Part shown: piece by piece, positions 1 through 64,000 of the stretch
How the letters are laid out: each line of letters starts with the position of its first letter
Numbering within the stretch: position 1 is the stretch's first letter
NCBI RefSeq assembly: GCF_000196175.1
Contig: NC_005363.1
Location: 2,294,001 to 2,358,000 of the forward strand
Length of the DNA: 64,000 nucleotides
Source: Bdellovibrio bacteriovorus HD100
GTDB taxonomy: Bacteria > Bdellovibrionota > Bdellovibrionia > Bdellovibrionales > Bdellovibrionaceae
Direction: 5' to 3'
Notes under the pieces: model-generated
Told to the model about the DNA's origin: nothing
The model's database searches: none
The model's input: the letters and a program-made list of their open reading frames with translations, nothing else
Program-made: the position numbers and the translations under genes

Positions 1-1
1 T

Positions 2-70
2 CACGACTCCTGGCAGCCAAAAGCTCCGGTGGCGTGGATTGGTCACGACCTCGTAGCCCGCTGCATGTAA
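2..70 (+). CDS. C-terminal tail of a gene running in from the left edge (uncertain)
   Basis: Frame 2 is open from the window edge to a TAA at 68-70 and reads about 22 residues ending in DLVARCM. It ends 4 nt before the next start codon, a spacing typical of an operon. The fragment is too short to identify, and the other frames cannot be excluded, although frame 3 meets a stop earlier. Confidence 0.3.
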   Translation, partial: HDSWQPKAPVAWIGHDLVARCM

Positions 71-74
71 TCGT

Positions 75-917
75 ATGTCAGTTCAAGCCGGAGAGAGTTG
101 GAGTTACAACAAGTACAAGTTCCATGGAATGTCGCTGTCGGGAATCCGCACGGCGATTTCCATGCCCGAACTCTCTTTGAGCTTTGATGTCGCACAAGGC
201 TATCCTTTCCTGATAAACTTAAAGCAATTCTTTATCAGTCACGGCCACCTTGATCACGCAGCTGGGATTCCTTACATCATCTCACAGAGAGCGATGAACT
301 CGCTGCCGCCTGGAAAGTTCTATATGCCGGGCACGCTGGTGGAGCCTTTGGATAAGATCATGAAGCTCTGGGAGCAGATTGAAAACCACCAGTACAAGTA
401 CGAGTTCGTTCCCGTTAAAGCCGATGACGAAATCCCGCTGAACCCCCAGGCCTTTATCAAGGTCTTCCCGACCACTCACCGAATCGAGTCCTACGGTTAC
501 ACCCTGTTTGAAGTTCACAAAAAACTGAAAAAAGAGTACCTGGGGTTGAAACAGGACGAAATCGTAGATCTGCGCCGTCAAGGACTTGAAGTCAACGAAA
601 CCACCAACATTCCAGTGGTCAGCTTTACCGGCGACACCCAGATCGAGTTTTTGGATTCCCGCCCCTGGGTTCGCCAAAGCAAGATCCTGATCATGGAATC
701 CACCTATCTGGACGACAAAAAATCCGTCGAACACGCCAGAACCTGGGGTCACACCCATATTGACGAAATCATCCCGCGCCTCAAGGACATTGAGAGCGAG
801 AAGATCGTTATTATTCATGCTTCCAGCAGATATTCAGACAAAGAGGCTTTGCGCCTGCTTCAAGAAAAAATCCCGGCAGAATACCGGGATCGTGTCGAAC
901 TGTTTCCAGGTCGCTAA
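75..917 (+). CDS. MBL-fold hydrolase, RNase Z-like
   Basis: A 280-residue metallo-beta-lactamase-fold protein. The metal-binding motif HGHLDH lies at residues 56-61, followed by an FTGDT strand near residue 185 and a late HTH/IIHAS segment, the order seen in the RNase Z/ElaC family. Such enzymes trim tRNA 3' ends or cleave other phosphodiesters in the cytoplasm. The first residues (YKFHGMSLSGIRT) already belong to the fold, so the ATG at 75 is a sensible start even though no clear Shine-Dalgarno precedes it. The stop abuts the stop of the convergent gene at 918. I infer the general activity only; the protein is shorter than a classical long RNase Z and may be one of the related tRNase Z-like hydrolases. 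Confidence 0.8.
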   Translation: MSVQAGESWSYNKYKFHGMSLSGIRTAISMPELSLSFDVAQGYPFLINLKQFFISHGHLDHAAGIPYIISQRAMNSLPPGKFYMPGTLVEPLDKIMKLWEQIENHQYKYEFVPVKADDEIPLNPQAFIKVFPTTHRIESYGYTLFEVHKKLKKEYLGLKQDEIVDLRRQGLEVNETTNIPVVSFTGDTQIEFLDSRPWVRQSKILIMESTYLDDKKSVEHARTWGHTHIDEIIPRLKDIESEKIVIIHASSRYSDKEALRLLQEKIPAEYRDRVELFPGR

Positions 918-1646
918 TTAGAACAAATCGCCCAGATCCAGCCACAATTTACGGGTCTTCAACTTTTTCGTGCGGAAGTGCTCGACCCACTCAGAAGACG
1001 TACGTTTTTGCCAGTTGCTGGCCAGATTTGCTGTAAAGATCAACGGACTGTATCCCTGACCCACGATATCGCGTGGAGCCCGCAAAGCCGTCAGCATTTC
1101 AGGGCCATAGAAACCAATCACCGGGAACAAACGGTCTCTTTCACCCAGCTCACCGATGATCAAAGCACCATGCACTTGGCCTAGAATCGTGCGGCTTAGA
1201 GGACTGGAGGCTTCCGCAGGACCCGGGCCGCCTGCCGCACCGACAACAACAAGGCCGGAGTCGACTTTCTTATTCAGCAGCTCCACCAGCTCTTTGTTGG
1301 CTTCGTTGGCTCTCATATTGAAATCAAAGAAAACAAAAGCGGCGTTGTCCGGCAGGGATTCCACACGCTCGTGCAAGGAGGCCATGTCGACTTCGCCTTC
1401 TTTGGTGTACGGAGTGTAGTTCAGAATCTCGCAAGTCTTACAGGATTTAACGTAATCAGCAAAAACCGGCTTCACCTTAAGTTCGAAATCTTCCGCCTTG
1501 CCTTGGCCGAAGTAAATAACTGTGGTTTTAGAGGACGGTACCGCCGCCTGAGCCCATGTTGCTCCGCAAAAGGTAAGACTCAGAAGGCTGCCCGCCAAGA
1601 TTTTTTTAAGACTTTTGATGTCCAGAGATATGTTGCTTAATGCCAT
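918..1646 (-). CDS. Secreted protein of unknown function
   Basis: Read from the ATG at 1646, which has a GGGGGAGG Shine-Dalgarno about 13 nt upstream, the product is 242 residues. It opens with a basic stretch and a hydrophobic core ending near AQAA, so it is probably a signal-peptide protein of the periplasm or outside. The frame stays open to 1715, but that extension would place 23 extra residues before the signal peptide. The mature part alternates hydrophobic strands and glycine-rich turns (VVVGAAGGPG) like an alpha/beta Rossmann-type domain, and has two close cysteines (CKTC). I do not recognise a family. It converges with the RNase Z-like gene, with the two stop codons touching. Confidence 0.7.
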   Translation of the reverse strand: MALSNISLDIKSLKKILAGSLLSLTFCGATWAQAAVPSSKTTVIYFGQGKAEDFELKVKPVFADYVKSCKTCEILNYTPYTKEGEVDMASLHERVESLPDNAAFVFFDFNMRANEANKELVELLNKKVDSGLVVVGAAGGPGPAEASSPLSRTILGQVHGALIIGELGERDRLFPVIGFYGPEMLTALRAPRDIVGQGYSPLIFTANLASNWQKRTSSEWVEHFRTKKLKTRKLWLDLGDLF

Positions 1647-1715
1647 AAAGTGAGTGTGCCCTCCCCCTTGCTTTGCTGTCGACTTTTTTAATAATTTAAT
1701 GAACAATTGCGACAT

Positions 1716-2858
1716 ATGGAGTCATGGAGCCAAGTTCAAATTTTTCACTCAGGTGACGACTTTTTCTCAAGTCTCATTCTAGATATAAGACAGGCTCGTC
1801 GTAGCGTCACCATTGAATCGTACATCTTTGCTGAAGATAAGCTGACTCAGTCGATTTTGCATGAATTGACAAATGCGCGCCAGCGCGGCTGCACCGTCAA
1901 AATCGTCGTCGATGGCTTCGGCTCCTACACTTCAATCCCTTATCTGGACCGCTTTTGCACGGACAACGGCCTGGAGCTTCGGGTTTTTCATCCGCTGCCT
2001 CACCCGCTGATTTGGGCGCACCAGTTTGTGATGAAATATTCCTGGCGCGGGTCTTTGATATTTAAACGCATCAATCGCCGCACCCACCGCAAGATTGCGA
2101 TCATCGATGAAAAACGCGCCTATCTGGGCAGCATGAATTTCACTCAGGAACACTGTGTGAGTTATGTCGGCGAAAAAGCCTGGCGGGACACCGGCGTGTG
2201 GGTGGAAGGCGAACCCGTCAAACGCCTGGTGCTGGCTTTTCAGATCTCGTACCTGCGCACCTTCATGAAGGGCCTTTTAACGTGGGTGGGCCGCTGGCGC
2301 ATGAATGAGGACGTTGCCCACAATGTGCTTCGCCTGAACACCACCCAGCGCACACGAAAAAAACTTTATCGCGATCTGCTTCGCCGGATCAGTCATGCCG
2401 AAAATCGCATCTATTTGACCACAGCCTATTTCCTGCCACGCAGATCCTTGCTGCGGGCGTTGCTGAAGGCCGCCCAGCGCGGAGTCGACGTTCAGCTGCT
2501 GATTCCCGGAAAATCCGACGTTCCGATGGTCAAATGGGCGGCTTTTTATATTGTCCGCCTTTTGATTCAACGGCAGATCCCGATCTTTGAGTATCAGAAG
2601 TCGATTTTGCACGCCAAGACGATGATCATCGACAACGAGGCGTTCGTAGGCTCTTTCAACCTGAATCATCGCAGTATTCTGCATGATCTTGAGGTCGAAG
2701 TGATTCTGCAGGAACCCTCCATGGTGCAGAATATGCTGGAGCAATGGCATCAAGACATCGCCAACTCCAAACCTGCCTCAGAAAAGGATTTTGCCACCCC
2801 TTCTTGGCTAACCCACATCCTGTATAAGATCGCCTTCCGATTGCGTTATATGCTCTAG
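1716..2858 (+). CDS. Phospholipase D/cardiolipin synthase-type enzyme
   Basis: A 380-residue protein with two HKD motifs, HRKIAIID at about residue 124 and HAKTMIID at about residue 299, each followed by a GS-containing strand (LGSMNF, VGSFNL). This two-motif layout defines the phospholipase D superfamily, and the spacing fits bacterial cardiolipin synthases, which join phosphatidyl groups through a phosphohistidine intermediate. It lacks the two N-terminal membrane helices of ClsA, so it resembles ClsB/YbhO or a general phosphatidyltransferase/phospholipase. The ATG at 1716 is preferred over an in-frame TTG at 1707. Which substrate it uses cannot be told from sequence. Confidence 0.85.
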   Translation: MESWSQVQIFHSGDDFFSSLILDIRQARRSVTIESYIFAEDKLTQSILHELTNARQRGCTVKIVVDGFGSYTSIPYLDRFCTDNGLELRVFHPLPHPLIWAHQFVMKYSWRGSLIFKRINRRTHRKIAIIDEKRAYLGSMNFTQEHCVSYVGEKAWRDTGVWVEGEPVKRLVLAFQISYLRTFMKGLLTWVGRWRMNEDVAHNVLRLNTTQRTRKKLYRDLLRRISHAENRIYLTTAYFLPRRSLLRALLKAAQRGVDVQLLIPGKSDVPMVKWAAFYIVRLLIQRQIPIFEYQKSILHAKTMIIDNEAFVGSFNLNHRSILHDLEVEVILQEPSMVQNMLEQWHQDIANSKPASEKDFATPSWLTHILYKIAFRLRYML

Positions 2859-2903
2859 TTTTTTGTTTTGACCTAAGGACCTTTTATTAGGGACCATAGA
2901 GGT

Positions 2904-3509
2904 ATGAATTCATACGTCAAAGTCGCGATCACCGGAGGCCCTTCAGGGGGAAAAACCACACTTATCGAAGCTCTGAAAAAAGAGCTGGGCCAGCGCTGTG
3001 CCATCGTGCCGGAAGCGGCCAGTATTTTGTATCGCGGAGGTTTCCCTCGTTACAAAGATCCCCAGACCGTGGTGCATGCGCAAAAAGCGATCTATGCGAC
3101 TCAGTTTGAACTGGAAGCGATGATTTCTTACGTCAGCCAAAAAAGTCTGATCGTCTGTGACCGTGGCTCCCTGGACAGTGCTGCTTACTGGCCGACCTCT
3201 TTGGGCAGTGATTTCTTTACCAGCATGAACACCACCAAGGAAAAAGAACTGGCCCGTTATGACTGGGTCATTCACCTGGACACAGCGGCAGCCGATGACT
3301 ATGACAGTTCAAATCCCATCCGCACTGAAACCTATCAGGAGGCCTGGGACCTGAATGACCGTATTAAAAACGCCTGGGACGGACATCCCCGTCGTGTGGT
3401 GATCACTCACAACGCCGACTTCCTTTCCAAAATGACAACCTCCCTGGCTGTGATCAAAGCGATCATGGCCCATAAAAGCGCTGAAGAAATCAAGAAGGAG
3501 CTACTGTAA
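2904..3509 (+). CDS. Small P-loop NTPase, AAA_28/NadR-kinase-like
   Basis: A 201-residue protein with Walker A GGPSGGKTT at residues 11-19, a VPEAAS segment like the PE motif of NadR-type kinases, and a Walker B-like LIVCDRG strand. These match the AAA_28 group, which includes kinases that phosphorylate small metabolites. Its substrate is unknown. The stop overlaps the start of the next gene by one base (TAATG at 3507-3511), so the two are translationally coupled, and GGAG for the downstream gene lies inside the end of this one. That coupling to an exported barrel-like protein is odd for a cytoplasmic kinase. Confidence 0.75.
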   Translation: MNSYVKVAITGGPSGGKTTLIEALKKELGQRCAIVPEAASILYRGGFPRYKDPQTVVHAQKAIYATQFELEAMISYVSQKSLIVCDRGSLDSAAYWPTSLGSDFFTSMNTTKEKELARYDWVIHLDTAAADDYDSSNPIRTETYQEAWDLNDRIKNAWDGHPRRVVITHNADFLSKMTTSLAVIKAIMAHKSAEEIKKELL

Positions 3510-5287
3510 TGAAATCCGCCCTGCTTGCATTGTTAAGTCTTTCGATCGCCCTGCCTGTGGCGGCTCAAACCCGCACAAGCCGCCTGAAGCCCATGTATTT
3601 TCAGGCCGACAAAAACAATCTGCAGGTTCTGCCTCAGCGCTTTGAATACACCCTGATGGATGAAAACCGTCTGAAAGTCGGCGACATCCTGATTGACACA
3701 ACGGAAGTCACCTTCCAAGTGGAACCTTCCCCGTCCAAAAAAGGTTCTTACCGCATCCGATTCTCTTGGCCGGCAGGCCTGATCAAGGATGGCGAGCTGG
3801 CAGTGAAAAACAATTCCGGCAAAGCCATCTTTAACGCCGTTCTGGACAAGAACAACATCAAACTCACCACCGACACCCTTCCCGCCGAAGAGGGAGACCT
3901 GCGTTCAGAAAAAGCGGAATTCGTGGTGGAAGAAATCGAAAACAATCTTGTCGACGACATGAAGTATCTGCCATTCATGACGTTCTGTATTTACCGCGAA
4001 AGTGAAGAGACTCGTTTGTATCTTTGCTCCAACGAACTTTACCTGAGTTCCCAACAAGGTCAGATGACTGTGAAGGCCCGCACCAGCACGAAGAAAGCTT
4101 CACAGATTGAAATCAACGGCAAGGTCGTGGGCAATCAGGGGATTATCTATCTGAACGACCGCAGTGAAAACGTGGCGTTTAAAGCCGCGACCCGTTCTGG
4201 CGCCTTCCTGGAAATTGAAACCCGCAAAAAAGATGTCGATTTTAAAGATGTCGTGGTTTCAGACGATGGCGAAAATCTGATCCTGACAGCTTCAGGTGCT
4301 GAGCCTGTGGATGCAAAGAAAGTAAAGAAGCTTTCGGCCACGGAATGGCAGATCTCTTTGCCGAAGTCCCGTCCCGTGCTTTACTTAAAAGGTGATGGCG
4401 ACATTCCAATGCGCCAGGAGTTCTATATCCGTGGCCAGTTGCCACGCGAAAAGAACCGCCCTTATCTTTCCAATCGTTCGGCCGTGCGCACGTATTCTTC
4501 ATCCTTGAGCTTTGCTGGCGTGGCACCAGAAGGCGTCACGGTAAAAGTTCTCGATACTGACAAAGCCGCTCGTCTGGAAGGCACCAAGAAAAATCAATTC
4601 GTTTGGACCATTGATGACATCCCGGCCGGGGTTGAAAACCGTCGTTATCTGGCGGTCACGGCGGACAGCCACACGTTTGTTGCTGGCAACGACGTCTTCC
4701 GCGGGCAGCCGTTTGGACTGGGCCTGGGAGCGCGCTATCAGACTCCGTCAGGCATTGCGTTTGGGACTATTGAGTTCCAGTGGTGGATTGAGAACTTCCT
4801 GTGGATGAATTCAGACTGGACCCGATTCCACTGGGGATTGTCGATTGAGCGCCAGCAGCACCTGACCGAAAACGATGATACCGCCAAGGTCGATCTGACC
4901 ACGGTAGAACTGATGTGGCGCGCTCACGAAGGCTTTAACCTTGTGGATGCCACTTGGGGTCTTACAGTACCACTGCAAATGGTGGCCGGCGAAAGTTCCA
5001 GTGCCACAGCTTACGGGCTGGGGGCTTATATCATCAAAAAACCAGGCCGCTGGTTGCGCCCGTTCATGGATTGGTCGGAATACAAGCTGCAGTACTATGC
5101 AGGTTCTTCTGGAAGCGACTTCAAAGTGAAGTCGGCTTACAACCTGAAAGCACAAGCTTACTTGCAGTTCTCTAACCAATGGTACTGGCGCTATGGCGTG
5201 GATTTGGCGGACTATAAGTTCGATCCATCCGCAACCAAAGAAGACATGCAAATCGGCCTGTCCACCAGCCTTTACTGGAAGTTTTAA
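3509..5287 (+). CDS. Putative outer-membrane beta-barrel protein, paralogue of the gene at 49298
   Basis: A 592-residue exported protein with signal peptide MKSALLALLSLSIALPVAAQ. Residues 20-410 look like beta-sandwich modules. The last ~190 residues alternate aromatic-rich strands (FQWWIENFLWM, WYWRYGVDLADY) and end in YWKF, as expected of a porin-like barrel with a C-terminal aromatic. The whole protein is homologous to the product of 49298-51370: both start the mature part with a PxYF...LPP/LPQ segment and share FVW...NRxYL just before the barrel. I do not know a named family. It follows the P-loop gene with one-base overlap and precedes the SGNH gene by 18 nt, so the three form an operon. 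Confidence 0.75.
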   Translation: MKSALLALLSLSIALPVAAQTRTSRLKPMYFQADKNNLQVLPQRFEYTLMDENRLKVGDILIDTTEVTFQVEPSPSKKGSYRIRFSWPAGLIKDGELAVKNNSGKAIFNAVLDKNNIKLTTDTLPAEEGDLRSEKAEFVVEEIENNLVDDMKYLPFMTFCIYRESEETRLYLCSNELYLSSQQGQMTVKARTSTKKASQIEINGKVVGNQGIIYLNDRSENVAFKAATRSGAFLEIETRKKDVDFKDVVVSDDGENLILTASGAEPVDAKKVKKLSATEWQISLPKSRPVLYLKGDGDIPMRQEFYIRGQLPREKNRPYLSNRSAVRTYSSSLSFAGVAPEGVTVKVLDTDKAARLEGTKKNQFVWTIDDIPAGVENRRYLAVTADSHTFVAGNDVFRGQPFGLGLGARYQTPSGIAFGTIEFQWWIENFLWMNSDWTRFHWGLSIERQQHLTENDDTAKVDLTTVELMWRAHEGFNLVDATWGLTVPLQMVAGESSSATAYGLGAYIIKKPGRWLRPFMDWSEYKLQYYAGSSGSDFKVKSAYNLKAQAYLQFSNQWYWRYGVDLADYKFDPSATKEDMQIGLSTSLYWKF

Positions 5288-5305
5288 TTTCTGACGAAGG
5301 ACTTT

Positions 5306-6037
5306 ATGAAAAGCACACTTTTGACTTTGACAGTTTTGCTTTCATTCTCATCGGCCTTTGCCGAAGGTCCTTCGCGCGTTTTGCTGTTGGGGGATTCCCA
5401 CGCTTACGGCCGTTACGGCTCGGTGCTGGATGCGCACTTCAGAAAGGGCGACACACAGGTCACATCTTTATCCAGTTGCGGATCGTCCCCGTCCACGTGG
5501 ACCACCAGCTCTGAAAACTTTAAAAGCACCAACTGTGGTTTCTGGAAAAAGAACGCCAAAGGTCAAGAAACCCGCGTGACCAGTCACCGCCTGCCTTCGT
5601 TCGGTGAGGAACTTGCCGCCACGAAACCGGATCTGACCGTGATCACCTTGGGAACAAATTTCCTGGCAAGCCCTGGCAATATCAAAAGCGAAAAAGCCCA
5701 CGTTGAAAAGATGATGAAGCAGATCAATGCCGCAGGTTCTGCGTGCATCTGGGTAGGACCTCCAGACTTAAAAAAAGACCCCTTCAAAAAGAATCTTGAA
5801 CTGGGTGTGAAGGAATTAAAGTCCTGGGCTGACGCCAACAACTGTCAGTTCATTGATTCCACCAAGCTGACGAAATATCCCGGCGGCAAATCCGATGGCA
5901 TTCACTATGGCCCGAAAGACTCGGCAGCCTGGGGTGAGGCTGTGGTGAAGGAAATCACCAAGTTGAATATCACCCCACCAGTCAAAGCGGCTGCCCCGAA
6001 GGCTGCGGATGCTCAGAAAAAGACTGGGACCAAGTAA
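5306..6037 (+). CDS. Secreted SGNH/GDSL-type hydrolase
   Basis: A 243-residue protein with a signal peptide (cleavage near SAFA-E). It carries the SGNH landmarks: block I LLLGDSH with candidate nucleophile Ser31, block III TLGTN, and block V DGIHYG with the Asp-x-x-His pair near residue 190. These esterases or lipases, including peptidoglycan and polysaccharide O-acetyl esterases, act in the periplasm or outside. The C-terminal 25 residues are Ala/Lys/Pro-rich and probably disordered. A GAAGGA Shine-Dalgarno lies before the ATG at 5306. A weak GGACC/GGTCC hairpin at the stop could end the operon. Confidence 0.75.
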   Translation: MKSTLLTLTVLLSFSSAFAEGPSRVLLLGDSHAYGRYGSVLDAHFRKGDTQVTSLSSCGSSPSTWTTSSENFKSTNCGFWKKNAKGQETRVTSHRLPSFGEELAATKPDLTVITLGTNFLASPGNIKSEKAHVEKMMKQINAAGSACIWVGPPDLKKDPFKKNLELGVKELKSWADANNCQFIDSTKLTKYPGGKSDGIHYGPKDSAAWGEAVVKEITKLNITPPVKAAAPKAADAQKKTGTK

Positions 6038-6077
6038 GGGTCCTTTCGTCCTATTTCCCAGAATATAGAATCCACAA

Positions 6078-6204
6078 CCGGACAATCCGGACGCCAAATC
6101 AAATATAAGCTGTTTATAGCCCTAAATTCCGGCGGCACGGACCGCGCAATACCCTCCTCACACAAACACTTTCCTGAGGAGGAAATATGAAATCCAAAGC
6201 AATC
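6078..6204 (+). repeat. 5' module repeat, copy 1
   Basis: About 127 nt covering the leader and first six codons of the gene at 6187, repeated with strong similarity at 8425-8560. The best-conserved stretch runs from CCGGCGGCACGGACC through the Shine-Dalgarno hairpin to the ATG and the codons for MKSKAI. Gaps of one to two bases and scattered substitutions show that the copies have drifted. There is no transposase, so this is a duplicated regulatory region and not a mobile-element end. Confidence 0.85.
6153..6182 (+). promoter_or_regulatory. Hairpin pairing the Shine-Dalgarno of the gene at 6187
   Basis: CCTCCTCA at 6153-6160 is perfectly complementary to TGAGGAGG at 6175-6182, with a 14-nt loop. 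The right arm is the ribosome-binding site itself, ending 4 nt before the ATG. In mRNA the stem would hide the site, so translation should depend on melting or a factor (thermometer- or protein-type control). The stem is conserved in copy 2 while the loop length changes by one base, which supports function. Confidence 0.7.
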
Positions 6205-6660
6205 ACGTCCACACTGTTCGGTATCCTGAGCCTACAAAGCCTTCTGGCGCCAGCCGCTCAAGCTAGCGGCTTGAACCAATTGAATCAAGATGGCCTAAGG
6301 CAGGAAACTGAAACAAGACAAAATCCAGCCCTGGCTGAAAGAATTATCCAAAAACGTATTGTTGGCTTCGATCCTAAACAAGCCGTCGACACCCTAACTT
6401 ACCTATATCAATCCGGTGTCGAGCAGTTTGAAAATGATGGTTCCGTTATTGTTACTTTGGAGATGGTGCCAGAAATCATGCAAACCGCAGCTGTGGACGG
6501 GATTGAGGTTCGCATCCTACAGGCCCAAGGAGCGGAAGCACGTATCAAGTTTGCCGCACATGATGAAAACAAGTTCGACCGCAGCCGCATTGAAGAAGCC
6601 AAGGAACTGGCCAATACCTATCAACTGAAATGCGATATGGACGGAAAAGTAATGATGTAA
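6187..6660 (+). CDS. Small secreted protein of unknown function, head of the islet operon
   Basis: A 157-residue protein with a signal peptide (probable cleavage after AAQA-S, residue ~26). The mature part is about 130 residues with an LTYLYQSG...IVTLEMVP core and a charged C-terminal half; it has one cysteine. No family is recognised. It shares MKSKAI and a similar leader with the small protein at 8543, but the mature parts differ. It lies 17 nt upstream of the JmjC/cupin gene in the same direction, so it may be that enzyme's client or simply a cotranscribed envelope protein. The ribosome-binding site sits in the hairpin at 6153-6182. Confidence 0.65.
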   Translation: MKSKAITSTLFGILSLQSLLAPAAQASGLNQLNQDGLRQETETRQNPALAERIIQKRIVGFDPKQAVDTLTYLYQSGVEQFENDGSVIVTLEMVPEIMQTAAVDGIEVRILQAQGAEARIKFAAHDENKFDRSRIEEAKELANTYQLKCDMDGKVMM

Positions 6661-6677
6661 CGAATAGGAGCAGAGTC

Positions 6678-7238
6678 ATGAACGCACTAGAAATCCTTTT
6701 GAAATCATCAAAGTTTCCATCTTCAGAAGAACTCAAGGCACGCACCATCCATGACTCTGCTTTTAGCAGGAAGACTCGTCACGTAAAAACAGAAGCGGAC
6801 ATATTCCAAAGCAGTCTGTTCGAACTAAAAGATGGCACCTGGTCTTTTAATTCAATCGAAAATGATTTTCCATGCATCAATGCCCTGTGTGAGGAAATTG
6901 AACTTCACACAGGACTCAGAGTTCAATGTAATGCCTATTTCACCCCTTCAGCGGCACAAGGCCTTCCAATCCATTACGATCTACACGACATCTGGATTGT
7001 ACAAACGGAAGGTTCTAAACTCTGGAAAGTCTGGAAGTCCTTTAGAAAAGAAGTGTCGTTACAGACCCTGCTTGCTGATGAAAAAGAAAACCTTCAGGCA
7101 TGGACTGCAGGAACTCCATCTAGGAATTTGCGGCTTGAAAAGAATCACACATTATACCTGAAAAAAGGTGAACCCCATGTTGCAACAACGACCACTGAAA
7201 GTTCCCTCCATTTTTCATTTGGAATATACAATGAATAA
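6678..7238 (+). CDS. JmjC/cupin-type 2-oxoglutarate oxygenase, YcfD/RoxA-like
   Basis: A 186-residue protein from the ATG at 6678, which has GGAG about 10 nt upstream; the frame is open to 6630 without a better start. The iron triad of bacterial ribosomal oxygenases is visible: His99-x-Asp101 in PIHYDLHD and distal His167 in KGEPHVATT. The segment DIWIVQTEGSKLWKVW matches the D-x-F/W-x-x-Q-x-x-G-x-x-x-W signature of the Cupin_4/JmjC family. YcfD-type enzymes hydroxylate arginine or histidine in ribosomal proteins; this one lacks the C-terminal dimer and winged-helix extension, so the substrate may differ. It overlaps the next gene by 8 nt. Base use is AT-richer than the flanking genes. Confidence 0.7.
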   Translation: MNALEILLKSSKFPSSEELKARTIHDSAFSRKTRHVKTEADIFQSSLFELKDGTWSFNSIENDFPCINALCEEIELHTGLRVQCNAYFTPSAAQGLPIHYDLHDIWIVQTEGSKLWKVWKSFRKEVSLQTLLADEKENLQAWTAGTPSRNLRLEKNHTLYLKKGEPHVATTTTESSLHFSFGIYNE

Positions 7239-8409
7239 AGAAACAATCCTTCACGCAATCTACGAAACACTGACTGATCTGCCTCTGATCTATGCCTATG
7301 TTGGAGGATCATTCAACACCCCCCTCCGTCATCCCGACTCTGATGTGGATCTCTTCCTGATCTGGGAGACGAAACCATCGAAGACAACTCGCAAGGAAAT
7401 TCTGAACCGATTGGAAACCAACTTGAAAAACAGAGTTGAATGGACTCACCTTGATAAAGACGGAGACATCATGCTTGATGCCATCAAAATTAAAAACCAT
7501 CAGAAGGTGGAAATATATCACAATAGTTTCAGGGCTTTTGAATACACGCTGAACAATCAGGAACTACTGGAAGGCTTATCTTTCAGTATTTACAACCGGC
7601 TACCCTTGATTTCCCAACCGACGATTGAAAAATACATCGAAAGTTACAGAAAAGCTTGGATCAAGGAACTCAGAAATTTGCATTTTTCAATTATGTCTGC
7701 CTATCAAAACAAAAAAGCAAATCAAAACACTCAACTTGAAATTATCAAGATGTTTTCAATTCACAAGTACGGGGCCGTGCCTTCAAAAAAGCATTTTGAT
7801 AGAACTGCAAATGAAATACCTGACAAGACACTTCTAGCCTCTAGCATCTCTTCATGGATTGAAAAACACCGACAGACTCTCAACATATGGGGAAAGGCAT
7901 CTCCGGTTGAAATGATCGAAGTGAACTCGACTACCGTGCTTCAAAAACAAAAATCTGACTTGAGCCTGGCCATCTTTGAAAAGGTCAAACAGCAGAAAGA
8001 GCGCCTTGAGGAATTTCTGACTTGGCCTGTTCACATCAACACCCTCGAAGATCAAATGCGCTTCTCAGACAAAGCGGATTTTCAATGGCAGGAAGGCCAG
8101 GCCTATCACTTCCAAATCCTTGAAAACAGTGTCTTCGCGGGGGCAATCTCAATTCATTCCATGAACTACCTAAACCGAAGTTTTGAATTCGGTTACTGGG
8201 TGGACAAAGCTTTCGAAGGACGAGGTCTCGTACATCAAAATCTGCAAGCTTTAATCGCGGAAATGGCAAATAAAGGCTGGAAACAGGCTAAAATTAGGTC
8301 TTCGCAGGGAAACATCCGGTCGCAAAAGGTGGCCGAAAAGCTGGGTATGAATTTAGATTCAAGAACAGAACACTTCAACACCTACAGCCTCCAACTGAAA
8401 ATGTCCTAA
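7231..8409 (+). CDS. Nucleotidyltransferase-GNAT acetyltransferase fusion
   Basis: A 392-residue cytoplasmic protein starting at the ATG at 7231 inside the end of the hydroxylase gene. Residues 25-42 hold a polymerase-beta-type nucleotidyltransferase motif (GGS, then DSDVDLF with the catalytic D-x-D at about 38/40). Residues 100-260 are largely helical. Residues 270-390 are a RimJ/RimL-type GNAT domain with the acetyl-CoA loop FEGRGLVHQ and the N-x-R-SQKVAEKLGM helix. Such fusions are known among bifunctional aminoglycoside-modifying enzymes, but similarity to those is only in domain type. The partner hydroxylase suggests modification of a shared protein, peptide or RNA target. AT-rich codon use points to recent transfer. 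A decayed fragment of a relative lies at 8773-8880. Confidence 0.75.
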   Translation: MNKETILHAIYETLTDLPLIYAYVGGSFNTPLRHPDSDVDLFLIWETKPSKTTRKEILNRLETNLKNRVEWTHLDKDGDIMLDAIKIKNHQKVEIYHNSFRAFEYTLNNQELLEGLSFSIYNRLPLISQPTIEKYIESYRKAWIKELRNLHFSIMSAYQNKKANQNTQLEIIKMFSIHKYGAVPSKKHFDRTANEIPDKTLLASSISSWIEKHRQTLNIWGKASPVEMIEVNSTTVLQKQKSDLSLAIFEKVKQQKERLEEFLTWPVHINTLEDQMRFSDKADFQWQEGQAYHFQILENSVFAGAISIHSMNYLNRSFEFGYWVDKAFEGRGLVHQNLQALIAEMANKGWKQAKIRSSQGNIRSQKVAEKLGMNLDSRTEHFNTYSLQLKMS

Positions 8410-8424
8410 TTCCCTGACATGAGA

Positions 8425-8560
8425 CCGGCCACACGGAAAATTCGGACGCCATATCTAATACAAGTGGTTTATATCCCGAAAGTCCGGCGGCACGGACCAC
8501 GCAATACCCTCCTCACAACAAACACTTTCCTGAGGAGGAAACATGAAATCCAAAGCAATC
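8425..8560 (+). repeat. 5' module repeat, copy 2
   Basis: The second copy of the 6078-6204 module. The core from CCGGCGGCACGGACC to the start codon differs by only a few bases from copy 1, while the upstream part is more diverged. It precedes a different small secreted gene. Its presence with the enzyme-gene fragment at 8773 indicates that a whole cassette was once duplicated. Confidence 0.85.
8508..8538 (+). promoter_or_regulatory. Hairpin pairing the Shine-Dalgarno of the gene at 8543
   Basis: CCTCCTCA at 8508-8515 pairs perfectly with TGAGGAGG at 8531-8538 around a 15-nt loop. The right arm is the ribosome-binding site, 4 nt before the ATG. The 8-bp stem is identical to that at 6153-6182 despite a one-base change in loop length. 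Confidence 0.7.
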
Positions 8561-8773
8561 TTTTACGCATTTATCGGTCTTCTAATGGCTTCCAACGCCC
8601 AAGCTTCTGACTTGGAACTAAGTAACAAGCTTGAACAAAGCCAGAAGCTTGCCGCCAATTCCTGGAGCCAGGCCGATGCCCACGACGACAAACGCATCGA
8701 AGAAAAAGAGTCCGAAAAGATTCCTGAATCCCGCAAACACTTCTATTCCCCGCGTGAACATGCTTGGTACTAA
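8543..8773 (+). CDS. Small secreted protein of unknown function
   Basis: A 76-residue protein with signal peptide MKSKAIFYAFIGLLMASNAQA. The mature ~54 residues are highly charged and hydrophilic (KRIEEKESEK) and end in aromatic HAWY, which suggests a small periplasmic or surface protein, perhaps disordered. Only the signal peptide start resembles the gene at 6187. The stop overlaps the ATG of the enzyme-gene remnant (TAATG at 8771-8775). No family is recognised. Confidence 0.6.
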   Translation: MKSKAIFYAFIGLLMASNAQASDLELSNKLEQSQKLAANSWSQADAHDDKRIEEKESEKIPESRKHFYSPREHAWY

Positions 8774-8880
8774 TGAAATCACAGGAGTTTCACGCTGAAG
8801 CTGTATTTCAAAAAATACAGGCGCAGAAAGAAAGACTGAAGGAGTTTCTAAACTAGCCAGCACACATCAATACAAGCATC
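8773..8880 (+). pseudogene. Fragment of a second nucleotidyltransferase-GNAT gene
   Basis: From the ATG at 8773 the frame reads 27 codons to a TAG at 8854-8856; the last part, VFQKIQAQKERLKEFLN, aligns with IFEKVKQQKERLEEFLTWP in the linker of the fusion protein encoded at 7231-8409. After the TAG the same frame continues PAHINT, matching PVHINT of the intact gene, then loses similarity. The nucleotide match is also visible directly. The fragment covers only the middle of the gene, so both the nucleotidyltransferase and most of the GNAT part have been lost from this copy. Confidence 0.7.
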
Positions 8881-8968
8881 TCTGTGAAGATTCTACTGTC
8901 CAGACTTTAGACACTGTCAATTTTGGCCGATTGATCTCGCTATTTGAAGCCTCCTCTTGTATTCCTTA

Positions 8969-8985
8969 GGCCCTACGAAAGGGCT
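8969..8985 (+). promoter_or_regulatory. Hairpin over the ribosome-binding site of the gene at 8991
   Basis: GCCCT at 8970-8974 pairs with AGGGC at 8980-8984 (5-nt loop), extendable by a G-T pair. The AAAGGG Shine-Dalgarno lies in the loop and right arm, 7 nt before the ATG. It is shorter than the hairpins at 6153 and 8508 and unrelated in sequence. Confidence 0.45.
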
Positions 8986-8990
8986 TTAAT

Positions 8991-9383
8991 ATGAAGGCAG
9001 CTTCCGGTCTTTTAATCCTCTCTTTTATGTTCGCGGATGTCGCATTGGCCAAGGTCAATGTTCTTATTTGCTCCATTGGACAAAGCTATACTTTCAAGGT
9101 CTATGAGGGACAAAATATCGTGGATCTTTGGGAAATGGCCTCCAGCATGGGGCGCCCGATTGGTGAAGATACTATCATCAAAAAAGAAGAAGGCCCGGGC
9201 ACTTTAATGATCACTTTGAAAAATACCGGTGTGATCAAACTTGATTTCAACAACATCTACAAAGAAGGGCGCGGCACTTGGAGTCACAACGGGACCTTGG
9301 ATGCCAAGCTCGCGGATGAGCCCTATTATAACTCCAATGGGGTTGCCGAAGTTGAGTCTTGCTATACTGAGACCTATCGATAA
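8991..9383 (+). CDS. Small secreted protein of unknown function
   Basis: A 130-residue protein with a signal peptide (cleavage near ALA-K). The mature part begins VNVLICSIGQSYTFKVYEG and continues as alternating strands, with cysteines at both ends (LICS, ESCYTE) that could form a disulfide. It looks like a small beta-rich periplasmic protein. It closes the AT-rich islet on the plus strand. No family is recognised. Confidence 0.65.
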   Translation: MKAASGLLILSFMFADVALAKVNVLICSIGQSYTFKVYEGQNIVDLWEMASSMGRPIGEDTIIKKEEGPGTLMITLKNTGVIKLDFNNIYKEGRGTWSHNGTLDAKLADEPYYNSNGVAEVESCYTETYR

Positions 9384-9397
9384 TTACTAAATTTGCT

Positions 9398-9631
9398 TCA
9401 GTTTTTTTCGACAGCAGTGACCACCACAGGATCGACTAAAATCACACCGGGTTTTCCGGCGACCTTGGCGGTGCCAAGACCATTACAGCAATTCCCAAAA
9501 AGTACTTCTAAATCGAATCCATTTCCAGACTCGATATAGAGTAAATCAGCAACATAAGTAAAATTGATATCAAACAACTTCGCAATCCAACAGCTAATAC
9601 TTGTAATTATTCTCACCCAACAAGTGGGCAA
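9398..9631 (-). CDS. Possible small protein, start uncertain
   Basis: A 77-codon frame in an otherwise gene-free 444-nt gap (9384-9827). It needs a TTG start and has no good ribosome-binding site. The C-terminal half (GTAKVAGKPGVILVDPVVV) has a plausible protein-like composition, whereas the N-terminal half is AT-rich and cysteine-heavy. It may be the tail of a decayed gene. Nothing else but AT-rich sequence and the short frame at 9653-9751 was seen in this gap. Confidence 0.25.
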   Translation of the reverse strand: MPTCWVRIITSISCWIAKLFDINFTYVADLLYIESGNGFDLEVLFGNCCNGLGTAKVAGKPGVILVDPVVVTAVEKN

Positions 9632-9652
9632 TTGAAGTCAATCAGAGATAGA

Positions 9653-9751
9653 TCAATTGGCAAGAATCCAAAGTGGACCGCCATTGGACTTCTGCCAGCA
9701 CATTATAGCGACAAGCACTATTACAATTAAAAGCAACACCTTCTCGATCAT
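9653..9751 (-). CDS. Candidate 32-residue single-helix membrane peptide
   Basis: ATG at 9751 to TGA at 9653-9655. The product begins MIEKVLLLIVIVLVAIMCWQ, an uninterrupted hydrophobic helix behind an acidic-basic start, then a short polar tail. This is the shape of small membrane peptides and type I toxins. The upstream Shine-Dalgarno is weak (GATGAGT is too far), and short hydrophobic frames arise by chance in AT-rich DNA, so confidence is low. Confidence 0.28.
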   Translation of the reverse strand: MIEKVLLLIVIVLVAIMCWQKSNGGPLWILAN

Positions 9752-9827
9752 GTGCTTATAAGATACTCATCGGCATTAAATAGAAATAACTTTATATAAG
9801 AGTTAATTCTCTATCCAGATGGAATAA

Positions 9828-10541
9828 CTACTGCCCCGCCCGAAGCATTGCTGACTCACCCAGGTTGCTTTCCTGCTGGTGTTTTACATTCGCCCAGATC
9901 TTTTGACTGACCGGGCCTGGAAGAAGACTGTTGATAGTGGATTCTGCCGTTGGATCTGCGGCCGCCCAGTTATGAAGAGCTTCTGCCTTCACCCCTGCCA
10001 GCACTTTGCGATCCATTTCATTCACAGCACTGTTTTCCACTGTGGCATCTGCGACCACACCCTTTAAAACTTCTATCGCAGCGGATTTCATCTCGGTGTT
10101 GAGGGCTTCAAATACAAAATCCAAAGCCGAATTTTGCATCTGCTGGGACTCTTCGTCGTTGGGAGCGGTCTTCAACAAAGCTTCCAAACTTTTCAGGAAC
10201 TCTTCATCTTTCAACAAACGGCGTTTGACGATCTTGTCAGGCTCCAGCAACAAGGCCTTACGGCTCAGGTCCGCGTACTTTTTAAGATCACCGGCCTGTT
10301 TGAATTCCTTAAACACCACCGGCATTGGCTGCGAAGATTTAATCACGTCCATCGCAGCAGGTTTCGTCCCTGCTGCGATGGCGGTCTCTTTTTCAGATTC
10401 AACGGGGTTTGCCGCCGGAGCTTCCGGAGCCGGAGCCGCTTGGGACTCCGTCTCTGGCTTGCTCTTTTCACTCATCACGATCAAACCCACACCCAGGACT
10501 GTTATTGCACCTGATAGCATCACTAGTATTCTGATTCTCAT
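9828..10541 (-). CDS. Membrane-anchored protein coupled to the Hint lipoprotein
   Basis: A 237-residue protein with an N-terminal hydrophobic segment (residues 5-23) that is an uncleaved anchor or a signal peptide, a Pro/Ala/Glu-rich linker (residues 25-60), then a helical domain rich in Leu, Lys and Asp (KYADLSRKALLLEPDKIVKR). The helical part resembles HEAT- or TPR-like repeats but no repeat is clear. It overlaps the end of the 913-residue lipoprotein gene by 4 nt (ATGA), so the two are made together and the proteins probably act together in the envelope. No named family is recognised. Confidence 0.65.
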   Translation of the reverse strand: MRIRILVMLSGAITVLGVGLIVMSEKSKPETESQAAPAPEAPAANPVESEKETAIAAGTKPAAMDVIKSSQPMPVVFKEFKQAGDLKKYADLSRKALLLEPDKIVKRRLLKDEEFLKSLEALLKTAPNDEESQQMQNSALDFVFEALNTEMKSAAIEVLKGVVADATVENSAVNEMDRKVLAGVKAEALHNWAAADPTAESTINSLLPGPVSQKIWANVKHQQESNLGESAMLRAGQ

Positions 10542-13279
10542 TTGCCAAACACTCCACGGGTCATGTTGTTACGGAAGATCGTTCTGTTCATTTCCTTCGC
10601 CCCGGCATTCTGGAAGAATGCGGATCCGTTCAGGTATCCATTTATCAGCACCACGTTTTTGTGAGGCGCATTGGACTGAACAAACACGTTGTAAACCTTA
10701 CCGAAGTACTTGATCTCGTTGATGGAGACAATCGCATCCAGTGTTCCACCACTTTGAACCAAGGACTCTCCGACTTTGAACTCTTCAGCCACTTTCATGG
10801 ACCCATCCTGACTCAGGATCGGGTGATTTTTCGTCACACGCAGTTCACGGCCGGACTTCATTTTGAACACCAGGATCTCGTGGTCGCCGTCCACCAGTTC
10901 GGTCACCCACTGATCCACTTTGGTTTTCACAACCGCATTCTTGTTCAAAGAATCCGCGGACTGCATTGTACCCACATAAGCGGACTGTGAAGTCAGAGCA
11001 TCAAAGAAGGACATGTATTTCAGTTTCTTGCTTACGACCTCTTCAGCCAGAATCTGCTGCTCTGGAGTCGCACATGAAGACACGCACACTGTTGCCACGT
11101 AAGCCGTCGCAGGCATTGTACATGGAGCATTGGCTTTCTTCGGAGCGATCCATGCTTTTTCAGGATTGTATGCACGATCCATGAAGGTCGCATAGATTTC
11201 CTGACCGGAAGAACCCAGACCCACTTTTTTACCGCCGACAGTCACTGTCACGTTGGCAAAGCTGGTCAGGAATTCCTTGATCACTGGCAGCTCGTCCTGA
11301 CATTTCACCATCCAGTCGTAGCGCCCTTTAGCTTCGGTGTTGCTCAAGCTGTCGTGAGAACAACGACGCGCTACGTAGTCACGGCAGTATTTTTCCTCAA
11401 CCCAAGCACCTGGAACCGCCACTTCGCTTTCCAGCTGAACAGAGTGATCGATACAAGCCATGGTTTTAGTCGTCACAACCTCACGGGTTTTGACGATCAC
11501 ACCAATTTGGTTCGCCGGACAAGTTGCAGATGAATTGGCCTCTTCGATTGTCGTTACAGAGGACTGACTGCGAACCGCTTCAGGGTTGGCATCACACAGA
11601 CGCTCTTCCACTGGTTTCACTTGGTCCGCACAGCGGCTGTCATCAACAGTCACACCTTTATCGTCCACGCAGACGAAGATACGGTTTTGTTTGCCGCCGC
11701 AATCCGCGGTACAAGCCGTAAAGTTGTCCGTAGGAGCGTATTTGTAAACCGGGCATTTCCCTGCTTCTTTCATCGTGCCCTGACGAGTGTTCGAGCTGAT
11801 GATCTGACCGTCAGTACAAGTCTGGTCAGAGATTTCGTTATAAAGGTCAAAGAAGCCCTCTTCATTGAAAGAACATTTCAATGGAACTTTCGTTTCACCC
11901 GTGATCACACCCGTTTTTACAGTGCCGTGGGAACCGAAGCTGCCGCAACCCTCGTGACAAGTCACCTGGTTGTGCGTGCTGGAGCCGGACAATACACCGT
12001 TATTACAAGTGCGGGATTCACTCACGCTGGAGCAAGAACCCACTGGAGTCGAGTTGGAATATAGAACCTGGGAAGCCCCGTGCGCCAGCAGACTGCCATC
12101 AGGCAATTTACAAGACTGACCTTCACAAGAACCTTCGTTGGTGATTTCTTTCGTGCGAGACACTTCCACCCAGTTCAGTTTTTCAACGACAAGTTTACAT
12201 TCTTCAACCACACGGTCACGGTAAGAAACAGTCTTTTTACCATTCACACCGCAGGCCACTTCTTCAGACACCAGTTCACCCTGGGATTCACGGGTTGCAC
12301 CCGCAACGGTACAAGCATTTGGATCCACTGGAACTTCTGGTTCCGGATCAACATCAAGATCCTCGATCACACGAATGGAATGATCCAAAGTCACCCAAGG
12401 TTCCTGATTATCACCCAGGTACAAAGTCGCCGTCACAGCATAAGTGCCCACCGTCTGATAAGCATGAGTCACAGACTGATTCGCCGCCGTGCCACCATCA
12501 CCGAAGTTCCAGCGAACAGCACCGACTTTATTTACCAGACACGCTGGCAGATAAACGTGCATCATCGTAGCGATTTTCACTTTCGCTTCGTTGGCACCTG
12601 AAATACGCAAGTCCTCCAGGCAGTCCATATCATCAATCACCGTCATCACAGTCACACGGTGGCTGGCAACAGTCACTTTGCCATCGGCGTCAGTCACTGT
12701 GGCCTGAACCTGATATGTCCCAACATTAAAGAAGGAGTGTTCAACTGTTCTGGCGTTGCTGACAGTCGCAGTGCCGTCATTAAAATTCCAAACGATGGAC
12801 TGAGCGTCCACACCGGAAGGAATCACAACCTCAAAACTCATAGGGTTAAAGACAAAACCGGCTTGTGGACCAGAGATCTTAAGATCCTCTTTCACAACCG
12901 TCGTCACCAAAGACAAGGAGATGTCTTCAGATCCAGAAGTTTTCTCCTGCGCAGTCACCACATAGGTACCGGCCAATTTAAACGTCGACGTCATCCCGGA
13001 CGCCGAAGTTTTAGTGCGACTGGCCCCTGCCACCTTCCATGTGACATCAGAACTGCTCACACAGTTCCCGGCCTGATCCAAGGAGTAGCTGACAGTGCTT
13101 CCTGCTTCTGTAGCTGATTTACCCACGATGCGAACGTCTTCGCTGGATGCTTTGGAAAGCTGACCGGCACAGTAACTTGCCGCCTCCATAGTATCTGCTG
13201 AACCTTCACTCAAAGCGCTTTTCTGACATCCTGCTAGAACGATTAAACTCAGGGGCAGTAAGACTCTTCCGTAGTTCAT
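10538..13279 (-). CDS. Lipoprotein with PKD, thrombospondin-like and C-terminal Hint domains
   Basis: A 913-residue lipoprotein: lipobox LAGC with Cys18. Residues ~45-130 form an Ig-like domain; ~150-212 and ~225-305 are two PKD domains, recognised by W-N-F-x-D-G and a late GTYxVxxTV strand. The middle (~320-650) is cysteine-rich; CTADCGGKQNRIFVC followed by KPVEERLC resembles a thrombospondin type 1 repeat. The last ~160 residues look like a Hint (hedgehog/intein) fold: SSCATPEQQIL as possible start, RELRVTKNHPIL with the T-x-x-H block, EEFKVGESLV, and a final VYNVFV...VLINGYLNGS. Hint domains cleave themselves at their N-terminal cysteine; a tail of about 35 residues follows. It is probably surface-exposed. 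No homologous full-length architecture is known to me. Confidence 0.8.
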   Translation of the reverse strand: MNYGRVLLPLSLIVLAGCQKSALSEGSADTMEAASYCAGQLSKASSEDVRIVGKSATEAGSTVSYSLDQAGNCVSSSDVTWKVAGASRTKTSASGMTSTFKLAGTYVVTAQEKTSGSEDISLSLVTTVVKEDLKISGPQAGFVFNPMSFEVVIPSGVDAQSIVWNFNDGTATVSNARTVEHSFFNVGTYQVQATVTDADGKVTVASHRVTVMTVIDDMDCLEDLRISGANEAKVKIATMMHVYLPACLVNKVGAVRWNFGDGGTAANQSVTHAYQTVGTYAVTATLYLGDNQEPWVTLDHSIRVIEDLDVDPEPEVPVDPNACTVAGATRESQGELVSEEVACGVNGKKTVSYRDRVVEECKLVVEKLNWVEVSRTKEITNEGSCEGQSCKLPDGSLLAHGASQVLYSNSTPVGSCSSVSESRTCNNGVLSGSSTHNQVTCHEGCGSFGSHGTVKTGVITGETKVPLKCSFNEEGFFDLYNEISDQTCTDGQIISSNTRQGTMKEAGKCPVYKYAPTDNFTACTADCGGKQNRIFVCVDDKGVTVDDSRCADQVKPVEERLCDANPEAVRSQSSVTTIEEANSSATCPANQIGVIVKTREVVTTKTMACIDHSVQLESEVAVPGAWVEEKYCRDYVARRCSHDSLSNTEAKGRYDWMVKCQDELPVIKEFLTSFANVTVTVGGKKVGLGSSGQEIYATFMDRAYNPEKAWIAPKKANAPCTMPATAYVATVCVSSCATPEQQILAEEVVSKKLKYMSFFDALTSQSAYVGTMQSADSLNKNAVVKTKVDQWVTELVDGDHEILVFKMKSGRELRVTKNHPILSQDGSMKVAEEFKVGESLVQSGGTLDAIVSINEIKYFGKVYNVFVQSNAPHKNVVLINGYLNGSAFFQNAGAKEMNRTIFRNNMTRGVFGK

Positions 13280-13393
13280 CGTGCGACTCCTTGCTTACGT
13301 CCATGTTTGCAAGTCGCAATTAAAATCTCCATACTTTTACAACATTCGAGTCATAATGATTTAGCTGTTTATCAACGCTTTAGACACTTTAAA

Positions 13394-13412
13394 GAACATT
13401 TTTTGAATGTTC
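13394..13412. promoter_or_regulatory. Palindrome upstream of the Hint lipoprotein
   Basis: GAACATT at 13394-13400 and AATGTTC at 13406-13412 form a perfect 7-bp inverted repeat around TTTTG, about 115 nt upstream of the lipoprotein start. It is either an operator or a weak hairpin followed by CTTTTTC on the plus strand. No plus-strand gene ends here, which favours an operator. Confidence 0.35.
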
Positions 13413-13500
13413 CTTTTTCTGTAAAATCTTTGATCATTCCCCTAAGAGAAGACCTCAGTTGTTTTGGGATTCTTTAAAAAGAAAAAGCAGATGAAAACAA

Positions 13501-13646
13501 TTGCCGGGCTGAGGGCTTTGGGACTCTGCCCGAAGGTGGGCCTTCGCCGGCGCAGGATGCGCGAACCGGGGCAAAGCCCCGGCGGCGATTGAGCACGAAC
13601 GCGTGCCCACCGCAGCGGCAGGGTCCCAAAGCCCTCAGCCCGGCAA
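13501..13646. repeat. Large palindromic element A with four inner hairpins
   Basis: Outer arms 13501-13530 and 13617-13646 are complementary at 29 of 30 positions; the one mismatch is a U-G pair in plus-strand RNA. Inside lie four separate perfect stems: 13531-13546 (6 bp), 13550-13562 (5 bp), 13566-13582 (7 bp) and 13593-13606 (5 bp). The GC-rich folded element fills most of the gene-free stretch 13280-13663 and ends 17 nt past the stop codon of the gene at 13664. It resembles a BIME/MITE-type repeat or a 3' end structure. It has no tRNA features. Confidence 0.75.
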
Positions 13647-13663
13647 TCCCCGTTTACAAAGAT

Positions 13664-15592
13664 TTATTTCTTTTTAAAGAAGCCCGAAACAACCTGTTTA
13701 AGGTCGACGTTAAAGACGTCCTGCTTTTTATTAGCAGCCGCCAAGACAGAAATTTCCCGACGAGCAGGAATGAAGGAAGGATCCAGCGCCACACTCTTTT
13801 CGAAGGATTTGCGTGCGGCCACCATATCGCCTTTGGTTTTATTGAACAGACCAATCACAAACGGGAAAAGCGTGTCATAGCGCTCATCCGGCGGAACCTG
13901 CATCAACTCCAGTTCCACTTCTTTCAGAACGAAGTTCTTCTTGGCTACTTCGACAGAACCCAGTTTTGCCCAAGAGCTGTACAGATGCAGCTGCTGGGTT
14001 TGCGGATTCAACTTGGAAACCTCAGCCAATAGTTCCAGTGCTTTTGCGTACTGGGTGTACTGCAGGGCTTTTTTGACTTCTTCCATCAGGGAATTTGCGC
14101 GAAGTTTGGCTTCGGCTTCATTTCGTTGAGTAGCCTGACGGATCTGATCAATTTTGTTGGTGTCTTTAGATGCCGTCATCGCGTCTTCCGCAAGCTTGCG
14201 CACCTTATGCCATTGGGAATAGACTTCCGACGCCGTGTCAGTCGGTTCGTCCCCCAGCAAGGTCATAAAGTCAGACAAAATGGATTCTGCAGAACCACCA
14301 CCGGTCCCCGTTTCCATGTAAGCGACGATTTCATAAGAATTCTTGTTTTCAAGCTCTGTGGCGATCTTTTTGATGACTTTCAGTTGCTCAGCCGGACTTG
14401 CGAAAGCCGCACGCTGGGCAAAGACAATCAGTCCCTTGGTCAAAAGGAAGTGAATGGCCTTGTAAACGGCCACCTCATTATAACCTTTGATATCCAGAAG
14501 CTGCGTCAGAGTGATCTGGTTGTTCAGCTTCACCGTCAGACCTTCCAGGGATTTCACCAGAGACATGCTCAAGGCCGGATGATCATCGCGGAAAGTCGGA
14601 CTTTTCACGATGATGTTACCGGACCACATCACATACAAAGACTTCAGCCAGTTGACTGAAATCTTGGAGGCGATCCAATCATGCAGATAGAAAGACAGAC
14701 TGTCAGCATCGATGCTTGGATTGCTCATCTCAACTTCCGCAGACGCAAAGTTCACGCGGATTTTCTGATCAACGATCGTGCGCACCAGACGGATGTTCAT
14801 TTGCTCCATCAGGATCAGGTCAAAGGCATGGGGGCTTAGCTGATTGTTCTGAATCAGATAGTCCCCAATACGGCGGTTGTTTTTTACACGCAGGGCTTCC
14901 TGCACATCCTGCGGAGTCGCGTAACCACTCTGAATCAGCATCTCGCCCAGGAAGGTGGTTTTATCGTCCACGTCCACACCCACAATATTCCCGTTACAGA
15001 ACGAGATACCGGACACGGAACCGTCGGCATTATAGATGTTCAAATAACCACCGCTCTTGGTTTCCACCAGCAGTGAATACAGGAATGGCAAGTCAAAGCC
15101 GCTGACCTCTTCAATGGACTCAATCACCTTTCTTTTCTGGCGGTTGGTCACTGTCGGGTTGGCGAACATCTGATACAGCAGCTTGCGCGCGCTGGATTCT
15201 TCGCGGCGCGGAGCTTCTTCTTTTTTAACGATCTTCAGCACCTGCTCCATGTCGAACGGCTTTTTCATGAAAGCCACGGCCTGGGTGCTTTGAGTCGCTT
15301 CCTGAATGAAGGACTTGTCGGTATAGATACCGCTCATCAGAACGACTTTGAACTTGGAAGAAGGATAATTGGCGCGGGCTTGTTTGATGAAATCAAGGCC
15401 CGTCATCTGTGGCAGCAAGCAGTCACAGAACAGGAATTCGATGTTGGAATTGCTGGCAAGAATGCTATTGGCCTCGTCCGGGCGGGACGCGACAAAGACA
15501 GAATGACCAGCGCGGCTTAAAATTTCTTTTAAGGCCGATCTGACCGACTCGTCGTCTTCCAATATCAAGATCTTAGATTTGCCTGATTCCAC
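13664..15592 (-). CDS. Receiver-PATAN (DUF4388-like) regulatory protein
   Basis: A 642-residue cytoplasmic protein. Residues 7-125 are a response-regulator receiver with acidic pair EDD at 12-14, phospho-acceptor Asp57 (LFCDCLLPQMTG) and the KKP lysine near 111. Residues ~150-330 form a PATAN/DUF4388-type domain (GGYLNIYNADGSVSGISF, then FLGEMLIQSGYATPQDVQEAL). The C-terminal ~200 residues are helical and TPR-like (KALELLAEVSKLNPQTQQL, ARKSFEKSVALDPSF). PATAN proteins in deltaproteobacteria-type genomes often work with gliding, polarity or Ras-like GTPases; that role is inference here. It lies downstream of the STAS and phosphatase genes but is separated from them by a terminator. Confidence 0.8.
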   Translation of the reverse strand: MESGKSKILILEDDESVRSALKEILSRAGHSVFVASRPDEANSILASNSNIEFLFCDCLLPQMTGLDFIKQARANYPSSKFKVVLMSGIYTDKSFIQEATQSTQAVAFMKKPFDMEQVLKIVKKEEAPRREESSARKLLYQMFANPTVTNRQKRKVIESIEEVSGFDLPFLYSLLVETKSGGYLNIYNADGSVSGISFCNGNIVGVDVDDKTTFLGEMLIQSGYATPQDVQEALRVKNNRRIGDYLIQNNQLSPHAFDLILMEQMNIRLVRTIVDQKIRVNFASAEVEMSNPSIDADSLSFYLHDWIASKISVNWLKSLYVMWSGNIIVKSPTFRDDHPALSMSLVKSLEGLTVKLNNQITLTQLLDIKGYNEVAVYKAIHFLLTKGLIVFAQRAAFASPAEQLKVIKKIATELENKNSYEIVAYMETGTGGGSAESILSDFMTLLGDEPTDTASEVYSQWHKVRKLAEDAMTASKDTNKIDQIRQATQRNEAEAKLRANSLMEEVKKALQYTQYAKALELLAEVSKLNPQTQQLHLYSSWAKLGSVEVAKKNFVLKEVELELMQVPPDERYDTLFPFVIGLFNKTKGDMVAARKSFEKSVALDPSFIPARREISVLAAANKKQDVFNVDLKQVVSGFFKKK

Positions 15593-15629
15593 GCTTCCTT
15601 GTCGGCTCTAAAGGCCCTTCCATTTAGGA

Positions 15630-15672
15630 TAAAAGCAAAAAGCGGGGCTGTAATACAGCACCCGCCTTAAGA
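15630..15672 (-). terminator. Intrinsic terminator after the STAS gene
   Basis: Read on the minus strand: GGCGGG, one bulged T, GCTGTA, then TACAGC and CCCGC, followed by TTTTTGCTTTT. The stem and T-run make a good factor-independent terminator for the phosphatase-STAS operon. Confidence 0.65.
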
Positions 15673-15692
15673 ACTGGACCTTTGTCGGTGGA

Positions 15693-16163
15693 TTACTTCT
15701 TAATAAATTTGAAATACTTCGATTCAATGACGTCCATTTCCATTTCGTTCCCCTCGTCATCTTTCACTGATGCCGGAGGATTCACGCTGCCCTCACTGAA
15801 CTCTGTCCCATAACGGAACAAAACGTTCTTTTCAGAGCCGGAATCATCATTGTAGTAAGGGACAAAGAACGAATTCACTTTACCCGAAGCTGGCAGGAAG
15901 CCATCAACCATGTTGATCTGATCCACAATCACCTTCGGGCAGTTGCTGAAGCTGATTTGCGCCGGGCCCGCCGTGCCCATCCATTTGATCCATTCACGAA
16001 TACCGCAGGAGTTGATGCTCTTCAGTCCGCTCAGCTCCACTTCAATCTGTGGATTGCCGCCAAGGCTGAACTGAGAAAAATCAACGTCCTCATCAATAGT
16101 GCCTGCCATTTGGACAGTCAGCTTATCTGCGGCTTTGTTCATTTTCACATCGAGTTTACCCAT
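15693..16163 (-). CDS. STAS-domain protein (anti-anti-sigma-like)
   Basis: A 156-residue protein from the ATG at 16163, which has GAGGAG 9 nt upstream; the frame extends to a GTG at 16184 that would place the Shine-Dalgarno inside the gene. The N-terminal ~95 residues follow the STAS fold, with VELSGLKSINSCGIREWIKWM containing the conserved Ser before a helix that is phosphorylated in SpoIIAA/RsbV proteins. The last ~60 residues are an acidic extension absent from minimal STAS proteins. It is encoded 30 nt after the PP2C phosphatase gene, and STAS-phosphatase pairs normally form partner-switching modules. No anti-sigma kinase is encoded next to them. Confidence 0.75.
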   Translation of the reverse strand: MGKLDVKMNKAADKLTVQMAGTIDEDVDFSQFSLGGNPQIEVELSGLKSINSCGIREWIKWMGTAGPAQISFSNCPKVIVDQINMVDGFLPASGKVNSFFVPYYNDDSGSEKNVLFRYGTEFSEGSVNPPASVKDDEGNEMEMDVIESKYFKFIKK

Positions 16164-16193
16164 AGTTCCAATCTCCTCGTTCACAAAATAACT

Positions 16194-18032
16194 TTAACTA
16201 AGACCTTCATTTTTCACTACAAAAAACGTGACGTCATCGATTAAGGGCGCGCCTTGACGATGGGCTTGGAAGCTCATTGCAAAACGCTCCACCGAATCAT
16301 TAACGCCCGGGAAATCCTTGTTAGCGGCGATCAGAGCTTTGATAAACTCACGCTCGCCCCACGCCTCTTTACCCGGGTTCTGGATATCAGGAATACCGTC
16401 TGTATAGAAGAATACCAGATCTCCCGGCTCAACCTGAATGGTTGTTTGTTCGTAAACCGAATCACGGGACTGTCCCAGTCTGGGATTGTTCACTTCATTT
16501 AACGGAACAAGGTCTTTCTTTTTTAGTGTGCCGCCCTCATTTTTTTTCATCAGGAACGGCGCCTCGTGCGAAGCATTGCAGTAAGCCAGCTCCCCCGTGT
16601 CCAGATCAAAAGACGCCAGGAAGAACGTCATCATGATGCGCCCCTTGGACACATCATAGATGGAACGATTCAACAGCTCCAACGCTTTGGCCGGAGTGAT
16701 ATTCAGACGTTCGATGATTGTGGACGCTGATTTTGCCGCACTGGTGATCAAGGCCGCTGGTGCCCCGTGCCCCGTCGCATCCCCAATCCACAAGAAGATC
16801 TTGTTACCGATCTGACAGTAGTGCCACCAGTCGCCACCGCACTCGCTGGCCGGCTCATAGTAACCTGCAATCGACAACGGACCGATCTTGGCCTGCGTTT
16901 CCGGGAACAGGGTTTCTTGCACGGTTTTCGCGGTTTGCAGCTCGGATTCCATACGCGCTTTTTCCGCTGTTTGATCCAGCAGACGCGACACTTCCGCCGC
17001 TATGATATTGAAATTGTCAGCCAGGCTTCCGACTTCGTCATTGGACTTCACATCGACGCGGATGTTGAAGTCCCCTTCCGCCACCTTTTTGGTGGCATCG
17101 AACAATTGTGTCAAAGCTTGAGTCAAACCGCTGGAGGCAAACAGACTCAAAATCACCGTCACGGAAATCAAAATACCGAAGAAGATCAAAGATTTTCGAA
17201 TCAGGATCTGAACTGCGCCCAGGGCTTTTTCTTTTTCAACCGTGGTCACCACTATCAGATCACCAAAACCCGCACGCGAGAAAGAAACCAGCAGCTCTTT
17301 GCCATCGACCGCGCGGTCGGTCTCGGCCCCTTGAGCGATCTGTTTGTTCGTGCCTTCCAGGAACTGCGGACTGACGGTGGATTGCAGCTTCTGCCCCGGC
17401 ATTCCATCCGGTCCAAACAGCACCGTGCCGTCTGAAGAAATCAGATACATCTTCTGAGACATCGCCGCACGGAACATCTCGGAGGCTTCACTCATTTTCA
17501 CGATCACCAAAAACACCGTGTTGCGGGTGTTGGTTTCATCGCTGACTTTTTCCATTATGAAAACACGGTCATCACTGAAGGGAACCTTCACCACACGGCG
17601 AGCGGCCTCCACTTCGGCAAAGTAGCCGGACATCTGCGCCTGCAGACTGCTCAACACGCCGTCAGTTTGACTGGGAACTTTTTCAAGCACCGCGGCCTTT
17701 TCATAGGCACCCGTGGCGGAAGGCTTAAAGACCACAATGGCTTCCAGATTGAATTCATTCTGGAAGATGGACTCGCCCACAGAAGAAAACTTCTGCTGAC
17801 TCAGGTAATCCTGGAAGATCGGTTTGGTCGTTCCAAGCACGGCATTAAGCTGTGTCTTAATTTGAGCCGCCATGGTTCCGGACATGCTGCTGGAAGAATC
17901 AAAGACGTAAGCGATCTTGTCGTCTTCAAAAATTTTCAGCGCCAGAACCAAATACACTGTAAGTGTAATGAGTGGCAACGAAGTGAGTAGCAGAAGAATC
18001 TTATATCTTATTGATAATCCACGTTTTTTCAC
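16194..18032 (-). CDS. Membrane PP2C (SpoIIE/RsbU-like) phosphatase with HAMP domain
   Basis: A 612-residue inner-membrane sensor. A first helix (residues ~10-33) and a second (~284-306) bracket a periplasmic sensor of ~250 residues. A HAMP domain follows (VAEGDFNIRV...NDEVGSLADNFN), then a coiled-coil and a SpoIIE-type PP2C domain with the metal-binding acids in ECGGDWWHY, WIGDATGHG and DDVTFFV. Such phosphatases dephosphorylate STAS partners, here most likely the product of the next gene. The arrangement links an external cue to a partner switch. It diverges from the FecR/kinase operon across a 112-nt promoter region. Confidence 0.85.
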   Translation of the reverse strand: MKKRGLSIRYKILLLLTSLPLITLTVYLVLALKIFEDDKIAYVFDSSSSMSGTMAAQIKTQLNAVLGTTKPIFQDYLSQQKFSSVGESIFQNEFNLEAIVVFKPSATGAYEKAAVLEKVPSQTDGVLSSLQAQMSGYFAEVEAARRVVKVPFSDDRVFIMEKVSDETNTRNTVFLVIVKMSEASEMFRAAMSQKMYLISSDGTVLFGPDGMPGQKLQSTVSPQFLEGTNKQIAQGAETDRAVDGKELLVSFSRAGFGDLIVVTTVEKEKALGAVQILIRKSLIFFGILISVTVILSLFASSGLTQALTQLFDATKKVAEGDFNIRVDVKSNDEVGSLADNFNIIAAEVSRLLDQTAEKARMESELQTAKTVQETLFPETQAKIGPLSIAGYYEPASECGGDWWHYCQIGNKIFLWIGDATGHGAPAALITSAAKSASTIIERLNITPAKALELLNRSIYDVSKGRIMMTFFLASFDLDTGELAYCNASHEAPFLMKKNEGGTLKKKDLVPLNEVNNPRLGQSRDSVYEQTTIQVEPGDLVFFYTDGIPDIQNPGKEAWGEREFIKALIAANKDFPGVNDSVERFAMSFQAHRQGAPLIDDVTFFVVKNEGLS

Positions 18033-18098
18033 GACTTCAGTATGCCTGTTCCGTAACTGGCCGAAAACTAATTCTCACATAAGTTGGCCTAAGGTCCG

Positions 18099-18126
18099 TA
18101 AATCTCTTGTCATTTCCAACCGATAA
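18099..18126 (+). promoter_or_regulatory. FliA (sigma28)-like promoter candidate
   Basis: TAAA at 18099-18102 and ACCGATAA at 18119-18126 with 16 nt between; the enterobacterial sigma28 consensus is TAAA-N15-GCCGATAA, so 7 of 8 bases of the -10 match and spacing is one base long. It ends 18 nt before the start codon of the FecR gene, giving a short leader with AGGAG. Confidence 0.4.
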
Positions 18127-18144
18127 GGTTTGAGCAGGAGTCTT

Positions 18145-20313
18145 ATGTCGCGCTTTGGACGAACAGAAAAAATGATCTTTACCGGAGCCCTGCTTGTGCT
18201 CATGGTCTTCTCGTACTTCTTGTACGACGACTCTTTATTATTCCCAAAATCAAATACCGGCGAACTGGAACTGATTGGCTCTGTGGCTATTTCCCAAAAT
18301 GACGTGCGTCGCAAAAATCTGGATACATTCAGTTGGCTTCCCGCTTCGCGCAAAGACAATGTCTTCCAGAATGATTCTATCTTCACGGGGGACCGCTCCG
18401 AAGCCACGATCCAGCTTCAGGATGGAACCCAGATCCGCATCGAACCGAATTCTTTGATCACCCTGAACCTTAAAAACGGTCAGATGAATCTGGATCTGCG
18501 TTACGGAAACCTGGTCGGGGAACTGGCACAAGGTTCTTCCCTGACGATCAAATCCGGCACCGAAGAGTTCAAACTGGAAGGCTCCCCGACAAATACGCAG
18601 GAAAAGCCTAAAATCAAATTCAACAAAGCCCACAGCGGCACCGTGGATTTGAAACTGCTTTCCGGTGACGTAAAATACATCGACAAGAAAAAACAGGCCG
18701 TCAAAGAACTGCCTAAGAACGCTGTCGTTGCAGTTAAAAAAGACGGCGAAATCAAGCCGGTTGAAAAACCAACCTTGCTAGTGAAAACTCCGGACAACAT
18801 GAACTGGCTTCGTGTGAACCCGGATGATCCACTGCCATTTGAATGGCAAGGTAAAGGCGACATTGCCCGTTATGAGCTGGAAGTTTCTCCAAACGAGGAC
18901 TTCAGCTCTGTGGCCCTTTCAAAAACAACCAACGAACAAAGAGTCGCGGTGACAGAACCTCTGCAGCCGGGCCCTTATTTCTGGCGTTTGAAAACCTATG
19001 ATCGCAACGGCGAAGTCGGTGTTGTGTCCCCGGCCCAGCGCATGAGCATCACTCACCTGGCCGGTCCACAGATCGTGACGCCAGTTCAAGCCGCGCAAAT
19101 CAATCTGGAACTGAAAGTAAAACCTCAGGAAGAACTGGCCACCACCACGGAAGTGCAGTGGAAAGCCATGTCCCAGTTGAAAAACTTCACTTGGCAGGTG
19201 GCAGCCGATCCGGAATTCCAACAGATCATCAAAGATGGTCAGACGGATTCTTTGGCAGCGGTGACTCCTCGTCTTCCAAGCGGGACTTACTGGGTGCGAG
19301 TCCAGGGTCAAACCGCCAGCAACAATGTGTCTCCATGGTCTGAACCTGTTTCGTTCACGTTGAATCTGGCGGCGCACAAAGAAGAGCGTCCAAACAAACC
19401 AGTACTGATCACCAAACAAGTGGATTTCAAAGCTCCAACAGGTGAAAGAAACCCAGCTTCCCCGGAAGCTCCGAAACTGGCGTGGAAACCGGTCCTTAGA
19501 AGCAAAGGCTATCAGCTGCAAATTTCCAAGGACATAAGCTTTGCCGAAGCAGAGAAATACGACATCACCCAGAATCAAGTGGCCTGGTCACAGTTCCGTC
19601 CGGGCAAACACTACTATCGTGTTCAAGCCAAAGGCATCAATGGGCTTAACAGTGAATTCAGTGAAGTGGGAACCATCGACGTCAGCGTCGGCGGCCTGAC
19701 TTTGAATCCTTTGAAAACTATCAATGCCATCGGCCAGGCTCCGGGTCCCAAAGAAACCCCGATCAGTTGGAGCGAAGTGCCGTTCGCCAAGTCCTATCTG
19801 GTGCAAATCGATAAATCGAAAGAATTCACGGCTCCTCAGCAAATGGAATACTCCACCACCGGTGGCAACCTGACGCTGCAGGATCCGGGCAACTATGTTG
19901 TGCGTGTTCAGGCTTTGGATGAAGCCAACAAACCACTGACTGAGTTCTCGAATATTCAGGAAGTCATGTACACCTTCCGCACCCCCCTGGTGGCACCACC
20001 TCTGATGGAGCCGTTCAACAACGCCTCTATCTTCCTGCAGACCGAGATGGAACCGTTCATCTGGCTGGAATGGAAAAAGGTGGAAGGAGCGACTTCCTAC
20101 CGCATCGAGATTTCCGACAAACCGGACTTCTCCCGCACCCTGATTGCAAAATCCCTGGCCGGCAACCGCTTCCTGATCAAGGAAAAGGTCCCACTGGGGA
20201 AAATCTACTGGAGAGTTCGCGCCGAAGCCAAAGGTGACGCCGAAATGTCCGAGTGGGCTGAAAAACGTGAGTTCACCCTTTACCATCAGAAGAATGAGAC
20301 CTTCGTAAAATGA
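18145..20313 (+). CDS. FecR-domain protein with fibronectin III-like repeats
   Basis: A 722-residue protein from the ATG at 18145 (AGGAG 4 nt upstream); an in-frame TTG at 18130 is less likely. An N-terminal hydrophobic helix (KMIFTGALLVLMVFSYFL) anchors it to the inner membrane. Residues ~55-135 form a FecR-type domain (SIFTGDRSEATIQLQDGTQIRI). The rest is four or more FN3-like beta repeats, each with a W/Y-containing LQISKDxxF or VQIDKSKEF strand and a GxYYWRVQA strand. The stop overlaps the kinase start by 4 nt, so the pair forms a unit: an envelope-spanning sensor or scaffold made with a soluble kinase. Confidence 0.8.
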   Translation: MSRFGRTEKMIFTGALLVLMVFSYFLYDDSLLFPKSNTGELELIGSVAISQNDVRRKNLDTFSWLPASRKDNVFQNDSIFTGDRSEATIQLQDGTQIRIEPNSLITLNLKNGQMNLDLRYGNLVGELAQGSSLTIKSGTEEFKLEGSPTNTQEKPKIKFNKAHSGTVDLKLLSGDVKYIDKKKQAVKELPKNAVVAVKKDGEIKPVEKPTLLVKTPDNMNWLRVNPDDPLPFEWQGKGDIARYELEVSPNEDFSSVALSKTTNEQRVAVTEPLQPGPYFWRLKTYDRNGEVGVVSPAQRMSITHLAGPQIVTPVQAAQINLELKVKPQEELATTTEVQWKAMSQLKNFTWQVAADPEFQQIIKDGQTDSLAAVTPRLPSGTYWVRVQGQTASNNVSPWSEPVSFTLNLAAHKEERPNKPVLITKQVDFKAPTGERNPASPEAPKLAWKPVLRSKGYQLQISKDISFAEAEKYDITQNQVAWSQFRPGKHYYRVQAKGINGLNSEFSEVGTIDVSVGGLTLNPLKTINAIGQAPGPKETPISWSEVPFAKSYLVQIDKSKEFTAPQQMEYSTTGGNLTLQDPGNYVVRVQALDEANKPLTEFSNIQEVMYTFRTPLVAPPLMEPFNNASIFLQTEMEPFIWLEWKKVEGATSYRIEISDKPDFSRTLIAKSLAGNRFLIKEKVPLGKIYWRVRAEAKGDAEMSEWAEKREFTLYHQKNETFVK

Positions 20314-22259
20314 GAATCCAGTACTCCCTCTTCGACACCCTTTTAGAGCCCGTTTTTGTTCTGACTGCAGATCAGAAGGTTGTCTATTGCAATGAAACCG
20401 CCGCGATCGTGGCCGGTCTTTCCATTCGCAAGATCACAAGAGGCATGAAGTTCAATGAACTGTTCCAATTCAGCGAACCCATTGAAGCTCTGGACAATCT
20501 GATCGGTGTCTCGGATGCGACCCCGTATAAAGAGGTCAATTTCAAGGCCCTCCACGCGGAAGAAGGCAAGGTGCAGATCACTCTGCAGCCGATCTTTGAT
20601 TCCATGGGTGACAAGAACTGGATTGTCTTTGTTCGTGACGTGACTTTGGAAGAACGTCTGCAGAAGAAATACCGCGCTGAACTTGAGCAAAAAGAAGGCG
20701 TCATCACAGCGCTGGAAGAAGCCAAAGTTCAGCTTGAAAACTACAGTAAAAACCTGGAACAGATGGTGGCTGACCGCACGCGCGAGTTGTCCCGCCTCAA
20801 CACAACCATGTCCGCCCTGCTGGACAGCCTGGGTCAGGGTTTCTTTATCTTTAATGCTGAAGGAAAAATTCTGGATGTATCCTCGAAGGCCTGCGAAGCC
20901 ACAGTGGAATGCAAACCAGATGGTCAGCTGATCTGGGATGTCTTAAAACTTCCTGAAAACAAAGTGGAAGGCTTCAAAAAATGGATGCAGACCCTGTTCA
21001 TGGAGATGCTGCCATTTGAAGACCTGGCGTGCCTGGGACCTGAAACCTACCCACACACCAAAGAGCGTAATATCGCCCTTGAATACCACCCGCTTCGCAG
21101 CAACGAAGGCGTGATGGAAGGCGTGGTGGTCGTGGCATCTGATATCACTTCGCTGGTCGAAGCCCAAAAACAAGCCGAGCGCGAAAAAGAACACGCAAAA
21201 TTGATCATTCACATGATCAAATCCAAACGTGAAATTCACCGCTTCATTCAGGAAGCTCAGGGCTTGCTGGGTCAAGTCCGCGATGAAGTCAGCAAAGACG
21301 ACGGCCCTTACGACACAGAAGAGCTCTTCCGCAGTCTGCACACCCTGAAAGGGGGCGCAGCGCTGTTTTCGATCAAAGATGTTGCCGAAGCCTGCCATCA
21401 GGCCGAGGGACTGCTTGCCGAACTGAAAGTGTCCTGGACTCATCCGGGCTTTATCGCCCTTCGTGGCAAATGTTTTGAAGTCGAAGAGTTCTTCCACAAG
21501 TTCCTGGATCAGACCAAAGAGATCCTGGGAAGCTCGAACATGCCTGAAGAGCGTCAGATCGAAGTCGCTATCAGCAAACTGAACCATATCGCCCGCAAAG
21601 TGGGCTCACTGCCTGGTGGCGGAGTCGTGGCGCAGGAACTGTTGCTGGAACTTGCGATGGAGCCGGTCGCTGGATTTATCGAGCCTTACAACGACGTGAT
21701 GCTGCGAGTGGCTGAACAAACAGACAAAATGGTCTCCCCGCTGAAGATTCACAACGGCAACATAATGGTGATTCCGGAAATTTACAGTGGTTTGTTCTCG
21801 ACCTTCGTGCATGCCTTCAGAAATGCTGTGGATCACGGTATCGAAATGCCGGATCACCGCGTGGACATCGGCAAACCTGCCGAAGGCCAGGTGGATGTGA
21901 CCTTCAGTCTGAATCACAATTCCCCAGGGTCTTATTTGTTGGTACAGATCAAGGATGACGGTGGCGGTATTGACCCGGCCCGCATTCGCGAAAAGCTTAC
22001 CGGCAAGGGCCTGGATGCGTCCGCGGAAACCGATCAGCAGATCATTCAGCATATCTTCGACAGTCAGTTCTCAACCCGCGAGCAAGTCACGGACATCTCC
22101 GGCCGTGGTGTGGGTATGGACGCCATCAAAGTCGCAGCTGAAGAGCTGGGCGGCCGCGTATGGGTCGAATCCACCGTAGGCCAGGGCTCCACCCTGTTTG
22201 TGGAGGTCCCTTACATCACCGAATTCCAAAAAGACAAAAAACTGCCAACCGCCGCCTAG
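20310..22259 (+). CDS. CheA-like PAS histidine kinase with Hpt domain
   Basis: A 649-residue cytoplasmic protein. Residues 1-112 and ~165-285 are two PAS domains, joined and followed by coiled coils. An Hpt domain is centred on phospho-acceptor His344 (SLHTLKGGAALF). A CheA-type HATPase (FRNAVDHGIEMP, DDGGGI, GRGVGM, STVGQGSTLF) ends the protein. It lacks the CheW-like regulatory domain, a receiver and membrane helices, so it is a soluble kinase that phosphorylates its own Hpt and passes phosphate to a separate receiver. Candidates in this window are the receivers at 13664 and 23637. It is coupled to the FecR gene by ATGA overlap. Confidence 0.85.
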   Translation: MRIQYSLFDTLLEPVFVLTADQKVVYCNETAAIVAGLSIRKITRGMKFNELFQFSEPIEALDNLIGVSDATPYKEVNFKALHAEEGKVQITLQPIFDSMGDKNWIVFVRDVTLEERLQKKYRAELEQKEGVITALEEAKVQLENYSKNLEQMVADRTRELSRLNTTMSALLDSLGQGFFIFNAEGKILDVSSKACEATVECKPDGQLIWDVLKLPENKVEGFKKWMQTLFMEMLPFEDLACLGPETYPHTKERNIALEYHPLRSNEGVMEGVVVVASDITSLVEAQKQAEREKEHAKLIIHMIKSKREIHRFIQEAQGLLGQVRDEVSKDDGPYDTEELFRSLHTLKGGAALFSIKDVAEACHQAEGLLAELKVSWTHPGFIALRGKCFEVEEFFHKFLDQTKEILGSSNMPEERQIEVAISKLNHIARKVGSLPGGGVVAQELLLELAMEPVAGFIEPYNDVMLRVAEQTDKMVSPLKIHNGNIMVIPEIYSGLFSTFVHAFRNAVDHGIEMPDHRVDIGKPAEGQVDVTFSLNHNSPGSYLLVQIKDDGGGIDPARIREKLTGKGLDASAETDQQIIQHIFDSQFSTREQVTDISGRGVGMDAIKVAAEELGGRVWVESTVGQGSTLFVEVPYITEFQKDKKLPTAA

Positions 22260-22321
22260 GTGCCTAGTTGTTTTTTCTGGCTACACAGCGTCGCGTGACG
22301 TAGGCATTTTAGCGTCATTTC

Positions 22322-22350
22322 TGCCAATATATCGTCCCTTTGCCAATATA
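22322..22350 (+). promoter_or_regulatory. Direct repeat TGCCAATATA upstream of sodB
   Basis: TGCCAATATA occurs at 22322-22331 and again at 22341-22350, 19 nt apart, about two helical turns. The pair lies ~80 nt upstream of the sodB start codon and resembles a tandem activator or repressor site. TGCCAATAT also occurs at 36262-36270, 62 nt before another start codon. Confidence 0.4.
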
Positions 22351-22429
22351 AAGACCAACGGGTTCCCTCATCCCCGCCCACCATCTATTCTGATCATGGA
22401 AATTCAACCTGAACGACAAGGAGACCCCC

Positions 22430-23011
22430 ATGACTTTCGAACTTCCAGCACTTCCCTACGCTAAAGACGCTTTGGCTCCGCACATGTCCGCTGAGACATT
22501 GGAATACCACCACGGTAAACACCACAAAACCTACGTTGATAACCTGAACAAACTTGTTCCCGGCACAGAACACGAAGGCAAAACTTTAGAGCAAATCATC
22601 ATGAGCAGCTCTGGCGGCGTGTTTAACAACGCAGCTCAGATCTGGAATCACACGTTCTTCTGGAACTGCCTGTCCCCAAAGGGCGGCGGCGAGCCTACCG
22701 GTGAACTGGCGCAAGCCATCGTTCGCGATTTCGGTTCCATCGAAAAATTCAAAGAGCTGTTCGCGGATGCCAGCATCAAACAATTCGGCTCGGGCTGGGG
22801 CTGGCTAGTGAAAAACAAAGAAGGCAAATTGGAAATCCTTAGCACCAGCAATGCCGAAACCCCGATGACCAAAGGTCACACGGCGATTCTGACTTGTGAT
22901 GTGTGGGAACATGCATATTACATCGACTATCGCAACAGCCGCCCGAACTTCCTGGCAGCCTTCTGGAAGCTGGTGAACTGGGAATTTGCTGCAAAAAACT
23001 TTAAAGGCTAA
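22430..23011 (+). CDS. sodB: Iron superoxide dismutase
   Basis: A 193-residue cytoplasmic enzyme converting superoxide to oxygen and hydrogen peroxide. The first 20 residues ([18 protein letters not shown]), the N-terminal ligand region [30 protein letters not shown], and the late [11 protein letters not shown] are all classic; length is normal for the family. [10 protein letters not shown] and the GGG segment favour iron over manganese. GGAG precedes the ATG. It converges with the XRE regulator gene and their ends overlap by 4 nt. The upstream repeats at 22322 may regulate it. Confidence 0.95.
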
Positions 23012-23574
23012 TATCTTGGTGTCATCGTCACGACGCTCAGGCCGATGGCTTTTGTAGCGCCCGTGTTGACATAGTTATGGGCTGAATCCCCCGGGAATGC
23101 CAAAACATCTCCGGGCTTCAGCTCAAAACTTTCCCCGCTGACCACCACGGTCATCTGCCCCTGCACACAGTGCAAATACTCTTTGGTGCCGCTGGAGTGC
23201 GGAATGCCGCCCATACGAGCCCCCACTTCCAACTCCATGCGATCAATGGCCATCCCCGGAATCGGGTCCGGCAAAAGTTTGTAAACAGTGACGTTGCCCT
23301 TGGCTTTTTTATTGGCGGGAATTTCATCCTTGCGAATCAATTTTGTCTGGGATCTGGGCGTCGCCAGCAGTTCTTCGAATGAAACCTGCAAGGCCGCGCA
23401 GACCTTGGCCAGGTTCACCAGCGAAGGATTTCCCATCCCGCTTTCCATATTGGTCAACGTCGATCGCGGCACCCCGGCGAGTTTCGCCAAGGCAGCTTGA
23501 GTCAGTTGACGTTTTTTACGAAGTTCAGTGATTTGAGCGGCAAGGTTTTGGGCTAACACATCAAACGAAGTCAT
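23008..23574 (-). CDS. XRE-family regulator with C-terminal cupin domain
   Basis: A 188-residue transcription factor. Residues ~10-65 form an XRE helix-turn-helix ([23 protein letters not shown]) and residues ~110-185 a small cupin domain ([35 protein letters not shown]) that binds a metabolite. This PuuR/SutR-type arrangement controls transport or metabolic genes in response to a small molecule. Its targets are unknown; it overlaps the end of sodB, so antisense effects are possible but unproven. Confidence 0.85.
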
Positions 23575-23636
23575 GCCCTATGGTAGATGTTTGGATCCAA
23601 GAGTGCAACGCACGCGCGCAGCACTCTTTAAGGAAT

Positions 23637-24041
23637 CTATTTATTGTGTTTGCTGTAAGCAGCTTTCAGCTTGTCTTCAAAGATCTTTGCAGAGAATGGT
23701 TTCACGATATACTGGGACACACCCGCAAGAACCGCTTCGGTGACCTGATCACGCTCGGACTCTGACGTCAAAAGCACAAAGGGCAAATTGGCAAATTCCG
23801 CCGTGGCGCGAACTTGCTTTAGCAGTTCAAGGCCCTTCATTTTCGGCATGTTCCAGTCAGAAATCACCAGTTGGATTTGCGTGCCGGGAGTGTTGTTTTG
23901 AATAAGGATTTTAAGACCGGCTTCCCCGTCTTCAGCTTCCTGCAGGTTCTTATAGCCCATGGCTTTAAGCGTGTTCTTCACCAGATCACGAATGGAGGGC
24001 ATATCATCAATAACTAGGATGCGGGTCTCAGGGGGGAACAT
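23637..24041 (-). CDS. Single-domain response regulator (CheY-like)
   Basis: A 134-residue receiver with the acidic pair DD (residues 11-12), phospho-acceptor Asp61 region LVISDWNMPKMKG, switch Thr in LLTSES and the KPF lysine near residue 113. There is no output domain, so it acts as a phosphate carrier or a chemotaxis-type protein binding a motor or other target. No kinase gene is adjacent; the soluble CheA-like kinase at 20310 is the nearest candidate partner. Confidence 0.9.
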   Translation of the reverse strand: MFPPETRILVIDDMPSIRDLVKNTLKAMGYKNLQEAEDGEAGLKILIQNNTPGTQIQLVISDWNMPKMKGLELLKQVRATAEFANLPFVLLTSESERDQVTEAVLAGVSQYIVKPFSAKIFEDKLKAAYSKHNK

Positions 24042-24100
24042 AGACGAGGTCTCCTCTATTCCCCTATTCTAGAAAACCTGTGGTGAATCTCAAAGATTCT

Positions 24101-24979
24101 TTACAATGCTGGACTTTGAACTGGTGCCAGCCACAGATAATCAGCACGGGGACCGTCCTGAGTGCCCGGGTTGATTTCAGTCGCGATTTCGTCCTCAGTC
24201 AGACCTGACGTATTCACTTGCGAGAAGGTCAGCACCGGGAACTCGGCCCCGCGCACACGCAGACGATCTGGCAGACCGCCCCCATACTGCACATGGAAAT
24301 CCCCGACCACAATCACCAGTACCTGGTCGGGATGAGAACGTATGAACTCCACTGCCTGCCACGCCATCGTGTCATCCCAGATGGACTGAGACGTAAAATA
24401 GCGCTCGCCCGCTTCCGGATTCGGCAGGTGCGGCATCATGGAAAGGAAACGGCGTTTGTAGCCGTCGTTCCCCAAAGAGAACTGCGGCGGCATCAATTTC
24501 AGATCCTCCGGAGTCAGCGCCGCCAAGCCACCTTTAGACACCTTGCCCGTCAAAGAGCGCGGAGCATTCAAAGCAATCGTCTTGGCCCCCTCAGAAAGGT
24601 TCGGGAACACGCTTTGTTCGCGATAATAATCATAAGAGGGATTGCCCCATTTGATTTGAGAGAGGAAGTCAGCTTCGCTTAAAAGCCCCTGACGATAAGA
24701 GTCCACGGCCGGCTGATCAGTATATGTAAAAAATTCCATCCCGACAGAGACCTTCAGGCCCTGAGCCCGAAGTGCCTTCATAATAGAGACTTGCTGGTTT
24801 TGGTGTTCTTTGAAGCCGTGATTTTCGCCGATAACTACGATAGACCCCGGAGTGACCGGGCGGACGGCTTCGGCCAAATTGACCGGTTGGAGGTCGTTTC
24901 CACGCAAAATGCCACTAGTTTGAGCATGTGCACAGGCCAACATGAGCAGGGAACTTAAAAAAAGGCCGAAAGTCTTCAC
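24101..24979 (-). CDS. ChaN-family lipoprotein-like protein
   Basis: A 292-residue exported protein from a GTG at 24979, which has GAGGAGG 5 nt upstream; the frame runs to 25063 but that would bury the signal peptide. MKTFGLFLSSLLMLACAHAQ could be a lipobox (LAC) or a type I signal ending at AHA. The body matches the ChaN/Tiki-like haem-binding group: VVIGENHGFKEHQNQQ, VSVGMEFFTYTDQPAVD, ALNAPRSLT, and VIVVGDFHVQYGGGLPDRL. Members bind haem or act as metal-dependent peptidases in the envelope. It diverges from rpmG. Confidence 0.8.
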   Translation of the reverse strand: MKTFGLFLSSLLMLACAHAQTSGILRGNDLQPVNLAEAVRPVTPGSIVVIGENHGFKEHQNQQVSIMKALRAQGLKVSVGMEFFTYTDQPAVDSYRQGLLSEADFLSQIKWGNPSYDYYREQSVFPNLSEGAKTIALNAPRSLTGKVSKGGLAALTPEDLKLMPPQFSLGNDGYKRRFLSMMPHLPNPEAGERYFTSQSIWDDTMAWQAVEFIRSHPDQVLVIVVGDFHVQYGGGLPDRLRVRGAEFPVLTFSQVNTSGLTEDEIATEINPGTQDGPRADYLWLAPVQSPAL

Positions 24980-25045
24980 GATTCCTCCTCTAGACGCGAA
25001 TTTGTCTGTTGAAGTTTCCTTTTTCCTTTGATACCTTGAGCCCCT

Positions 25046-25075
25046 TTGAAAAGGTATTGTCATTTTTTCTATACA
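25046..25075 (+). promoter_or_regulatory. Sigma70-type promoter for rpmG-dcd
   Basis: TTGAAA at 25046-25051 and TATACA at 25070-25075 with an 18-nt spacer. Both boxes differ from consensus at two positions or fewer, and the site lies 41 nt before the rpmG start codon. Confidence 0.55.
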
Positions 25076-25116
25076 ACGCGTGGCAGTACAAATGGTTCAA
25101 TTTAAGGGGTATCGCA

Positions 25117-25296
25117 ATGGCTAAAAAGACAGGAAGAATCATCGTAACTCTTGAGTGCACTGAAGCTCGTGCTGAAGGCAAACCTGTTTCTCGTTACACT
25201 ACGACTAAAAACAAAACTAAGACTCCAAGCCGTCTTGAGAAGAAGAAATACAATCCGAATCTTAAGCGCCACACTGTCCACAGAGAAACGAAGTAA
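25117..25296 (+). CDS. rpmG: 50S ribosomal protein L33
   Basis: A 59-residue basic protein starting at the ATG at 25117 with AAGGGG upstream. [23 protein letters not shown] and [13 protein letters not shown](T)K are typical L33 segments. It has a single cysteine, so it is the zinc-free (C-minus) form without CxxC pairs. It is the first gene of an operon with dcd 6 nt downstream. Confidence 0.95.
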
Positions 25297-25302
25297 TTCG
25301 TA

Positions 25303-25839
25303 ATGATTCTGACGGATCAGCAAATTCTGGATTTCATGAAGGAAGGCGCCATTAAAGTGGAACCTTTCCGCAGAGAATGCCTGGGTACGAACTCTTATGA
25401 CGTTCACCTGGGTAAGACTCTAGCCGTCTATGAAGACGAAGTGCTGGACGCCAAGAAGCATAACAAAATTCGTACCTTTGAAATTCCAGAAGAGGGTTTC
25501 GTGCTGATGCCGGACACTCTCTATTTGGGCGTTACTTTGGAGTACACTGAGACTCTGAAGCATGTCCCATTTTTGGAAGGCAAATCGAGCGTAGGCCGTC
25601 TCGGAATCGACATCCATGCCACTGCTGGCAAAGGAGACGTCGGTTTCTGCAACTATTGGACTCTGGAAATTTCCGTGAAACAGCCTGTGCGTGTTTACAC
25701 TGGAATGCCGGTTGGTCAGTTGATATACTTTGAAGTGAAAGGCGACATTTTAACTCCTTATAATGTCAAACCTTCCGCAAAATATAACGACAAACAACCA
25801 ATCCCGGTAGAGTCCATGATGTGGAAAAATTCATTCTAA
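25303..25839 (+). CDS. dcd: dCTP deaminase
   Basis: A 178-residue enzyme that converts dCTP to dUTP in pyrimidine deoxynucleotide synthesis. It shows MILTDQQI at the start, NSYDVHLG, and the active-site region EGKSSVGRLGIDIHATAG followed by GFCNYWTLEI, at normal family length. The final residues keep the flexible tail. It lies directly after rpmG and overlaps the lipoprotein gene by 19 nt. Confidence 0.95.
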   Translation: MILTDQQILDFMKEGAIKVEPFRRECLGTNSYDVHLGKTLAVYEDEVLDAKKHNKIRTFEIPEEGFVLMPDTLYLGVTLEYTETLKHVPFLEGKSSVGRLGIDIHATAGKGDVGFCNYWTLEISVKQPVRVYTGMPVGQLIYFEVKGDILTPYNVKPSAKYNDKQPIPVESMMWKNSF

Positions 25840-26468
25840 AATCCCTGCTCATACTTGGTTTCCTGGCTACCGCCGCCTGTTCTTCAGGGGGCGAGGTCGA
25901 GGATATTTCCGGTTTAGACAGCTATTCTGTCGTTTCCGGCTCATTCAGCCAGGCTGACTCAACCGCGCTGCACATTGCAGGCACCACAGGTGTTGTTCGC
26001 TTCACCTCTACGTTGCCAGGCATCAGCTCTTCCCGCTCTATTTCCCTGAAAGCTTCTTTAAATAACGTCACTTTGAGTGATGTGAGCGCCGTTTTTTATG
26101 CGAGCGACTCCAGCGTCTCGGGCTCCACAGGGATTGTGGTGACCTTCAGCCGCACCGGCGCCAGCGTGAACGCCTCGATCACCTTTAATGGTCAAACCCG
26201 CACAGTCACAAGCTCCGACATGGGCTTTTACATCCCGAACAATATTGATGTGGTGATTGACGTTCACAACGTCGGCACCAAGTCCCGCGTCTATATCTGG
26301 AGACGTGACAACCTGGTCTATGCACCGACCAGTGCGGATGTGGATTCAAATTCGGATGTTTCTTCAGCTCTTCCCACTGCGGTGGGCCCCGGGACTTTTG
26401 CCGGTTTGATTCTGAACTATGCGACCGTCACAGCGGCGCAAGTGTCGACTCCGAAAGTACTCGATTAA
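25821..26468 (+). CDS. Lipoprotein of unknown function
   Basis: A 215-residue protein with signal sequence and lipobox TAAC (Cys20) followed by SSGG. The mature part is Ser/Thr/Val-rich with alternating strands (FTSTLPGISSSRSISLKAS, VVTFSRTGASVNASITF), as in a concanavalin-like or Ig-like beta-sandwich; a glucanase-like jellyroll is possible but unproven. Its start lies inside the end of dcd, so it is translated from the same mRNA, and a strong terminator follows. Confidence 0.7.
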   Translation: MEKFILKSLLILGFLATAACSSGGEVEDISGLDSYSVVSGSFSQADSTALHIAGTTGVVRFTSTLPGISSSRSISLKASLNNVTLSDVSAVFYASDSSVSGSTGIVVTFSRTGASVNASITFNGQTRTVTSSDMGFYIPNNIDVVIDVHNVGTKSRVYIWRRDNLVYAPTSADVDSNSDVSSALPTAVGPGTFAGLILNYATVTAAQVSTPKVLD

Positions 26469-26496
26469 AAAGTTTCACGGACTGTTTAAGCAATAA

Positions 26497-26526
26497 AAAA
26501 GCCCCTTTTCAGGGGCTTTTGTTTTT
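26497..26526 (+). terminator. Intrinsic terminator of the rpmG operon
   Basis: AAAAGCCCC and GGGGCTTTT around a short TTTTCA loop, followed by GTTTTTT. The A-run on the left lets it work for the minus-strand gene at 26545 too. Confidence 0.8.
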
Positions 26527-26544
26527 TCTGATTTTGGTTCCGAA

Positions 26545-29500
26545 CTAAAGCTGGCTTGCGGCCTTTTCAAGAGCATCCTGAGAGGCTGGCTCCTGTACCA
26601 ACTTGGCGCTGGGGCTTTTGCTGACCTGTTCGGCGATATAACCCAGGATCTGAGCCAGCTGCACGCGGTCCGCCCACACGTCCCACTTGTCCTGCTTGCC
26701 CTTCCACTTGAACAGGAATCTTGCCTGCTCCATCAGCGTCGTTGGCGGTTTGCCATAACGAAGAATGAAGGTGAAGACATCGAGCAGGTCTTTTTCTTTC
26801 AGCACGCCGCTTTTCAGCTGATCGGCGGCAAGCTCTTTCAGAAGACCTTTAAACGCCGGATAAGCCTTGATCGCTTCACCGGTGGAGATAATGTTGTCTT
26901 TGTTCTTATCAAAGCGGGCAAAGACCATTTCCACGTACTGAATCACGTGCGGAGTCAGGGCAATGTCCCCCATCTTCGCCAGATTTTTGTCGTTCGGGAC
27001 GTAACCTGCCGCCATAAAGACATTGTTCATATAATAAGCCCACTCATCGGCAGAGGCCTTCTTCATGAACTTGATGTATTCCGGCGTGGCCGACATGATG
27101 GCCGGCATGGCGTCCTTATAAGCCGCGCGAGCACAGCTTAAAGTCACCAGACTGTTGTCAGTCACTTCTTCATCACGGCCGAAACACTTCTTCACCAGTT
27201 CTGTGCGCAGACGCGAGTTGATGCCCACACCCGACCAGATCATACCGATCAGATCCGTGATTTCAGTCTGAGAAGCCAAAGAGTTTCCATCGGAATGCGG
27301 AACAAAGATATTGGCTTCACGGAAGCGCGAAGAAGCAAATGAGGTGCTCTTTGGATCTAACAAACCCATTTCCACGAAGATGGATTTAAGTTCGTTAAAG
27401 GCCCCTTCCACTTCCGGCAACGTCGCACCCTGGAACGTGTTAATGCGGTTCAGGTCGTTGGCAAAGGAACGAATCAGCAGTCTTGCCACCGCCCGGTTGC
27501 GGTTCAGGTCACGCAAGCTCTTGAACGTGTAAAGCTGTTCAAACTTGTTCGAAATAATCACAAAACCGCGATAGTCCGTGGTCATAGGAACCGGGCTTTG
27601 CACCGACAAGATCAATTCCGTCAACGCCGCCTGCAATGGCAAGGCGTGAGCATCCAGGTTCTTTTCGGTTTTCTTCAAGACAGCCAGCAGATCTTTGGCG
27701 GTCAAACCCTCTTCCGGCTTCCAACCTTCGGCCATCTGGGCAAACATCAGCTCGGTGTCGATCCAGATTTGCATTTCCTGACGGCCCACTTCGACGGAAG
27801 TCAAAGTCAGGGCATCAGGCTTGTGACCGGACAAACGGGCTTCTGGCGCCACCAGCATGTTATTCAAAACCACGCTGACCAGTTTGTCGGCAGATTGCTC
27901 ATTGATCGCACCTGGCAACAGCTCCAAGCGGATAAAGTGCTTCACAATCTTGTTCAATTCCACACGAGTGAACTGGTTCTCTTTTTTCACCAGCAACAGA
28001 TCTCGCAGGATGTTCAGTGTCTGATTGCCGAAGACAGAGAAGTAGCTCAGATTCACCGGCTGCTGCAGGGATTCGCCCATCAGGAAATACTGATAGTAAA
28101 GGAAGTCTGAATACGCACGGGCCGCAAAGCCCAGCAGCACACTCCAGTTGGATTTGCGCAAAGAAGAATCATTTCCGCCCAGAACCATGTTCTTGGCATC
28201 AATCACCAGCGGCAGATAGCTTTTTACCTGATCGGCCAGGCCGCGCCCGTCTTTGGGTGGGTACAGGATTTCAATTTCCCGCACGATATTGTTCAGGTCA
28301 TTCAGGTCATAAGACCCTTCAAACAACACACCGGCTTCGCGCACAGTGGCTTCCAGAACAAACTGGGATTCCATGAAGAGCTTTTGCGCTTCATCGGCAT
28401 CATACATATCCGGATCCCACTCTCGGCCGTAAATGGAATAGAATGGCATGAAGCGTTCAATCAAAGTCTTAATACGGCTGACTTTCAATCGTGCCGTTTC
28501 AAAGTCGGTCGTTGTCAGGGAATCAACACTGCCACCAAAGAACAGCTGTTTGACCTTCATCCCCTCGAACACAAGGCCCGAGGACACTTTAAATTCCGGC
28601 CAGACGATTTCCAGCGTTTTTAACAGGTCAAAGACCTCATCCCGGGACACGACACCTTCAGGCTTTTCCGCCACCAGATCCTGGAACACGGACAAGACGT
28701 CTTCCACCGTGCGCGCCAGATAACCCAAACGATAACCGGTGCCGGTTTCAGGTACGGATTTAATAAAGTAATGATAGCGCAGGAACTGAACATAACCACG
28801 CGCGCCCAACAAGGTGAAGCGGCGCCATTCGTTTGGCGTGATGGAGTTTTCATCCCCGCCAGCCAGGGCCTTTTTCACCTTTTTGATGACCGGCATATAG
28901 GTTTGAATGACGGAAGGGAATTCCCACTCTTCACCAAAGAACTGCCCCACCTCTTGCATCAACACAACAAAGTCTGACAGGTTGTAACCTTGAGCATTTT
29001 GTTCAATCAAAGACGCCAGCATACGTGCGGCATTTTGCAGTTCTTTATTGGCTTCTTCAAAGTGACGGACATCACTTTGCATGTTCGGACTTTCAGAGAC
29101 CTCCCAGTTCAGAGAGATCACTTTCATGTACGGATTCAGGTTCACTGTGATGGTGCGAAGACTCTTGACCAAAGCGATGGTTTTATCCAACTCACCGCGG
29201 GTCAGATATTCACGGCTGCCGCCCACAAAGACCTGCTTCAGTTTCATAAACTCGGTCTGCAGCTGTTCAGAGATGATCACTTTTTCTTTGGGATCCAGGA
29301 AGTTCTTTTCCAGGAAGGTCGCAAGCTCCTGAGCCGTGTAACGGTCTGAGCTGTTTCCGCGCACATAGCGCTTGAACTTTTCAACGGCACTGCCGATGCA
29401 GTCCCAGGCCGCTTCCAGTTCTTCTTTATTGGCATCGCCCACAACAAAGGCTTTGGCCACAGGCTTGGCATCCGTCAGACACTGGGTCCCGCCAAATTCC

Positions 29501-29604
29501 TGCGACTCCGGCGGAGGTGGTTCCTCGCCGACTTTCGAGTCACAGGACGCCAGTCCCGCAACCAGACACAATGCCAGAACGGCCTTTAAACATTTAGAAA
29601 ACAT
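26545..29604 (-). CDS. Large lipoprotein with degenerate EF-hand-like repeats
   Basis: A 1019-residue lipoprotein: lipobox LASC with Cys21, then a Glu/Pro spacer. The body has a repeat of about 228 residues: VFVGGSREYLTRGEL (~126-140) matches LFFGGSVDSLTTTDF (~354-368), and ALAGGDENSITPNEW (~246-260) matches VLGGNDSSLRKSNW (~474-487). Each resembles an EF-hand loop that has lost some acidic ligands. A good EF-hand loop remains near the C terminus (FDKNKDNIISTGEAI). It is thus probably a calcium-influenced helical surface or periplasmic protein. Its start overlaps the end of the barrel gene at 29594 by 11 nt, implying a working pair. No named family is recognised. Confidence 0.75.
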   Translation of the reverse strand: MFSKCLKAVLALCLVAGLASCDSKVGEEPPPPESQEFGGTQCLTDAKPVAKAFVVGDANKEELEAAWDCIGSAVEKFKRYVRGNSSDRYTAQELATFLEKNFLDPKEKVIISEQLQTEFMKLKQVFVGGSREYLTRGELDKTIALVKSLRTITVNLNPYMKVISLNWEVSESPNMQSDVRHFEEANKELQNAARMLASLIEQNAQGYNLSDFVVLMQEVGQFFGEEWEFPSVIQTYMPVIKKVKKALAGGDENSITPNEWRRFTLLGARGYVQFLRYHYFIKSVPETGTGYRLGYLARTVEDVLSVFQDLVAEKPEGVVSRDEVFDLLKTLEIVWPEFKVSSGLVFEGMKVKQLFFGGSVDSLTTTDFETARLKVSRIKTLIERFMPFYSIYGREWDPDMYDADEAQKLFMESQFVLEATVREAGVLFEGSYDLNDLNNIVREIEILYPPKDGRGLADQVKSYLPLVIDAKNMVLGGNDSSLRKSNWSVLLGFAARAYSDFLYYQYFLMGESLQQPVNLSYFSVFGNQTLNILRDLLLVKKENQFTRVELNKIVKHFIRLELLPGAINEQSADKLVSVVLNNMLVAPEARLSGHKPDALTLTSVEVGRQEMQIWIDTELMFAQMAEGWKPEEGLTAKDLLAVLKKTEKNLDAHALPLQAALTELILSVQSPVPMTTDYRGFVIISNKFEQLYTFKSLRDLNRNRAVARLLIRSFANDLNRINTFQGATLPEVEGAFNELKSIFVEMGLLDPKSTSFASSRFREANIFVPHSDGNSLASQTEITDLIGMIWSGVGINSRLRTELVKKCFGRDEEVTDNSLVTLSCARAAYKDAMPAIMSATPEYIKFMKKASADEWAYYMNNVFMAAGYVPNDKNLAKMGDIALTPHVIQYVEMVFARFDKNKDNIISTGEAIKAYPAFKGLLKELAADQLKSGVLKEKDLLDVFTFILRYGKPPTTLMEQARFLFKWKGKQDKWDVWADRVQLAQILGYIAEQVSKSPSAKLVQEPASQDALEKAASQL

Positions 29605-31027
29605 AAGTCATGCCCCCGTAGAAACGGTCGTTCGCGCGGTATTGATTGAGGAATCCGGATGGATCGTGCTTTTCATCCTGCACGCCCAGGACGTCTCCTC
29701 CGACGACCACGGCCCACTTTTGGCTCGGGTAATAAAGAAACTCGGTGTTTAGCAACGAGCCCCTTTGATCATAATCATACAAATACTTGAAACGGGTTAC
29801 GAACGGACGACTGAAGAAGCTTGCCAGTTGCCCTTCAACGCGGAAAGAAAGCGCATTGGTGAACTTCAGACGCTCGTCGAACATCGTAAAGTCATCCGGC
29901 TGACCGTCAGCCAGAATGTCGGTGATGCCACCGCCTTCGACCTTCAGGTACTCCACCTGGAAAGCCAGCGTCTTGGTGAAAATATCCGCCAAAGAAAAAT
30001 CAAAAGCCGCGGCATAAGCCCGGATTGGCTCCAGTTTTTGGATGGACCATTCCGGATCCGGGCGCTTTTCCATCGGATCATCTTCAAGATAGGAAACCGA
30101 GGCTTTCATACGGCCCACGGTGTACCCCACGTCGATGGATTTCACGATATGATGAGTGACATCCGGAGACACCGTCACATCGACCTTTTCCTCAGAGATG
30201 TCCTTGAAGTTTTTGCGTTTCAAAATCAACTCGTTCACGGGCAGATAACCGCCGCTGACGACCACCCACGGGCCCCGCTCTTTGTTCCCCAGTCGCCCCA
30301 TCAAAGCGGCCCCGCCATTGGCTGTCAGCTTGGCTGTATCAGGAATGTCGAGCTGGTACTGAATGGTGTTGATGTTGTTGTTGAAGTCATAGTTACGGGA
30401 AGGAGCACGATACCAGCGGCTGTCAGAAACCAGGCCGCCGCCCTCTTCGCGAATATCAGGTCCCATGCTTGGGATGAACAACGGCGTGGCAAAGCCCACG
30501 ATCTCCCATCCGCTGGTGTTGTAATCCAGGAACAGACCCGTCAGGCCCTGCTCTTCCGGGCGAAGAGTGTCGATGGCAAATTTCGGCTGCCACAAGCCCA
30601 GCTGCCAACGGCGATCCAGTTCACTCCAGTCCTGCTTCTTGCGTCCCGCAAAGGCACGGAAGGGGGCTTTTTTCGAAGCCACATAAGCTTCTGAAACGAC
30701 GAAGTGAGATTGTCCACGGGTGAAGAAGGTTCCGCCAGAGACGTCGGCGGCAAAGTCGATCCAGGAGGTTTCCTTAAGACCGGAAAGGCGAGCGGAAAGA
30801 AGTTGGCTGTAGGTCAGATTCGGTGATTCCGGGATCGGGGTCATGTACTGCATGCCCTCCATCCTGATCTGACCATACACCGTCGCCGGTTTCGATGAGA
30901 CTTGCGGCTGTTGGATAGAGCTCACCCCTTCGGCTTGAGGAATTTTCAAGCTCGTCGATTGTGCCTTGGACTTTGAAACCACCACAACGCTCAAAAGCAT
31001 CGCGGCCAAATAGGTCCTACTACTCAC
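29594..31027 (-). CDS. Putative outer-membrane beta-barrel protein
   Basis: A 477-residue exported protein with signal peptide ending near SKAQ. The mature sequence is a series of amphipathic strands with aromatic girdles (GQIRMEGMQYMTPIPES, WELDxRWQLGLWQPKF-like) and it ends YGGMTYVF, with the C-terminal Phe required by the BAM machinery. It resembles alginate- or porin-type barrels in build, but I cannot name a family. It is first in a two-gene operon with the EF-hand-like lipoprotein. Confidence 0.7.
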   Translation of the reverse strand: MSSRTYLAAMLLSVVVVSKSKAQSTSLKIPQAEGVSSIQQPQVSSKPATVYGQIRMEGMQYMTPIPESPNLTYSQLLSARLSGLKETSWIDFAADVSGGTFFTRGQSHFVVSEAYVASKKAPFRAFAGRKKQDWSELDRRWQLGLWQPKFAIDTLRPEEQGLTGLFLDYNTSGWEIVGFATPLFIPSMGPDIREEGGGLVSDSRWYRAPSRNYDFNNNINTIQYQLDIPDTAKLTANGGAALMGRLGNKERGPWVVVSGGYLPVNELILKRKNFKDISEEKVDVTVSPDVTHHIVKSIDVGYTVGRMKASVSYLEDDPMEKRPDPEWSIQKLEPIRAYAAAFDFSLADIFTKTLAFQVEYLKVEGGGITDILADGQPDDFTMFDERLKFTNALSFRVEGQLASFFSRPFVTRFKYLYDYDQRGSLLNTEFLYYPSQKWAVVVGGDVLGVQDEKHDPSGFLNQYRANDRFYGGMTYVF

Positions 31028-31195
31028 ATCCGCCTCTGGATAAAAGTCTAGGGGATAGAAAATAAGAAAAGGCTGTCGGAGTCAACGGAGCCACGCGTTG
31101 ATGGGCTCTAGAACGATTATATGCGAGCTGATGGTAAAAAAACCTCGCTCTGTTTGAAAAAACTTCCTTCGAAATCCTGTGTAAAAACAGCCTTT

Positions 31196-31936
31196 TTAGA
31201 GCAAGTGCTCCAGCAGCCATTGCGGGTCGTCAATCGGCACATCATGCCCCGCCCAAGGATGCATTTCCGCGCGCACTCCCCACTTTTCAGCGATCTTCAA
31301 AGTGCAGGTTGGCGAAACCAAACGATCCCCATGACTTCCCAACAGGCGAACATCACCCGGGGCGGAATCCGGGAAACGATAACGAGAGGCCGCGAACATC
31401 TGACGAATCACGTTTTGCGGATTCATCGGGTAACGTTTTGTATACTCAATCATCGCACCGATTTCCTCCTCGCGCCGCTCGTGGCTGTTGGTGATCATGC
31501 CCAGAACTGTTTTCTCCCAGAAGGTTTCATCTTTTTCCCGGCCGATCAGTTTCAGACCTTTGGGAATATTGCCGGCAATAAAACGGCGATAGAACGGCGA
31601 AAAGCCGCCAGAGCTTGTGCACACCAGCGTGGCTTTGCTGATCTCATGAGGATATTCCTTCATCCATTCCACAGTGATCATCGCTCCCAAAGAAACCGAC
31701 AGCACCTGAAACGATTCGCCTTTTTGCACATAAGAACAACGCGCGCGCAGGTCTTTGACGTATTCAGAAATCTTGATCGGACTGGTTTCCTCGTGGCGGA
31801 TTCCATTGCCCGGCAGATCCAAAAACTCGAATTTATCATTCGGAAAATGCTGCTGGATTTTTTCAGAGAAAGAGCCCCAGTGTCCCACCCCTCGCGCCAG
31901 TCCGCGCAGCAATAACCAGTTTCTAGACGTTGCCAT
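31196..31936 (-). CDS. Alpha/beta-hydrolase
   Basis: A 246-residue hydrolase from the ATG at 31936 (GGGAG 8 nt upstream). It has LLLRGLARGVGHWG near the start (oxyanion region), LDLPGNG, the nucleophile elbow SVSLGAM with the central Ser, and a late GHDVPIDDP containing the catalytic His. BioH/MenH-like carboxylesterases have this layout, but the substrate is unknown. It overlaps the M14 peptidase gene by 14 nt, so the two are cotranscribed. Confidence 0.8.
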   Translation of the reverse strand: MATSRNWLLLRGLARGVGHWGSFSEKIQQHFPNDKFEFLDLPGNGIRHEETSPIKISEYVKDLRARCSYVQKGESFQVLSVSLGAMITVEWMKEYPHEISKATLVCTSSGGFSPFYRRFIAGNIPKGLKLIGREKDETFWEKTVLGMITNSHERREEEIGAMIEYTKRYPMNPQNVIRQMFAASRYRFPDSAPGDVRLLGSHGDRLVSPTCTLKIAEKWGVRAEMHPWAGHDVPIDDPQWLLEHLL

Positions 31937-32939
31937 ACCAAAGCTCCCTGGCCCGGGTGTCAAGCTGCCGGACCTGTTCCTGATTCTGCGTTGCCCATGC
32001 CTGCGGTGAATTCACCGCGCGGATTAAAAACTCCATCAGCGTGTTATGACGGCGCAGTGTGCGTTTGTGACGATGACCTTTGAGCGGATTGAACGGGCCT
32101 TCCGCGCTGAAAATCTGCCACGGATTTTTCTTCACCCACAACCACGACCCCATCTCCAGACACAGCGGCACATAGATTCCACTCTTGGAATTAGCGCGAT
32201 GATTGTCATACAGATAATCCCACAGATCCCCGTGGGTGGTGTAGTTCTGGGCTTGAGGTTCAAAACGATAAAAATGATGCGGATACGTGCGATCCAGAAG
32301 ATCTTTTAGCGCATAACACAGATGCAGCTCCGGATACGGCTTCACGGTCTTGGCATAGGGAAACCACAGACGATCCTGCAAACCAAAACCCGAATGCAGA
32401 TCCAGGGTCATGGCCAGTTGGCTCTGGGCAATTTCTTTTTGCACACAGTCCACCAGGGCTTGCGCTTCCAGTTGCATCGGCGCGCCCTCTTCCCCGCGAT
32501 ACCAAGGCAGTTTCTTGCTATAGCGATGACCGCCCAGCAAAAACTGTGGATTGTCAGCATCGATGGGGGCATTTCGCATCAAATCGACACCATGAGGATT
32601 GCAGCGGGTTTTGCGATAAATGCCCACCGGATTCACGGTCGGGATGAAGAAGATGCGGACTTTTTGAAGTGTTTGCTGAATGCTTTCATCCCACTGGGAC
32701 AGCTCAGCCAAAGAACTCATCAGGGCCACGCAGACCTGGGCCCCAATGCGCTCCAACCCGTGCACACCGCCGACAAACCCCAGCACCGGAGCCTGAGGGT
32801 CCTGACTGCCAAAAGAGACTTTGTAGATTGGAAAACGCAGATCTTCGAACTGACTATGAGTCAAAATCTCCGCCCGGGCGGTGGAGCCCAGTTGCGCGAT
32901 CTTTTTCTCGATTTGCTGGATCTCAGGCAATGTTGTCAT
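31923..32939 (-). CDS. M14-family zinc carboxypeptidase-like protein (DUF2817-type)
   Basis: A 338-residue protein without an obvious signal peptide. It contains the M14 zinc motif H-x-x-E in GGVHGLERIG, the substrate-binding NPVGIYRKTRCNPHGVDLMRN, a third ligand in LDLHSGFG and a late CLEMGSW with the candidate catalytic Glu. These features fit DUF2817/M14 peptidases or amidases that trim C-terminal residues or muropeptides. It is encoded before the alpha/beta-hydrolase, with an overlap. The substrate cannot be read from sequence. Confidence 0.8.
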   Translation of the reverse strand: MTTLPEIQQIEKKIAQLGSTARAEILTHSQFEDLRFPIYKVSFGSQDPQAPVLGFVGGVHGLERIGAQVCVALMSSLAELSQWDESIQQTLQKVRIFFIPTVNPVGIYRKTRCNPHGVDLMRNAPIDADNPQFLLGGHRYSKKLPWYRGEEGAPMQLEAQALVDCVQKEIAQSQLAMTLDLHSGFGLQDRLWFPYAKTVKPYPELHLCYALKDLLDRTYPHHFYRFEPQAQNYTTHGDLWDYLYDNHRANSKSGIYVPLCLEMGSWLWVKKNPWQIFSAEGPFNPLKGHRHKRTLRRHNTLMEFLIRAVNSPQAWATQNQEQVRQLDTRARELWYGNV

Positions 32940-33077
32940 TCTTTTCCCCAGAGCCCCCTATTGTTCGCGATAATTCCACCGTGTCCAACGCTTAACGCTC
33001 GCGGCCATTAAAGGATTGCACCCCCCACTCAAGAGGGGTAATCTCGTCAGTGCTGAATCAATACTTAGGAGATCGCC

Positions 33078-33881
33078 ATGATGAATCTGGACACTCTGCT
33101 GCAAAAGATGTGGGTGGATTACTGCCAACTGAACCCTGCGGCAAAACGCATTTATGACATTTTCACCGCCGAAGGTGAAACGGTGCTGAATGACCACATC
33201 GCTCTTCGCACCTTCAACCACCCGCGCCTGGGGATCGAATCCCTGGCAAAACACTTCAAAAAACTGGGTTACGTTGAAAAAGGCGAATACACGTTCGTTG
33301 AAAAAAAACTTTACGCCAAACACTACGAACACCCGAACATGGACAATCCAAAAATCTTCATCAGTGAACTGGAGCTTGAAAAGGTCTCCCCGTTCATCCG
33401 TGAAACCGTGAACCAACTTGTGGCACAGGTTCCGGATTCTGTGATTGAAAGCGAAACTTTCGCCATGGCGGGACGCCCTTGGAAAGTGAACTGGGAAACT
33501 TACGCAAAACTGGCAGAAGAATCCGAATACGCGTCCTGGGTCGCGGCTTACGGCTTCCGTCCGAACCACTTCACGGTCAACGTGAACAAACTGAACAAGT
33601 TCAACGATCTGCCGACTTTGAACAAATTCGTTCAGGAAAAAGGCTATACGCTGAACAAATCCGGCGGCGAAATCAAAGGGACCAAAGCGGACTATCTGGA
33701 GCAAAGCTCCACCATGGCTTCTGAAATCCCGGTGAAATTCGATGACGGCAGCACCCACAACATTCCGGGTTGCTACTATGAGTTCGCGAAACGCTATCCG
33801 CTGGATAATGGCCAGCTGTATCAGGGTTTTGTCGCCAAATCCGCTGACAAGATCTTTGAGAGCACGAACAAACAGAAATAG
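33078..33881 (+). CDS. DUF1338 protein, HglS-like iron dioxygenase
   Basis: A 267-residue protein of the DUF1338 family. Metal-ligand positions described for HglS (2-oxoadipate dioxygenase/decarboxylase, which makes D-2-hydroxyglutarate from a lysine catabolite) are apparent in NDHIALRTF, RPNHFTVNV and GCYYEFAKR. The family is known; assignment to the HglS reaction here is inferred. AGGAG lies before the ATG at 33078, and a second ATG follows directly. The gene stands alone with a strong terminator behind it. Confidence 0.85.
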   Translation: MMNLDTLLQKMWVDYCQLNPAAKRIYDIFTAEGETVLNDHIALRTFNHPRLGIESLAKHFKKLGYVEKGEYTFVEKKLYAKHYEHPNMDNPKIFISELELEKVSPFIRETVNQLVAQVPDSVIESETFAMAGRPWKVNWETYAKLAEESEYASWVAAYGFRPNHFTVNVNKLNKFNDLPTLNKFVQEKGYTLNKSGGEIKGTKADYLEQSSTMASEIPVKFDDGSTHNIPGCYYEFAKRYPLDNGQLYQGFVAKSADKIFESTNKQK

Positions 33882-33889
33882 TTCAAATG

Positions 33890-33918
33890 AAAAAGGCCGG
33901 GAAACCGGCCTTTTTTTT
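33890..33918. terminator. Bidirectional intrinsic terminator
   Basis: AAAAAGGCCGG, loop GAAA, CCGGCCTTTTTTTT. It lies between the convergent HglS-like gene and the HD-GYP gene and has A and T runs on both sides. Confidence 0.85.
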
Positions 33919-34564
33919 ATGCGATTTTTTTGATCAGATAATTCAGAGTGTCCTGATCCTGCTTCTGGTCCTTCCAGTGCTCGTGCGCCTTCAGGAAAAT
34001 CTGCACCAGCTGCGGATCGAACTGAGTGCCCGAACACCGTTTCAGCTCTTCGTACACCACTTCCATCGGCAGACCTTTGCGGTAAGCGCGGGTTTCTGAC
34101 ATGGCATCACAGGTGTCAACCACCAGGATAATACGCGCAATCAGCGGAATCTCGTCGCCATTCTTTTTATCCGGATAACCACGGCCATCAACACGTTCAT
34201 GGTGTCCACGAATGCCCGGCAGAATCTCGGCAAAGAACTCATGGGTTGCCAAGGGCTTGATGATCTCTTCGCTCAGCACCGGATGGCACTTCATCATTTC
34301 ATATTCCTGATCTGTCAGCTTGCCCGGCTTGGCGATGATCTCTTGAGGCACACCAATTTTGCCAATATCATGGAAAAGACCGGCAAATTCAGCCAGCTTC
34401 TGCTGATACTCATTTAGACCTGCATCGCGCGCCAGCTTGCGGGACATCTCCCCGACACGGCAGCAATGGGCGTACGTCAAAGGGTCCACGACCTTCAATG
34501 ACTGCATCAGCGCCTGGGCGGCATCGTAAGCCCAAGTTGGAATGTTTCCCCAGGAAGAAGACAT
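33917..34564 (-). CDS. HD-GYP domain cyclic-di-GMP phosphodiesterase
   Basis: A 215-residue stand-alone HD-GYP protein. HDIGKIGVP (His65-Asp66) and HHERVDGRGYP (121-131) are both complete, together with the upstream H-C-C-R-V-G helix and the D-x-x-D-AM motif in VVDTCDAM. It should hydrolyse c-di-GMP. No sensory domain precedes it, so control would come from partner binding or expression. In Bdellovibrio, c-di-GMP enzymes control the predatory and host-independent states; that link is background knowledge, not visible here. Confidence 0.9.
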   Translation of the reverse strand: MSSSWGNIPTWAYDAAQALMQSLKVVDPLTYAHCCRVGEMSRKLARDAGLNEYQQKLAEFAGLFHDIGKIGVPQEIIAKPGKLTDQEYEMMKCHPVLSEEIIKPLATHEFFAEILPGIRGHHERVDGRGYPDKKNGDEIPLIARIILVVDTCDAMSETRAYRKGLPMEVVYEELKRCSGTQFDPQLVQIFLKAHEHWKDQKQDQDTLNYLIKKIA

Positions 34565-34735
34565 GGCACTCCCTTTGTTCCCCTGTTTACCATCTTTTGT
34601 TCGGCTGAACGCGCCATTTACTTAAACTCGAGAAAGTTTTACGTCTCATCTTGAGACAACTTCTCGTTGACAGCTTTGCCTGCGATTGAAAGACTTTGGT
34701 CTAGATATCCATCTTGTATGACTTGAAGAGGTGTT

Positions 34736-35398
34736 ATGAAAAAGTGCTTTCTTTTGATCCTTTTGCTGGCTTTCTCAAGCTCCGCCTTTGCGCAAAAAAT
34801 CAAAGTACGCAAAGTCAAAGGCAGCCAGGCCATTATTGACTTCTCTGGCGGCAGCCTGGCCCCGGGACAGGTCTATGAGCTGGCCCCGGATGAGTTTGGC
34901 GACACCACCATGAGTCAGTCCATGCGCCGGTACCTGATTGCGGTTTCCTTTGATCTGACCAACACAAAGTCTGATGCCGCAGGCGCAGAGAACGAAACAG
35001 ATATTGCGATCGCGGGCCGATTTGGCTGGAACTATGCGACCTACGAATTCGGACCTTTGGCTTCCTACGCAGCAGACGCCACCGGCAGCCTGACCAGCAC
35101 CCTGTTCAAATTTGGTGGCTGGGCCGATTACAACATGATCGCCAACACTCCGGGTGAAATCTTCATCTATGGTTTGGGCGGCCTGTTTGACATCGGTCAG
35201 CTGGATAACGGAGCGGGCTCCAAACGCGACATCATGGAGTTCTTCGTGGGTCCGTTTGTGAAATGGTTCCCGACTGGCAGCAACGTGGGCTTCCGACTTG
35301 ATGGTGGATACGTTTATCAAAAACAGTCCGGCGGCGTTGCTTCCGATAACGTGGTGTCCGGCATTGCGATGCAAGCCGGTTTGATGGGTTATTTCTAG
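34736..35398 (+). CDS. Exported beta-rich protein, possible small outer-membrane barrel
   Basis: A 220-residue protein with signal peptide MKKCFLLILLLAFSSSAFA. The first ~40 mature residues bear KIKVRKVKGSQAIIDFSGGSLAPGQVYEL, an SH3-like or DUF-type strand pair, and the rest is glycine- and aromatic-rich with alternating strands ending in AGLMGYF, consistent with an 8-strand barrel. GAGG lies before the ATG. No family is recognised. Confidence 0.65.
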   Translation: MKKCFLLILLLAFSSSAFAQKIKVRKVKGSQAIIDFSGGSLAPGQVYELAPDEFGDTTMSQSMRRYLIAVSFDLTNTKSDAAGAENETDIAIAGRFGWNYATYEFGPLASYAADATGSLTSTLFKFGGWADYNMIANTPGEIFIYGLGGLFDIGQLDNGAGSKRDIMEFFVGPFVKWFPTGSNVGFRLDGGYVYQKQSGGVASDNVVSGIAMQAGLMGYF

Positions 35399-35399
35399 A

Positions 35400-36029
35400 T
35401 TAAATTTTGCGCACACCCTGGGCGACTAAAAAGCCCAGGATCTTGCCTTCGCGGTGCAACGCCGAGCCCACTTTCGGGTGAATCAAAAAACGGCGTTTTT
35501 CATCTGAATTGTTTTCCCACACTTCGTGTTCGGCGATGTCAAATTTCAGAGTGCCGGGAATACGGCCCTGCAAAGTCTGCAGACACATCGAAAAAATTTT
35601 TTCCGTCACCTCGGGATCGCGCCCAAAAAGCTTCCACCACTCGACGGAATAAAGCTCTTCCACGGAATAGCTGCTCATTTCAAAAAAGCGCAGATTCCGG
35701 AAGATTTGAAAACCTTCGTCGGTGTAAATCTCGACACAATCTTCAGGTTTCACGGTCAGGAAAAAGTCCGAGGCAATCGAAAGGCCCCAGCGCTCCAGGG
35801 CCCGGCGGCAAAAACGCTCGGAGTCCTTTAAAGAGGCCTGCTCGGCCTGCGCACTTTCGCAGATATCAACGTAATCACGCAGGGTCTTGTATGCGCGGTC
35901 TTGCTGGCTGGGTGTCAGCGAGTTGAAATACTGCAAAGTGCTGTCATGGTAAGGGTGGATGCTGACGCCTTCCTTGCTCAGCACCTGACTTAACTTCTCA
36001 CAAAGCACTTTAAAATCCGCGAAGCCCAT
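35400..36029 (-). CDS. Cytoplasmic protein with PAS-like C-terminal domain
   Basis: A 209-residue protein from the ATG at 36029 (AGAGGA 5 nt upstream). The N-terminal ~90 residues are helical (LTPSQQDRAYKTLRDYVDICES), the C-terminal ~115 resemble a PAS fold: an FEMSSYSVEELYSVEWWKLFGRDPE stretch like a PAS helix, then long strands ending in KILGFLVAQG. It contains neither kinase nor output motifs. The PAS assignment is moderate. It converges with the 34736 gene with a 1-nt gap. Confidence 0.55.
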   Translation of the reverse strand: MGFADFKVLCEKLSQVLSKEGVSIHPYHDSTLQYFNSLTPSQQDRAYKTLRDYVDICESAQAEQASLKDSERFCRRALERWGLSIASDFFLTVKPEDCVEIYTDEGFQIFRNLRFFEMSSYSVEELYSVEWWKLFGRDPEVTEKIFSMCLQTLQGRIPGTLKFDIAEHEVWENNSDEKRRFLIHPKVGSALHREGKILGFLVAQGVRKI

Positions 36030-36331
36030 AAATCCTCTTTGCAACGTAAAAACAGGATACTGGTTGTTTCAACAAAGTTTCCAGGCTCTGTCATGACCAA
36101 AAACTCTCTTCATCAGAATACATCCGAGTGCTCGCAGAAGGTTCACCCGAACGGGCTATCGCTGACAAAAAATGTCTGAATAGACACTCTATTGGGTCTC
36201 AAATGCATCAGGATTCAATTAGGGCAGGCACCCCCTTTGCTGGATAGAGGTGTCGAACCTTTGCCAATATTTAACTGGAAATCGAAACTGATCCGCGGTT
36301 CAACGAAGCGGAATAAAACAGGAGTTCGTAA
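36030..36331. other. Intergenic stretch with one TGCCAATAT motif
   Basis: A 302-nt non-coding region between divergent genes. It should hold both promoters. The only noted feature is TGCCAATAT at 36262-36270, the same motif as the pair upstream of sodB, ~60 nt before the gene at 36332. No open frame or strong hairpin was seen. Confidence 0.4.
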
Positions 36332-36727
36332 ATGAAAAAACTGATGATTCTGTCTTTGTCCATGTTGTTCACCCTGCCCGCTTTGGCCAAAGGGATTTCG
36401 TCATCGGAAGCCAACAACAAAGCTCTGGAAGTTCTGATCAACAGCGCAGGCTCCATCAAACTTGAGGGCGATGTTCGTCAAGATGAAACTTTGTCGGGCA
36501 TTCTTTCCCGCGCGATGCTGGCTGCGGGCAAAGGCGGCGCCACCATCAAGAATGACTGCGTCTTTATCAGCCGCGACGGAATCTATGAATGCCACCTGGA
36601 CATTCAACATCAGATCGAAGGTGTCAACGTGGGTGAAACCGTGATCGCTTACGAAACCTTTGCCGACGTCAATGAAGTCCCCGAAAAAATGCTGATTCAA
36701 AAAGTCTACGTTTCCCGCGGTCACTAA
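36332..36727 (+). CDS. Small secreted protein of unknown function
   Basis: A 131-residue protein with signal peptide ending at ALA-K. The mature ~112 residues contain two cysteines (NDCVFISRDGIYECHLD) likely paired, and long alternating strands, suggesting a small periplasmic beta protein. AGGAG precedes the ATG. A strong terminator follows, so it is a single-gene unit. Confidence 0.65.
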   Translation: MKKLMILSLSMLFTLPALAKGISSSEANNKALEVLINSAGSIKLEGDVRQDETLSGILSRAMLAAGKGGATIKNDCVFISRDGIYECHLDIQHQIEGVNVGETVIAYETFADVNEVPEKMLIQKVYVSRGH

Positions 36728-36754
36728 GAATACGCTTTAAATTTCGACACTCCC

Positions 36755-36788
36755 GAGGGGTCCTGATCAAGGACCCCTCTTCTTTTTT
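36755..36788 (+). terminator. Intrinsic terminator
   Basis: A perfect 10-bp stem, GAGGGGTCCT and AGGACCCCTC, around a 5-nt GATCA loop, followed by TTCTTTTTT. Confidence 0.85.
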
Positions 36789-36841
36789 GACCCGCCTTGA
36801 CATCCCTGAATCCAGACTCATCCTTGGGTTTCGGAGGTTAG

Positions 36842-37564
36842 ATGGTATCTACAGCCCCACACAGTTTCCTGGTCGTTCGCAGAACGTGGCTTAGCCGTCG
36901 CCCTCACTTCCGCGCAAGTCTTATAGCCGCTTGGAGTGTCTTTGCCCTGATCATGATGTCCGTGGTCTATTGGCGCAATTGGGGCGGCCTGGGAGCCCTT
37001 TTACCGGCCTCGGGGGAAGCCGTCTTTAAGAACCATGAATACTGGCGTCTATGGTCGGCCCTGTTTGCCCATGCGGACCTGGGGCATCTGGCTTCGAATT
37101 CTTTGGGCATCTTCGTTCTGGGGTATTTCCTGAGCGGTTATTTCAGTCTGTGGTTCTTCCCGGTGGCGGCATTGTTCATCGGTGGTTTCACCAACTATCT
37201 GACGCTTTTAAGCTATGACCCGGCAGTAAAGCTGGTCGGCATCAGCGGCGTGGTTTATTGGATGGGGGCTGCGTGGTTGATTTTATATCTGTTATTGGAT
37301 CAGCAGCGGACCAAGACGCAACGACTGCTGCGCGCGTTCGGTGTCGCCCTGGGGGTGTTCTTCCCCGCTTCGGCCTTTGACCCTTCAGTCAGTTATCTGG
37401 CGCACTGGTACGGATTCCTGCTGGGTCTGGCCAGCGGAGCTGTTTATTATTTCGTTAACCGGAAGACTTTCCTGAAAGCTCTTATTATTGAGCAGGTTGT
37501 TGAGGACTCCCCCTCCGAAGACGGCTTGCAAGAATCAAAGAATGTCCCCCCCGAGATTCTTTAG
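36842..37564 (+). CDS. Rhomboid-family intramembrane serine protease
   Basis: A 240-residue protein with about six membrane helices. The family landmarks are present: H-x-x-x-N in AHADLGHLASNSLGIF (His82, Asn86), the catalytic GISG with Ser135, and the catalytic His188 in AHWYGFLLG. Rhomboids cleave membrane-protein helices. An N-terminal basic stretch and a C-terminal acidic tail are cytoplasmic. GGAGG lies 4 nt before the ATG. The substrate is unknown; lipoprotein- and adhesin-rich genomes often use rhomboids for surface release, which is only a suggestion. Confidence 0.85.
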   Translation: MVSTAPHSFLVVRRTWLSRRPHFRASLIAAWSVFALIMMSVVYWRNWGGLGALLPASGEAVFKNHEYWRLWSALFAHADLGHLASNSLGIFVLGYFLSGYFSLWFFPVAALFIGGFTNYLTLLSYDPAVKLVGISGVVYWMGAAWLILYLLLDQQRTKTQRLLRAFGVALGVFFPASAFDPSVSYLAHWYGFLLGLASGAVYYFVNRKTFLKALIIEQVVEDSPSEDGLQESKNVPPEIL

Positions 37565-37573
37565 TTCACAAAA

Positions 37574-37607
37574 AAGAAAGAGGCTCCTTTTGGGAGCCTC
37601 TTCTTTT
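37574..37607. terminator. Intrinsic terminator between convergent genes
   Basis: A 10-bp stem, AAGAGGCTCC and GGAGCCTCTT, with a TTTTG loop and T/A runs on both sides. It serves the rhomboid gene and probably the minus-strand gene at 37635. Confidence 0.85.
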
Positions 37608-37634
37608 ACAACAACATTTAAAGGATGAAGACAA

Positions 37635-38540
37635 TTACCAGTTGAAGCTGGATTCGTCGTAACCCCAGTTAGCAAGAGCTTTTTTGTACATGCCCTTCAT
37701 GAACTTCTGAGCCTGGTGAGGCTTCAAGCCCAATGCCGCAGCAGATCTGTTAGTCAGGTCTTGCATGCCAGAGTTGTCACCGAAGGAAAGATCTTTAGCA
37801 GCAGCCAAAGCGTCAGAGAACTGAACACCGAAGACAGCTTTGAAAGTCTTGTCCATGTCTTTTTCAGAAGTCGTACCGCGCTCAGCAGCCGCAACCGCCC
37901 AAGAATTCAATGCAGAAGCAACCGCAACCGCTTTGTCTTGTTTGAAGCCGTATTCTTTCATCAAACGATCAGAAGCCATTTTAACAAGCTCTTTATTTGC
38001 ATCAGAGTTCAAAGCAGCAAAGTTTGTGTCTGAAGCAGAAGAGGAAGTTTTGTCGTTGATAGCTTGACCGTAGTTGGATTCACCGGAGTTCGCATTGTAA
38101 AGAACGCCGTTTTTACCCAGCCAGTAAGTACCGTTGGTGATATCTTCCCAGTAGAAACCAGTTGTGCCCACACCGATCGTAGTGCCACCAACGTAACCAG
38201 CAAATTCGCTTACGTTAGCATAGTACTGGAACACGCCCAGATCGTTGTAAACTGCCGCTTTACCGGAAGAATCGAATTTAACATACCAAAGGTCGTCAGA
38301 ACCGTAACCGCCTCTGTTGTAGTCAGGATCGTCTGTTACTTTGATACGCTCGCCAGTGGATTTCAGGAAAGTACAGCCTGGAGAAGCCTCCTGAGTTTGG
38401 CACACGTCACCGTAGACTGTTTCATATGGGTAGTAGATAACCGGTGCAGATCCGCCGCCACCGCCGCCTCCGCCGCCACCGCAGGCAGCAAAGCTAGTTG
38501 CAACTACAGACGCAAGAACTACGCGCATAACATTTTTCAT
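37635..38540 (-). CDS. Lipoprotein with polyglycine spacer
   Basis: A 301-residue lipoprotein: lipobox FAAC (Cys20) followed at once by ten glycines, a flexible tether. Residues ~35-130 are aromatic- and Gly-rich and repeat strand motifs (WYVKFDSSGKAAVYNDLG). Residues ~170-300 are helical (LMKEYGFKQDKAVAVASAL). The glycine run is encoded by imperfect GCC/ACC-type trinucleotides on the plus strand and could change length by slippage. No family is recognised. It lies 55 nt downstream of the subtilase gene on the same strand and may be expressed separately. Confidence 0.7.
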   Translation of the reverse strand: MKNVMRVVLASVVATSFAACGGGGGGGGGGSAPVIYYPYETVYGDVCQTQEASPGCTFLKSTGERIKVTDDPDYNRGGYGSDDLWYVKFDSSGKAAVYNDLGVFQYYANVSEFAGYVGGTTIGVGTTGFYWEDITNGTYWLGKNGVLYNANSGESNYGQAINDKTSSSASDTNFAALNSDANKELVKMASDRLMKEYGFKQDKAVAVASALNSWAVAAAERGTTSEKDMDKTFKAVFGVQFSDALAAAKDLSFGDNSGMQDLTNRSAAALGLKPHQAQKFMKGMYKKALANWGYDESSFNW

Positions 38541-38595
38541 GATGGTTCCCCCTTATAGGTTTTGTTAAAAATCGAACTCTTATATTCGTTTTTGT

Positions 38596-41500
38596 TTAGT
38601 AAGTTAAATTAACTCTCAGCAATTTATCGCCGCAGTAGTAATCGAACGAGTGGGCTCCTTTAACTCCGTCAAAGACCGGTGTATCCATGGGACGACAGCC
38701 TGTCGAAGACTTGAATCTCAAGCGCGCTGGTGACACCAGTTCGATCGCAGATCCATCCCTTGCAAAAACCGGTACCAACATTTTGACACCACGGCTGAGT
38801 TCCGAACTTTCCGTGGTAAATAGCGCTGGAATCTTCGTTGATGCGTCGCGCGCATTCTTTAAAGTCAGCGGGAAGTACAAATTTGTCATCAACATGTCCG
38901 GGAAGAACGTGTAACGCTCGAAACTTTTGCTTACTACACGGGTCGTCACAAGGTCGTGATACTGAATTTCGGAGTTCGTTAGAACAAAGGCTCCCTTACG
39001 CTGCAGCCCCGCAAACACGGCGCGCACCCACAAAGCGGAGTCAAATTGGGACCGCTCCGCCCCCAGCTGCTGGTCTAACAGCTCCCAGTTCTTGTTATCA
39101 AAGACCGACAAACGCTGCTGACGGTTCAAACCTTCACCGAACCAGAAGCTGCCCGCGAACTCGTCCTTGCCGTAATCCAGGGCATGAACCTTGTCGACAC
39201 GGGTGTCGAGAATGTTGCGGTAAGTGGTCTGATGGGCAAACAGATCCAGCTCCATGAAGTTTTCAATACGGCCTTCCACCACCTCGGCGATGGCGAAATT
39301 ATATAGATAACTTGGCTTGGCTTCGGTTCCCTGGTTTTTTGCCAGCAAAACCGGCACACGTCCCGCCACCATCTGTTCACGGCGCGGTTCGATCACGTCG
39401 ATGATCTTGTAACCCTGATGCTCTTCCAGGGCCTTCAATTCATTTTTTTCGTTCAGGAAATAGAAACGGGTCTGTGGCTTTTCATAGTTGTCCGGATTTT
39501 CCCAGCGCTCTTTCAAACCACGTTTTTTGGATGGATCTTTACCACCCCCCACCCACGCCGGGCGTTTGGTGCCACCGATTTTTTGCCAGTACATCTGATA
39601 AGGTGCCGGAGCCAGCTCTGCCGCGTACTTAAACGTCTCGAGCAGTTTCATGGCTTTATCAAAGACATAGAAAGTCATTGGCGAAGCTTCAGGTTCATCC
39701 AATTCGGATTTGTCTTCCAGGATGCCCATCACGTATTCGCTCTGACCATCACCATTCAGATCCAGACGAGTCAGAACCTGTTCACGCAGATTGTCGGCTT
39801 CACCTTCAGGGCGGATTTTTGTGCCACCCACAGCTGTATAAGCGCCGTTGCCGTTATCAGCCACCAGCCACAGCTGCCAGGTGTTGTTTTGCTGGCTCAG
39901 GGCCAGGTAATCACGCTGTTCCGGGTGGTTGTCCAGATTTTCATCCAAAGGCAGGAAGGACACGCGGGCTCTTGGCATGCCAGTGATATTGAATGTTTTG
40001 ACGTCGGAAGAAGCCATTTCTGGCGTCACACTGACGACGACTTCACTTTCAAAGACATAACGGCGGGCTTCAGCATCACCGACGCGCACATCCACGGTCA
40101 GATCCAATTCACTTGGAATGCGGGACTGGGACGGATCCTGGGAATCCACCAGGCTCATCATCACCACGTACTTACGCACTTCATTCTGCTGCCATACACC
40201 TGGGTACGGAGCGGCTTCTTTGATCGCCGTGATCCACGGGCGTACCGCATCCACATGAGGCTTGATGAACTGAGCGTTCATTTTCACTTTGCCGATTTCA
40301 ACGGCCTGCCATTTGTTCACAAAAGAGATTTCGAAACTCAGGTCCTTGCTTTTGCGGTCCCAGTTGATTTCGACTTTTTCTTTGTCAGCAGGAACAATCA
40401 AAGGTTGCACGGAAACCTTCAGGGACTGTTCAACGTCCATGTTACCGGCCACAGAATATTTTTTGTAAATTTCCCTTTCCGGGCTCAGGACTTGTCCTTG
40501 TTCATGAGAGCCGCCAGAAACCAAAGACAGATTTGATTTCAAAGGGCGGGCCCCCAGTACAAGTCTTGCGTAAATCTCATCAGCAGGAACACCGCGAGCC
40601 ATCAGCTCGGCCACAGCCGCCGCAACATACGGAGAGGCCTGGGATGTTCCAGAAAGGAATTCATAACCTAAAGTCGAACGGAAACGCACCGGACGTTTGC
40701 TTTCAGGGTATGTACTTAAGATGTTCACACCCGGAGCCACGATATCCACACCGCTGCCAAAGTTAGAAAAATGCGAGAACGCGCCATCAGGGCCGGCCGC
40801 TCCCACGCAAATCACATTTGGATAAGCGCACGGACGAAGAAGCGCACGAGTCGAGTCATTGCCGGCAGCAGCCACGATGATCACACCGCGGGCTTGGGCT
40901 TCCGCGATCACTTTGCGCATGAAATCAGAATCTTTCGCCTGAGGCCACCCCATAGAGAAGTTGATCACCTTGGCGCCAGAGCGCATCGCATAGATCACAC
41001 CACGACCAACCATGTCCCCCAGACTGCGGGTGACACTTTCACGGCCGGTCTCTTGTGGGGAATCATAAATAGACAAAGGCTTCATCGGCTCAGAAGGTTG
41101 AACACCGATCACCTGCACCGGCAGGATCTCGACGTTTTCACTCAAACCCCGCACACCAATATTGTTGTCGACTTCCGCCGCGATAATACCGGCGACGTGA
41201 GTCCCGTGACCCTGGTCATCGCCAAAGTCCGGACGGCCCATGATGCCGGCGGCATTCACGCCCCCCAGCAAGCTCCAGCCCTGACAATCCAGTGGGTATC
41301 CGTTTTTATCCTGATCCACTTCCGGATTGTTCAAATCCATCCATTTCTTTTCACAGGTCTTGCGGTCGCTGTCAGCCACGCAGGCTTCAAATTTCGCCAA
41401 AGCCCGGCACTCAGATTCATTGCGACGGATCACACCCTTCAGATCCGGGTGATTTTTGGCGATACCAGTATCGAGGACTGCCACAATGACTTTGTTTTTG

Positions 41501-41697
41501 GCTTTTACCGGGGAAGGCAAACGCACGTCTTCCTGCGCACGCGCAGGAATTTTATAGGTGTGCAACGGATCCAAGTCGATCATTTGCGGCACACCCTGGT
41601 TGTTCAAACCCCATTGCTTGTCAGCAAATGGATCGGCGGCCTGCACTTGGCCCGCCAGGAAGCTCATCGAGATAACGGAAAGGATCAAGGATCTCAT
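38596..41697 (-). CDS. Secreted subtilisin-like (S8) serine protease
   Basis: A 1033-residue secreted protease. The signal peptide ends near VQAA. The S8 triad is complete: Asp76 (VAVLDTGI), His164 (GHGTHVAGI) and Ser352 (SGTSQASPYVA), with oxyanion Asn280 (AAAGN). The remaining ~650 residues are beta-rich and include a VCBS/FG-GAP-like calcium loop (LDLNGDGQSEY). No clear propeptide precedes the catalytic domain, which begins within 25 residues of the signal peptide. Its start overlaps the 1133-residue upstream gene by 4 nt (ATGA), pointing to a joint role, for example protease plus substrate, chaperone or inhibitor. Confidence 0.9.
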   Translation of the reverse strand: MRSLILSVISMSFLAGQVQAADPFADKQWGLNNQGVPQMIDLDPLHTYKIPARAQEDVRLPSPVKAKNKVIVAVLDTGIAKNHPDLKGVIRRNESECRALAKFEACVADSDRKTCEKKWMDLNNPEVDQDKNGYPLDCQGWSLLGGVNAAGIMGRPDFGDDQGHGTHVAGIIAAEVDNNIGVRGLSENVEILPVQVIGVQPSEPMKPLSIYDSPQETGRESVTRSLGDMVGRGVIYAMRSGAKVINFSMGWPQAKDSDFMRKVIAEAQARGVIIVAAAGNDSTRALLRPCAYPNVICVGAAGPDGAFSHFSNFGSGVDIVAPGVNILSTYPESKRPVRFRSTLGYEFLSGTSQASPYVAAAVAELMARGVPADEIYARLVLGARPLKSNLSLVSGGSHEQGQVLSPEREIYKKYSVAGNMDVEQSLKVSVQPLIVPADKEKVEINWDRKSKDLSFEISFVNKWQAVEIGKVKMNAQFIKPHVDAVRPWITAIKEAAPYPGVWQQNEVRKYVVMMSLVDSQDPSQSRIPSELDLTVDVRVGDAEARRYVFESEVVVSVTPEMASSDVKTFNITGMPRARVSFLPLDENLDNHPEQRDYLALSQQNNTWQLWLVADNGNGAYTAVGGTKIRPEGEADNLREQVLTRLDLNGDGQSEYVMGILEDKSELDEPEASPMTFYVFDKAMKLLETFKYAAELAPAPYQMYWQKIGGTKRPAWVGGGKDPSKKRGLKERWENPDNYEKPQTRFYFLNEKNELKALEEHQGYKIIDVIEPRREQMVAGRVPVLLAKNQGTEAKPSYLYNFAIAEVVEGRIENFMELDLFAHQTTYRNILDTRVDKVHALDYGKDEFAGSFWFGEGLNRQQRLSVFDNKNWELLDQQLGAERSQFDSALWVRAVFAGLQRKGAFVLTNSEIQYHDLVTTRVVSKSFERYTFFPDMLMTNLYFPLTLKNARDASTKIPALFTTESSELSRGVKMLVPVFARDGSAIELVSPARLRFKSSTGCRPMDTPVFDGVKGAHSFDYYCGDKLLRVNLTY

Positions 41698-44600
41698 CGG
41701 AAGCTCCCCAGGGATTTATCCAGTTCGATTGGAGAAATACGGGTCTTCGTCGCAAACATCTGAATCAGCCCGTTGGCGTATTCGATGTTCTGCTTCGGAT
41801 CACCCAAAGTGTTGGAGAAGTATTCAATATCCCCGTCCTCATCACCGGCGCGGAAACCGTTGATACGAACGAAGTAGATGTAGTTGTCCTTACCCAGGAA
41901 CTTCAAAAGCTGAGGCAACGGAATCGCCTCTTCCAGAGTGTAAAGGACATTTGTCATCCACTGTGTCTGGGATTTTTTGTCTTTCGGGTAGCTGGCAGAA
42001 AGCTTCAGCAGTCTTTCCATCCACGGCAACATACAGTCAAAGTAGGTTCCGTTGACCCAAGAGCCCTGATAATTCATCGTTTTTTCTTTTTTATGGGCAT
42101 CCTGCTCTTCCTGACATGCCGTGATGAAATCGGATTTACCGCGTTTGAAGTCCCCGTTACCCAATACAGTCACCATATCGTTGAACATCTCCTGATCGTG
42201 AGGGCGGGCTTTGCGGCCCATTTTCTCGCTCAGTTTCTGGAACAGACGACCAATGAATTTGGCTTTGGGAACGGACTTCCCATCCTGATCCGGCTGCAGA
42301 ATCAGATCTTTGATCTTGTCCAAACCACCCGGCAGGATAGAAAGGTTCGCCGTGATACGGTAGAAGTCCACCGCAGTCACGTTCGAGAACGCTTCTTTTT
42401 CAATCAGGCGGTAAGATCCCACCGGAGAGTTTTTAAGCTCGCCCTGAACCTCGTCGATCAGTTTCAGGAATTTTTTGCGGTTTAAGTGCCAGCCACCCCA
42501 CACGCGCTGAACAACACCCACGGATGGATACTGTTTCGCATTGGTGGTCAGATCCGCTTCGGTGGTCACAGTTCTCCAGTACGCTTTCCCGTACGGAGTG
42601 TTGGCCGGATTTGGATCGTCAGAACGAGCCAGATCCACACGGCCTTTCGGCCACCACTTGTTCATCAGACCTTCAACCCAGTCGAAGGCAAAGCCCAGCA
42701 AATCACGACCGATCAGTTCGCCGCGCTTGTTAGAGAACAGCGTCACTTCTTCGTCTTTTGGATCCAGATCCGGAGCTTCCGCACTGCGCGGGTAACGGAT
42801 TTTCAAAGTGTGATCTTCATTAAATGAATTCACACGCATCGCGAAGAACTTGTTACGGATCTCGCGGGTTTTCAGATTGTGGTCGATCTCAAACTTGCGG
42901 TGATTGAAGTTGGCGTACAACAGTTCCGGGTCATTGCTCTTGAACAATGCACGCAATGCCGGTTTCAGATCGTTGCGGGTCTTGATAAAGTCTTTTACGA
43001 ACTTCGCTTCCTGGTTTTCAGAATCAATGTATTCCGCGTACTCCGGATTGTAATCAATCACGAAGGCATCCGTGCTCAGTTCCGCCCAGGTCGTATTGGC
43101 GCGAACACGCATCACGTTGATGAAATAGTTGATATCCAGGGTCATCCCCATGGCTTTGCTGTTCTGGGAACGAACGTAAACCTGCACGCCCTCTTTGGTG
43201 CGCATGAAGCTGGTTTGTCTCAAGATTGCGCGGTTGGCGTCCACACCCACTGCAACAGTGTTCAGGAAGTTCAATGGAGAAATACCCATCAGAACATCCA
43301 AAGACGACGACGCTTGAGCGTAAGCCGACAACGCGATGGAATCTGTCACGGTGAACACTTCACCTTCACGCAGTTCACTTAAGAAAGCATCCAATGGTTG
43401 ACGGGCTGGTTTGCCTTCTTCCTGGGACTTGATAGGGTCCTTTTCATCCAGCACCGCAGAAAGCTTGCTCATGAAACGTGGAATCAGCAGATCTTTCCAG
43501 GACACTTTCGTGCCTTCCTGGATGGAATTCAAAGGGCGCACGTGAGTGTAATCACGCATCACCATGATGTTGGCACCTGCCATTGGTGTGATCTTAGGCA
43601 CCCCGTCCAGAGTCATGAAGTAACCCAGACGACCCGCCACAGACACGTTATCCACCAGCTGAATTGGCGCCGAACTGCCAAAGTAAGTACCCGTCGTCAC
43701 GTGACGAGTGGCCCCCAGATTGAAGCCTCCCACCGGGCCGCCCCATGCTTCCACTTTTTGGTAAAGGGGCTCGTACGGACGCTCACGGATGTGCTCCAGA
43801 ACACGCTGAGTGATCTCGTCACGACGGTTTTGAAACAAATCGGAGGTAGAAAGTAAATCCAGTTTTTCGTTGATGTGGTTCATCACAGTGCCAATCACAG
43901 CGGATTTCGCACGGATGCCCATGTAACGCTCAAGGTCCCCGTCCTGGAACGGAGATTGACGGTCCCCGTGGGCAAAACGCTGCGGGTAGCCCGGAACGAA
44001 TTCCTGAGTGACTTTACCGTCTTTCACCAGGCCAGAGCGAGACGTGATGTTCAGATCCGGCAATGGCAATGCGGAAGAGTTCTTCACATTGAAAAGTTCC
44101 AGCGCATTGTGAGCACGGTGCAGAAGTTTTGCCAGGATCAGGTCTTCAAGTTCCTGAGGATAAGCACCGGCACGCACGATTTCCACGAAGTCGCTGTAAC
44201 GAAGTTCCGCCATACGGCGAACCAACCAGCGCACGTCCTCAAAGCTTGCCGCCGAGAAGGATTCCGCGGACGGATGATTGATCACCACGTGACCGGAAAG
44301 AACCGCACCGAACTTGGCGCTGAATCTGTTCACGGATTCTGGCAAATCAACCAAAGCAAATGGCAGGATCAAAGCGCGGTAAGCTCTGTAACGGGAATAG
44401 CGTTGCACGGCTGGCAGCTGATTAGGATTGTTTGGATCTGGAGCATAACCCCACTGGATGTCGAAGTATTCAGCCACAGCCGGTTCCAGAACCGCGTCTG
44501 AGAACACGACCGAGTGATTTTGTTTGTTGTCTTCCGTCACCCAGCCACGGCTTTCAAAGTCTGAAATCATGGATTCCTGGGCGTTCTTCAGGAAGGATTC

Positions 44601-45095
44601 TTTTTCAGCTTCGGTTTTGAAGAACACACGCAGGTTGCGGTAGTACTTCGGAGACGGAACATAGTAGCCCAGCTTTCTTAGCAAAGCCGCACGCATCAAA
44701 GTTGTATGAGTCAAACGGGACAGGCTTAAACGATAGAACAGATTCGGATTTTCCAGCGACTGCACGCGGGACATGTATGTGAAAGGCAACGCGGCTTCTT
44801 CAGACAGGAACTGCACTCCGTTCTGAGCCACCGGGTAGCTGCCCGGAATGTCTTCCACACCCGGATAGACGCGGTTTTGCCACATCTTGTTTTCAAGCGG
44901 ATTTAACAGACTGAGATCTGTCCCTTGATTGGCAAGGGCTGCGGCCTGACCGACATCCAAAGCTGTTCCGGAGCTGTTAACCAGATCCATCGCCGGCTTT
45001 TTTACAGAGTTCAATGGCAATGAAACACTCTCGGCACTTGCGATGGAGAGCGCCATCAAACACAGGGCGCAGACTATAACTATTCTGAGAGACAT
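41694..45095 (-). CDS. Large secreted protein of unknown function, coupled to the subtilase
   Basis: A 1133-residue protein with a signal peptide (MSLRIVIVCALCLMALSIASA). The sequence is mostly mixed alpha/beta with many Arg/Tyr-rich stretches and no membrane helix or repeat that I can see. A glycine-rich middle region (GGPVGGFNLGATRH) and two late cysteines (ACQEEQ, DCMLPW) stand out. I recognise no family. The ATGA overlap with the downstream subtilase means shared translation; it may be the protease's cargo, chaperone or secretion partner. It is preceded by a hairpin-bearing leader at 45150-45176. Confidence 0.7.
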   Translation of the reverse strand: MSLRIVIVCALCLMALSIASAESVSLPLNSVKKPAMDLVNSSGTALDVGQAAALANQGTDLSLLNPLENKMWQNRVYPGVEDIPGSYPVAQNGVQFLSEEAALPFTYMSRVQSLENPNLFYRLSLSRLTHTTLMRAALLRKLGYYVPSPKYYRNLRVFFKTEAEKESFLKNAQESMISDFESRGWVTEDNKQNHSVVFSDAVLEPAVAEYFDIQWGYAPDPNNPNQLPAVQRYSRYRAYRALILPFALVDLPESVNRFSAKFGAVLSGHVVINHPSAESFSAASFEDVRWLVRRMAELRYSDFVEIVRAGAYPQELEDLILAKLLHRAHNALELFNVKNSSALPLPDLNITSRSGLVKDGKVTQEFVPGYPQRFAHGDRQSPFQDGDLERYMGIRAKSAVIGTVMNHINEKLDLLSTSDLFQNRRDEITQRVLEHIRERPYEPLYQKVEAWGGPVGGFNLGATRHVTTGTYFGSSAPIQLVDNVSVAGRLGYFMTLDGVPKITPMAGANIMVMRDYTHVRPLNSIQEGTKVSWKDLLIPRFMSKLSAVLDEKDPIKSQEEGKPARQPLDAFLSELREGEVFTVTDSIALSAYAQASSSLDVLMGISPLNFLNTVAVGVDANRAILRQTSFMRTKEGVQVYVRSQNSKAMGMTLDINYFINVMRVRANTTWAELSTDAFVIDYNPEYAEYIDSENQEAKFVKDFIKTRNDLKPALRALFKSNDPELLYANFNHRKFEIDHNLKTREIRNKFFAMRVNSFNEDHTLKIRYPRSAEAPDLDPKDEEVTLFSNKRGELIGRDLLGFAFDWVEGLMNKWWPKGRVDLARSDDPNPANTPYGKAYWRTVTTEADLTTNAKQYPSVGVVQRVWGGWHLNRKKFLKLIDEVQGELKNSPVGSYRLIEKEAFSNVTAVDFYRITANLSILPGGLDKIKDLILQPDQDGKSVPKAKFIGRLFQKLSEKMGRKARPHDQEMFNDMVTVLGNGDFKRGKSDFITACQEEQDAHKKEKTMNYQGSWVNGTYFDCMLPWMERLLKLSASYPKDKKSQTQWMTNVLYTLEEAIPLPQLLKFLGKDNYIYFVRINGFRAGDEDGDIEYFSNTLGDPKQNIEYANGLIQMFATKTRISPIELDKSLGSFR

Positions 45096-45149
45096 AGCTT
45101 TTCCTTATCAAAAGGTGACAAAGTGGTGTCAAAAGGGCCTTACACGGAC

Positions 45150-45176
45150 CCCGTTCCCGGAACAGCAAGGAACGGG
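45150..45176 (-). promoter_or_regulatory. Leader hairpin upstream of the 1133-residue protein gene
   Basis: CCCGTTCC at 45150-45157 and GGAACGGG at 45169-45176 pair perfectly around 11 nt. It lies ~55 nt upstream of the start codon, within the probable 5' leader. No T-run follows in the minus direction, so it is not a plain terminator. Confidence 0.35.
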
Positions 45177-45232
45177 CCACAAATTGTCAGTCATTTAGAA
45201 ATAAATTCCCGTTTAACTGCTTCAGAAACGAA

Positions 45233-45256
45233 ATGACCGCCTTGCACGGCGGTCAT
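45233..45256 (-). terminator. Terminator-like hairpin after the papain-like gene
   Basis: ATGACCGCC and GGCGGTCAT pair over 9 bp around TTGCAC. On the minus strand it is followed by a broken T-run (TTTCGTTT), so it is a moderate terminator for the gene ending at 45284. Confidence 0.55.
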
Positions 45257-45283
45257 CTGTAGCTTTTACAAGCTCTGCTCAAG

Positions 45284-46336
45284 TTATCGGCACTTCACGC
45301 GATAGTAGGCCAACATCGCGTCTTCAAGCATTTCGCGCTCATCTTCATCCACAACATACACGCCCAACGAGCGGCTGGTGTTTTCAAGAACGAAGCGACT
45401 GACGATGTCTGGTGCATAGAAGGCGCTGTTTTTCACAGAATAATAAAGCAACTGGTCTTTCGAAGGCTGATTAGAGTCGTAAACAGTGAAAGTAATCATG
45501 TCTTTAGTGGCCTTGTAAGACTTCACCATCACGATGTGCTGAGCCGTCCTGCCCGCACGCAGATTCACCAGAGTCAGGCGCTTGGTTTCAGCATTACGGC
45601 GCATGGTCGCCACGGTTTCCTGATTCTTGCTGGCGCTGCGATCGCCGGACCCTGCGCCCATACCAATGTTGGAGGCACGGAAGAAATGACGGGCCTGGTT
45701 TTCCTCGATCTCGGCACGGAAATGTCTGTGAACGTTACGGCCATCCACGTTTTCAACGTGACCTTCCAGCAAGCGCATCCACAGACTGTTGGTGTGCCAC
45801 TTGTCTTCAGCCAGAGAATTGGATGGAACCGGGAAAACGCTGTTGGCTTTTAAAGAACGCGTGATGATACGTTCTGAACTGGATCTGAGTGCATAGTTAT
45901 CATTGTTACGATTGTCGTTAACCAGCTCAAGAGTTCCACCGCGGATCTGATTCAACAAACCAGGGGAAATCTGATCCATGCGCAAACTGGTAGGTTCGTT
46001 ATAACGGGCCATATAAGAGATCATGCGCTGGGTGCTGCTAAGAGCCCAGCACCCTGCAATCGTCGCCACCCCACTTCTGAAAGGCCAGTTCGTGATAGGC
46101 ATATTGCGAGATTCATGAAAGGCATCATCTTTAATACGATAGTAAATACCTTCGATACTGAGCTTGTTACAGGTCAGATCCTGCACCAAGGAATCCGTGA
46201 CTCTTTTGTTAGAGATAAACTCCGAGGCGGAAGTGCTTCTCTTCTTACCCCAGGCATAAGCTCGGTCTGCCGTCGCGGCCATGGCCGTGGCAAAGGCACA
46301 TAAAAAAAGCACAGCGGTCTTTACTAGCTTCAACAT
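45284..46336 (-). CDS. Exported protein with papain-like catalytic triad (candidate)
   Basis: A 350-residue protein from the ATG at 46336 with AAAGGAC upstream; the frame extends to 46357. A signal peptide ends near ATAMA or AYA. The pattern AGCWALSST (Cys96), AQHIVMVKSY (His267) and YDSNQP (Asn289) has the order and setting of a papain-like Cys-His-Asn triad: a cysteine at a helix start, a histidine on a strand, and an asparagine in a following turn. The family assignment is inference; bacterial peptidoglycan amidases of the NlpC or C39 type are alternatives. It lies upstream of the subtilase cluster but has its own terminator. Confidence 0.6.
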   Translation of the reverse strand: MLKLVKTAVLFLCAFATAMAATADRAYAWGKKRSTSASEFISNKRVTDSLVQDLTCNKLSIEGIYYRIKDDAFHESRNMPITNWPFRSGVATIAGCWALSSTQRMISYMARYNEPTSLRMDQISPGLLNQIRGGTLELVNDNRNNDNYALRSSSERIITRSLKANSVFPVPSNSLAEDKWHTNSLWMRLLEGHVENVDGRNVHRHFRAEIEENQARHFFRASNIGMGAGSGDRSASKNQETVATMRRNAETKRLTLVNLRAGRTAQHIVMVKSYKATKDMITFTVYDSNQPSKDQLLYYSVKNSAFYAPDIVSRFVLENTSRSLGVYVVDEDEREMLEDAMLAYYRVKCR

Positions 46337-46406
46337 ACAACGTCCTTTCATTTTCAACGTCGAATGCTAAAGCAATTCACAATCCATAGTGGTTCCATGT
46401 TTAATT

Positions 46407-46435
46407 CCTGTTCAGCTGTCTAAGACCTGAACAGG
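46407..46435. promoter_or_regulatory. Palindrome upstream of the papain-like gene
   Basis: CCTGTTCAG at 46407-46415 and CTGAACAGG at 46427-46435 match perfectly, with an inner GTC/GAC pair, about 70 nt upstream of the start codon. There is no T-run on either strand, so an operator is more likely than a terminator. Confidence 0.4.
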
Positions 46436-46485
46436 TGCCCTAAATGGTAGTTCGAAATTGGCGACTGGACATTGGGAAGGAGGTC

Positions 46486-47187
46486 TTAGAATTCGCGGCA
46501 GAAGCTGAGGCCCACGCTCCCAGCCCCAACTGTCGGGACTATATTATAGTCGCTTTTGCCGGTGTTGAGGGCGCTCGCCCGGCCCCAATAAATGCCCAGG
46601 GCGGCGCCAGCCACCACATCACTTGTCCAATGGATGTTTTCACTGACTCTGGAGGCCGCCACGAAAGTCGCCAAGGCAAAGGCCGGAATACCGACCTTAT
46701 AGCCGTAGGCGTACGCCAGTGATGTCGCCGTGGCATAGGACGAGGATGCGTGGCCTGATGGGAAAGACAGATAATCTCGCCCGCTGGGACGTTCACGACC
46801 TATCAGAGAGGCCATGGTGATATGGCTGGCGGCGGTGAGAGCCAGGGCTTTGCTGTGCGCCAGCCCGTTTTGGGGATCCAGCCACAACTGCGCCAAAGCA
46901 ATGGCAATGCCCGGCCCGCCGCTGCCCAGATAGGCACCTATATCCGCGGTGTCTTTATCCATGATCAGTTTGTCGGGATCGAGATTGTTTTTATAAACAG
47001 TCTGATCATAGTGCCTTGCCGTCACAGTCGCACCGGCCCCGATCAGCAAAATCAACTGCCCCCCACTGTCGAAGGAATTAGTGATGGTGGGTTTTAATTC
47101 CTGATGCCACAACCAGGATAAAGTTTTTTCTTCCGCTTGTGCGGCTGAAGAAAAAAACAACATGAAAGCGACAATAAGGTTTTTCAT
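46486..47187 (-). CDS. PAP2-family phosphatase (type 2 phosphatidic acid phosphatase)
   Basis: A 233-residue protein from the ATG at 47187, whose first bases overlap the upstream gene by 4 nt (ATGA); the frame runs to 47304 without a better start. It has a signal peptide (SSAAQA) and about four further hydrophobic segments. PAP2 motifs are GRERPSG, FPSGHASSSY and SRVSENIHWTSDVVAG. PAP2 enzymes remove phosphate from lipids such as undecaprenyl pyrophosphate, phosphatidic acid or lipid A. The periplasm-facing catalytic site is inferred from the signal peptide. It is last in a four-gene operon. Confidence 0.85.
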   Translation of the reverse strand: MKNLIVAFMLFFSSAAQAEEKTLSWLWHQELKPTITNSFDSGGQLILLIGAGATVTARHYDQTVYKNNLDPDKLIMDKDTADIGAYLGSGGPGIAIALAQLWLDPQNGLAHSKALALTAASHITMASLIGRERPSGRDYLSFPSGHASSSYATATSLAYAYGYKVGIPAFALATFVAASRVSENIHWTSDVVAGAALGIYWGRASALNTGKSDYNIVPTVGAGSVGLSFCREF

Positions 47188-47750
47188 GATGGACCCCTCT
47201 GCCATTTCATCGGGATCTGTTTTGCCATTAGCCCCAGTGCGGTCCCCAGAAGGCCGCCAAGAAGCGCACCAGCTGCGACGTCCGCTGGGAAGTGCACTCC
47301 GCAATACACGCGGGAATAAGCTGTTAAAGACGCCAGTGCCAACAATGGGACTCGTGCTTTGGGATAAAACACACCAATGAATACGACCAACGCAAAGGCA
47401 TCCACGGTGTGACTGGAAGGGAAAGAAAATCCTCCCTGCTCTGGCCCGCGCAGAATCACCAGATCAGCAATGTCAGAGCGATACGGCCGGGCCCGTTCAA
47501 ATACGGGCTTGACCAGATCACCCGACAAGAAGTCAGCAAAGCTTGCGACCACCACGGCAGACACAAGCACCAGCACACCTTTCAGTCGGGTCTTCGTAAA
47601 CAACCACAGCAAAATCGTCGGGAGCACCATGAACAAAAACCACGGGGATTTCTGAAAATCTGTCCACCACGGAAAAAAGACATCAAACAGCGGGTTGGCC
47701 GTGGTGCGGTTGATGAATAAGAAAATCTGCTGGTCAAGTTGTTCCCACAT
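47184..47750 (-). CDS. PAP2-family membrane phosphatase
   Basis: A 188-residue inner-membrane protein with about five helices. PAP2 motifs are KPVFERARP, FPSSHTVDAF and SRVYCGVHFPADV. This short form is typical of undecaprenyl-pyrophosphate or lipid A phosphatases (BcrC- or LpxE-like). It is followed with ATGA overlap by a second, different PAP2 gene, so two phosphatases are made together. Bdellovibrio lipid A lacks the usual phosphates (known), and enzymes such as these are candidates for that change (inference). Confidence 0.85.
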   Translation of the reverse strand: MWEQLDQQIFLFINRTTANPLFDVFFPWWTDFQKSPWFLFMVLPTILLWLFTKTRLKGVLVLVSAVVVASFADFLSGDLVKPVFERARPYRSDIADLVILRGPEQGGFSFPSSHTVDAFALVVFIGVFYPKARVPLLALASLTAYSRVYCGVHFPADVAAGALLGGLLGTALGLMAKQIPMKWQRGPS

Positions 47751-47761
47751 GGCAGAACTCC

Positions 47762-48421
47762 TTAAAAGGCCAGGATGCCGAAGGTGACGGCGATACTGTA
47801 AATGCGCGCGTTGTTCGTGACCTGATTGCGGGAAAGCACCAAGGGCACCTCCCCATCCATCATCACGTCCTCTTCACTTTCCAGTGTCTGGGCGGTGGCA
47901 GCGATTTCGGTGAACCACACCTGTCCCTTGGAATTCTTTTTCAGAATGCCCCAGCCCAATCCCACAACCGGGCCGTCGAAATGAATGCGGCTGGTGCTGG
48001 GATCAGAAACCCCTTTCGGGGTTTCACCATTTAAAAACAAAACAGTGGGCGCACGGCCGACGAAGGCACGGGCATAAGGAGTTCCCTCCATCCTTTCATA
48101 AAAGCTTGGCAACTGTGTTCGAAGACCCACCGTCAAAAGCGTGTCCCACAGCAAAAAATTGTCTTCCATGCGGTGGAATTTGACGTTGGCACTCCACTCT
48201 ACGGCCCACTCGGGATGAAACACATAAAGCAGATCCGTCTTCAGGTTGACCCCCAGGCCACCGTCCACATGATCATCGTCGGAAGAGTACACCGCAGTAT
48301 TAAGCCCGCCACCCGCCAGCAGATGCAGGCCTTCGCTCCAGTGGTCAGCTTCAAAGTCTGCCGCCCGTGCGCTGAACGACAAAATTATTGTGAACAGAAA
48401 TACAGACACCGATTTTTTCAT
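47762..48421 (-). CDS. Putative small outer-membrane barrel protein
   Basis: A 219-residue protein with signal peptide MKKSVSVFLFTIILSFSARA. The mature part is a chain of alternating strands with aromatic residues at the ends (WAVEWSANVKFHRMEDN, RIYSIAVTFGILAF) and a C-terminal Phe, consistent with an 8-strand barrel like PagL or OmpW. It starts one base after the DUF3943 gene stop and ends 11 nt before the first PAP2 gene. Confidence 0.65.
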   Translation of the reverse strand: MKKSVSVFLFTIILSFSARAADFEADHWSEGLHLLAGGGLNTAVYSSDDDHVDGGLGVNLKTDLLYVFHPEWAVEWSANVKFHRMEDNFLLWDTLLTVGLRTQLPSFYERMEGTPYARAFVGRAPTVLFLNGETPKGVSDPSTSRIHFDGPVVGLGWGILKKNSKGQVWFTEIAATAQTLESEEDVMMDGEVPLVLSRNQVTNNARIYSIAVTFGILAF

Positions 48422-48422
48422 A

Positions 48423-49031
48423 TCAGTACCTCCAGGACAGATTCAGTCCCAAAGAGTCCGTGCCCACATTGGGCATCGCCGCCAATTCCTGCGGATAGTT
48501 CGACAACAAGGTGAAAGGATTCAGAGCATAACCCAATGCGCGCATCCACGCGGAATCCTGCCCGCGCAGACGATGACTTACGCGTTCAAAGCCCATCCCT
48601 ACAAGAGTTCCAAAGACCGGTGTCTGATAAATATCCTGGATGCTCGGAGGCTCAGTGTAGGTTTCCACCGCAAACTCGAAAGCCAGCGAAGAAAGGAATG
48701 TCCAGGCGAAGGCCTCGGTTTCGCTGTAACCGCGATAGCGATAGAAAAGATAGTAGTACTGCCCGGCCAGAGCGTGTTTGAAGATGTTGTAGTCAAAGCT
48801 GTCTTTGTCGAATTCAGGACGACCTGGATAATTGATGAAGTTGTCCCAGGAGCCATGGTCCGCGATGGTTTTTTCCTGCGTGAGCAAATAAACGCTCCAC
48901 TGCGCCACATACACGGCACCAAAATTCAGCGCATAATCACCGGCCGTGTGTGGAGGGGTTGATGTTGTTTCTGCCGCAAATCCTTGAGCGGCAAAGAGAA
49001 GGGTTAAAAGGACGGCAATGAGGGCTTTCAT
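48423..49031 (-). CDS. DUF3943-type exported protein
   Basis: A 202-residue protein with a signal peptide ending near GFAA. It matches the DUF3943 type: DHGSWDNFINYPGRPEFDKDSFDYNIFKHALAGQYYYL, followed by SLAFEFAVETYTEPPSIQDIYQTPVFG. The family is conserved in envelope operons but has no known activity. It is the first gene of the four-gene operon whose promoter region carries the ATTACTTA repeats. Confidence 0.75.
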   Translation of the reverse strand: MKALIAVLLTLLFAAQGFAAETTSTPPHTAGDYALNFGAVYVAQWSVYLLTQEKTIADHGSWDNFINYPGRPEFDKDSFDYNIFKHALAGQYYYLFYRYRGYSETEAFAWTFLSSLAFEFAVETYTEPPSIQDIYQTPVFGTLVGMGFERVSHRLRGQDSAWMRALGYALNPFTLLSNYPQELAAMPNVGTDSLGLNLSWRY

Positions 49032-49094
49032 GAGAAACTCCGCATATCGCGAAACACCATGTGAGTTCGGACTCCGAAGTATCTATCTGTAATT

Positions 49095-49198
49095 GTTGAT
49101 CAAATATCAACAAAAGCTCACTTATGTATGTACGCGATTACTTACTTATATGAAAATAAAATTAACGGATTGAACATAAGTAATCAAGCAATTACTTA
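49095..49198 (-). promoter_or_regulatory. Operator-like repeats upstream of the PAP2 operon
   Basis: ATTACTTA at 49137-49144 and 49191-49198 and its inverse TAAGTAAT at 49177-49184, plus a GTTGAT-N5-ATCAAC palindrome at 49095-49111. They lie 65-167 nt before the DUF3943 start in a 266-nt AT-rich gap. Three copies of one octamer in two orientations look like a multi-site operator. The region has no open reading frame. Confidence 0.45.
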
Positions 49199-49240
49199 AA
49201 AAATGAGTATTGGGGGACGAAGCTTCGCGTGAGCAGAATA

Positions 49241-49273
49241 AAAAAAGGAAGGCTTTGGGGGCCTTCCTTTTTT
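49241..49273 (-). terminator. Intrinsic terminator after the gene at 49298
   Basis: AAAAAAGGAAGGC at 49241-49253 pairs with GCCTTCCTTTTTT at 49261-49273 around a 7-nt loop. On the minus strand the stem ends in a T-run. Confidence 0.8.
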
Positions 49274-49297
49274 GTTTTGATTTTACAATTCAACAGC

Positions 49298-51370
49298 TTA
49301 GAAGTTGATTCCGAGACCTACGGTTCCATAGAACGTATTCAGCTCGGCTTTCTGATTTACAGACTCATCAGTGAAACCATATCGTTTCATACCGAAACCT
49401 GCCTCCCCGAAGTATCTCTCGGACCACAACACTTTACCGTGGAAGTTCAGAGACATCGGCGCATTCAGTTTCACATTCGAGTCCATGGAGCTTGCGTAGT
49501 AGATAAATTCCATGTCCACCCATTTTGGATATCGCATGAACGGAAGAAGGTTGAAGAAATCATCAAACACCTTCGGCATGGAGCGCGCCCAGAAGGCCCC
49601 GACCCCCAACATCGGCGCCTTCAATTGATCAAAGGTCACACTCTGATAGGACACCATCGCCCCGACGGATTCATCACGCCCCCAAAGACCTGGTGTCGCA
49701 CGGTATTTCCAGTCCACCGTCATGACACTCAGTGGAGCGGTGTTGCCAGCCGCATCGACTTTCAACTGATTGAAGGACTGGAAGTACTTCGCACTGAAAC
49801 CCCAGCGCTGACGGGACAACCAATAGTTGGTCCAACCGAACAGATCCTCGAACCACTGATTGTAGGCCACTTCCCCCATGAAGATGAATTCACCGGAAGC
49901 CTGCACCGCCGTGAAACGACCGGAAAGCTCGCGAGGATAGCCCTTATAGATCTCATAGTAAGACTTGTAGGTCTTGCCGTCGATATCGACATTCAGGTAC
50001 GAACGATTGATCTGACCACGCTCGGTGGCTTTGAATTCCCACACGAAAGAGGCTGGATCCTGCGGATTTTCCTTCACGGAATTCTGCTCGGAGCTGACTT
50101 GCGCCACCGGCTGCTTGCGGCCTTCCAGCTTGATGCCGTCAATGTATGTGCCCGTCGGGGTTCTTTTGCTTAAATAGACGCGGGACTGAGTGCGCGGAAT
50201 TTCAGACAACTCAAATTTCTGCTTGAAGATACCCCCGCCCTGGCCCGGCAGATAAATTTTTGGATCGTCTTTCTTGATCGCCGCTGCCCAGAACTTGCGT
50301 GGGTCCCCGATGGTGGATTCAAAGCCCAGCATCTTGGTCAAAGAACTGTATTGATCCGGATTCAAAATCACCGAACGGCCTACCGGGCGCGTGTCGTAAC
50401 CCACGATGCGCAAAACACCCGGCTTCTTGGTGTCCGAGATATCCATCAGTTCCAGCTTGTTCGGCAAAGTCACAAATTCATAGGACTCTCCGGTTCCCAA
50501 CTCTGCAAAGAAGGAACTTGGCATATCCGCAGCGACGGGCACTGAATTTTTCAGAGCCGCCTCTTCGTTATTCACCAAAACTCGCGGAGTCACCGCATCG
50601 GCGCGCACTTTCCCCATCACCACGTTCTTGCCGCTGGATTTGGAGCCGTAACGCTGAGAACACATTTTCGTGGAGTTGCGACCGTCTGTTTGAGTCACAC
50701 AGAAACGGAAGGATTCTTTCTGACCCCAGAATGGCGCTTTTGCCGATTCCACATCCTGAATCGCAAACTGGGAACCAAAGATACCGGCACGAACCACGTC
50801 TTTTGACGGAACACCCTTGGCAACCAGTTCCTTTCTCCATGTATCCAGCTGTTTTTGCCACTGGGTGCGATCCGCTTCGGTGAAGGAATAACTCCAAAGC
50901 ACTGTTCCCGTGCGAGAAATCATCTCGATGGTTCCGTGACTCATCAGCTTTTCAGGCCACGCCATCACCAAAGCGACTTTGCCGGCTTCACCGCTGCTTA
51001 AAATTTGATTAATTTGCGAATGCGTTTTACCCAAAGGCAAAAGAGCGAAGAAGAAGTTCTTTTCATTCAGCTGCACATTGCCGATTTTCAGGTTTTTCCC
51101 ACCGGCAGCACTCAGGTCGTATTCCATTTCCAAAGGAGGAAGGATCACGCCGTTATCCAGCTGGTCAAAATAGAGGGGTTTGTTGAAGTCCCGAGTGGCC
51201 GCTGTTTTTAGCAAGGAGCGTTGAGGCGCGGGAATCTCTTCCGTCGACTCAGGAGCTTCTGCAGGTGCTGGCGTTGGAGCCGCTGCGGGTGTTCCCTCTG
51301 GTGTTTGAGCGTGTGCAAAGGACGCAAAAGACAATAATACGGACAATACAAGATGCTGCGCACTATTCAC
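49298..51370 (-). CDS. Putative outer-membrane beta-barrel protein, paralogue of the gene at 3509
   Basis: A 690-residue exported protein from a GTG at 51370, with GAGG 8 nt upstream; the frame is open to 51397. The signal peptide ends near SFAHA and is followed by a Pro/Ala-rich linker (~30 residues) absent from the paralogue. Then come beta-rich modules (~65-480) and a C-terminal barrel of ~200 residues ending in GLGINF. Homology to the 3509 product spans nearly the whole length, including the LPP..EYDL start and FVWEFKA...NRSYLNV before the barrel. It stands as a single gene with its own terminator, unlike the operon copy. Confidence 0.75.
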   Translation of the reverse strand: MNSAQHLVLSVLLSFASFAHAQTPEGTPAAAPTPAPAEAPESTEEIPAPQRSLLKTAATRDFNKPLYFDQLDNGVILPPLEMEYDLSAAGGKNLKIGNVQLNEKNFFFALLPLGKTHSQINQILSSGEAGKVALVMAWPEKLMSHGTIEMISRTGTVLWSYSFTEADRTQWQKQLDTWRKELVAKGVPSKDVVRAGIFGSQFAIQDVESAKAPFWGQKESFRFCVTQTDGRNSTKMCSQRYGSKSSGKNVVMGKVRADAVTPRVLVNNEEAALKNSVPVAADMPSSFFAELGTGESYEFVTLPNKLELMDISDTKKPGVLRIVGYDTRPVGRSVILNPDQYSSLTKMLGFESTIGDPRKFWAAAIKKDDPKIYLPGQGGGIFKQKFELSEIPRTQSRVYLSKRTPTGTYIDGIKLEGRKQPVAQVSSEQNSVKENPQDPASFVWEFKATERGQINRSYLNVDIDGKTYKSYYEIYKGYPRELSGRFTAVQASGEFIFMGEVAYNQWFEDLFGWTNYWLSRQRWGFSAKYFQSFNQLKVDAAGNTAPLSVMTVDWKYRATPGLWGRDESVGAMVSYQSVTFDQLKAPMLGVGAFWARSMPKVFDDFFNLLPFMRYPKWVDMEFIYYASSMDSNVKLNAPMSLNFHGKVLWSERYFGEAGFGMKRYGFTDESVNQKAELNTFYGTVGLGINF

Positions 51371-51490
51371 GATATATACCTCACTGCTGTGCTTCAATTT
51401 TATTGAATGCGAGGTTTTGTAACAAGCTAAAATATTGGACTGTCTGGGTTTTTCGGTTTATGAAGACGGGACTGATTATGAAGGAGCCTT

Positions 51491-52213
51491 ATGTCTGCCG
51501 CTCGTACTATCTATCACATGAGAGTTGAAGAAATCATCGACCACACCCCGACCGTGCGTGAATTGGTCCTGAAGACGGAAACTCCGAATGAATTCGGCTT
51601 TAAAGCGGGCCAATTCGTCATGCTTCATGTGCCTCAGGGCGAAGCAAAACCCGCTTTGCGTGCTTATTCTATCGCCTCTGATGACCGCACCAAAAACGGA
51701 TTCCGACTGCTATTTAAGTTCGTTGAAAATGGCTTGGCCTCGACCTTCGTTTGGCAACTGAAGGGCGGAGAGCTACTGAACTTCACCGGCCCGTTCGGAA
51801 AAGTCTTCTTCCAAGAGCCACCGACCGAGCAAATTGTCTTCCTGAACACCGGCACCGGCTTGTCCCAACACTTGTGCTATCTATTGTCCAAAAAGGATCA
51901 GTACCCGAATCTTCGTTACCGCATGCTGTTCGGCGTGCGCACCGAAAAGGACATGTACTATCAAAAAGAGATCGAAGAGCTGCAAAAAGCATTGCCTGAC
52001 TTCAAGTTTGAATTTGTTCTAAGCCGTCCCCAAGACGACTGGAAAGGCAAAAAAGGCTACGTACAAAACTTCATCTCTGAATTTGATTATAAAAACATTC
52101 CGACGACGTTCTACCTTTGTGGTAACGGCGGCATGATCAAAGACGTTAAGCACCAGCTTCTGGAAGTGGATGGTTTTGACAAAACAAGAATCTGGGCCGA
52201 GGCGTTTGACTAA
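51491..52213 (+). CDS. FAD-dependent ferredoxin/flavodoxin-NADP reductase-type oxidoreductase
   Basis: A 240-residue cytoplasmic enzyme. The FAD domain carries FKAGQFVMLHVP and RAYSIAS (residues ~56-62); the NAD(P) domain has LNTGTGLSQHL and a late YLCGNGGMIKDVK. There is no iron-sulfur domain, so it passes electrons between a pyridine nucleotide and a separate acceptor. AAGGAG precedes the ATG. The gene's end overlaps the transporter gene by 44 nt. Confidence 0.85.
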   Translation: MSAARTIYHMRVEEIIDHTPTVRELVLKTETPNEFGFKAGQFVMLHVPQGEAKPALRAYSIASDDRTKNGFRLLFKFVENGLASTFVWQLKGGELLNFTGPFGKVFFQEPPTEQIVFLNTGTGLSQHLCYLLSKKDQYPNLRYRMLFGVRTEKDMYYQKEIEELQKALPDFKFEFVLSRPQDDWKGKKGYVQNFISEFDYKNIPTTFYLCGNGGMIKDVKHQLLEVDGFDKTRIWAEAFD

Positions 52214-53105
52214 AAATCGCGCGGCCGTTGAGCTGATCTTCGCCGGAGTCCTTTGGGGCTTCGGCTTTGTCGCCACCGTCTGGGCTCTGGAGGCTTTTTC
52301 TCCGGTAGAGACCCTGTTCTTCCGTTTCGTTATCGCCTCTGTCGTGGGCGAAATTCTGTACCTGATCCTCAAAGGCCCGAACTTCACCAGCCTGCGTGAA
52401 GAGATCTTCCGTGCCCTGCCCGCCGGGCTTTTGCTGGGCGGAATGCTGCTTTTGCAAACCATCGGCCTGAAATACACCACCGCCACCAAGAGCGGATTTT
52501 TGACCAGTCTTTATGTGATTTTGGTGCCACTGTTCAATGCGTGGTTGTTCAAGTCTCCAAGCAGCTGGAAAAACTATGCCCTGACGGCCCTGGCCCTGGC
52601 CGGGACATTCGTTCTGGTGAATGCCAACTTAAGCGGTATCAACACCGGGGACCTGTGGACCCTGGGCTGTTCGGTGTTTGCGGCCTTTCATATTATTTAC
52701 ATCGGAAAAATTTCGAACAAGGTCGGCAACGCTTTTCGTTTTAACAATTTTCAATCGGCGTGGTGCCTGCTGGCACTGACACCTTTGTTGCTGACTCAGG
52801 AGCGCTCGGACTGGAACCTGCTAAGTTATAAACCCCTGCTGGGAATTTTATGCCTGGGGCTGGGTTCCAGCATTATCGCTTTTTACCTGCAAATCCGCAC
52901 GCAAAAAGTCCTATCAGATTCCACCGCCAGCATGCTGTTTTTGCTGGAATCACCATTTGCGGCACTGTTTGGTTTTTTGATTTTAAGCGAACGCCTAAGC
53001 TGGTTCCAGGCCTCCGGAGCCGTGATTATCATGATCGCCTCTGTCCTGCAGATCGCGGTCGACCCCGGACAGAAGCCGCAAGAAACCACTAGTCCACGCG
53101 TTTGA
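52170..53105 (+). CDS. EamA/DMT-family transporter
   Basis: A 311-residue integral membrane protein with ten helices in two EamA repeats (first repeat beginning ELIFAGVLWGFGF, second TLGCSVFAAFHI). DMT proteins export or import small metabolites. The ATG at 52170 overlaps the reductase gene by 44 nt; a TTG at 52206, with a nearby GAGG, is an alternative start that would remove 12 residues. The C-terminal part (FGFLILSERLSWFQ) is the usual family ending. The gene's last 17 nt overlap the convergent fibre gene. Confidence 0.85.
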   Translation: MVLTKQESGPRRLTKNRAAVELIFAGVLWGFGFVATVWALEAFSPVETLFFRFVIASVVGEILYLILKGPNFTSLREEIFRALPAGLLLGGMLLLQTIGLKYTTATKSGFLTSLYVILVPLFNAWLFKSPSSWKNYALTALALAGTFVLVNANLSGINTGDLWTLGCSVFAAFHIIYIGKISNKVGNAFRFNNFQSAWCLLALTPLLLTQERSDWNLLSYKPLLGILCLGLGSSIIAFYLQIRTQKVLSDSTASMLFLLESPFAALFGFLILSERLSWFQASGAVIIMIASVLQIAVDPGQKPQETTSPRV

Positions 53106-56100
53106 TTTGCATGGTGCCATTATAGGCGGGAACCGCATAAACGAGGTCCGCCGCCATGGTGTTCACTGGGGCACCGCAAGTAATCAGATCATTGGCGCTA
53201 AGGGTGCCCATAAAATTGCTTTCCGTATAGCTGCCCGAGTACGCGGTATGACTGTGATTCCAAAGAACATCGTTGCGACTTTCCAGTGCGGTACGATCGC
53301 CATTTAAGGCGATCCCCACATAAACACTGTTCCCGCTGGTCCCGGCTCTTTGCACACAGCGAATTTCATAAGTCCCGGCCTTCAAGATGCGACAGCCCGT
53401 GGTGCTGGTGGTGCAATCAATACTGCTGCCCACATGATATCCCGAGTTCCAAACATTGATGTAGTTTGCACTAAAGGACGTTGGGCCTCTTTTAATCCCC
53501 CAGCTGCGCACGCTGGTGATTTCACCGCTGACAGCAACGTTCCCCTGCACATTCAACTTTTCTGTGGTGGTGGTGGTTCCGATACCGACGTTCCCGGTAT
53601 TGCTGATCCGCATGGCCTCGCCAGCGCCACCAACATGAAACTGCAAATTGGTTTTAACCGCTGTGGTGAAGTTTTCTTCCGCAACAGAAAGAATCTGACC
53701 GGACCCCATCCACGCGGTTCCGTTCCAACCACGGAACAACACGCCCCCCAGTCGGTCACCGGTCTGCACCGCTGCCGGCGCCGAAGCAGTGCCCCGCGCA
53801 CGCAGCATAATCAGCGACGAGGTCTCAGTTGCCCCGTAAGTTCTGATGTTAAGATCATCCCGGTTGTCATCTCCCGTGGCATTGTTCACGATATCCAAAC
53901 CACCCACAGGCACTGCCGTACCGATCCCCACGTAGCCGCTGTTGTTGATGCGCATTCGCTCAGTCAACGCATTCGTGTTGTTGGCGGCTGTCATAAAAGC
54001 CAGTGCTCCGCCGGCCCCGGTTGTGGTGGTGTTTTGTTCCGCATAGGAAATAATTCGCGTCGATGCCGAAGTCGCCCGGGCGCCGCTTTCATTTGTGCCG
54101 TAAAAATTCATCTGCCCCAGGCCTTTGCCGGACAAACTCTGCGCTGCCGGAGTCCCTTCCGCGGCAAAATAAGTGCGGAAATCAAGTCCCGCCCCCGCAC
54201 CCGTCCCCGCATCATCGCGACGCTGGATATAGATGGAAGCACCTTCATAGCTTGTCCCAATGACATCCAACGCCCGCGTCGGCGCACTGTTGCCGATACC
54301 GACAAAGCCGTTGTTGTGAATGCGCATATGTTCTTTGCCCGTAGAGGCGTTGTAGGACTTAAACACCAGCGCGTGGGTGCCGGCATAGTTTTCATGTTCC
54401 AAACTGAAACCATTTCCCGGCAGCCCGCTGGACGCCCCATCGGAGGCAAAGCCCAGCACACCGGTGACTTCACCCGCGTCGGCCTGCCCGTTGGTGTTGT
54501 CACCGTTGATGATCAAATAAGCGGTGGCCGGATCATTGATGCGCACTTTGCTGGCCACATCCAGATTCACTCCCGGAGAAGCCACGCCCACGCCGACATT
54601 CCCCGTCGCACGGGAAACATGGCCACCCGACGCTGTCCACAGAGCATCCGTGATTGAGGTTGGCAATCTTGCCGCTGCCAGTGTTCCCGAAGTGATGTTA
54701 GCTGCATTGGTCGTATCCGTCGTTGCTGACGCCGCCAAGGAGGGAAAGTTTGAAATTTGCGCTGTCGTGACAGAGATCGCCACACAAGACAGCGTGTCCC
54801 CCACAGAAGACCATGTCAAAGTCTGCCCCGCCGTGCAACCGACCCCTGAAAGAGCCGCCGCGCCCGTGACCGAAGACCTCAGATCCATCATCGACACAAA
54901 CCCCGGGGTCCAGGTGTCTGCGCCTGCATAACGCAACATCTGGCCTGTAAGCGAGCCCGCCGCACTGACAGCCTGCCCGCGAATCCCGACAACATCAGCA
55001 TCCGCCAGTGTGCCGGACAAATCCCCCGCCAGCGCTGTGCTGGCCTGGAAAGCCCCCGTGATACGCGTGTCATTGCCTTGCGCTGCGGTCCCGGCAGCGG
55101 TGCCATAGCTGACCGTCAGCTGATTGGAACCGTTCACACTCAACCCCGTGCCCACGGTGTTTTTCGCAAACGCCTGCACGGTGGGGTCCACCTCGGCGGA
55201 AAGCCCGGCATCCGCAGCGCACTTCCAGCCACCCGCACCGCTGTTCAATGTCGAATCATACTTCAACAACTGATTGTCAGCGCACGCGGAGTTGCCAGGT
55301 TTGTAGTTTAGGTACAAACCCGCTCCATTTAAAATCTTATTCACTGAAATTCCGGCCAACATCGTATCAGCGAAGGTGCCGGTGGTGATTTGTGAAGCAC
55401 TCAAATCAGGAATCTGTCCCGCGGCCAGACTGATCTGCGCAGACGGGATTTTCCCGCCGGCATCCAGTGAGGCCAGTCCATTGTTGGCACCTTTTTGAGC
55501 GGTGATACGCGCATCCAAGGCGGCGTTGAAGTCTGTGATATCGGCCGCTTCCAAGGTCACATTTCCGGTTTTCCCCGCCACTTGCGAAACTCCACCCGTG
55601 ACCGTTTGCCAGGTGCCGTCCCCACGCAAGTAGGTTGTTGCATCAGCAGTCCCCGTTGGTGTCATTGCCGCCAAGGGGCCCAGCCCCAGATTGGTGCGGG
55701 CGCCAGCAGCGGTTGTCGCTCCTGTTCCGCCATTGGCGACAGCAACGGTTCCTGAGACATTGGTGGCCGTTGCGGCATTGCCAGAGATATTGGCACTTAA
55801 ACCCGTACCGTCGGCGGTGAAACGATTCAAAATTTCATTCAGCTTTGAAAAGCGGCTGAAGATGCTTTCGGCATTTCCCTGAGTCAGACCCTGTCCCGCA
55901 TTCACATTCACCAGATCCGTATCTGACTTCCCGTTCAGGGTTTCAGAGTTCACGGCATAAGCCATCGAGCGCAAGTTAAAGTCTGCCACCACCGGAGTAG
56001 AGTCAATCATCAGACTCATGCGGAATTTTCGCGCGCCACTGCCCGCAGCCGGATTGAAAGACGTCACTGCCCCATTGACCGTGCCATCCAGATTCAGACA

Positions 56101-56430
56101 GGTCAGCCCCGAGAGCGTGACGGAATTATCCATCACCTTGGCCATTGTGAACGACGGATCATAGCCCCCGGTGGCACCGGTTCCCAAGGCCAGATTGATA
56201 TACCCGTTGGAGATGTTCACACCTGTGAACTGTTCTTCACGCAGAATGCAGTTGTTCGGAGAAAGGATGCGGGCATTCACCGTCACGCCCACGCGCGTGG
56301 GATACTCACCACTGGGAAGTTTGATGACGCCTTGAAAACTGATGCCTTTATGGCTTTGTGCGAACACTGTTGGCGACACAGAAAGCAAAAGTGGTACAGC
56401 TAAAACACGCAAGAATGCTGACTTACTCAT
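53089..56430 (-). CDS. Fibre-like surface adhesin (mosaic adhesive trimer type)
   Basis: A 1113-residue exported fibre from the ATG at 56430 (GGAAGGGG 6 nt upstream). Signal peptide ends at FAQ. Residues ~20-180 resemble a conserved head (GVTVNARILSPNNCILREEQ). The shaft has phage-fibre repeats: GTVAVANGGTGATT, YGTAAGTAAQGNDTRITG, and at least four VGIGxxxPxxxLDV-type motifs (about residues 600-1000). The tip (~990-1113) has C1q/TNF-like features: GTYEIRCVQRAGTSG, YVGIALNGD, and four cysteines. Bdellovibrio uses this fibre class (MAT proteins) for prey recognition; that function is known for the class, not shown here. It overlaps the small lipoprotein gene by 8 nt. Confidence 0.85.
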   Translation of the reverse strand: MSKSAFLRVLAVPLLLSVSPTVFAQSHKGISFQGVIKLPSGEYPTRVGVTVNARILSPNNCILREEQFTGVNISNGYINLALGTGATGGYDPSFTMAKVMDNSVTLSGLTCLNLDGTVNGAVTSFNPAAGSGARKFRMSLMIDSTPVVADFNLRSMAYAVNSETLNGKSDTDLVNVNAGQGLTQGNAESIFSRFSKLNEILNRFTADGTGLSANISGNAATATNVSGTVAVANGGTGATTAAGARTNLGLGPLAAMTPTGTADATTYLRGDGTWQTVTGGVSQVAGKTGNVTLEAADITDFNAALDARITAQKGANNGLASLDAGGKIPSAQISLAAGQIPDLSASQITTGTFADTMLAGISVNKILNGAGLYLNYKPGNSACADNQLLKYDSTLNSGAGGWKCAADAGLSAEVDPTVQAFAKNTVGTGLSVNGSNQLTVSYGTAAGTAAQGNDTRITGAFQASTALAGDLSGTLADADVVGIRGQAVSAAGSLTGQMLRYAGADTWTPGFVSMMDLRSSVTGAAALSGVGCTAGQTLTWSSVGDTLSCVAISVTTAQISNFPSLAASATTDTTNAANITSGTLAAARLPTSITDALWTASGGHVSRATGNVGVGVASPGVNLDVASKVRINDPATAYLIINGDNTNGQADAGEVTGVLGFASDGASSGLPGNGFSLEHENYAGTHALVFKSYNASTGKEHMRIHNNGFVGIGNSAPTRALDVIGTSYEGASIYIQRRDDAGTGAGAGLDFRTYFAAEGTPAAQSLSGKGLGQMNFYGTNESGARATSASTRIISYAEQNTTTTGAGGALAFMTAANNTNALTERMRINNSGYVGIGTAVPVGGLDIVNNATGDDNRDDLNIRTYGATETSSLIMLRARGTASAPAAVQTGDRLGGVLFRGWNGTAWMGSGQILSVAEENFTTAVKTNLQFHVGGAGEAMRISNTGNVGIGTTTTTEKLNVQGNVAVSGEITSVRSWGIKRGPTSFSANYINVWNSGYHVGSSIDCTTSTTGCRILKAGTYEIRCVQRAGTSGNSVYVGIALNGDRTALESRNDVLWNHSHTAYSGSYTESNFMGTLSANDLITCGAPVNTMAADLVYAVPAYNGTMQIKRVD

Positions 56431-56704
56431 AGAAGGCCCCTTCCACCTGCACGCCATTGGCCAGAACCTGTTTTTCCGATATTTCGCCGAAACTGCCGGT
56501 GATCACAACGCCGTTTCCGGTGGTCACGATTTCACCTGCGACAAAGTCGGTTTCAGTTCTTTGGGTTTTCATATCCGGAGCCGGCGGATCTTTGAGAATT
56601 TCAGGAAGCAGGGAGATATTAGCTTCCATCGAGCAGGCCGTTAAGGCCGCAACCAGGGCCAAAGCCATCAATGCTCTTGCTGTCATTTCATAGACTTGCG
56701 CCAT
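56423..56704 (-). CDS. Small lipoprotein coupled to the fibre adhesin
   Basis: A 93-residue lipoprotein with lipobox LTAC (Cys24). The mature ~70 residues are polar, with DFVAGEIVTTGNGVVITGSFGEISEKQVL, a glycine-rich repeat-like stretch that resembles short strands. GAGGA lies 4 nt before the ATG at 56704. Its end overlaps the adhesin start by 8 nt, so the two are translated in step; it may anchor, stabilise or export the fibre. No named family is recognised. Confidence 0.7.
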   Translation of the reverse strand: MAQVYEMTARALMALALVAALTACSMEANISLLPEILKDPPAPDMKTQRTETDFVAGEIVTTGNGVVITGSFGEISEKQVLANGVQVEGAFYE

Positions 56705-56743
56705 AGAGTCCTCGCACAGTGACGTTCCATTGAGACACTCTAT

Positions 56744-56751
56744 TTATCGGC
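56744..56751 (-). promoter_or_regulatory. FliA-like -10 element for the adhesin operon
   Basis: GCCGATAA on the minus strand is identical to the sigma28 -10 consensus. The start codon lies 40 nt downstream, giving a leader of ~33 nt with a good Shine-Dalgarno. A TAAA -35 is not present at the correct spacing (TATA is the nearest), so it could be partial. Confidence 0.45.
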
Positions 56752-56874
56752 GGATTCTATGTATTCCTATATATAAACAAGTCTTCGGTACGGGGATCGA
56801 TCGTTCCAGTTTGTTCCGTGATTTTTCAAACTGAGACGCTGTGGGAGTAAGCTCGAACTCTCAATGAAAAGGGC

Positions 56875-56904
56875 AAAAAAAAGCCTGCTTCGCAAAGCAG
56901 GCTT
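56875..56904 (-). terminator. Intrinsic terminator of the TerC-like gene
   Basis: AAGCCTGCTT and AAGCAGGCTT form a 10-bp stem with a 4-nt loop. On the minus strand it runs into eight T residues, an excellent terminator for the gene ending at 56913. Confidence 0.85.
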
Positions 56905-56912
56905 TCTGAGAA

Positions 56913-57944
56913 TTAATGTGAAGCTTCGACACTGCCCTTTTTCAGGGACCAGATGAACGAAGTCAGGATGATGATACCACCGCTCAGGCCTGTGAACCAT
57001 TCCGGGATATGCAGGAACGGATCCGCCAGCATGATCATCGCCAGAAGACCAATGGCATAGAAGGCGCCATGCTCTAGGAACGCGAACTTGGTCAGCGCTT
57101 CTTTTTCCACGAACATGATCGTCAAACTACGCACGAAGAACGCCCCGATACTCAGACCGATCATGATAATGAACAGGTTGTGAGTGATCGCAAATGCACC
57201 AACCACACCGTCAAAACTGAAGGACGCATCCAGGACTTCCAGATAAAGGAACATGCCGGCGCTGGCTTTGTGCACGTCTTTGATCTGATCGTCAGATGCT
57301 TCCAACCAGGAACCGATGCCATCCACAATCACATAAGTGATCAGACCGGCCATACCGGCCATCAGGAACGGCAACGCTTCTTCCTGCTTCAGGAAGTTCG
57401 TGATCAGGATCAGAATGATCAGGCTGAGGCACACTTCAATCGCTTCGACTTTGCTGCCGATATAACGAGTTGGTTTTTCAATGAACGGGATCCAGTGCAG
57501 ATCCTTGCTGCCGTCATAGAAGTACTTCAAAGCCACCATCAACAAGAAGCTTCCACCGAAGGCTGCCACTTGCAAGTGAGCATCCAGCATCATCTTGGCA
57601 TAATCATCCGGCTTGGTCGCAGCAATCACCAGTGCTTCCCAAGGGTTGACGTCAGCCATAAAGGTCACGATCAACAGCGGGAACACCAAACGCATCCCGA
57701 AGACCGCGATCAACATACCCCAGGTCAGGAAGCGATGACGCCAGACCGGAGTCATCTCTTTCAAGACAACCGCGTTGACTATGGCATTATCAAAGGACAA
57801 AGAAATTTCCAGAATCGCCAGGATCGTAGCAATGAACAACGCCTGAAGACCCGCTCCCACTGTGCCGCCATAGTAATGGCCGACAAAGTAAGAGGCGATC
57901 AAACCAAAGAAGGTGAAAACAAAGGAACCTGTAAAGTATTTCAT
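56913..57944 (-). CDS. DUF475/TerC-like integral membrane protein
   Basis: A 343-residue protein from the ATG at 57944 (in-frame TTG at 57980 less likely) with about nine membrane helices. Two symmetrical acidic helix motifs, ISLSFDNAIVNAVVL and DASFSFDGVVGAFAIT, mark the TerC/DUF475 group of the LysE-like superfamily, linked to metal-ion handling, for example manganese or calcium export in known relatives. Its substrate here is not certain. It stands as a single gene with its own strong terminator. Confidence 0.85.
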   Translation of the reverse strand: MKYFTGSFVFTFFGLIASYFVGHYYGGTVGAGLQALFIATILAILEISLSFDNAIVNAVVLKEMTPVWRHRFLTWGMLIAVFGMRLVFPLLIVTFMADVNPWEALVIAATKPDDYAKMMLDAHLQVAAFGGSFLLMVALKYFYDGSKDLHWIPFIEKPTRYIGSKVEAIEVCLSLIILILITNFLKQEEALPFLMAGMAGLITYVIVDGIGSWLEASDDQIKDVHKASAGMFLYLEVLDASFSFDGVVGAFAITHNLFIIMIGLSIGAFFVRSLTIMFVEKEALTKFAFLEHGAFYAIGLLAMIMLADPFLHIPEWFTGLSGGIIILTSFIWSLKKGSVEASH

Positions 57945-58007
57945 TCCCACAGATTTCCCCGATTCAGCCCCAAGAATCAAGGACCGCTTCCGAGGACACG
58001 GGATGTC

Positions 58008-58035
58008 AAAAGACCCGGTAGCTGCCGGGTCTTTT
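58008..58035 (-). terminator. Intrinsic terminator of uvrA
   Basis: AAAAGACCCGG and CCGGGTCTTTT pair over 11 bp around TAGCTG, ending 8 nt past the uvrA stop codon, with a T-run in the minus direction. Confidence 0.8.
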
Positions 58036-58042
58036 CAGAGGT

Positions 58043-60643
58043 TTATTTTAATAAAGGCTTTAGGAATTTGCCTGTTTCACTGGCAGCGACCTTCGCCACT
58101 TTTTCAGGTGTTCCGGCCGCCACGATCTGGCCGCCGCCCTTACCGCCATCGGGCCCCAGATCGATCACGTGATCCGAGGACTTCACCACTTCCATGTTGT
58201 GTTCAATCACCAGGACTGTGTTCCCCTGATCGGCCAGCTCCTGAATCAGCTCCACCAACTTACGGACGTCATCAAAATGCAAACCCGTGGTCGGCTCATC
58301 CAAAATGTAAAGCGTCTTCCCGGTACCACGGCGGGAAAGCTCTTTGGAAAGCTTCACACGCTGGGCTTCACCACCCGACAAGGTTGTCGAGCTTTGTCCC
58401 AGGGTCATGTAATCCAGCCCCACCCGGTGCAGGGTCTCAAGCTTACGATAGATCTGGGTGTGATTGCGGAAGAATTCCAGGGCTTCACCCACGCTCATTT
58501 CCAGAACGTCGGCGATGGACTTGGATTTGTATTTAATGTTCAAAGTCTCGCGGTTGTAACGGCGACCCAGACAGGTGTCGCAGGTCACAAAGACGTCACT
58601 TAAGAAGTGCATCTCCATGCGGATCTGCCCGTGCCCCATGCAGGTTTCACAGCGCCCGCCTTTGACGTTGAAACTGAAGCGGCCTGGTTCGTAGCCACGC
58701 AGCTTGGAGTCCGGAAGATTCGCAAACAGATCGCGAATCATCGGGAATAACCCCACATAAGTTGCCGGAGTCGAGCGCGGCGTGCGCCCAATCGGTCTTT
58801 GATTGATGTCGATGACCTTGTCGATCTTGTCCAGACCTTCGATTTTCTTATAAGGCGAAGGTTGCGCCAGTGCCTTATAGAAATGCTGCGCCAAAATCTT
58901 GTAAAGTGTGTCGATGATCAGCGTACTTTTTCCAGAACCGGAAACACCGGTCACAGTCGTGAACGTCCCCAAGGGGATTTCCAGATCCACGTTCTGCAGA
59001 TTGTTCCCCGTCGCCCCGGTCAAACGCACAAACTGCCCGTTGCCTTTGCGGCGTTCTTTCGGAATCGGAATGCGCATTTCGCCGTTCAGATATTTCCCGG
59101 TCAAAGAATTGGGATTGGCCGCCAGCTCGTCCGGAGTCCCTTGCGCCATCATCTCGCCGCCCAGCACCCCGGCACGAGGCCCCAGATCGACCACGAAGTC
59201 AGCATAACGGATGGTGTCCTCGTCGTGCTCCACCAACAAGATGGTGTTCCCACGCTCTTTCAGTTCGCCGATGATATCCAAAAGTCTGTGATGATCGCGC
59301 GGATGCAAACCGATGCTCGGCTCATCCATCACGTACAGACAGCCGATTAAAGATGATCCCACTTGAGTCGCCAGACGAATACGCTGCGCTTCGCCCCCGG
59401 ACAGAGTGCGCGAAGGACGGCTTAAAGAAAGATATCCGGTGCCCACGCGGATCAGATAATCCAAACGCGCCAGAATTTGTTTTACGATTTTTTCAGCGAT
59501 CAGCTGATCTTTGGCTTTCCATTGAAGTTTGGCGACCCAGTCACGCAGCTCCAGCGCGCCCAAATCAGACAACTCGGCTATGGTTTTTCCACCCAGACGG
59601 ATATTCAAAGCTTCATTTTTCAAACGAGCGCCGTGGCAGTCCGGGCAGTCGTTCAGAACCATTTCTTCGCCTTCTTCGTCATCATCATCCGAAGTTTTTT
59701 TGCCTTTGTACTTGTAAACGACTTTGTCCAGTTTCTTGCCGCCGACTTCACCGTCAGAGAACTGTTCTTCCTCTTCAAGGTCGATAGTTCCCAACCCATG
59801 GCACGTCGGGCACGCCCCGCGCGGGTTGTTGAAACTGAACAAACGCGGTTCAATCTCAGGGAAGCTGTAACCACATTCAGGACACGCCGAATGCAAAGAA
59901 TAACTGGTGCGCTCCCCGTCCAAAGTTTCGATGATCACGCGGCCATTGGCCATGCTCAGCGCGGTGTTGATGCTTTCTGAAAGACGCAACTTCAGCGTGT
60001 CTTTCAGAATCAGCTGATCGACCACCAGATCGATATCATGTGTTTTGGTTTTGGCAAGCTTGGTAGCCTTGTCGAGTTCAATCATCTTGCCGTCGACTTT
60101 GGCTTTCACGAATCCTTTTTTGGCCCAGCGCTGGAATTCGGCCAGGAACTCACCTTTTTTGCCGGACGCCATCGGCGCCAGAACAAAGAACTTAGTGCCG
60201 ACACCTTTTTTAAAGACCTCTTCGATAATCTGCTGCGGGGTCTGACTGCTGACCGGGATGTGGTGAGTAGGACACTCGGGGATCCCAAGCTTGGCGAAAA
60301 GCAGACGAAGATAATCGTAGATCTCGGTCACCGTGCCCACAGTGGAACGCGGATTGGTGCTGACAGATTTCTGATCAATCGCAATGGCCGGAGAAAGCCC
60401 GGTGATGGAATCGACCTCCGGTTTTTTCAGCTGTTCAAGGAAGTTGCGCGCGTAAGCAGAAAGACTTTCCACATAACGACGCTGACCCTCAGCATAGACC
60501 GTATCAAACGCCAACGACGACTTCCCGCTGCCACTCAACCCCGTAAACACGGTGATCTTATTGCGCGGAATAGTCACACTGACATTCTTCAGATTATGCT
60601 CTTTTGCACCCTTAACTACGATTCCATCTTCAGCATGCGACAT
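58043..60643 (-). CDS. uvrA: UvrA excinuclease subunit with shortened insertion domain
   Basis: An 866-residue ABC-type DNA damage recogniser. It has the first Walker A TGLSGSGKSS (34-43), the UvrB-binding region (~125-250) with CPTHH, zinc pairs CPECG and CPTCHG (278-281), signature LSGGEAQRIRLA, the second Walker A GVSGSGKST, the C-terminal zinc finger CETCMGHG...CDTCLGRR, and LSGGEAQRVKLS. UvrA of other bacteria is about 940 residues. The shortfall lies between CPTCHG and CPDCHGAR (281-333), where ~50 residues including an acidic DDDDEEGEE replace the ~110-residue insertion domain. The UvrB site is kept, so it should still join nucleotide-excision repair. Confidence 0.95.
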   Translation of the reverse strand: MSHAEDGIVVKGAKEHNLKNVSVTIPRNKITVFTGLSGSGKSSLAFDTVYAEGQRRYVESLSAYARNFLEQLKKPEVDSITGLSPAIAIDQKSVSTNPRSTVGTVTEIYDYLRLLFAKLGIPECPTHHIPVSSQTPQQIIEEVFKKGVGTKFFVLAPMASGKKGEFLAEFQRWAKKGFVKAKVDGKMIELDKATKLAKTKTHDIDLVVDQLILKDTLKLRLSESINTALSMANGRVIIETLDGERTSYSLHSACPECGYSFPEIEPRLFSFNNPRGACPTCHGLGTIDLEEEEQFSDGEVGGKKLDKVVYKYKGKKTSDDDDEEGEEMVLNDCPDCHGARLKNEALNIRLGGKTIAELSDLGALELRDWVAKLQWKAKDQLIAEKIVKQILARLDYLIRVGTGYLSLSRPSRTLSGGEAQRIRLATQVGSSLIGCLYVMDEPSIGLHPRDHHRLLDIIGELKERGNTILLVEHDEDTIRYADFVVDLGPRAGVLGGEMMAQGTPDELAANPNSLTGKYLNGEMRIPIPKERRKGNGQFVRLTGATGNNLQNVDLEIPLGTFTTVTGVSGSGKSTLIIDTLYKILAQHFYKALAQPSPYKKIEGLDKIDKVIDINQRPIGRTPRSTPATYVGLFPMIRDLFANLPDSKLRGYEPGRFSFNVKGGRCETCMGHGQIRMEMHFLSDVFVTCDTCLGRRYNRETLNIKYKSKSIADVLEMSVGEALEFFRNHTQIYRKLETLHRVGLDYMTLGQSSTTLSGGEAQRVKLSKELSRRGTGKTLYILDEPTTGLHFDDVRKLVELIQELADQGNTVLVIEHNMEVVKSSDHVIDLGPDGGKGGGQIVAAGTPEKVAKVAASETGKFLKPLLK

Positions 60644-60700
60644 AACTCCAAAGTCTAAGCCCGAGATTCACAGAAAGAAAGTCGAAAAAGAACAAGCCAA

Positions 60701-60792
60701 GGCTGGTCAAAAGGGTCCATATGCAAGGCGGAGCACGTCGCAGTGAAGCGAAAGGCCTGACAACGCAGTCAGATGGGCCCTTTTCAGCAGCC
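60701..60792. repeat. Palindromic element B, just after the stop of the 60795 gene
   Basis: Arms 60701-60720 and 60773-60792 are complementary at 17 of 20 positions. The right arm ends 2 nt from the stop codon of the minus-strand gene at 60795. The arm sequence (CAAAAGGGTCCA...AGGCGGAG) resembles element C at 62295, so the two belong to one family of short palindromic repeats. It probably acts at the transcript's 3' end. Confidence 0.65.
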
Positions 60793-60794
60793 GA

Positions 60795-62072
60795 TTAAAG
60801 GCCGAAGCCGCATTTTCGTTTTAAATAAGAGTCAAAGTCGGAGTCCGAGAAATATTTGAAGTGCACGGGAGAGTTCTGAGCCTGATTCGGCCACAGATCG
60901 CGCACAGGGACTTTGCAGGATTTGCCTTGTTTGGTCACCGTCGCCGTGCCGTTTGCCAGCAGACGCGGCTCTTCGCCCCGACGATCGACCCGGACCATGA
61001 CGCCGTTACCGCGGTAAGAAACCTTGGCCGGTGCCAGAATTTTACCTCCGCCAGTCATGGGACCGTCTTCAGAAAAGGCGCCACCGATGACTTCACGGGT
61101 TTGGGCATTATAAGTCACGGTTTCCCCGGTTGGCAGAGTCACGATCTGACGGTTCCCTTCCACACGGATGTGCGGCAGAGTTTTACGCGGGAACAGCATG
61201 ATGTAGCTTTCCTGCGTATGGCTGACTGTCGCATTGGGAGAATCACTGATGCTGATTCCAATATCCTGACGGGCTCCGGCTTCGTATTCGAAAGACCATT
61301 CGCGAATGCGGTACTCTCCCTTGGAAACAACTTTATTCGGCCCCATGTTTCGAAGTTTGAATTTGCCCTCGGCGGTATCCCCTTCAAAGACACAGCTGTC
61401 ATAAGTCCCAACAGTTCGACAACGTGTCGGACGAATACCATAAGGATTCACCGTCCGAGTCGGAGGACGCAGCACTGGCGCATCGGACGAAGCCCGCGCC
61501 GTGAACTGGCTGACCACTTTCGCGGCATCATTGGCGATCGCATCGCGAGCTTGCACTTTGGCCACTTCACAGCCATCACAAGGTTTGGTCTCTTGAACTT
61601 TTTTATTGGCATCACGAATCTGCTGATTCAGTTCCTGAACAACCTGCTTTTCTTCCGCCTTTTCAGCCGCCGCAGGAACGCGCAAAGCCTCGGTCTTGCG
61701 AGTGGTCTCAGCAGACTTGGCCTTTTCAACATCCGCCGAAGCCAAAGCCTCGCCGGCCGCCTCAGCATTTTCAAAAAGCTTCATCCCCGGATCCGAAGGC
61801 TTATAATAGACCCAAACCTTCTCACCCTTGTGCTTCCCGGAAAGCACTTCCACCTTCAGGCCATAATTGCCCGAACTAAACTGTTTTGTTTCTTCAATTT
61901 TCCCCCGAGTCCCCGGAGGCATGACAAACTTGACGTTACGAGTGGATTTCAAAAAATTGGCCGAGTAACGGGCATTAAAGTAGCCCTCGAGCTCTACAAC
62001 CCCGCCACTACTCACGCCCAAAATAAGAGGAATCAGCAGGAAAACTCCCCACCGCTTTATAGCCAACTTCAT
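60795..62072 (-). CDS. Exported protein of unknown function with SH3-like N-terminus
   Basis: A 425-residue protein starting at the ATG at 62072. The first 25 residues form an inner-membrane anchor or signal peptide (KRWGVFLLIPLILGVSSGG). Residues ~45-100 look SH3-like (LKVEVLSGKHKGEKVWVYY), residues ~110-200 are Ala/Glu/Lys-rich and likely coiled coil with a CDGCE pair, and the rest is beta-rich (PNKVVSKGEYRIREWSFEYEAG). No Shine-Dalgarno precedes the ATG; a FliA-like -10 sequence ends 7 nt upstream, so the message may be leaderless. The frame extends to 62222, but no better start is present. Palindromic elements B and C flank it. Confidence 0.65.
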   Translation of the reverse strand: MKLAIKRWGVFLLIPLILGVSSGGVVELEGYFNARYSANFLKSTRNVKFVMPPGTRGKIEETKQFSSGNYGLKVEVLSGKHKGEKVWVYYKPSDPGMKLFENAEAAGEALASADVEKAKSAETTRKTEALRVPAAAEKAEEKQVVQELNQQIRDANKKVQETKPCDGCEVAKVQARDAIANDAAKVVSQFTARASSDAPVLRPPTRTVNPYGIRPTRCRTVGTYDSCVFEGDTAEGKFKLRNMGPNKVVSKGEYRIREWSFEYEAGARQDIGISISDSPNATVSHTQESYIMLFPRKTLPHIRVEGNRQIVTLPTGETVTYNAQTREVIGGAFSEDGPMTGGGKILAPAKVSYRGNGVMVRVDRRGEEPRLLANGTATVTKQGKSCKVPVRDLWPNQAQNSPVHFKYFSDSDFDSYLKRKCGFGL

Positions 62073-62079
62073 AAAGAAG

Positions 62080-62106
62080 TTATCGGCCGTTTCAAAACAA
62101 GACTTA
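62080..62106 (-). promoter_or_regulatory. FliA (sigma28)-like promoter, apparently leaderless
   Basis: On the minus strand: TAAG, exactly 15 nt, then GCCGATAA. The -10 is a perfect sigma28 match and the spacing is exact; the -35 matches at 3 of 4 bases. The -10 ends 7 nt before the ATG at 62072, so transcription would start at or next to the start codon. Confidence 0.55.
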
Positions 62107-62294
62107 ATAAATTCCCAAAGATTTACAAAACAAAAACAACCCCGACCAAAGTCCCACAGCGACAACGAAGCAAATCCACTCCACTCAATAACGCAGTGTA
62201 GGTGTAAAAAGTCACCAGGCACCTTTTAAAAATGCGATGGCGAAGCCGAGCCCGGTCCGGGCGGCCGCGAAGCGCAGCCGGTCCCCAACTATAG

Positions 62295-62416
62295 AGGTCG
62301 TTCAAAAAGGTCCAGATTCGAGGCGGAGGTCGGCCCTCGCAGCGCAGGCGTGCTCCGAGCACGTCGGAGCGAGAAGGCCGATCTCCAACGAAGAAGATGG
62401 GTCTTTTTCAACGGCC
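62295..62416. repeat. Palindromic element C, just after the stop of the Fur-family gene
   Basis: Outer arms 62295-62319 and 62393-62416 (GTTCAAAAAGGTCCA against TGGGTCTTTTTCAAC) pair imperfectly, and a nested arm pair, GGAG-x-TCGGCC and GGCCGATCTCC, pairs at 10 of 11 positions. A further stem, GCTCCGA and TCGGAGC, lies at the tip. The right arm ends 5 nt past the Fur-family stop codon. The element shares its arm sequence with element B. The adjacent bases 62237-62290 hold another GC palindrome (GCCCGG-T-CCGGGC). Confidence 0.6.
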
Positions 62417-62421
62417 GTTTC

Positions 62422-62919
62422 TTAAAGATTCTTGGCTTGGCAGGAGGGGCAAACGCCGTACAACTCCAGGATATGATGGGTCAGCTTAAATCCAAACTGA
62501 TTCGCCACCTTTTCCTGCAATCCTTCAATCGCCTTATTCTCGAACTCGCAGATCTTGCCGCACTTCACACAGGTCAAGTGATCGTGGTGACCCTTCGGCG
62601 TCAGCTCGTAGCGAGCCGGCAAGCCCCCCATGCGGACTTCCGTCACGAAAGTGCCTTCCGTCAGGGTTCTCAGGAAGCGATAAACAGTGGCAAAGCCAAT
62701 GTCCGGATTTTCTTTATTCAGTTTTTCGTAAAGCTCTTGAGCTGTGACGTGGCGGCGACCTTCATGCAGGGCTTTTAAGATTGCCATGCGCTGGCTGGTG
62801 ACCTTCAGGTTCAAGGCACGGATGATGCGCTTCAATTCAGCTTCGTCGAACTGATCGGCGTGAACGACAATGTCGTCATCGTGCTGTCTTGGAAGAAATG
62901 GAACTGTGTCTTTACCCAT
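62422..62919 (-). CDS. Fur-family metal-dependent regulator
   Basis: A 165-residue DNA-binding protein of the Fur/Zur/PerR family. The N-terminal winged helix is TSQRMAILKALHEG with recognition helix DIGFATVYRFLRTL; the metal site has HHDHLTCVKCGKICEFEN and a late HILELYGVCPSC. Two CxxC pairs form the structural zinc site. It carries a ~25-residue acidic N-terminal extension. Sequence alone does not separate Fur from Zur. folE2, often under Zur control, lies directly upstream, and a Fur-box-like site at 62973 suggests autoregulation. Confidence 0.85.
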   Translation of the reverse strand: MGKDTVPFLPRQHDDDIVVHADQFDEAELKRIIRALNLKVTSQRMAILKALHEGRRHVTAQELYEKLNKENPDIGFATVYRFLRTLTEGTFVTEVRMGGLPARYELTPKGHHDHLTCVKCGKICEFENKAIEGLQEKVANQFGFKLTHHILELYGVCPSCQAKNL

Positions 62920-62972
62920 GGGTCACCTCAGGGCTTCGTTATAGGTGAAGGCCCCGGAGATGTCCAATTTAT

Positions 62973-62987
62973 TAAGAATCATTTTCA
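62973..62987. promoter_or_regulatory. Fur-box-like site upstream of the Fur-family gene
   Basis: TAAGAATCATTTTCA matches the 7-1-7 Fur consensus TGATAATNATTATCA at 11 of 14 positions. It lies 54 nt upstream of the regulator's start codon, between it and folE2. Confidence 0.5.
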
Positions 62988-63017
62988 TTTGGTTTCCAGT
63001 AAGGTGACACTGGAAGA

Positions 63018-63932
63018 CTAAAAACTGCGTAGTTTCAATCCTTTAGAGATATGAGAAACGGCATTGTGCGGGTGCAGGCTCTCAACATGGCTGAATTCTG
63101 CCACGTAGTCCAAAACATCCGCTTTCGCATCCAAAGCTTCCTTCACTCGGCGGGCGGCGTCCTCGCAGAACATCAGGTTCTGTCCGTTACGAAGGGCGAA
63201 CTCCTGCTCGTCCTCACGTTTCACGGCACCTTGAACCGCTGTTTGCAAAGCCTCTTCGACGATGTCGATCAGATCGCCATAGTTGTAGTTCGCCCCCACT
63301 TCCGCCTTCACGCGGGCAAAACTGCGTTGTGCATGCGGAGTCGCCACGATCCCTTGCGGAGTTCCCAGCCAGGAATGAACCACATCGAAGTCCAAAGGTT
63401 TGTCTGTTGAGAAATTCTGTTTGAAGCCATCCTGGATCAGTTGACGGGACAACGCCGCCGACGCCGGACAGGTGCTGGAGTACGTCACCACCACTTCAAC
63501 GAAGTAACTGATCTGGCCTTCCTCATTGAATGCCGAAGTGATCACCGGATAAGAGCGCCAAGCCTGGTTGTTACTTTTCAAAGCCTTGCGAACCAATGGC
63601 GCTTCAAACTGCACTTGCACCAAGGCTTTCGTGGAAAGATCTTCGTGGGTGCGCAGGAATTCAGAGGTCACCGTGCCCAGCAAACCCAGAGACAGCTCGG
63701 ACTTGGTCAGAAGCTCTTGGGACAAGAGATACAAACGGGACATGTGGATGCCACGGGAAGGTTTTTTATCAAGACTGACTTTCGCATCCACACGCGCAGG
63801 AATGCGGTAAACCCCGTCTGCCTGCTTCAGCATCACCGGCAATTCGATGGCTCCCATACCGACCCAGTCGATCGGGGCAAAACGTTCAGAGTGGGTTTCT
63901 TTGGCTACGTCAGGAAGAGATTGTTTCGTCAT
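63018..63932 (-). CDS. folE2: GTP cyclohydrolase I type 2
   Basis: A 304-residue enzyme of the FolE2 (GCYH-IB) family, which makes dihydroneopterin triphosphate from GTP at the entry to folate and queuosine synthesis. RGIHMSRLYL, TYSSTCPASAALSRQL (with the catalytic-site Cys) and SHVESLHPHNA are typical. FolE2 can use metals other than zinc and is often a backup under zinc limitation; this genome may instead use it as the main enzyme, which cannot be decided here. It stands 98 nt upstream of the Fur-family gene on the same strand. Confidence 0.92.
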   Translation of the reverse strand: MTKQSLPDVAKETHSERFAPIDWVGMGAIELPVMLKQADGVYRIPARVDAKVSLDKKPSRGIHMSRLYLLSQELLTKSELSLGLLGTVTSEFLRTHEDLSTKALVQVQFEAPLVRKALKSNNQAWRSYPVITSAFNEEGQISYFVEVVVTYSSTCPASAALSRQLIQDGFKQNFSTDKPLDFDVVHSWLGTPQGIVATPHAQRSFARVKAEVGANYNYGDLIDIVEEALQTAVQGAVKREDEQEFALRNGQNLMFCEDAARRVKEALDAKADVLDYVAEFSHVESLHPHNAVSHISKGLKLRSF

Positions 63933-64000
63933 AAATTTATATCCAATTCACGGGTGGTCTTATCGCAATTTCCTGTAAATGGCTCTCACTTTTACCACCC

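Follow-up and report, generated by a model that had tools for sequence, protein, structure and literature searches.

The lipoprotein gene directly upstream of the mosaic adhesive trimer (MAT) adhesin gene Bd2439 in Bdellovibrio bacteriovorus HD100 is the new part of this locus, its product being a member of a widespread family not described before. Members of this family recur beside MAT genes and covary with the base of the fibre rather than with its tip. The stretch analysed (the window) comprises 64,000 nucleotides of the HD100 genome (2,294,001 to 2,358,000), and positions below are those of the window, on the reverse strand, unless given as HD100 coordinates. Adjacency above chance, coupling of the two genes, covariation with base and not tip, and independence of tip type are the grounds on which the lipoprotein is regarded, with good confidence, as having some functional partnership with the fibre base. 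Its more specific role would, with slightly better than even confidence, be that of a dedicated anchor of the Bd2439 base at the outer membrane.

The adhesin and the interpretation of its tip are already known, and a curated NCBIfam model exists for its base. Both ORFs described in an earlier sequence-only reading of this DNA were confirmed, namely the longest adhesin ORF (1122 aa, 53089 to 56457) and that of a 93 aa lipoprotein (56423 to 56704). Adhesin residues 852-1122 (1122-aa numbering) are 100% identical to crystallised Bd2439 (PDB 8ol4, 8onf), and the gene is therefore Bd2439 of HD100. The features that define a MAT fibre (the N-terminal domain behind a signal peptide, capping-loop motifs with a fibre-like shaft, and a TNF-like tip) were all found. 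Residues 24-186 score 116 bits against the NCBIfam model Bdello_MAT_N (NF053851; cut-off 60), and this fibre base, the proposed docking site of the lipoprotein, lies at 55900 to 56388. The shaft is phage-fibre-like, as had been noted, being matched by PHROGs tail-fibre models (1.6e-14), and the VGIG-type motifs of the earlier reading were located as four VG[IV]G...L capping-loop motifs at residues 621, 719, 843 and 957. The trimeric tip (53092 to 53505; PDB 8ol4, 8onf) contains a GlcNAc pocket and four cysteines (residues 1015, 1022, 1034 and 1094). Its description as a four-cysteine C1q/TNF-like end thus held for the cysteines and the TNF-like fold, but the C1q-like comparison applies to the sister fibre Bd2734 and not to Bd2439 (PMC10769870). 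That the tip sets target specificity had already been published, its ligands being GlcNAc and the O-antigen of Proteus mirabilis OXK (PMC10769870). The same study found no predation defect on deletion of Bd2439, and its Discussion (2024) reports no structural homologue for the MAT N-domain and expects the domain to bind a surface element not yet identified (PMC10769870). Using our own N-domain profile, 21 MATs were identified in HD100, the number given in PMC10769870.

The start of the adhesin gene had also been read as overlapping the lipoprotein gene, and an overlap is indeed present, but its length differs with the start codon preferred. The automatic start scorer chose ATG 56457, which gives an overlap of 35 nt; this start was dropped in favour of ATG 56430, located 6 nt downstream of the putative ribosome-binding site GGAAGGGG (56437 to 56444) and probably the true start, as judged by manual reading of the sequence. 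Bd2439 would then occupy 53089 to 56430 (1113 aa), the published 1107-residue numbering corresponding to TTG 56412, and the real overlap would therefore be the 8 nt ATGAGTAA (56423 to 56430), holding the lipoprotein stop and the adhesin start. Among 54 lipoprotein-MAT pairs, 26 overlap and a further 21 lie within 60 nt of each other, with an overlap of exactly 8 nt in at least 19 of the 54 by the scorer, or 21 when Bd2439 and the locus at 2463 kb are read manually. The ribosome-binding site is situated within the lipoprotein gene, on the codons of the conserved C-terminal EG(A/V)FYE. The ribosome site GAAGGAG and the start ATGAATAA overlie the EG.FYE and stop codons, which makes part of this C-terminus dual-coding, and conservation of the lipoprotein C-terminus is thus partly forced by the overlapping signals. 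A consensus promoter scan and an Rfam scan of the Bd2439/lipoprotein region found nothing.

The lipoprotein has a clear lipobox (LTAC) as expected of a signal peptide II, with the signal peptide ending LTA|C, the lipobox cysteine C24 at 56633 to 56635 and a mature N-terminus of CSMEANI. At this terminus the signature C-S-x-[ED]-A-[SN]-[IL] is common to most of the family, whose mature layout consists of a predicted lipidated cysteine, a variable linker of 15-30 residues and a C-terminal domain of two units of ~20 residues (G[YV].V.G..GE type). In the Bd2439 partner this domain covers residues 52-93 (56426 to 56551), with repeats NGVVITGSFGE and NGVQVEGAFYE at a period of 19 (p 0.002). When 54 lipoproteins were tested for internal repeats, 37 showed a significant C-terminal tandem repeat (~19-22 residues; p<0.05). 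Family members are real proteins under purifying selection, as those coupled HD100 lipoproteins whose divergence was measurable gave dN/dS values of 0.095-0.30 (HD100 paralogues compared with relatives). A form of ~200 aa precedes Bd3182-type fibres in HD100 and seven relatives, and has a region, Ig-like as judged by eye, inserted between lipobox and repeats.

Searches with the lipoprotein returned no family from Pfam or NCBIfam and no relative by sequence from the PDB. A PHROGs match to an Rz-like spanin (E 0.011), which covers the signal-peptide half, was dismissed as signal-peptide similarity, and two Companilactobacillus loci from a scan of genome contigs with the single lipoprotein were spurious. 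AlphaFold2 models made without an alignment were unusable (pLDDT 57 for the lipoprotein and 41 for the N-domain). Among the open-access papers searched, none names Bd2440, the presumed tag of the neighbouring lipoprotein gene, and the word lipoprotein never occurs in the main text of PMC10769870, the part searched; excerpts of the literature on MATs or Bdellovibrio adhesins and lipoproteins do not describe this pair.

Searching HD100 with the single lipoprotein gave three other matches, all adjoining MAT genes (two directly upstream, one directly downstream). Six of the 21 HD100 MATs have an upstream lipoprotein, namely Bd2439, Bd2734, Bd2740, Bd3182 and the MATs at HD100 2458757-2463742 and 682443-688322, with no such gene directly upstream of the other 15. 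A profile (A1) was built from six HD100 lipoproteins, five of which are directly upstream of a MAT, and of its 80 matches in the genus, 48 are followed at no more than 300 nt by a MAT N-domain in the same orientation (binomial P ~1e-77). As A1 was made from MAT-adjacent proteins and is possibly biased, a wider profile (A5) was run on 45 genomes outside the genus, where 16 of the 30 matches examined stand directly upstream of a MAT (P ~2e-25), one of these pairs being in another family of the order. Chance would place about 0-1 matches there (below one in each of the two sets). A genome of a different family (G036) holds one MAT with an upstream two-repeat lipoprotein that the profile missed. 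The earlier reading would have failed had homologues never been located next to fibre genes; instead, the same pair was found at other fibre loci far above chance, both in the genus and in other genera. The family is nevertheless not exclusive to MATs, since 32 of the 80 genus matches and 14 of the 30 outside stand elsewhere, some with no MAT near.

Open frames that match the lipobox signature and lack the repeat domain (735 aa at G022:885128, 1133 aa in G001:C12 and 1126 aa in G018:C8) have no MAT nearby, indicating that the signature by itself is not associated with MATs. Very large surface-type lipoproteins (L159, L165, L166) also have the N-terminal signature CxxxAxI without the repeat domain, and this signature may serve more generally in the sorting of Bdellovibrio lipoproteins. 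Other MAT classes (L201, L203, L177, L181) are preceded by larger, different-looking lipoproteins of 180-267 aa, which suggests that lipoprotein-MAT pairing extends beyond the tandem-repeat family.

Mapping of the coupled label on a tree of 99 N-domains required 8 changes, compared with 31.8 for shuffled labels (0 of 500 shuffles). As the lipoprotein C-terminus is partly dual-coding, the key test of covariation was redone without its last 8 residues, and the pairwise divergence of the repeat domain still followed that of the MAT N-domain (rho 0.635; 0.583 within genomes). Correlation of the repeat domain was lower with the 200 aa after the N-domain (rho 0.418) and not significant with the tip (rho 0.008), and the lipoprotein linker gave -0.065 against the N-domain within genomes. 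For comparison, inside the MAT itself the N-domain gave 0.47 with the adjoining 200 aa and 0.07 with the tip, and a separate gene that matches the N-domain better than the adjoining part of the MAT does is more than linkage by itself would probably produce. The tips of the six coupled HD100 fibres are TNF-like (two), C-type-lectin (one), S74 (two) and of another type (one), those of the two fibres without Bd numbers having been judged by eye from C-terminal sequences; the lipoprotein pairing is independent of tip type. Covariation with base and not tip points towards the assembly or anchor partner that the sequence-only reading had proposed, and lends that proposal support.

In the mechanism proposed, the 93-aa lipoprotein would be exported by Sec, lipidated at C24 and placed at the outer membrane, from which the linker would reach to the C-terminal two-repeat beta domain. 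This domain would dock on the trimeric N-terminal base of the MAT and hold or assemble the fibre on the predator surface, with the variable tip binding prey glycans. Translational coupling would allow base and anchor to be made together, and each base-domain branch would tend to have its own cognate lipoprotein. Counted against the anchor are the 15 of 21 HD100 MATs without an upstream gene, the 32 and 14 family matches found elsewhere, the covariation that joint inheritance of linked genes can produce, the C-terminal conservation partly imposed by the overlapping signals, and the absence of a predation defect when Bd2439 is deleted (PMC10769870).

Among the alternatives, that of an assembly or export factor survives best, although it appears rather unlikely; here the lipoprotein would be a periplasmic pilot or chaperone, acting transiently at the MAT base during secretion or trimerisation and absent from the mature fibre. 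A helper translated together with the MAT would suit an overlapping gene placed upstream, covariation with the base fits as well because the N-domain would be the contact either way, and lipid anchoring is typical of pilotins. None of the evidence cleanly separates such a factor from an anchor; the spacer inserted in the ~200-aa lipoproteins that precede Bd3182-type fibres would look more like a structural tether. It is improbable that the gene is a neighbour by descent, encoding a surface lipoprotein unrelated to the fibre and carried along as MAT cassettes are duplicated and transferred. Physical linkage by itself yields correlated trees, as linked genes can covary through joint inheritance without contact, and about half of the family is located away from MATs; yet the pairing recurs in several outside genera and several N-domain lineages, the within-genome signal is carried by the repeat domain and not the linker, and the lipoprotein correlates with the N-domain more closely than adjacent MAT parts do with each other. 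Least probable is a translational leader, a small ORF that mainly couples or tunes MAT translation and whose product contributes nothing to the fibre. The MAT start codon and its ribosome-binding site do lie inside the ORF in a fixed geometry, but the protein is under purifying selection, its lipobox is conserved, its repeat domain is conserved in uncoupled genes too, and the covariation survives removal of the last 8 residues.

With anchoring as the preferred reading, the 15 HD100 MATs without their own upstream gene either use a shared lipoprotein or need none. A strongly conserved relative of the lipoprotein is encoded at HD100 3191019-3191369. Of the 21 Bdellovibrio genomes that have class I ('SLTYQGRI') MATs, 20 carry it, G017 being the exception, and none of the three genomes lacking such MATs does (Fisher p 0.002, uncorrected for phylogeny). 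It adjoins class I MATs in most of those genomes, and may serve MATs that have no lipoprotein of their own. A modular display, in which a cognate tandem-repeat lipoprotein for each divergent base type and the shared 3191019-3191369 protein for the large 'SLTYQGRI' class mount trimers with swappable tips on the predator's outer membrane, is suggested tentatively, at somewhat less than even confidence.

Further features were observed at these loci. In nearly all genomes the shared type-B lipoprotein is followed by a conserved secreted protein of ~230 aa ('VDVRRNITLSEDD..'; L023:12318-13184, HD100 3191317-3192186), which has no Pfam family and a weak match to GltG. A divergent lipoprotein of ~210 aa with the same C-terminal repeats is located ~2 kb from the short MAT Bd2872 (L020; HD100 2780126-2780758 and 2781638-2783518), and in one genome (G004) a lipoprotein of this type lies directly upstream of a MAT. 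Bd2872 was required for predation in Tn-seq (PMC6561027). Two MAT and lipoprotein loci have a divergently transcribed regulator (L018:6648-7466, HD100 2464147-2464968; L019, HD100 681196-681930), the former belonging to TIGR02147/DUF4423 and the latter similar by eye, with a secreted protein following each.

Comparison with known systems begins with the published MAT fibres (Bd2439, Bd2734, Bd2740 and Bd3182; PMC10769870), of which this adhesin is itself one, with the same N-domain, capping-loop motifs and TNF-like trimeric tip, whereas the main text of that study describes no lipoprotein partner. The type V fimbria anchors FimB/Mfa2 of Porphyromonas are likewise lipidated, encoded in a surface-fibre gene cluster and proposed to hold the base, but Mfa2 has two beta-sandwich domains of fimbrillin fold, while the HD100 lipoprotein has ~70 mature residues, a tandem repeat and no family match (PMC5789003 for FimB/Mfa2). 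An N-terminal lipobox and a gene adjoining the fibre gene are shared with these anchors; membership of their two-beta-sandwich sequence family was not found in the Pfam, NCBIfam and PDB sequence searches, and the type V fimbria is a polymer whereas the MAT fibre is a single trimer. Rz/Rz1 spanins also feature an overlapping small lipoprotein gene, but the MAT locus is chromosomal and without an inner-membrane spanin partner or lysis cassette, and gene order at the lipoprotein locus revealed no Rz1-type nesting or pairing with an Rz inner-membrane gene. Phage tail-fibre chaperones of the Tfa type are similarly encoded by a small gene overlapping or adjoining the fibre gene. These chaperones act on the fibre tip and their genes are usually downstream, whereas the MAT partner is upstream, predicted to be lipidated, and covaries with the base and not the tip.

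The recurrent, covarying lipoprotein provides a small, named candidate for the surface element that holds MAT fibres, and eight HD100 genes of its family can be named as candidates for deletion or tagging. Lipoprotein mounting, if true, would explain how MAT fibres can exchange their tips and still fit their mounting.
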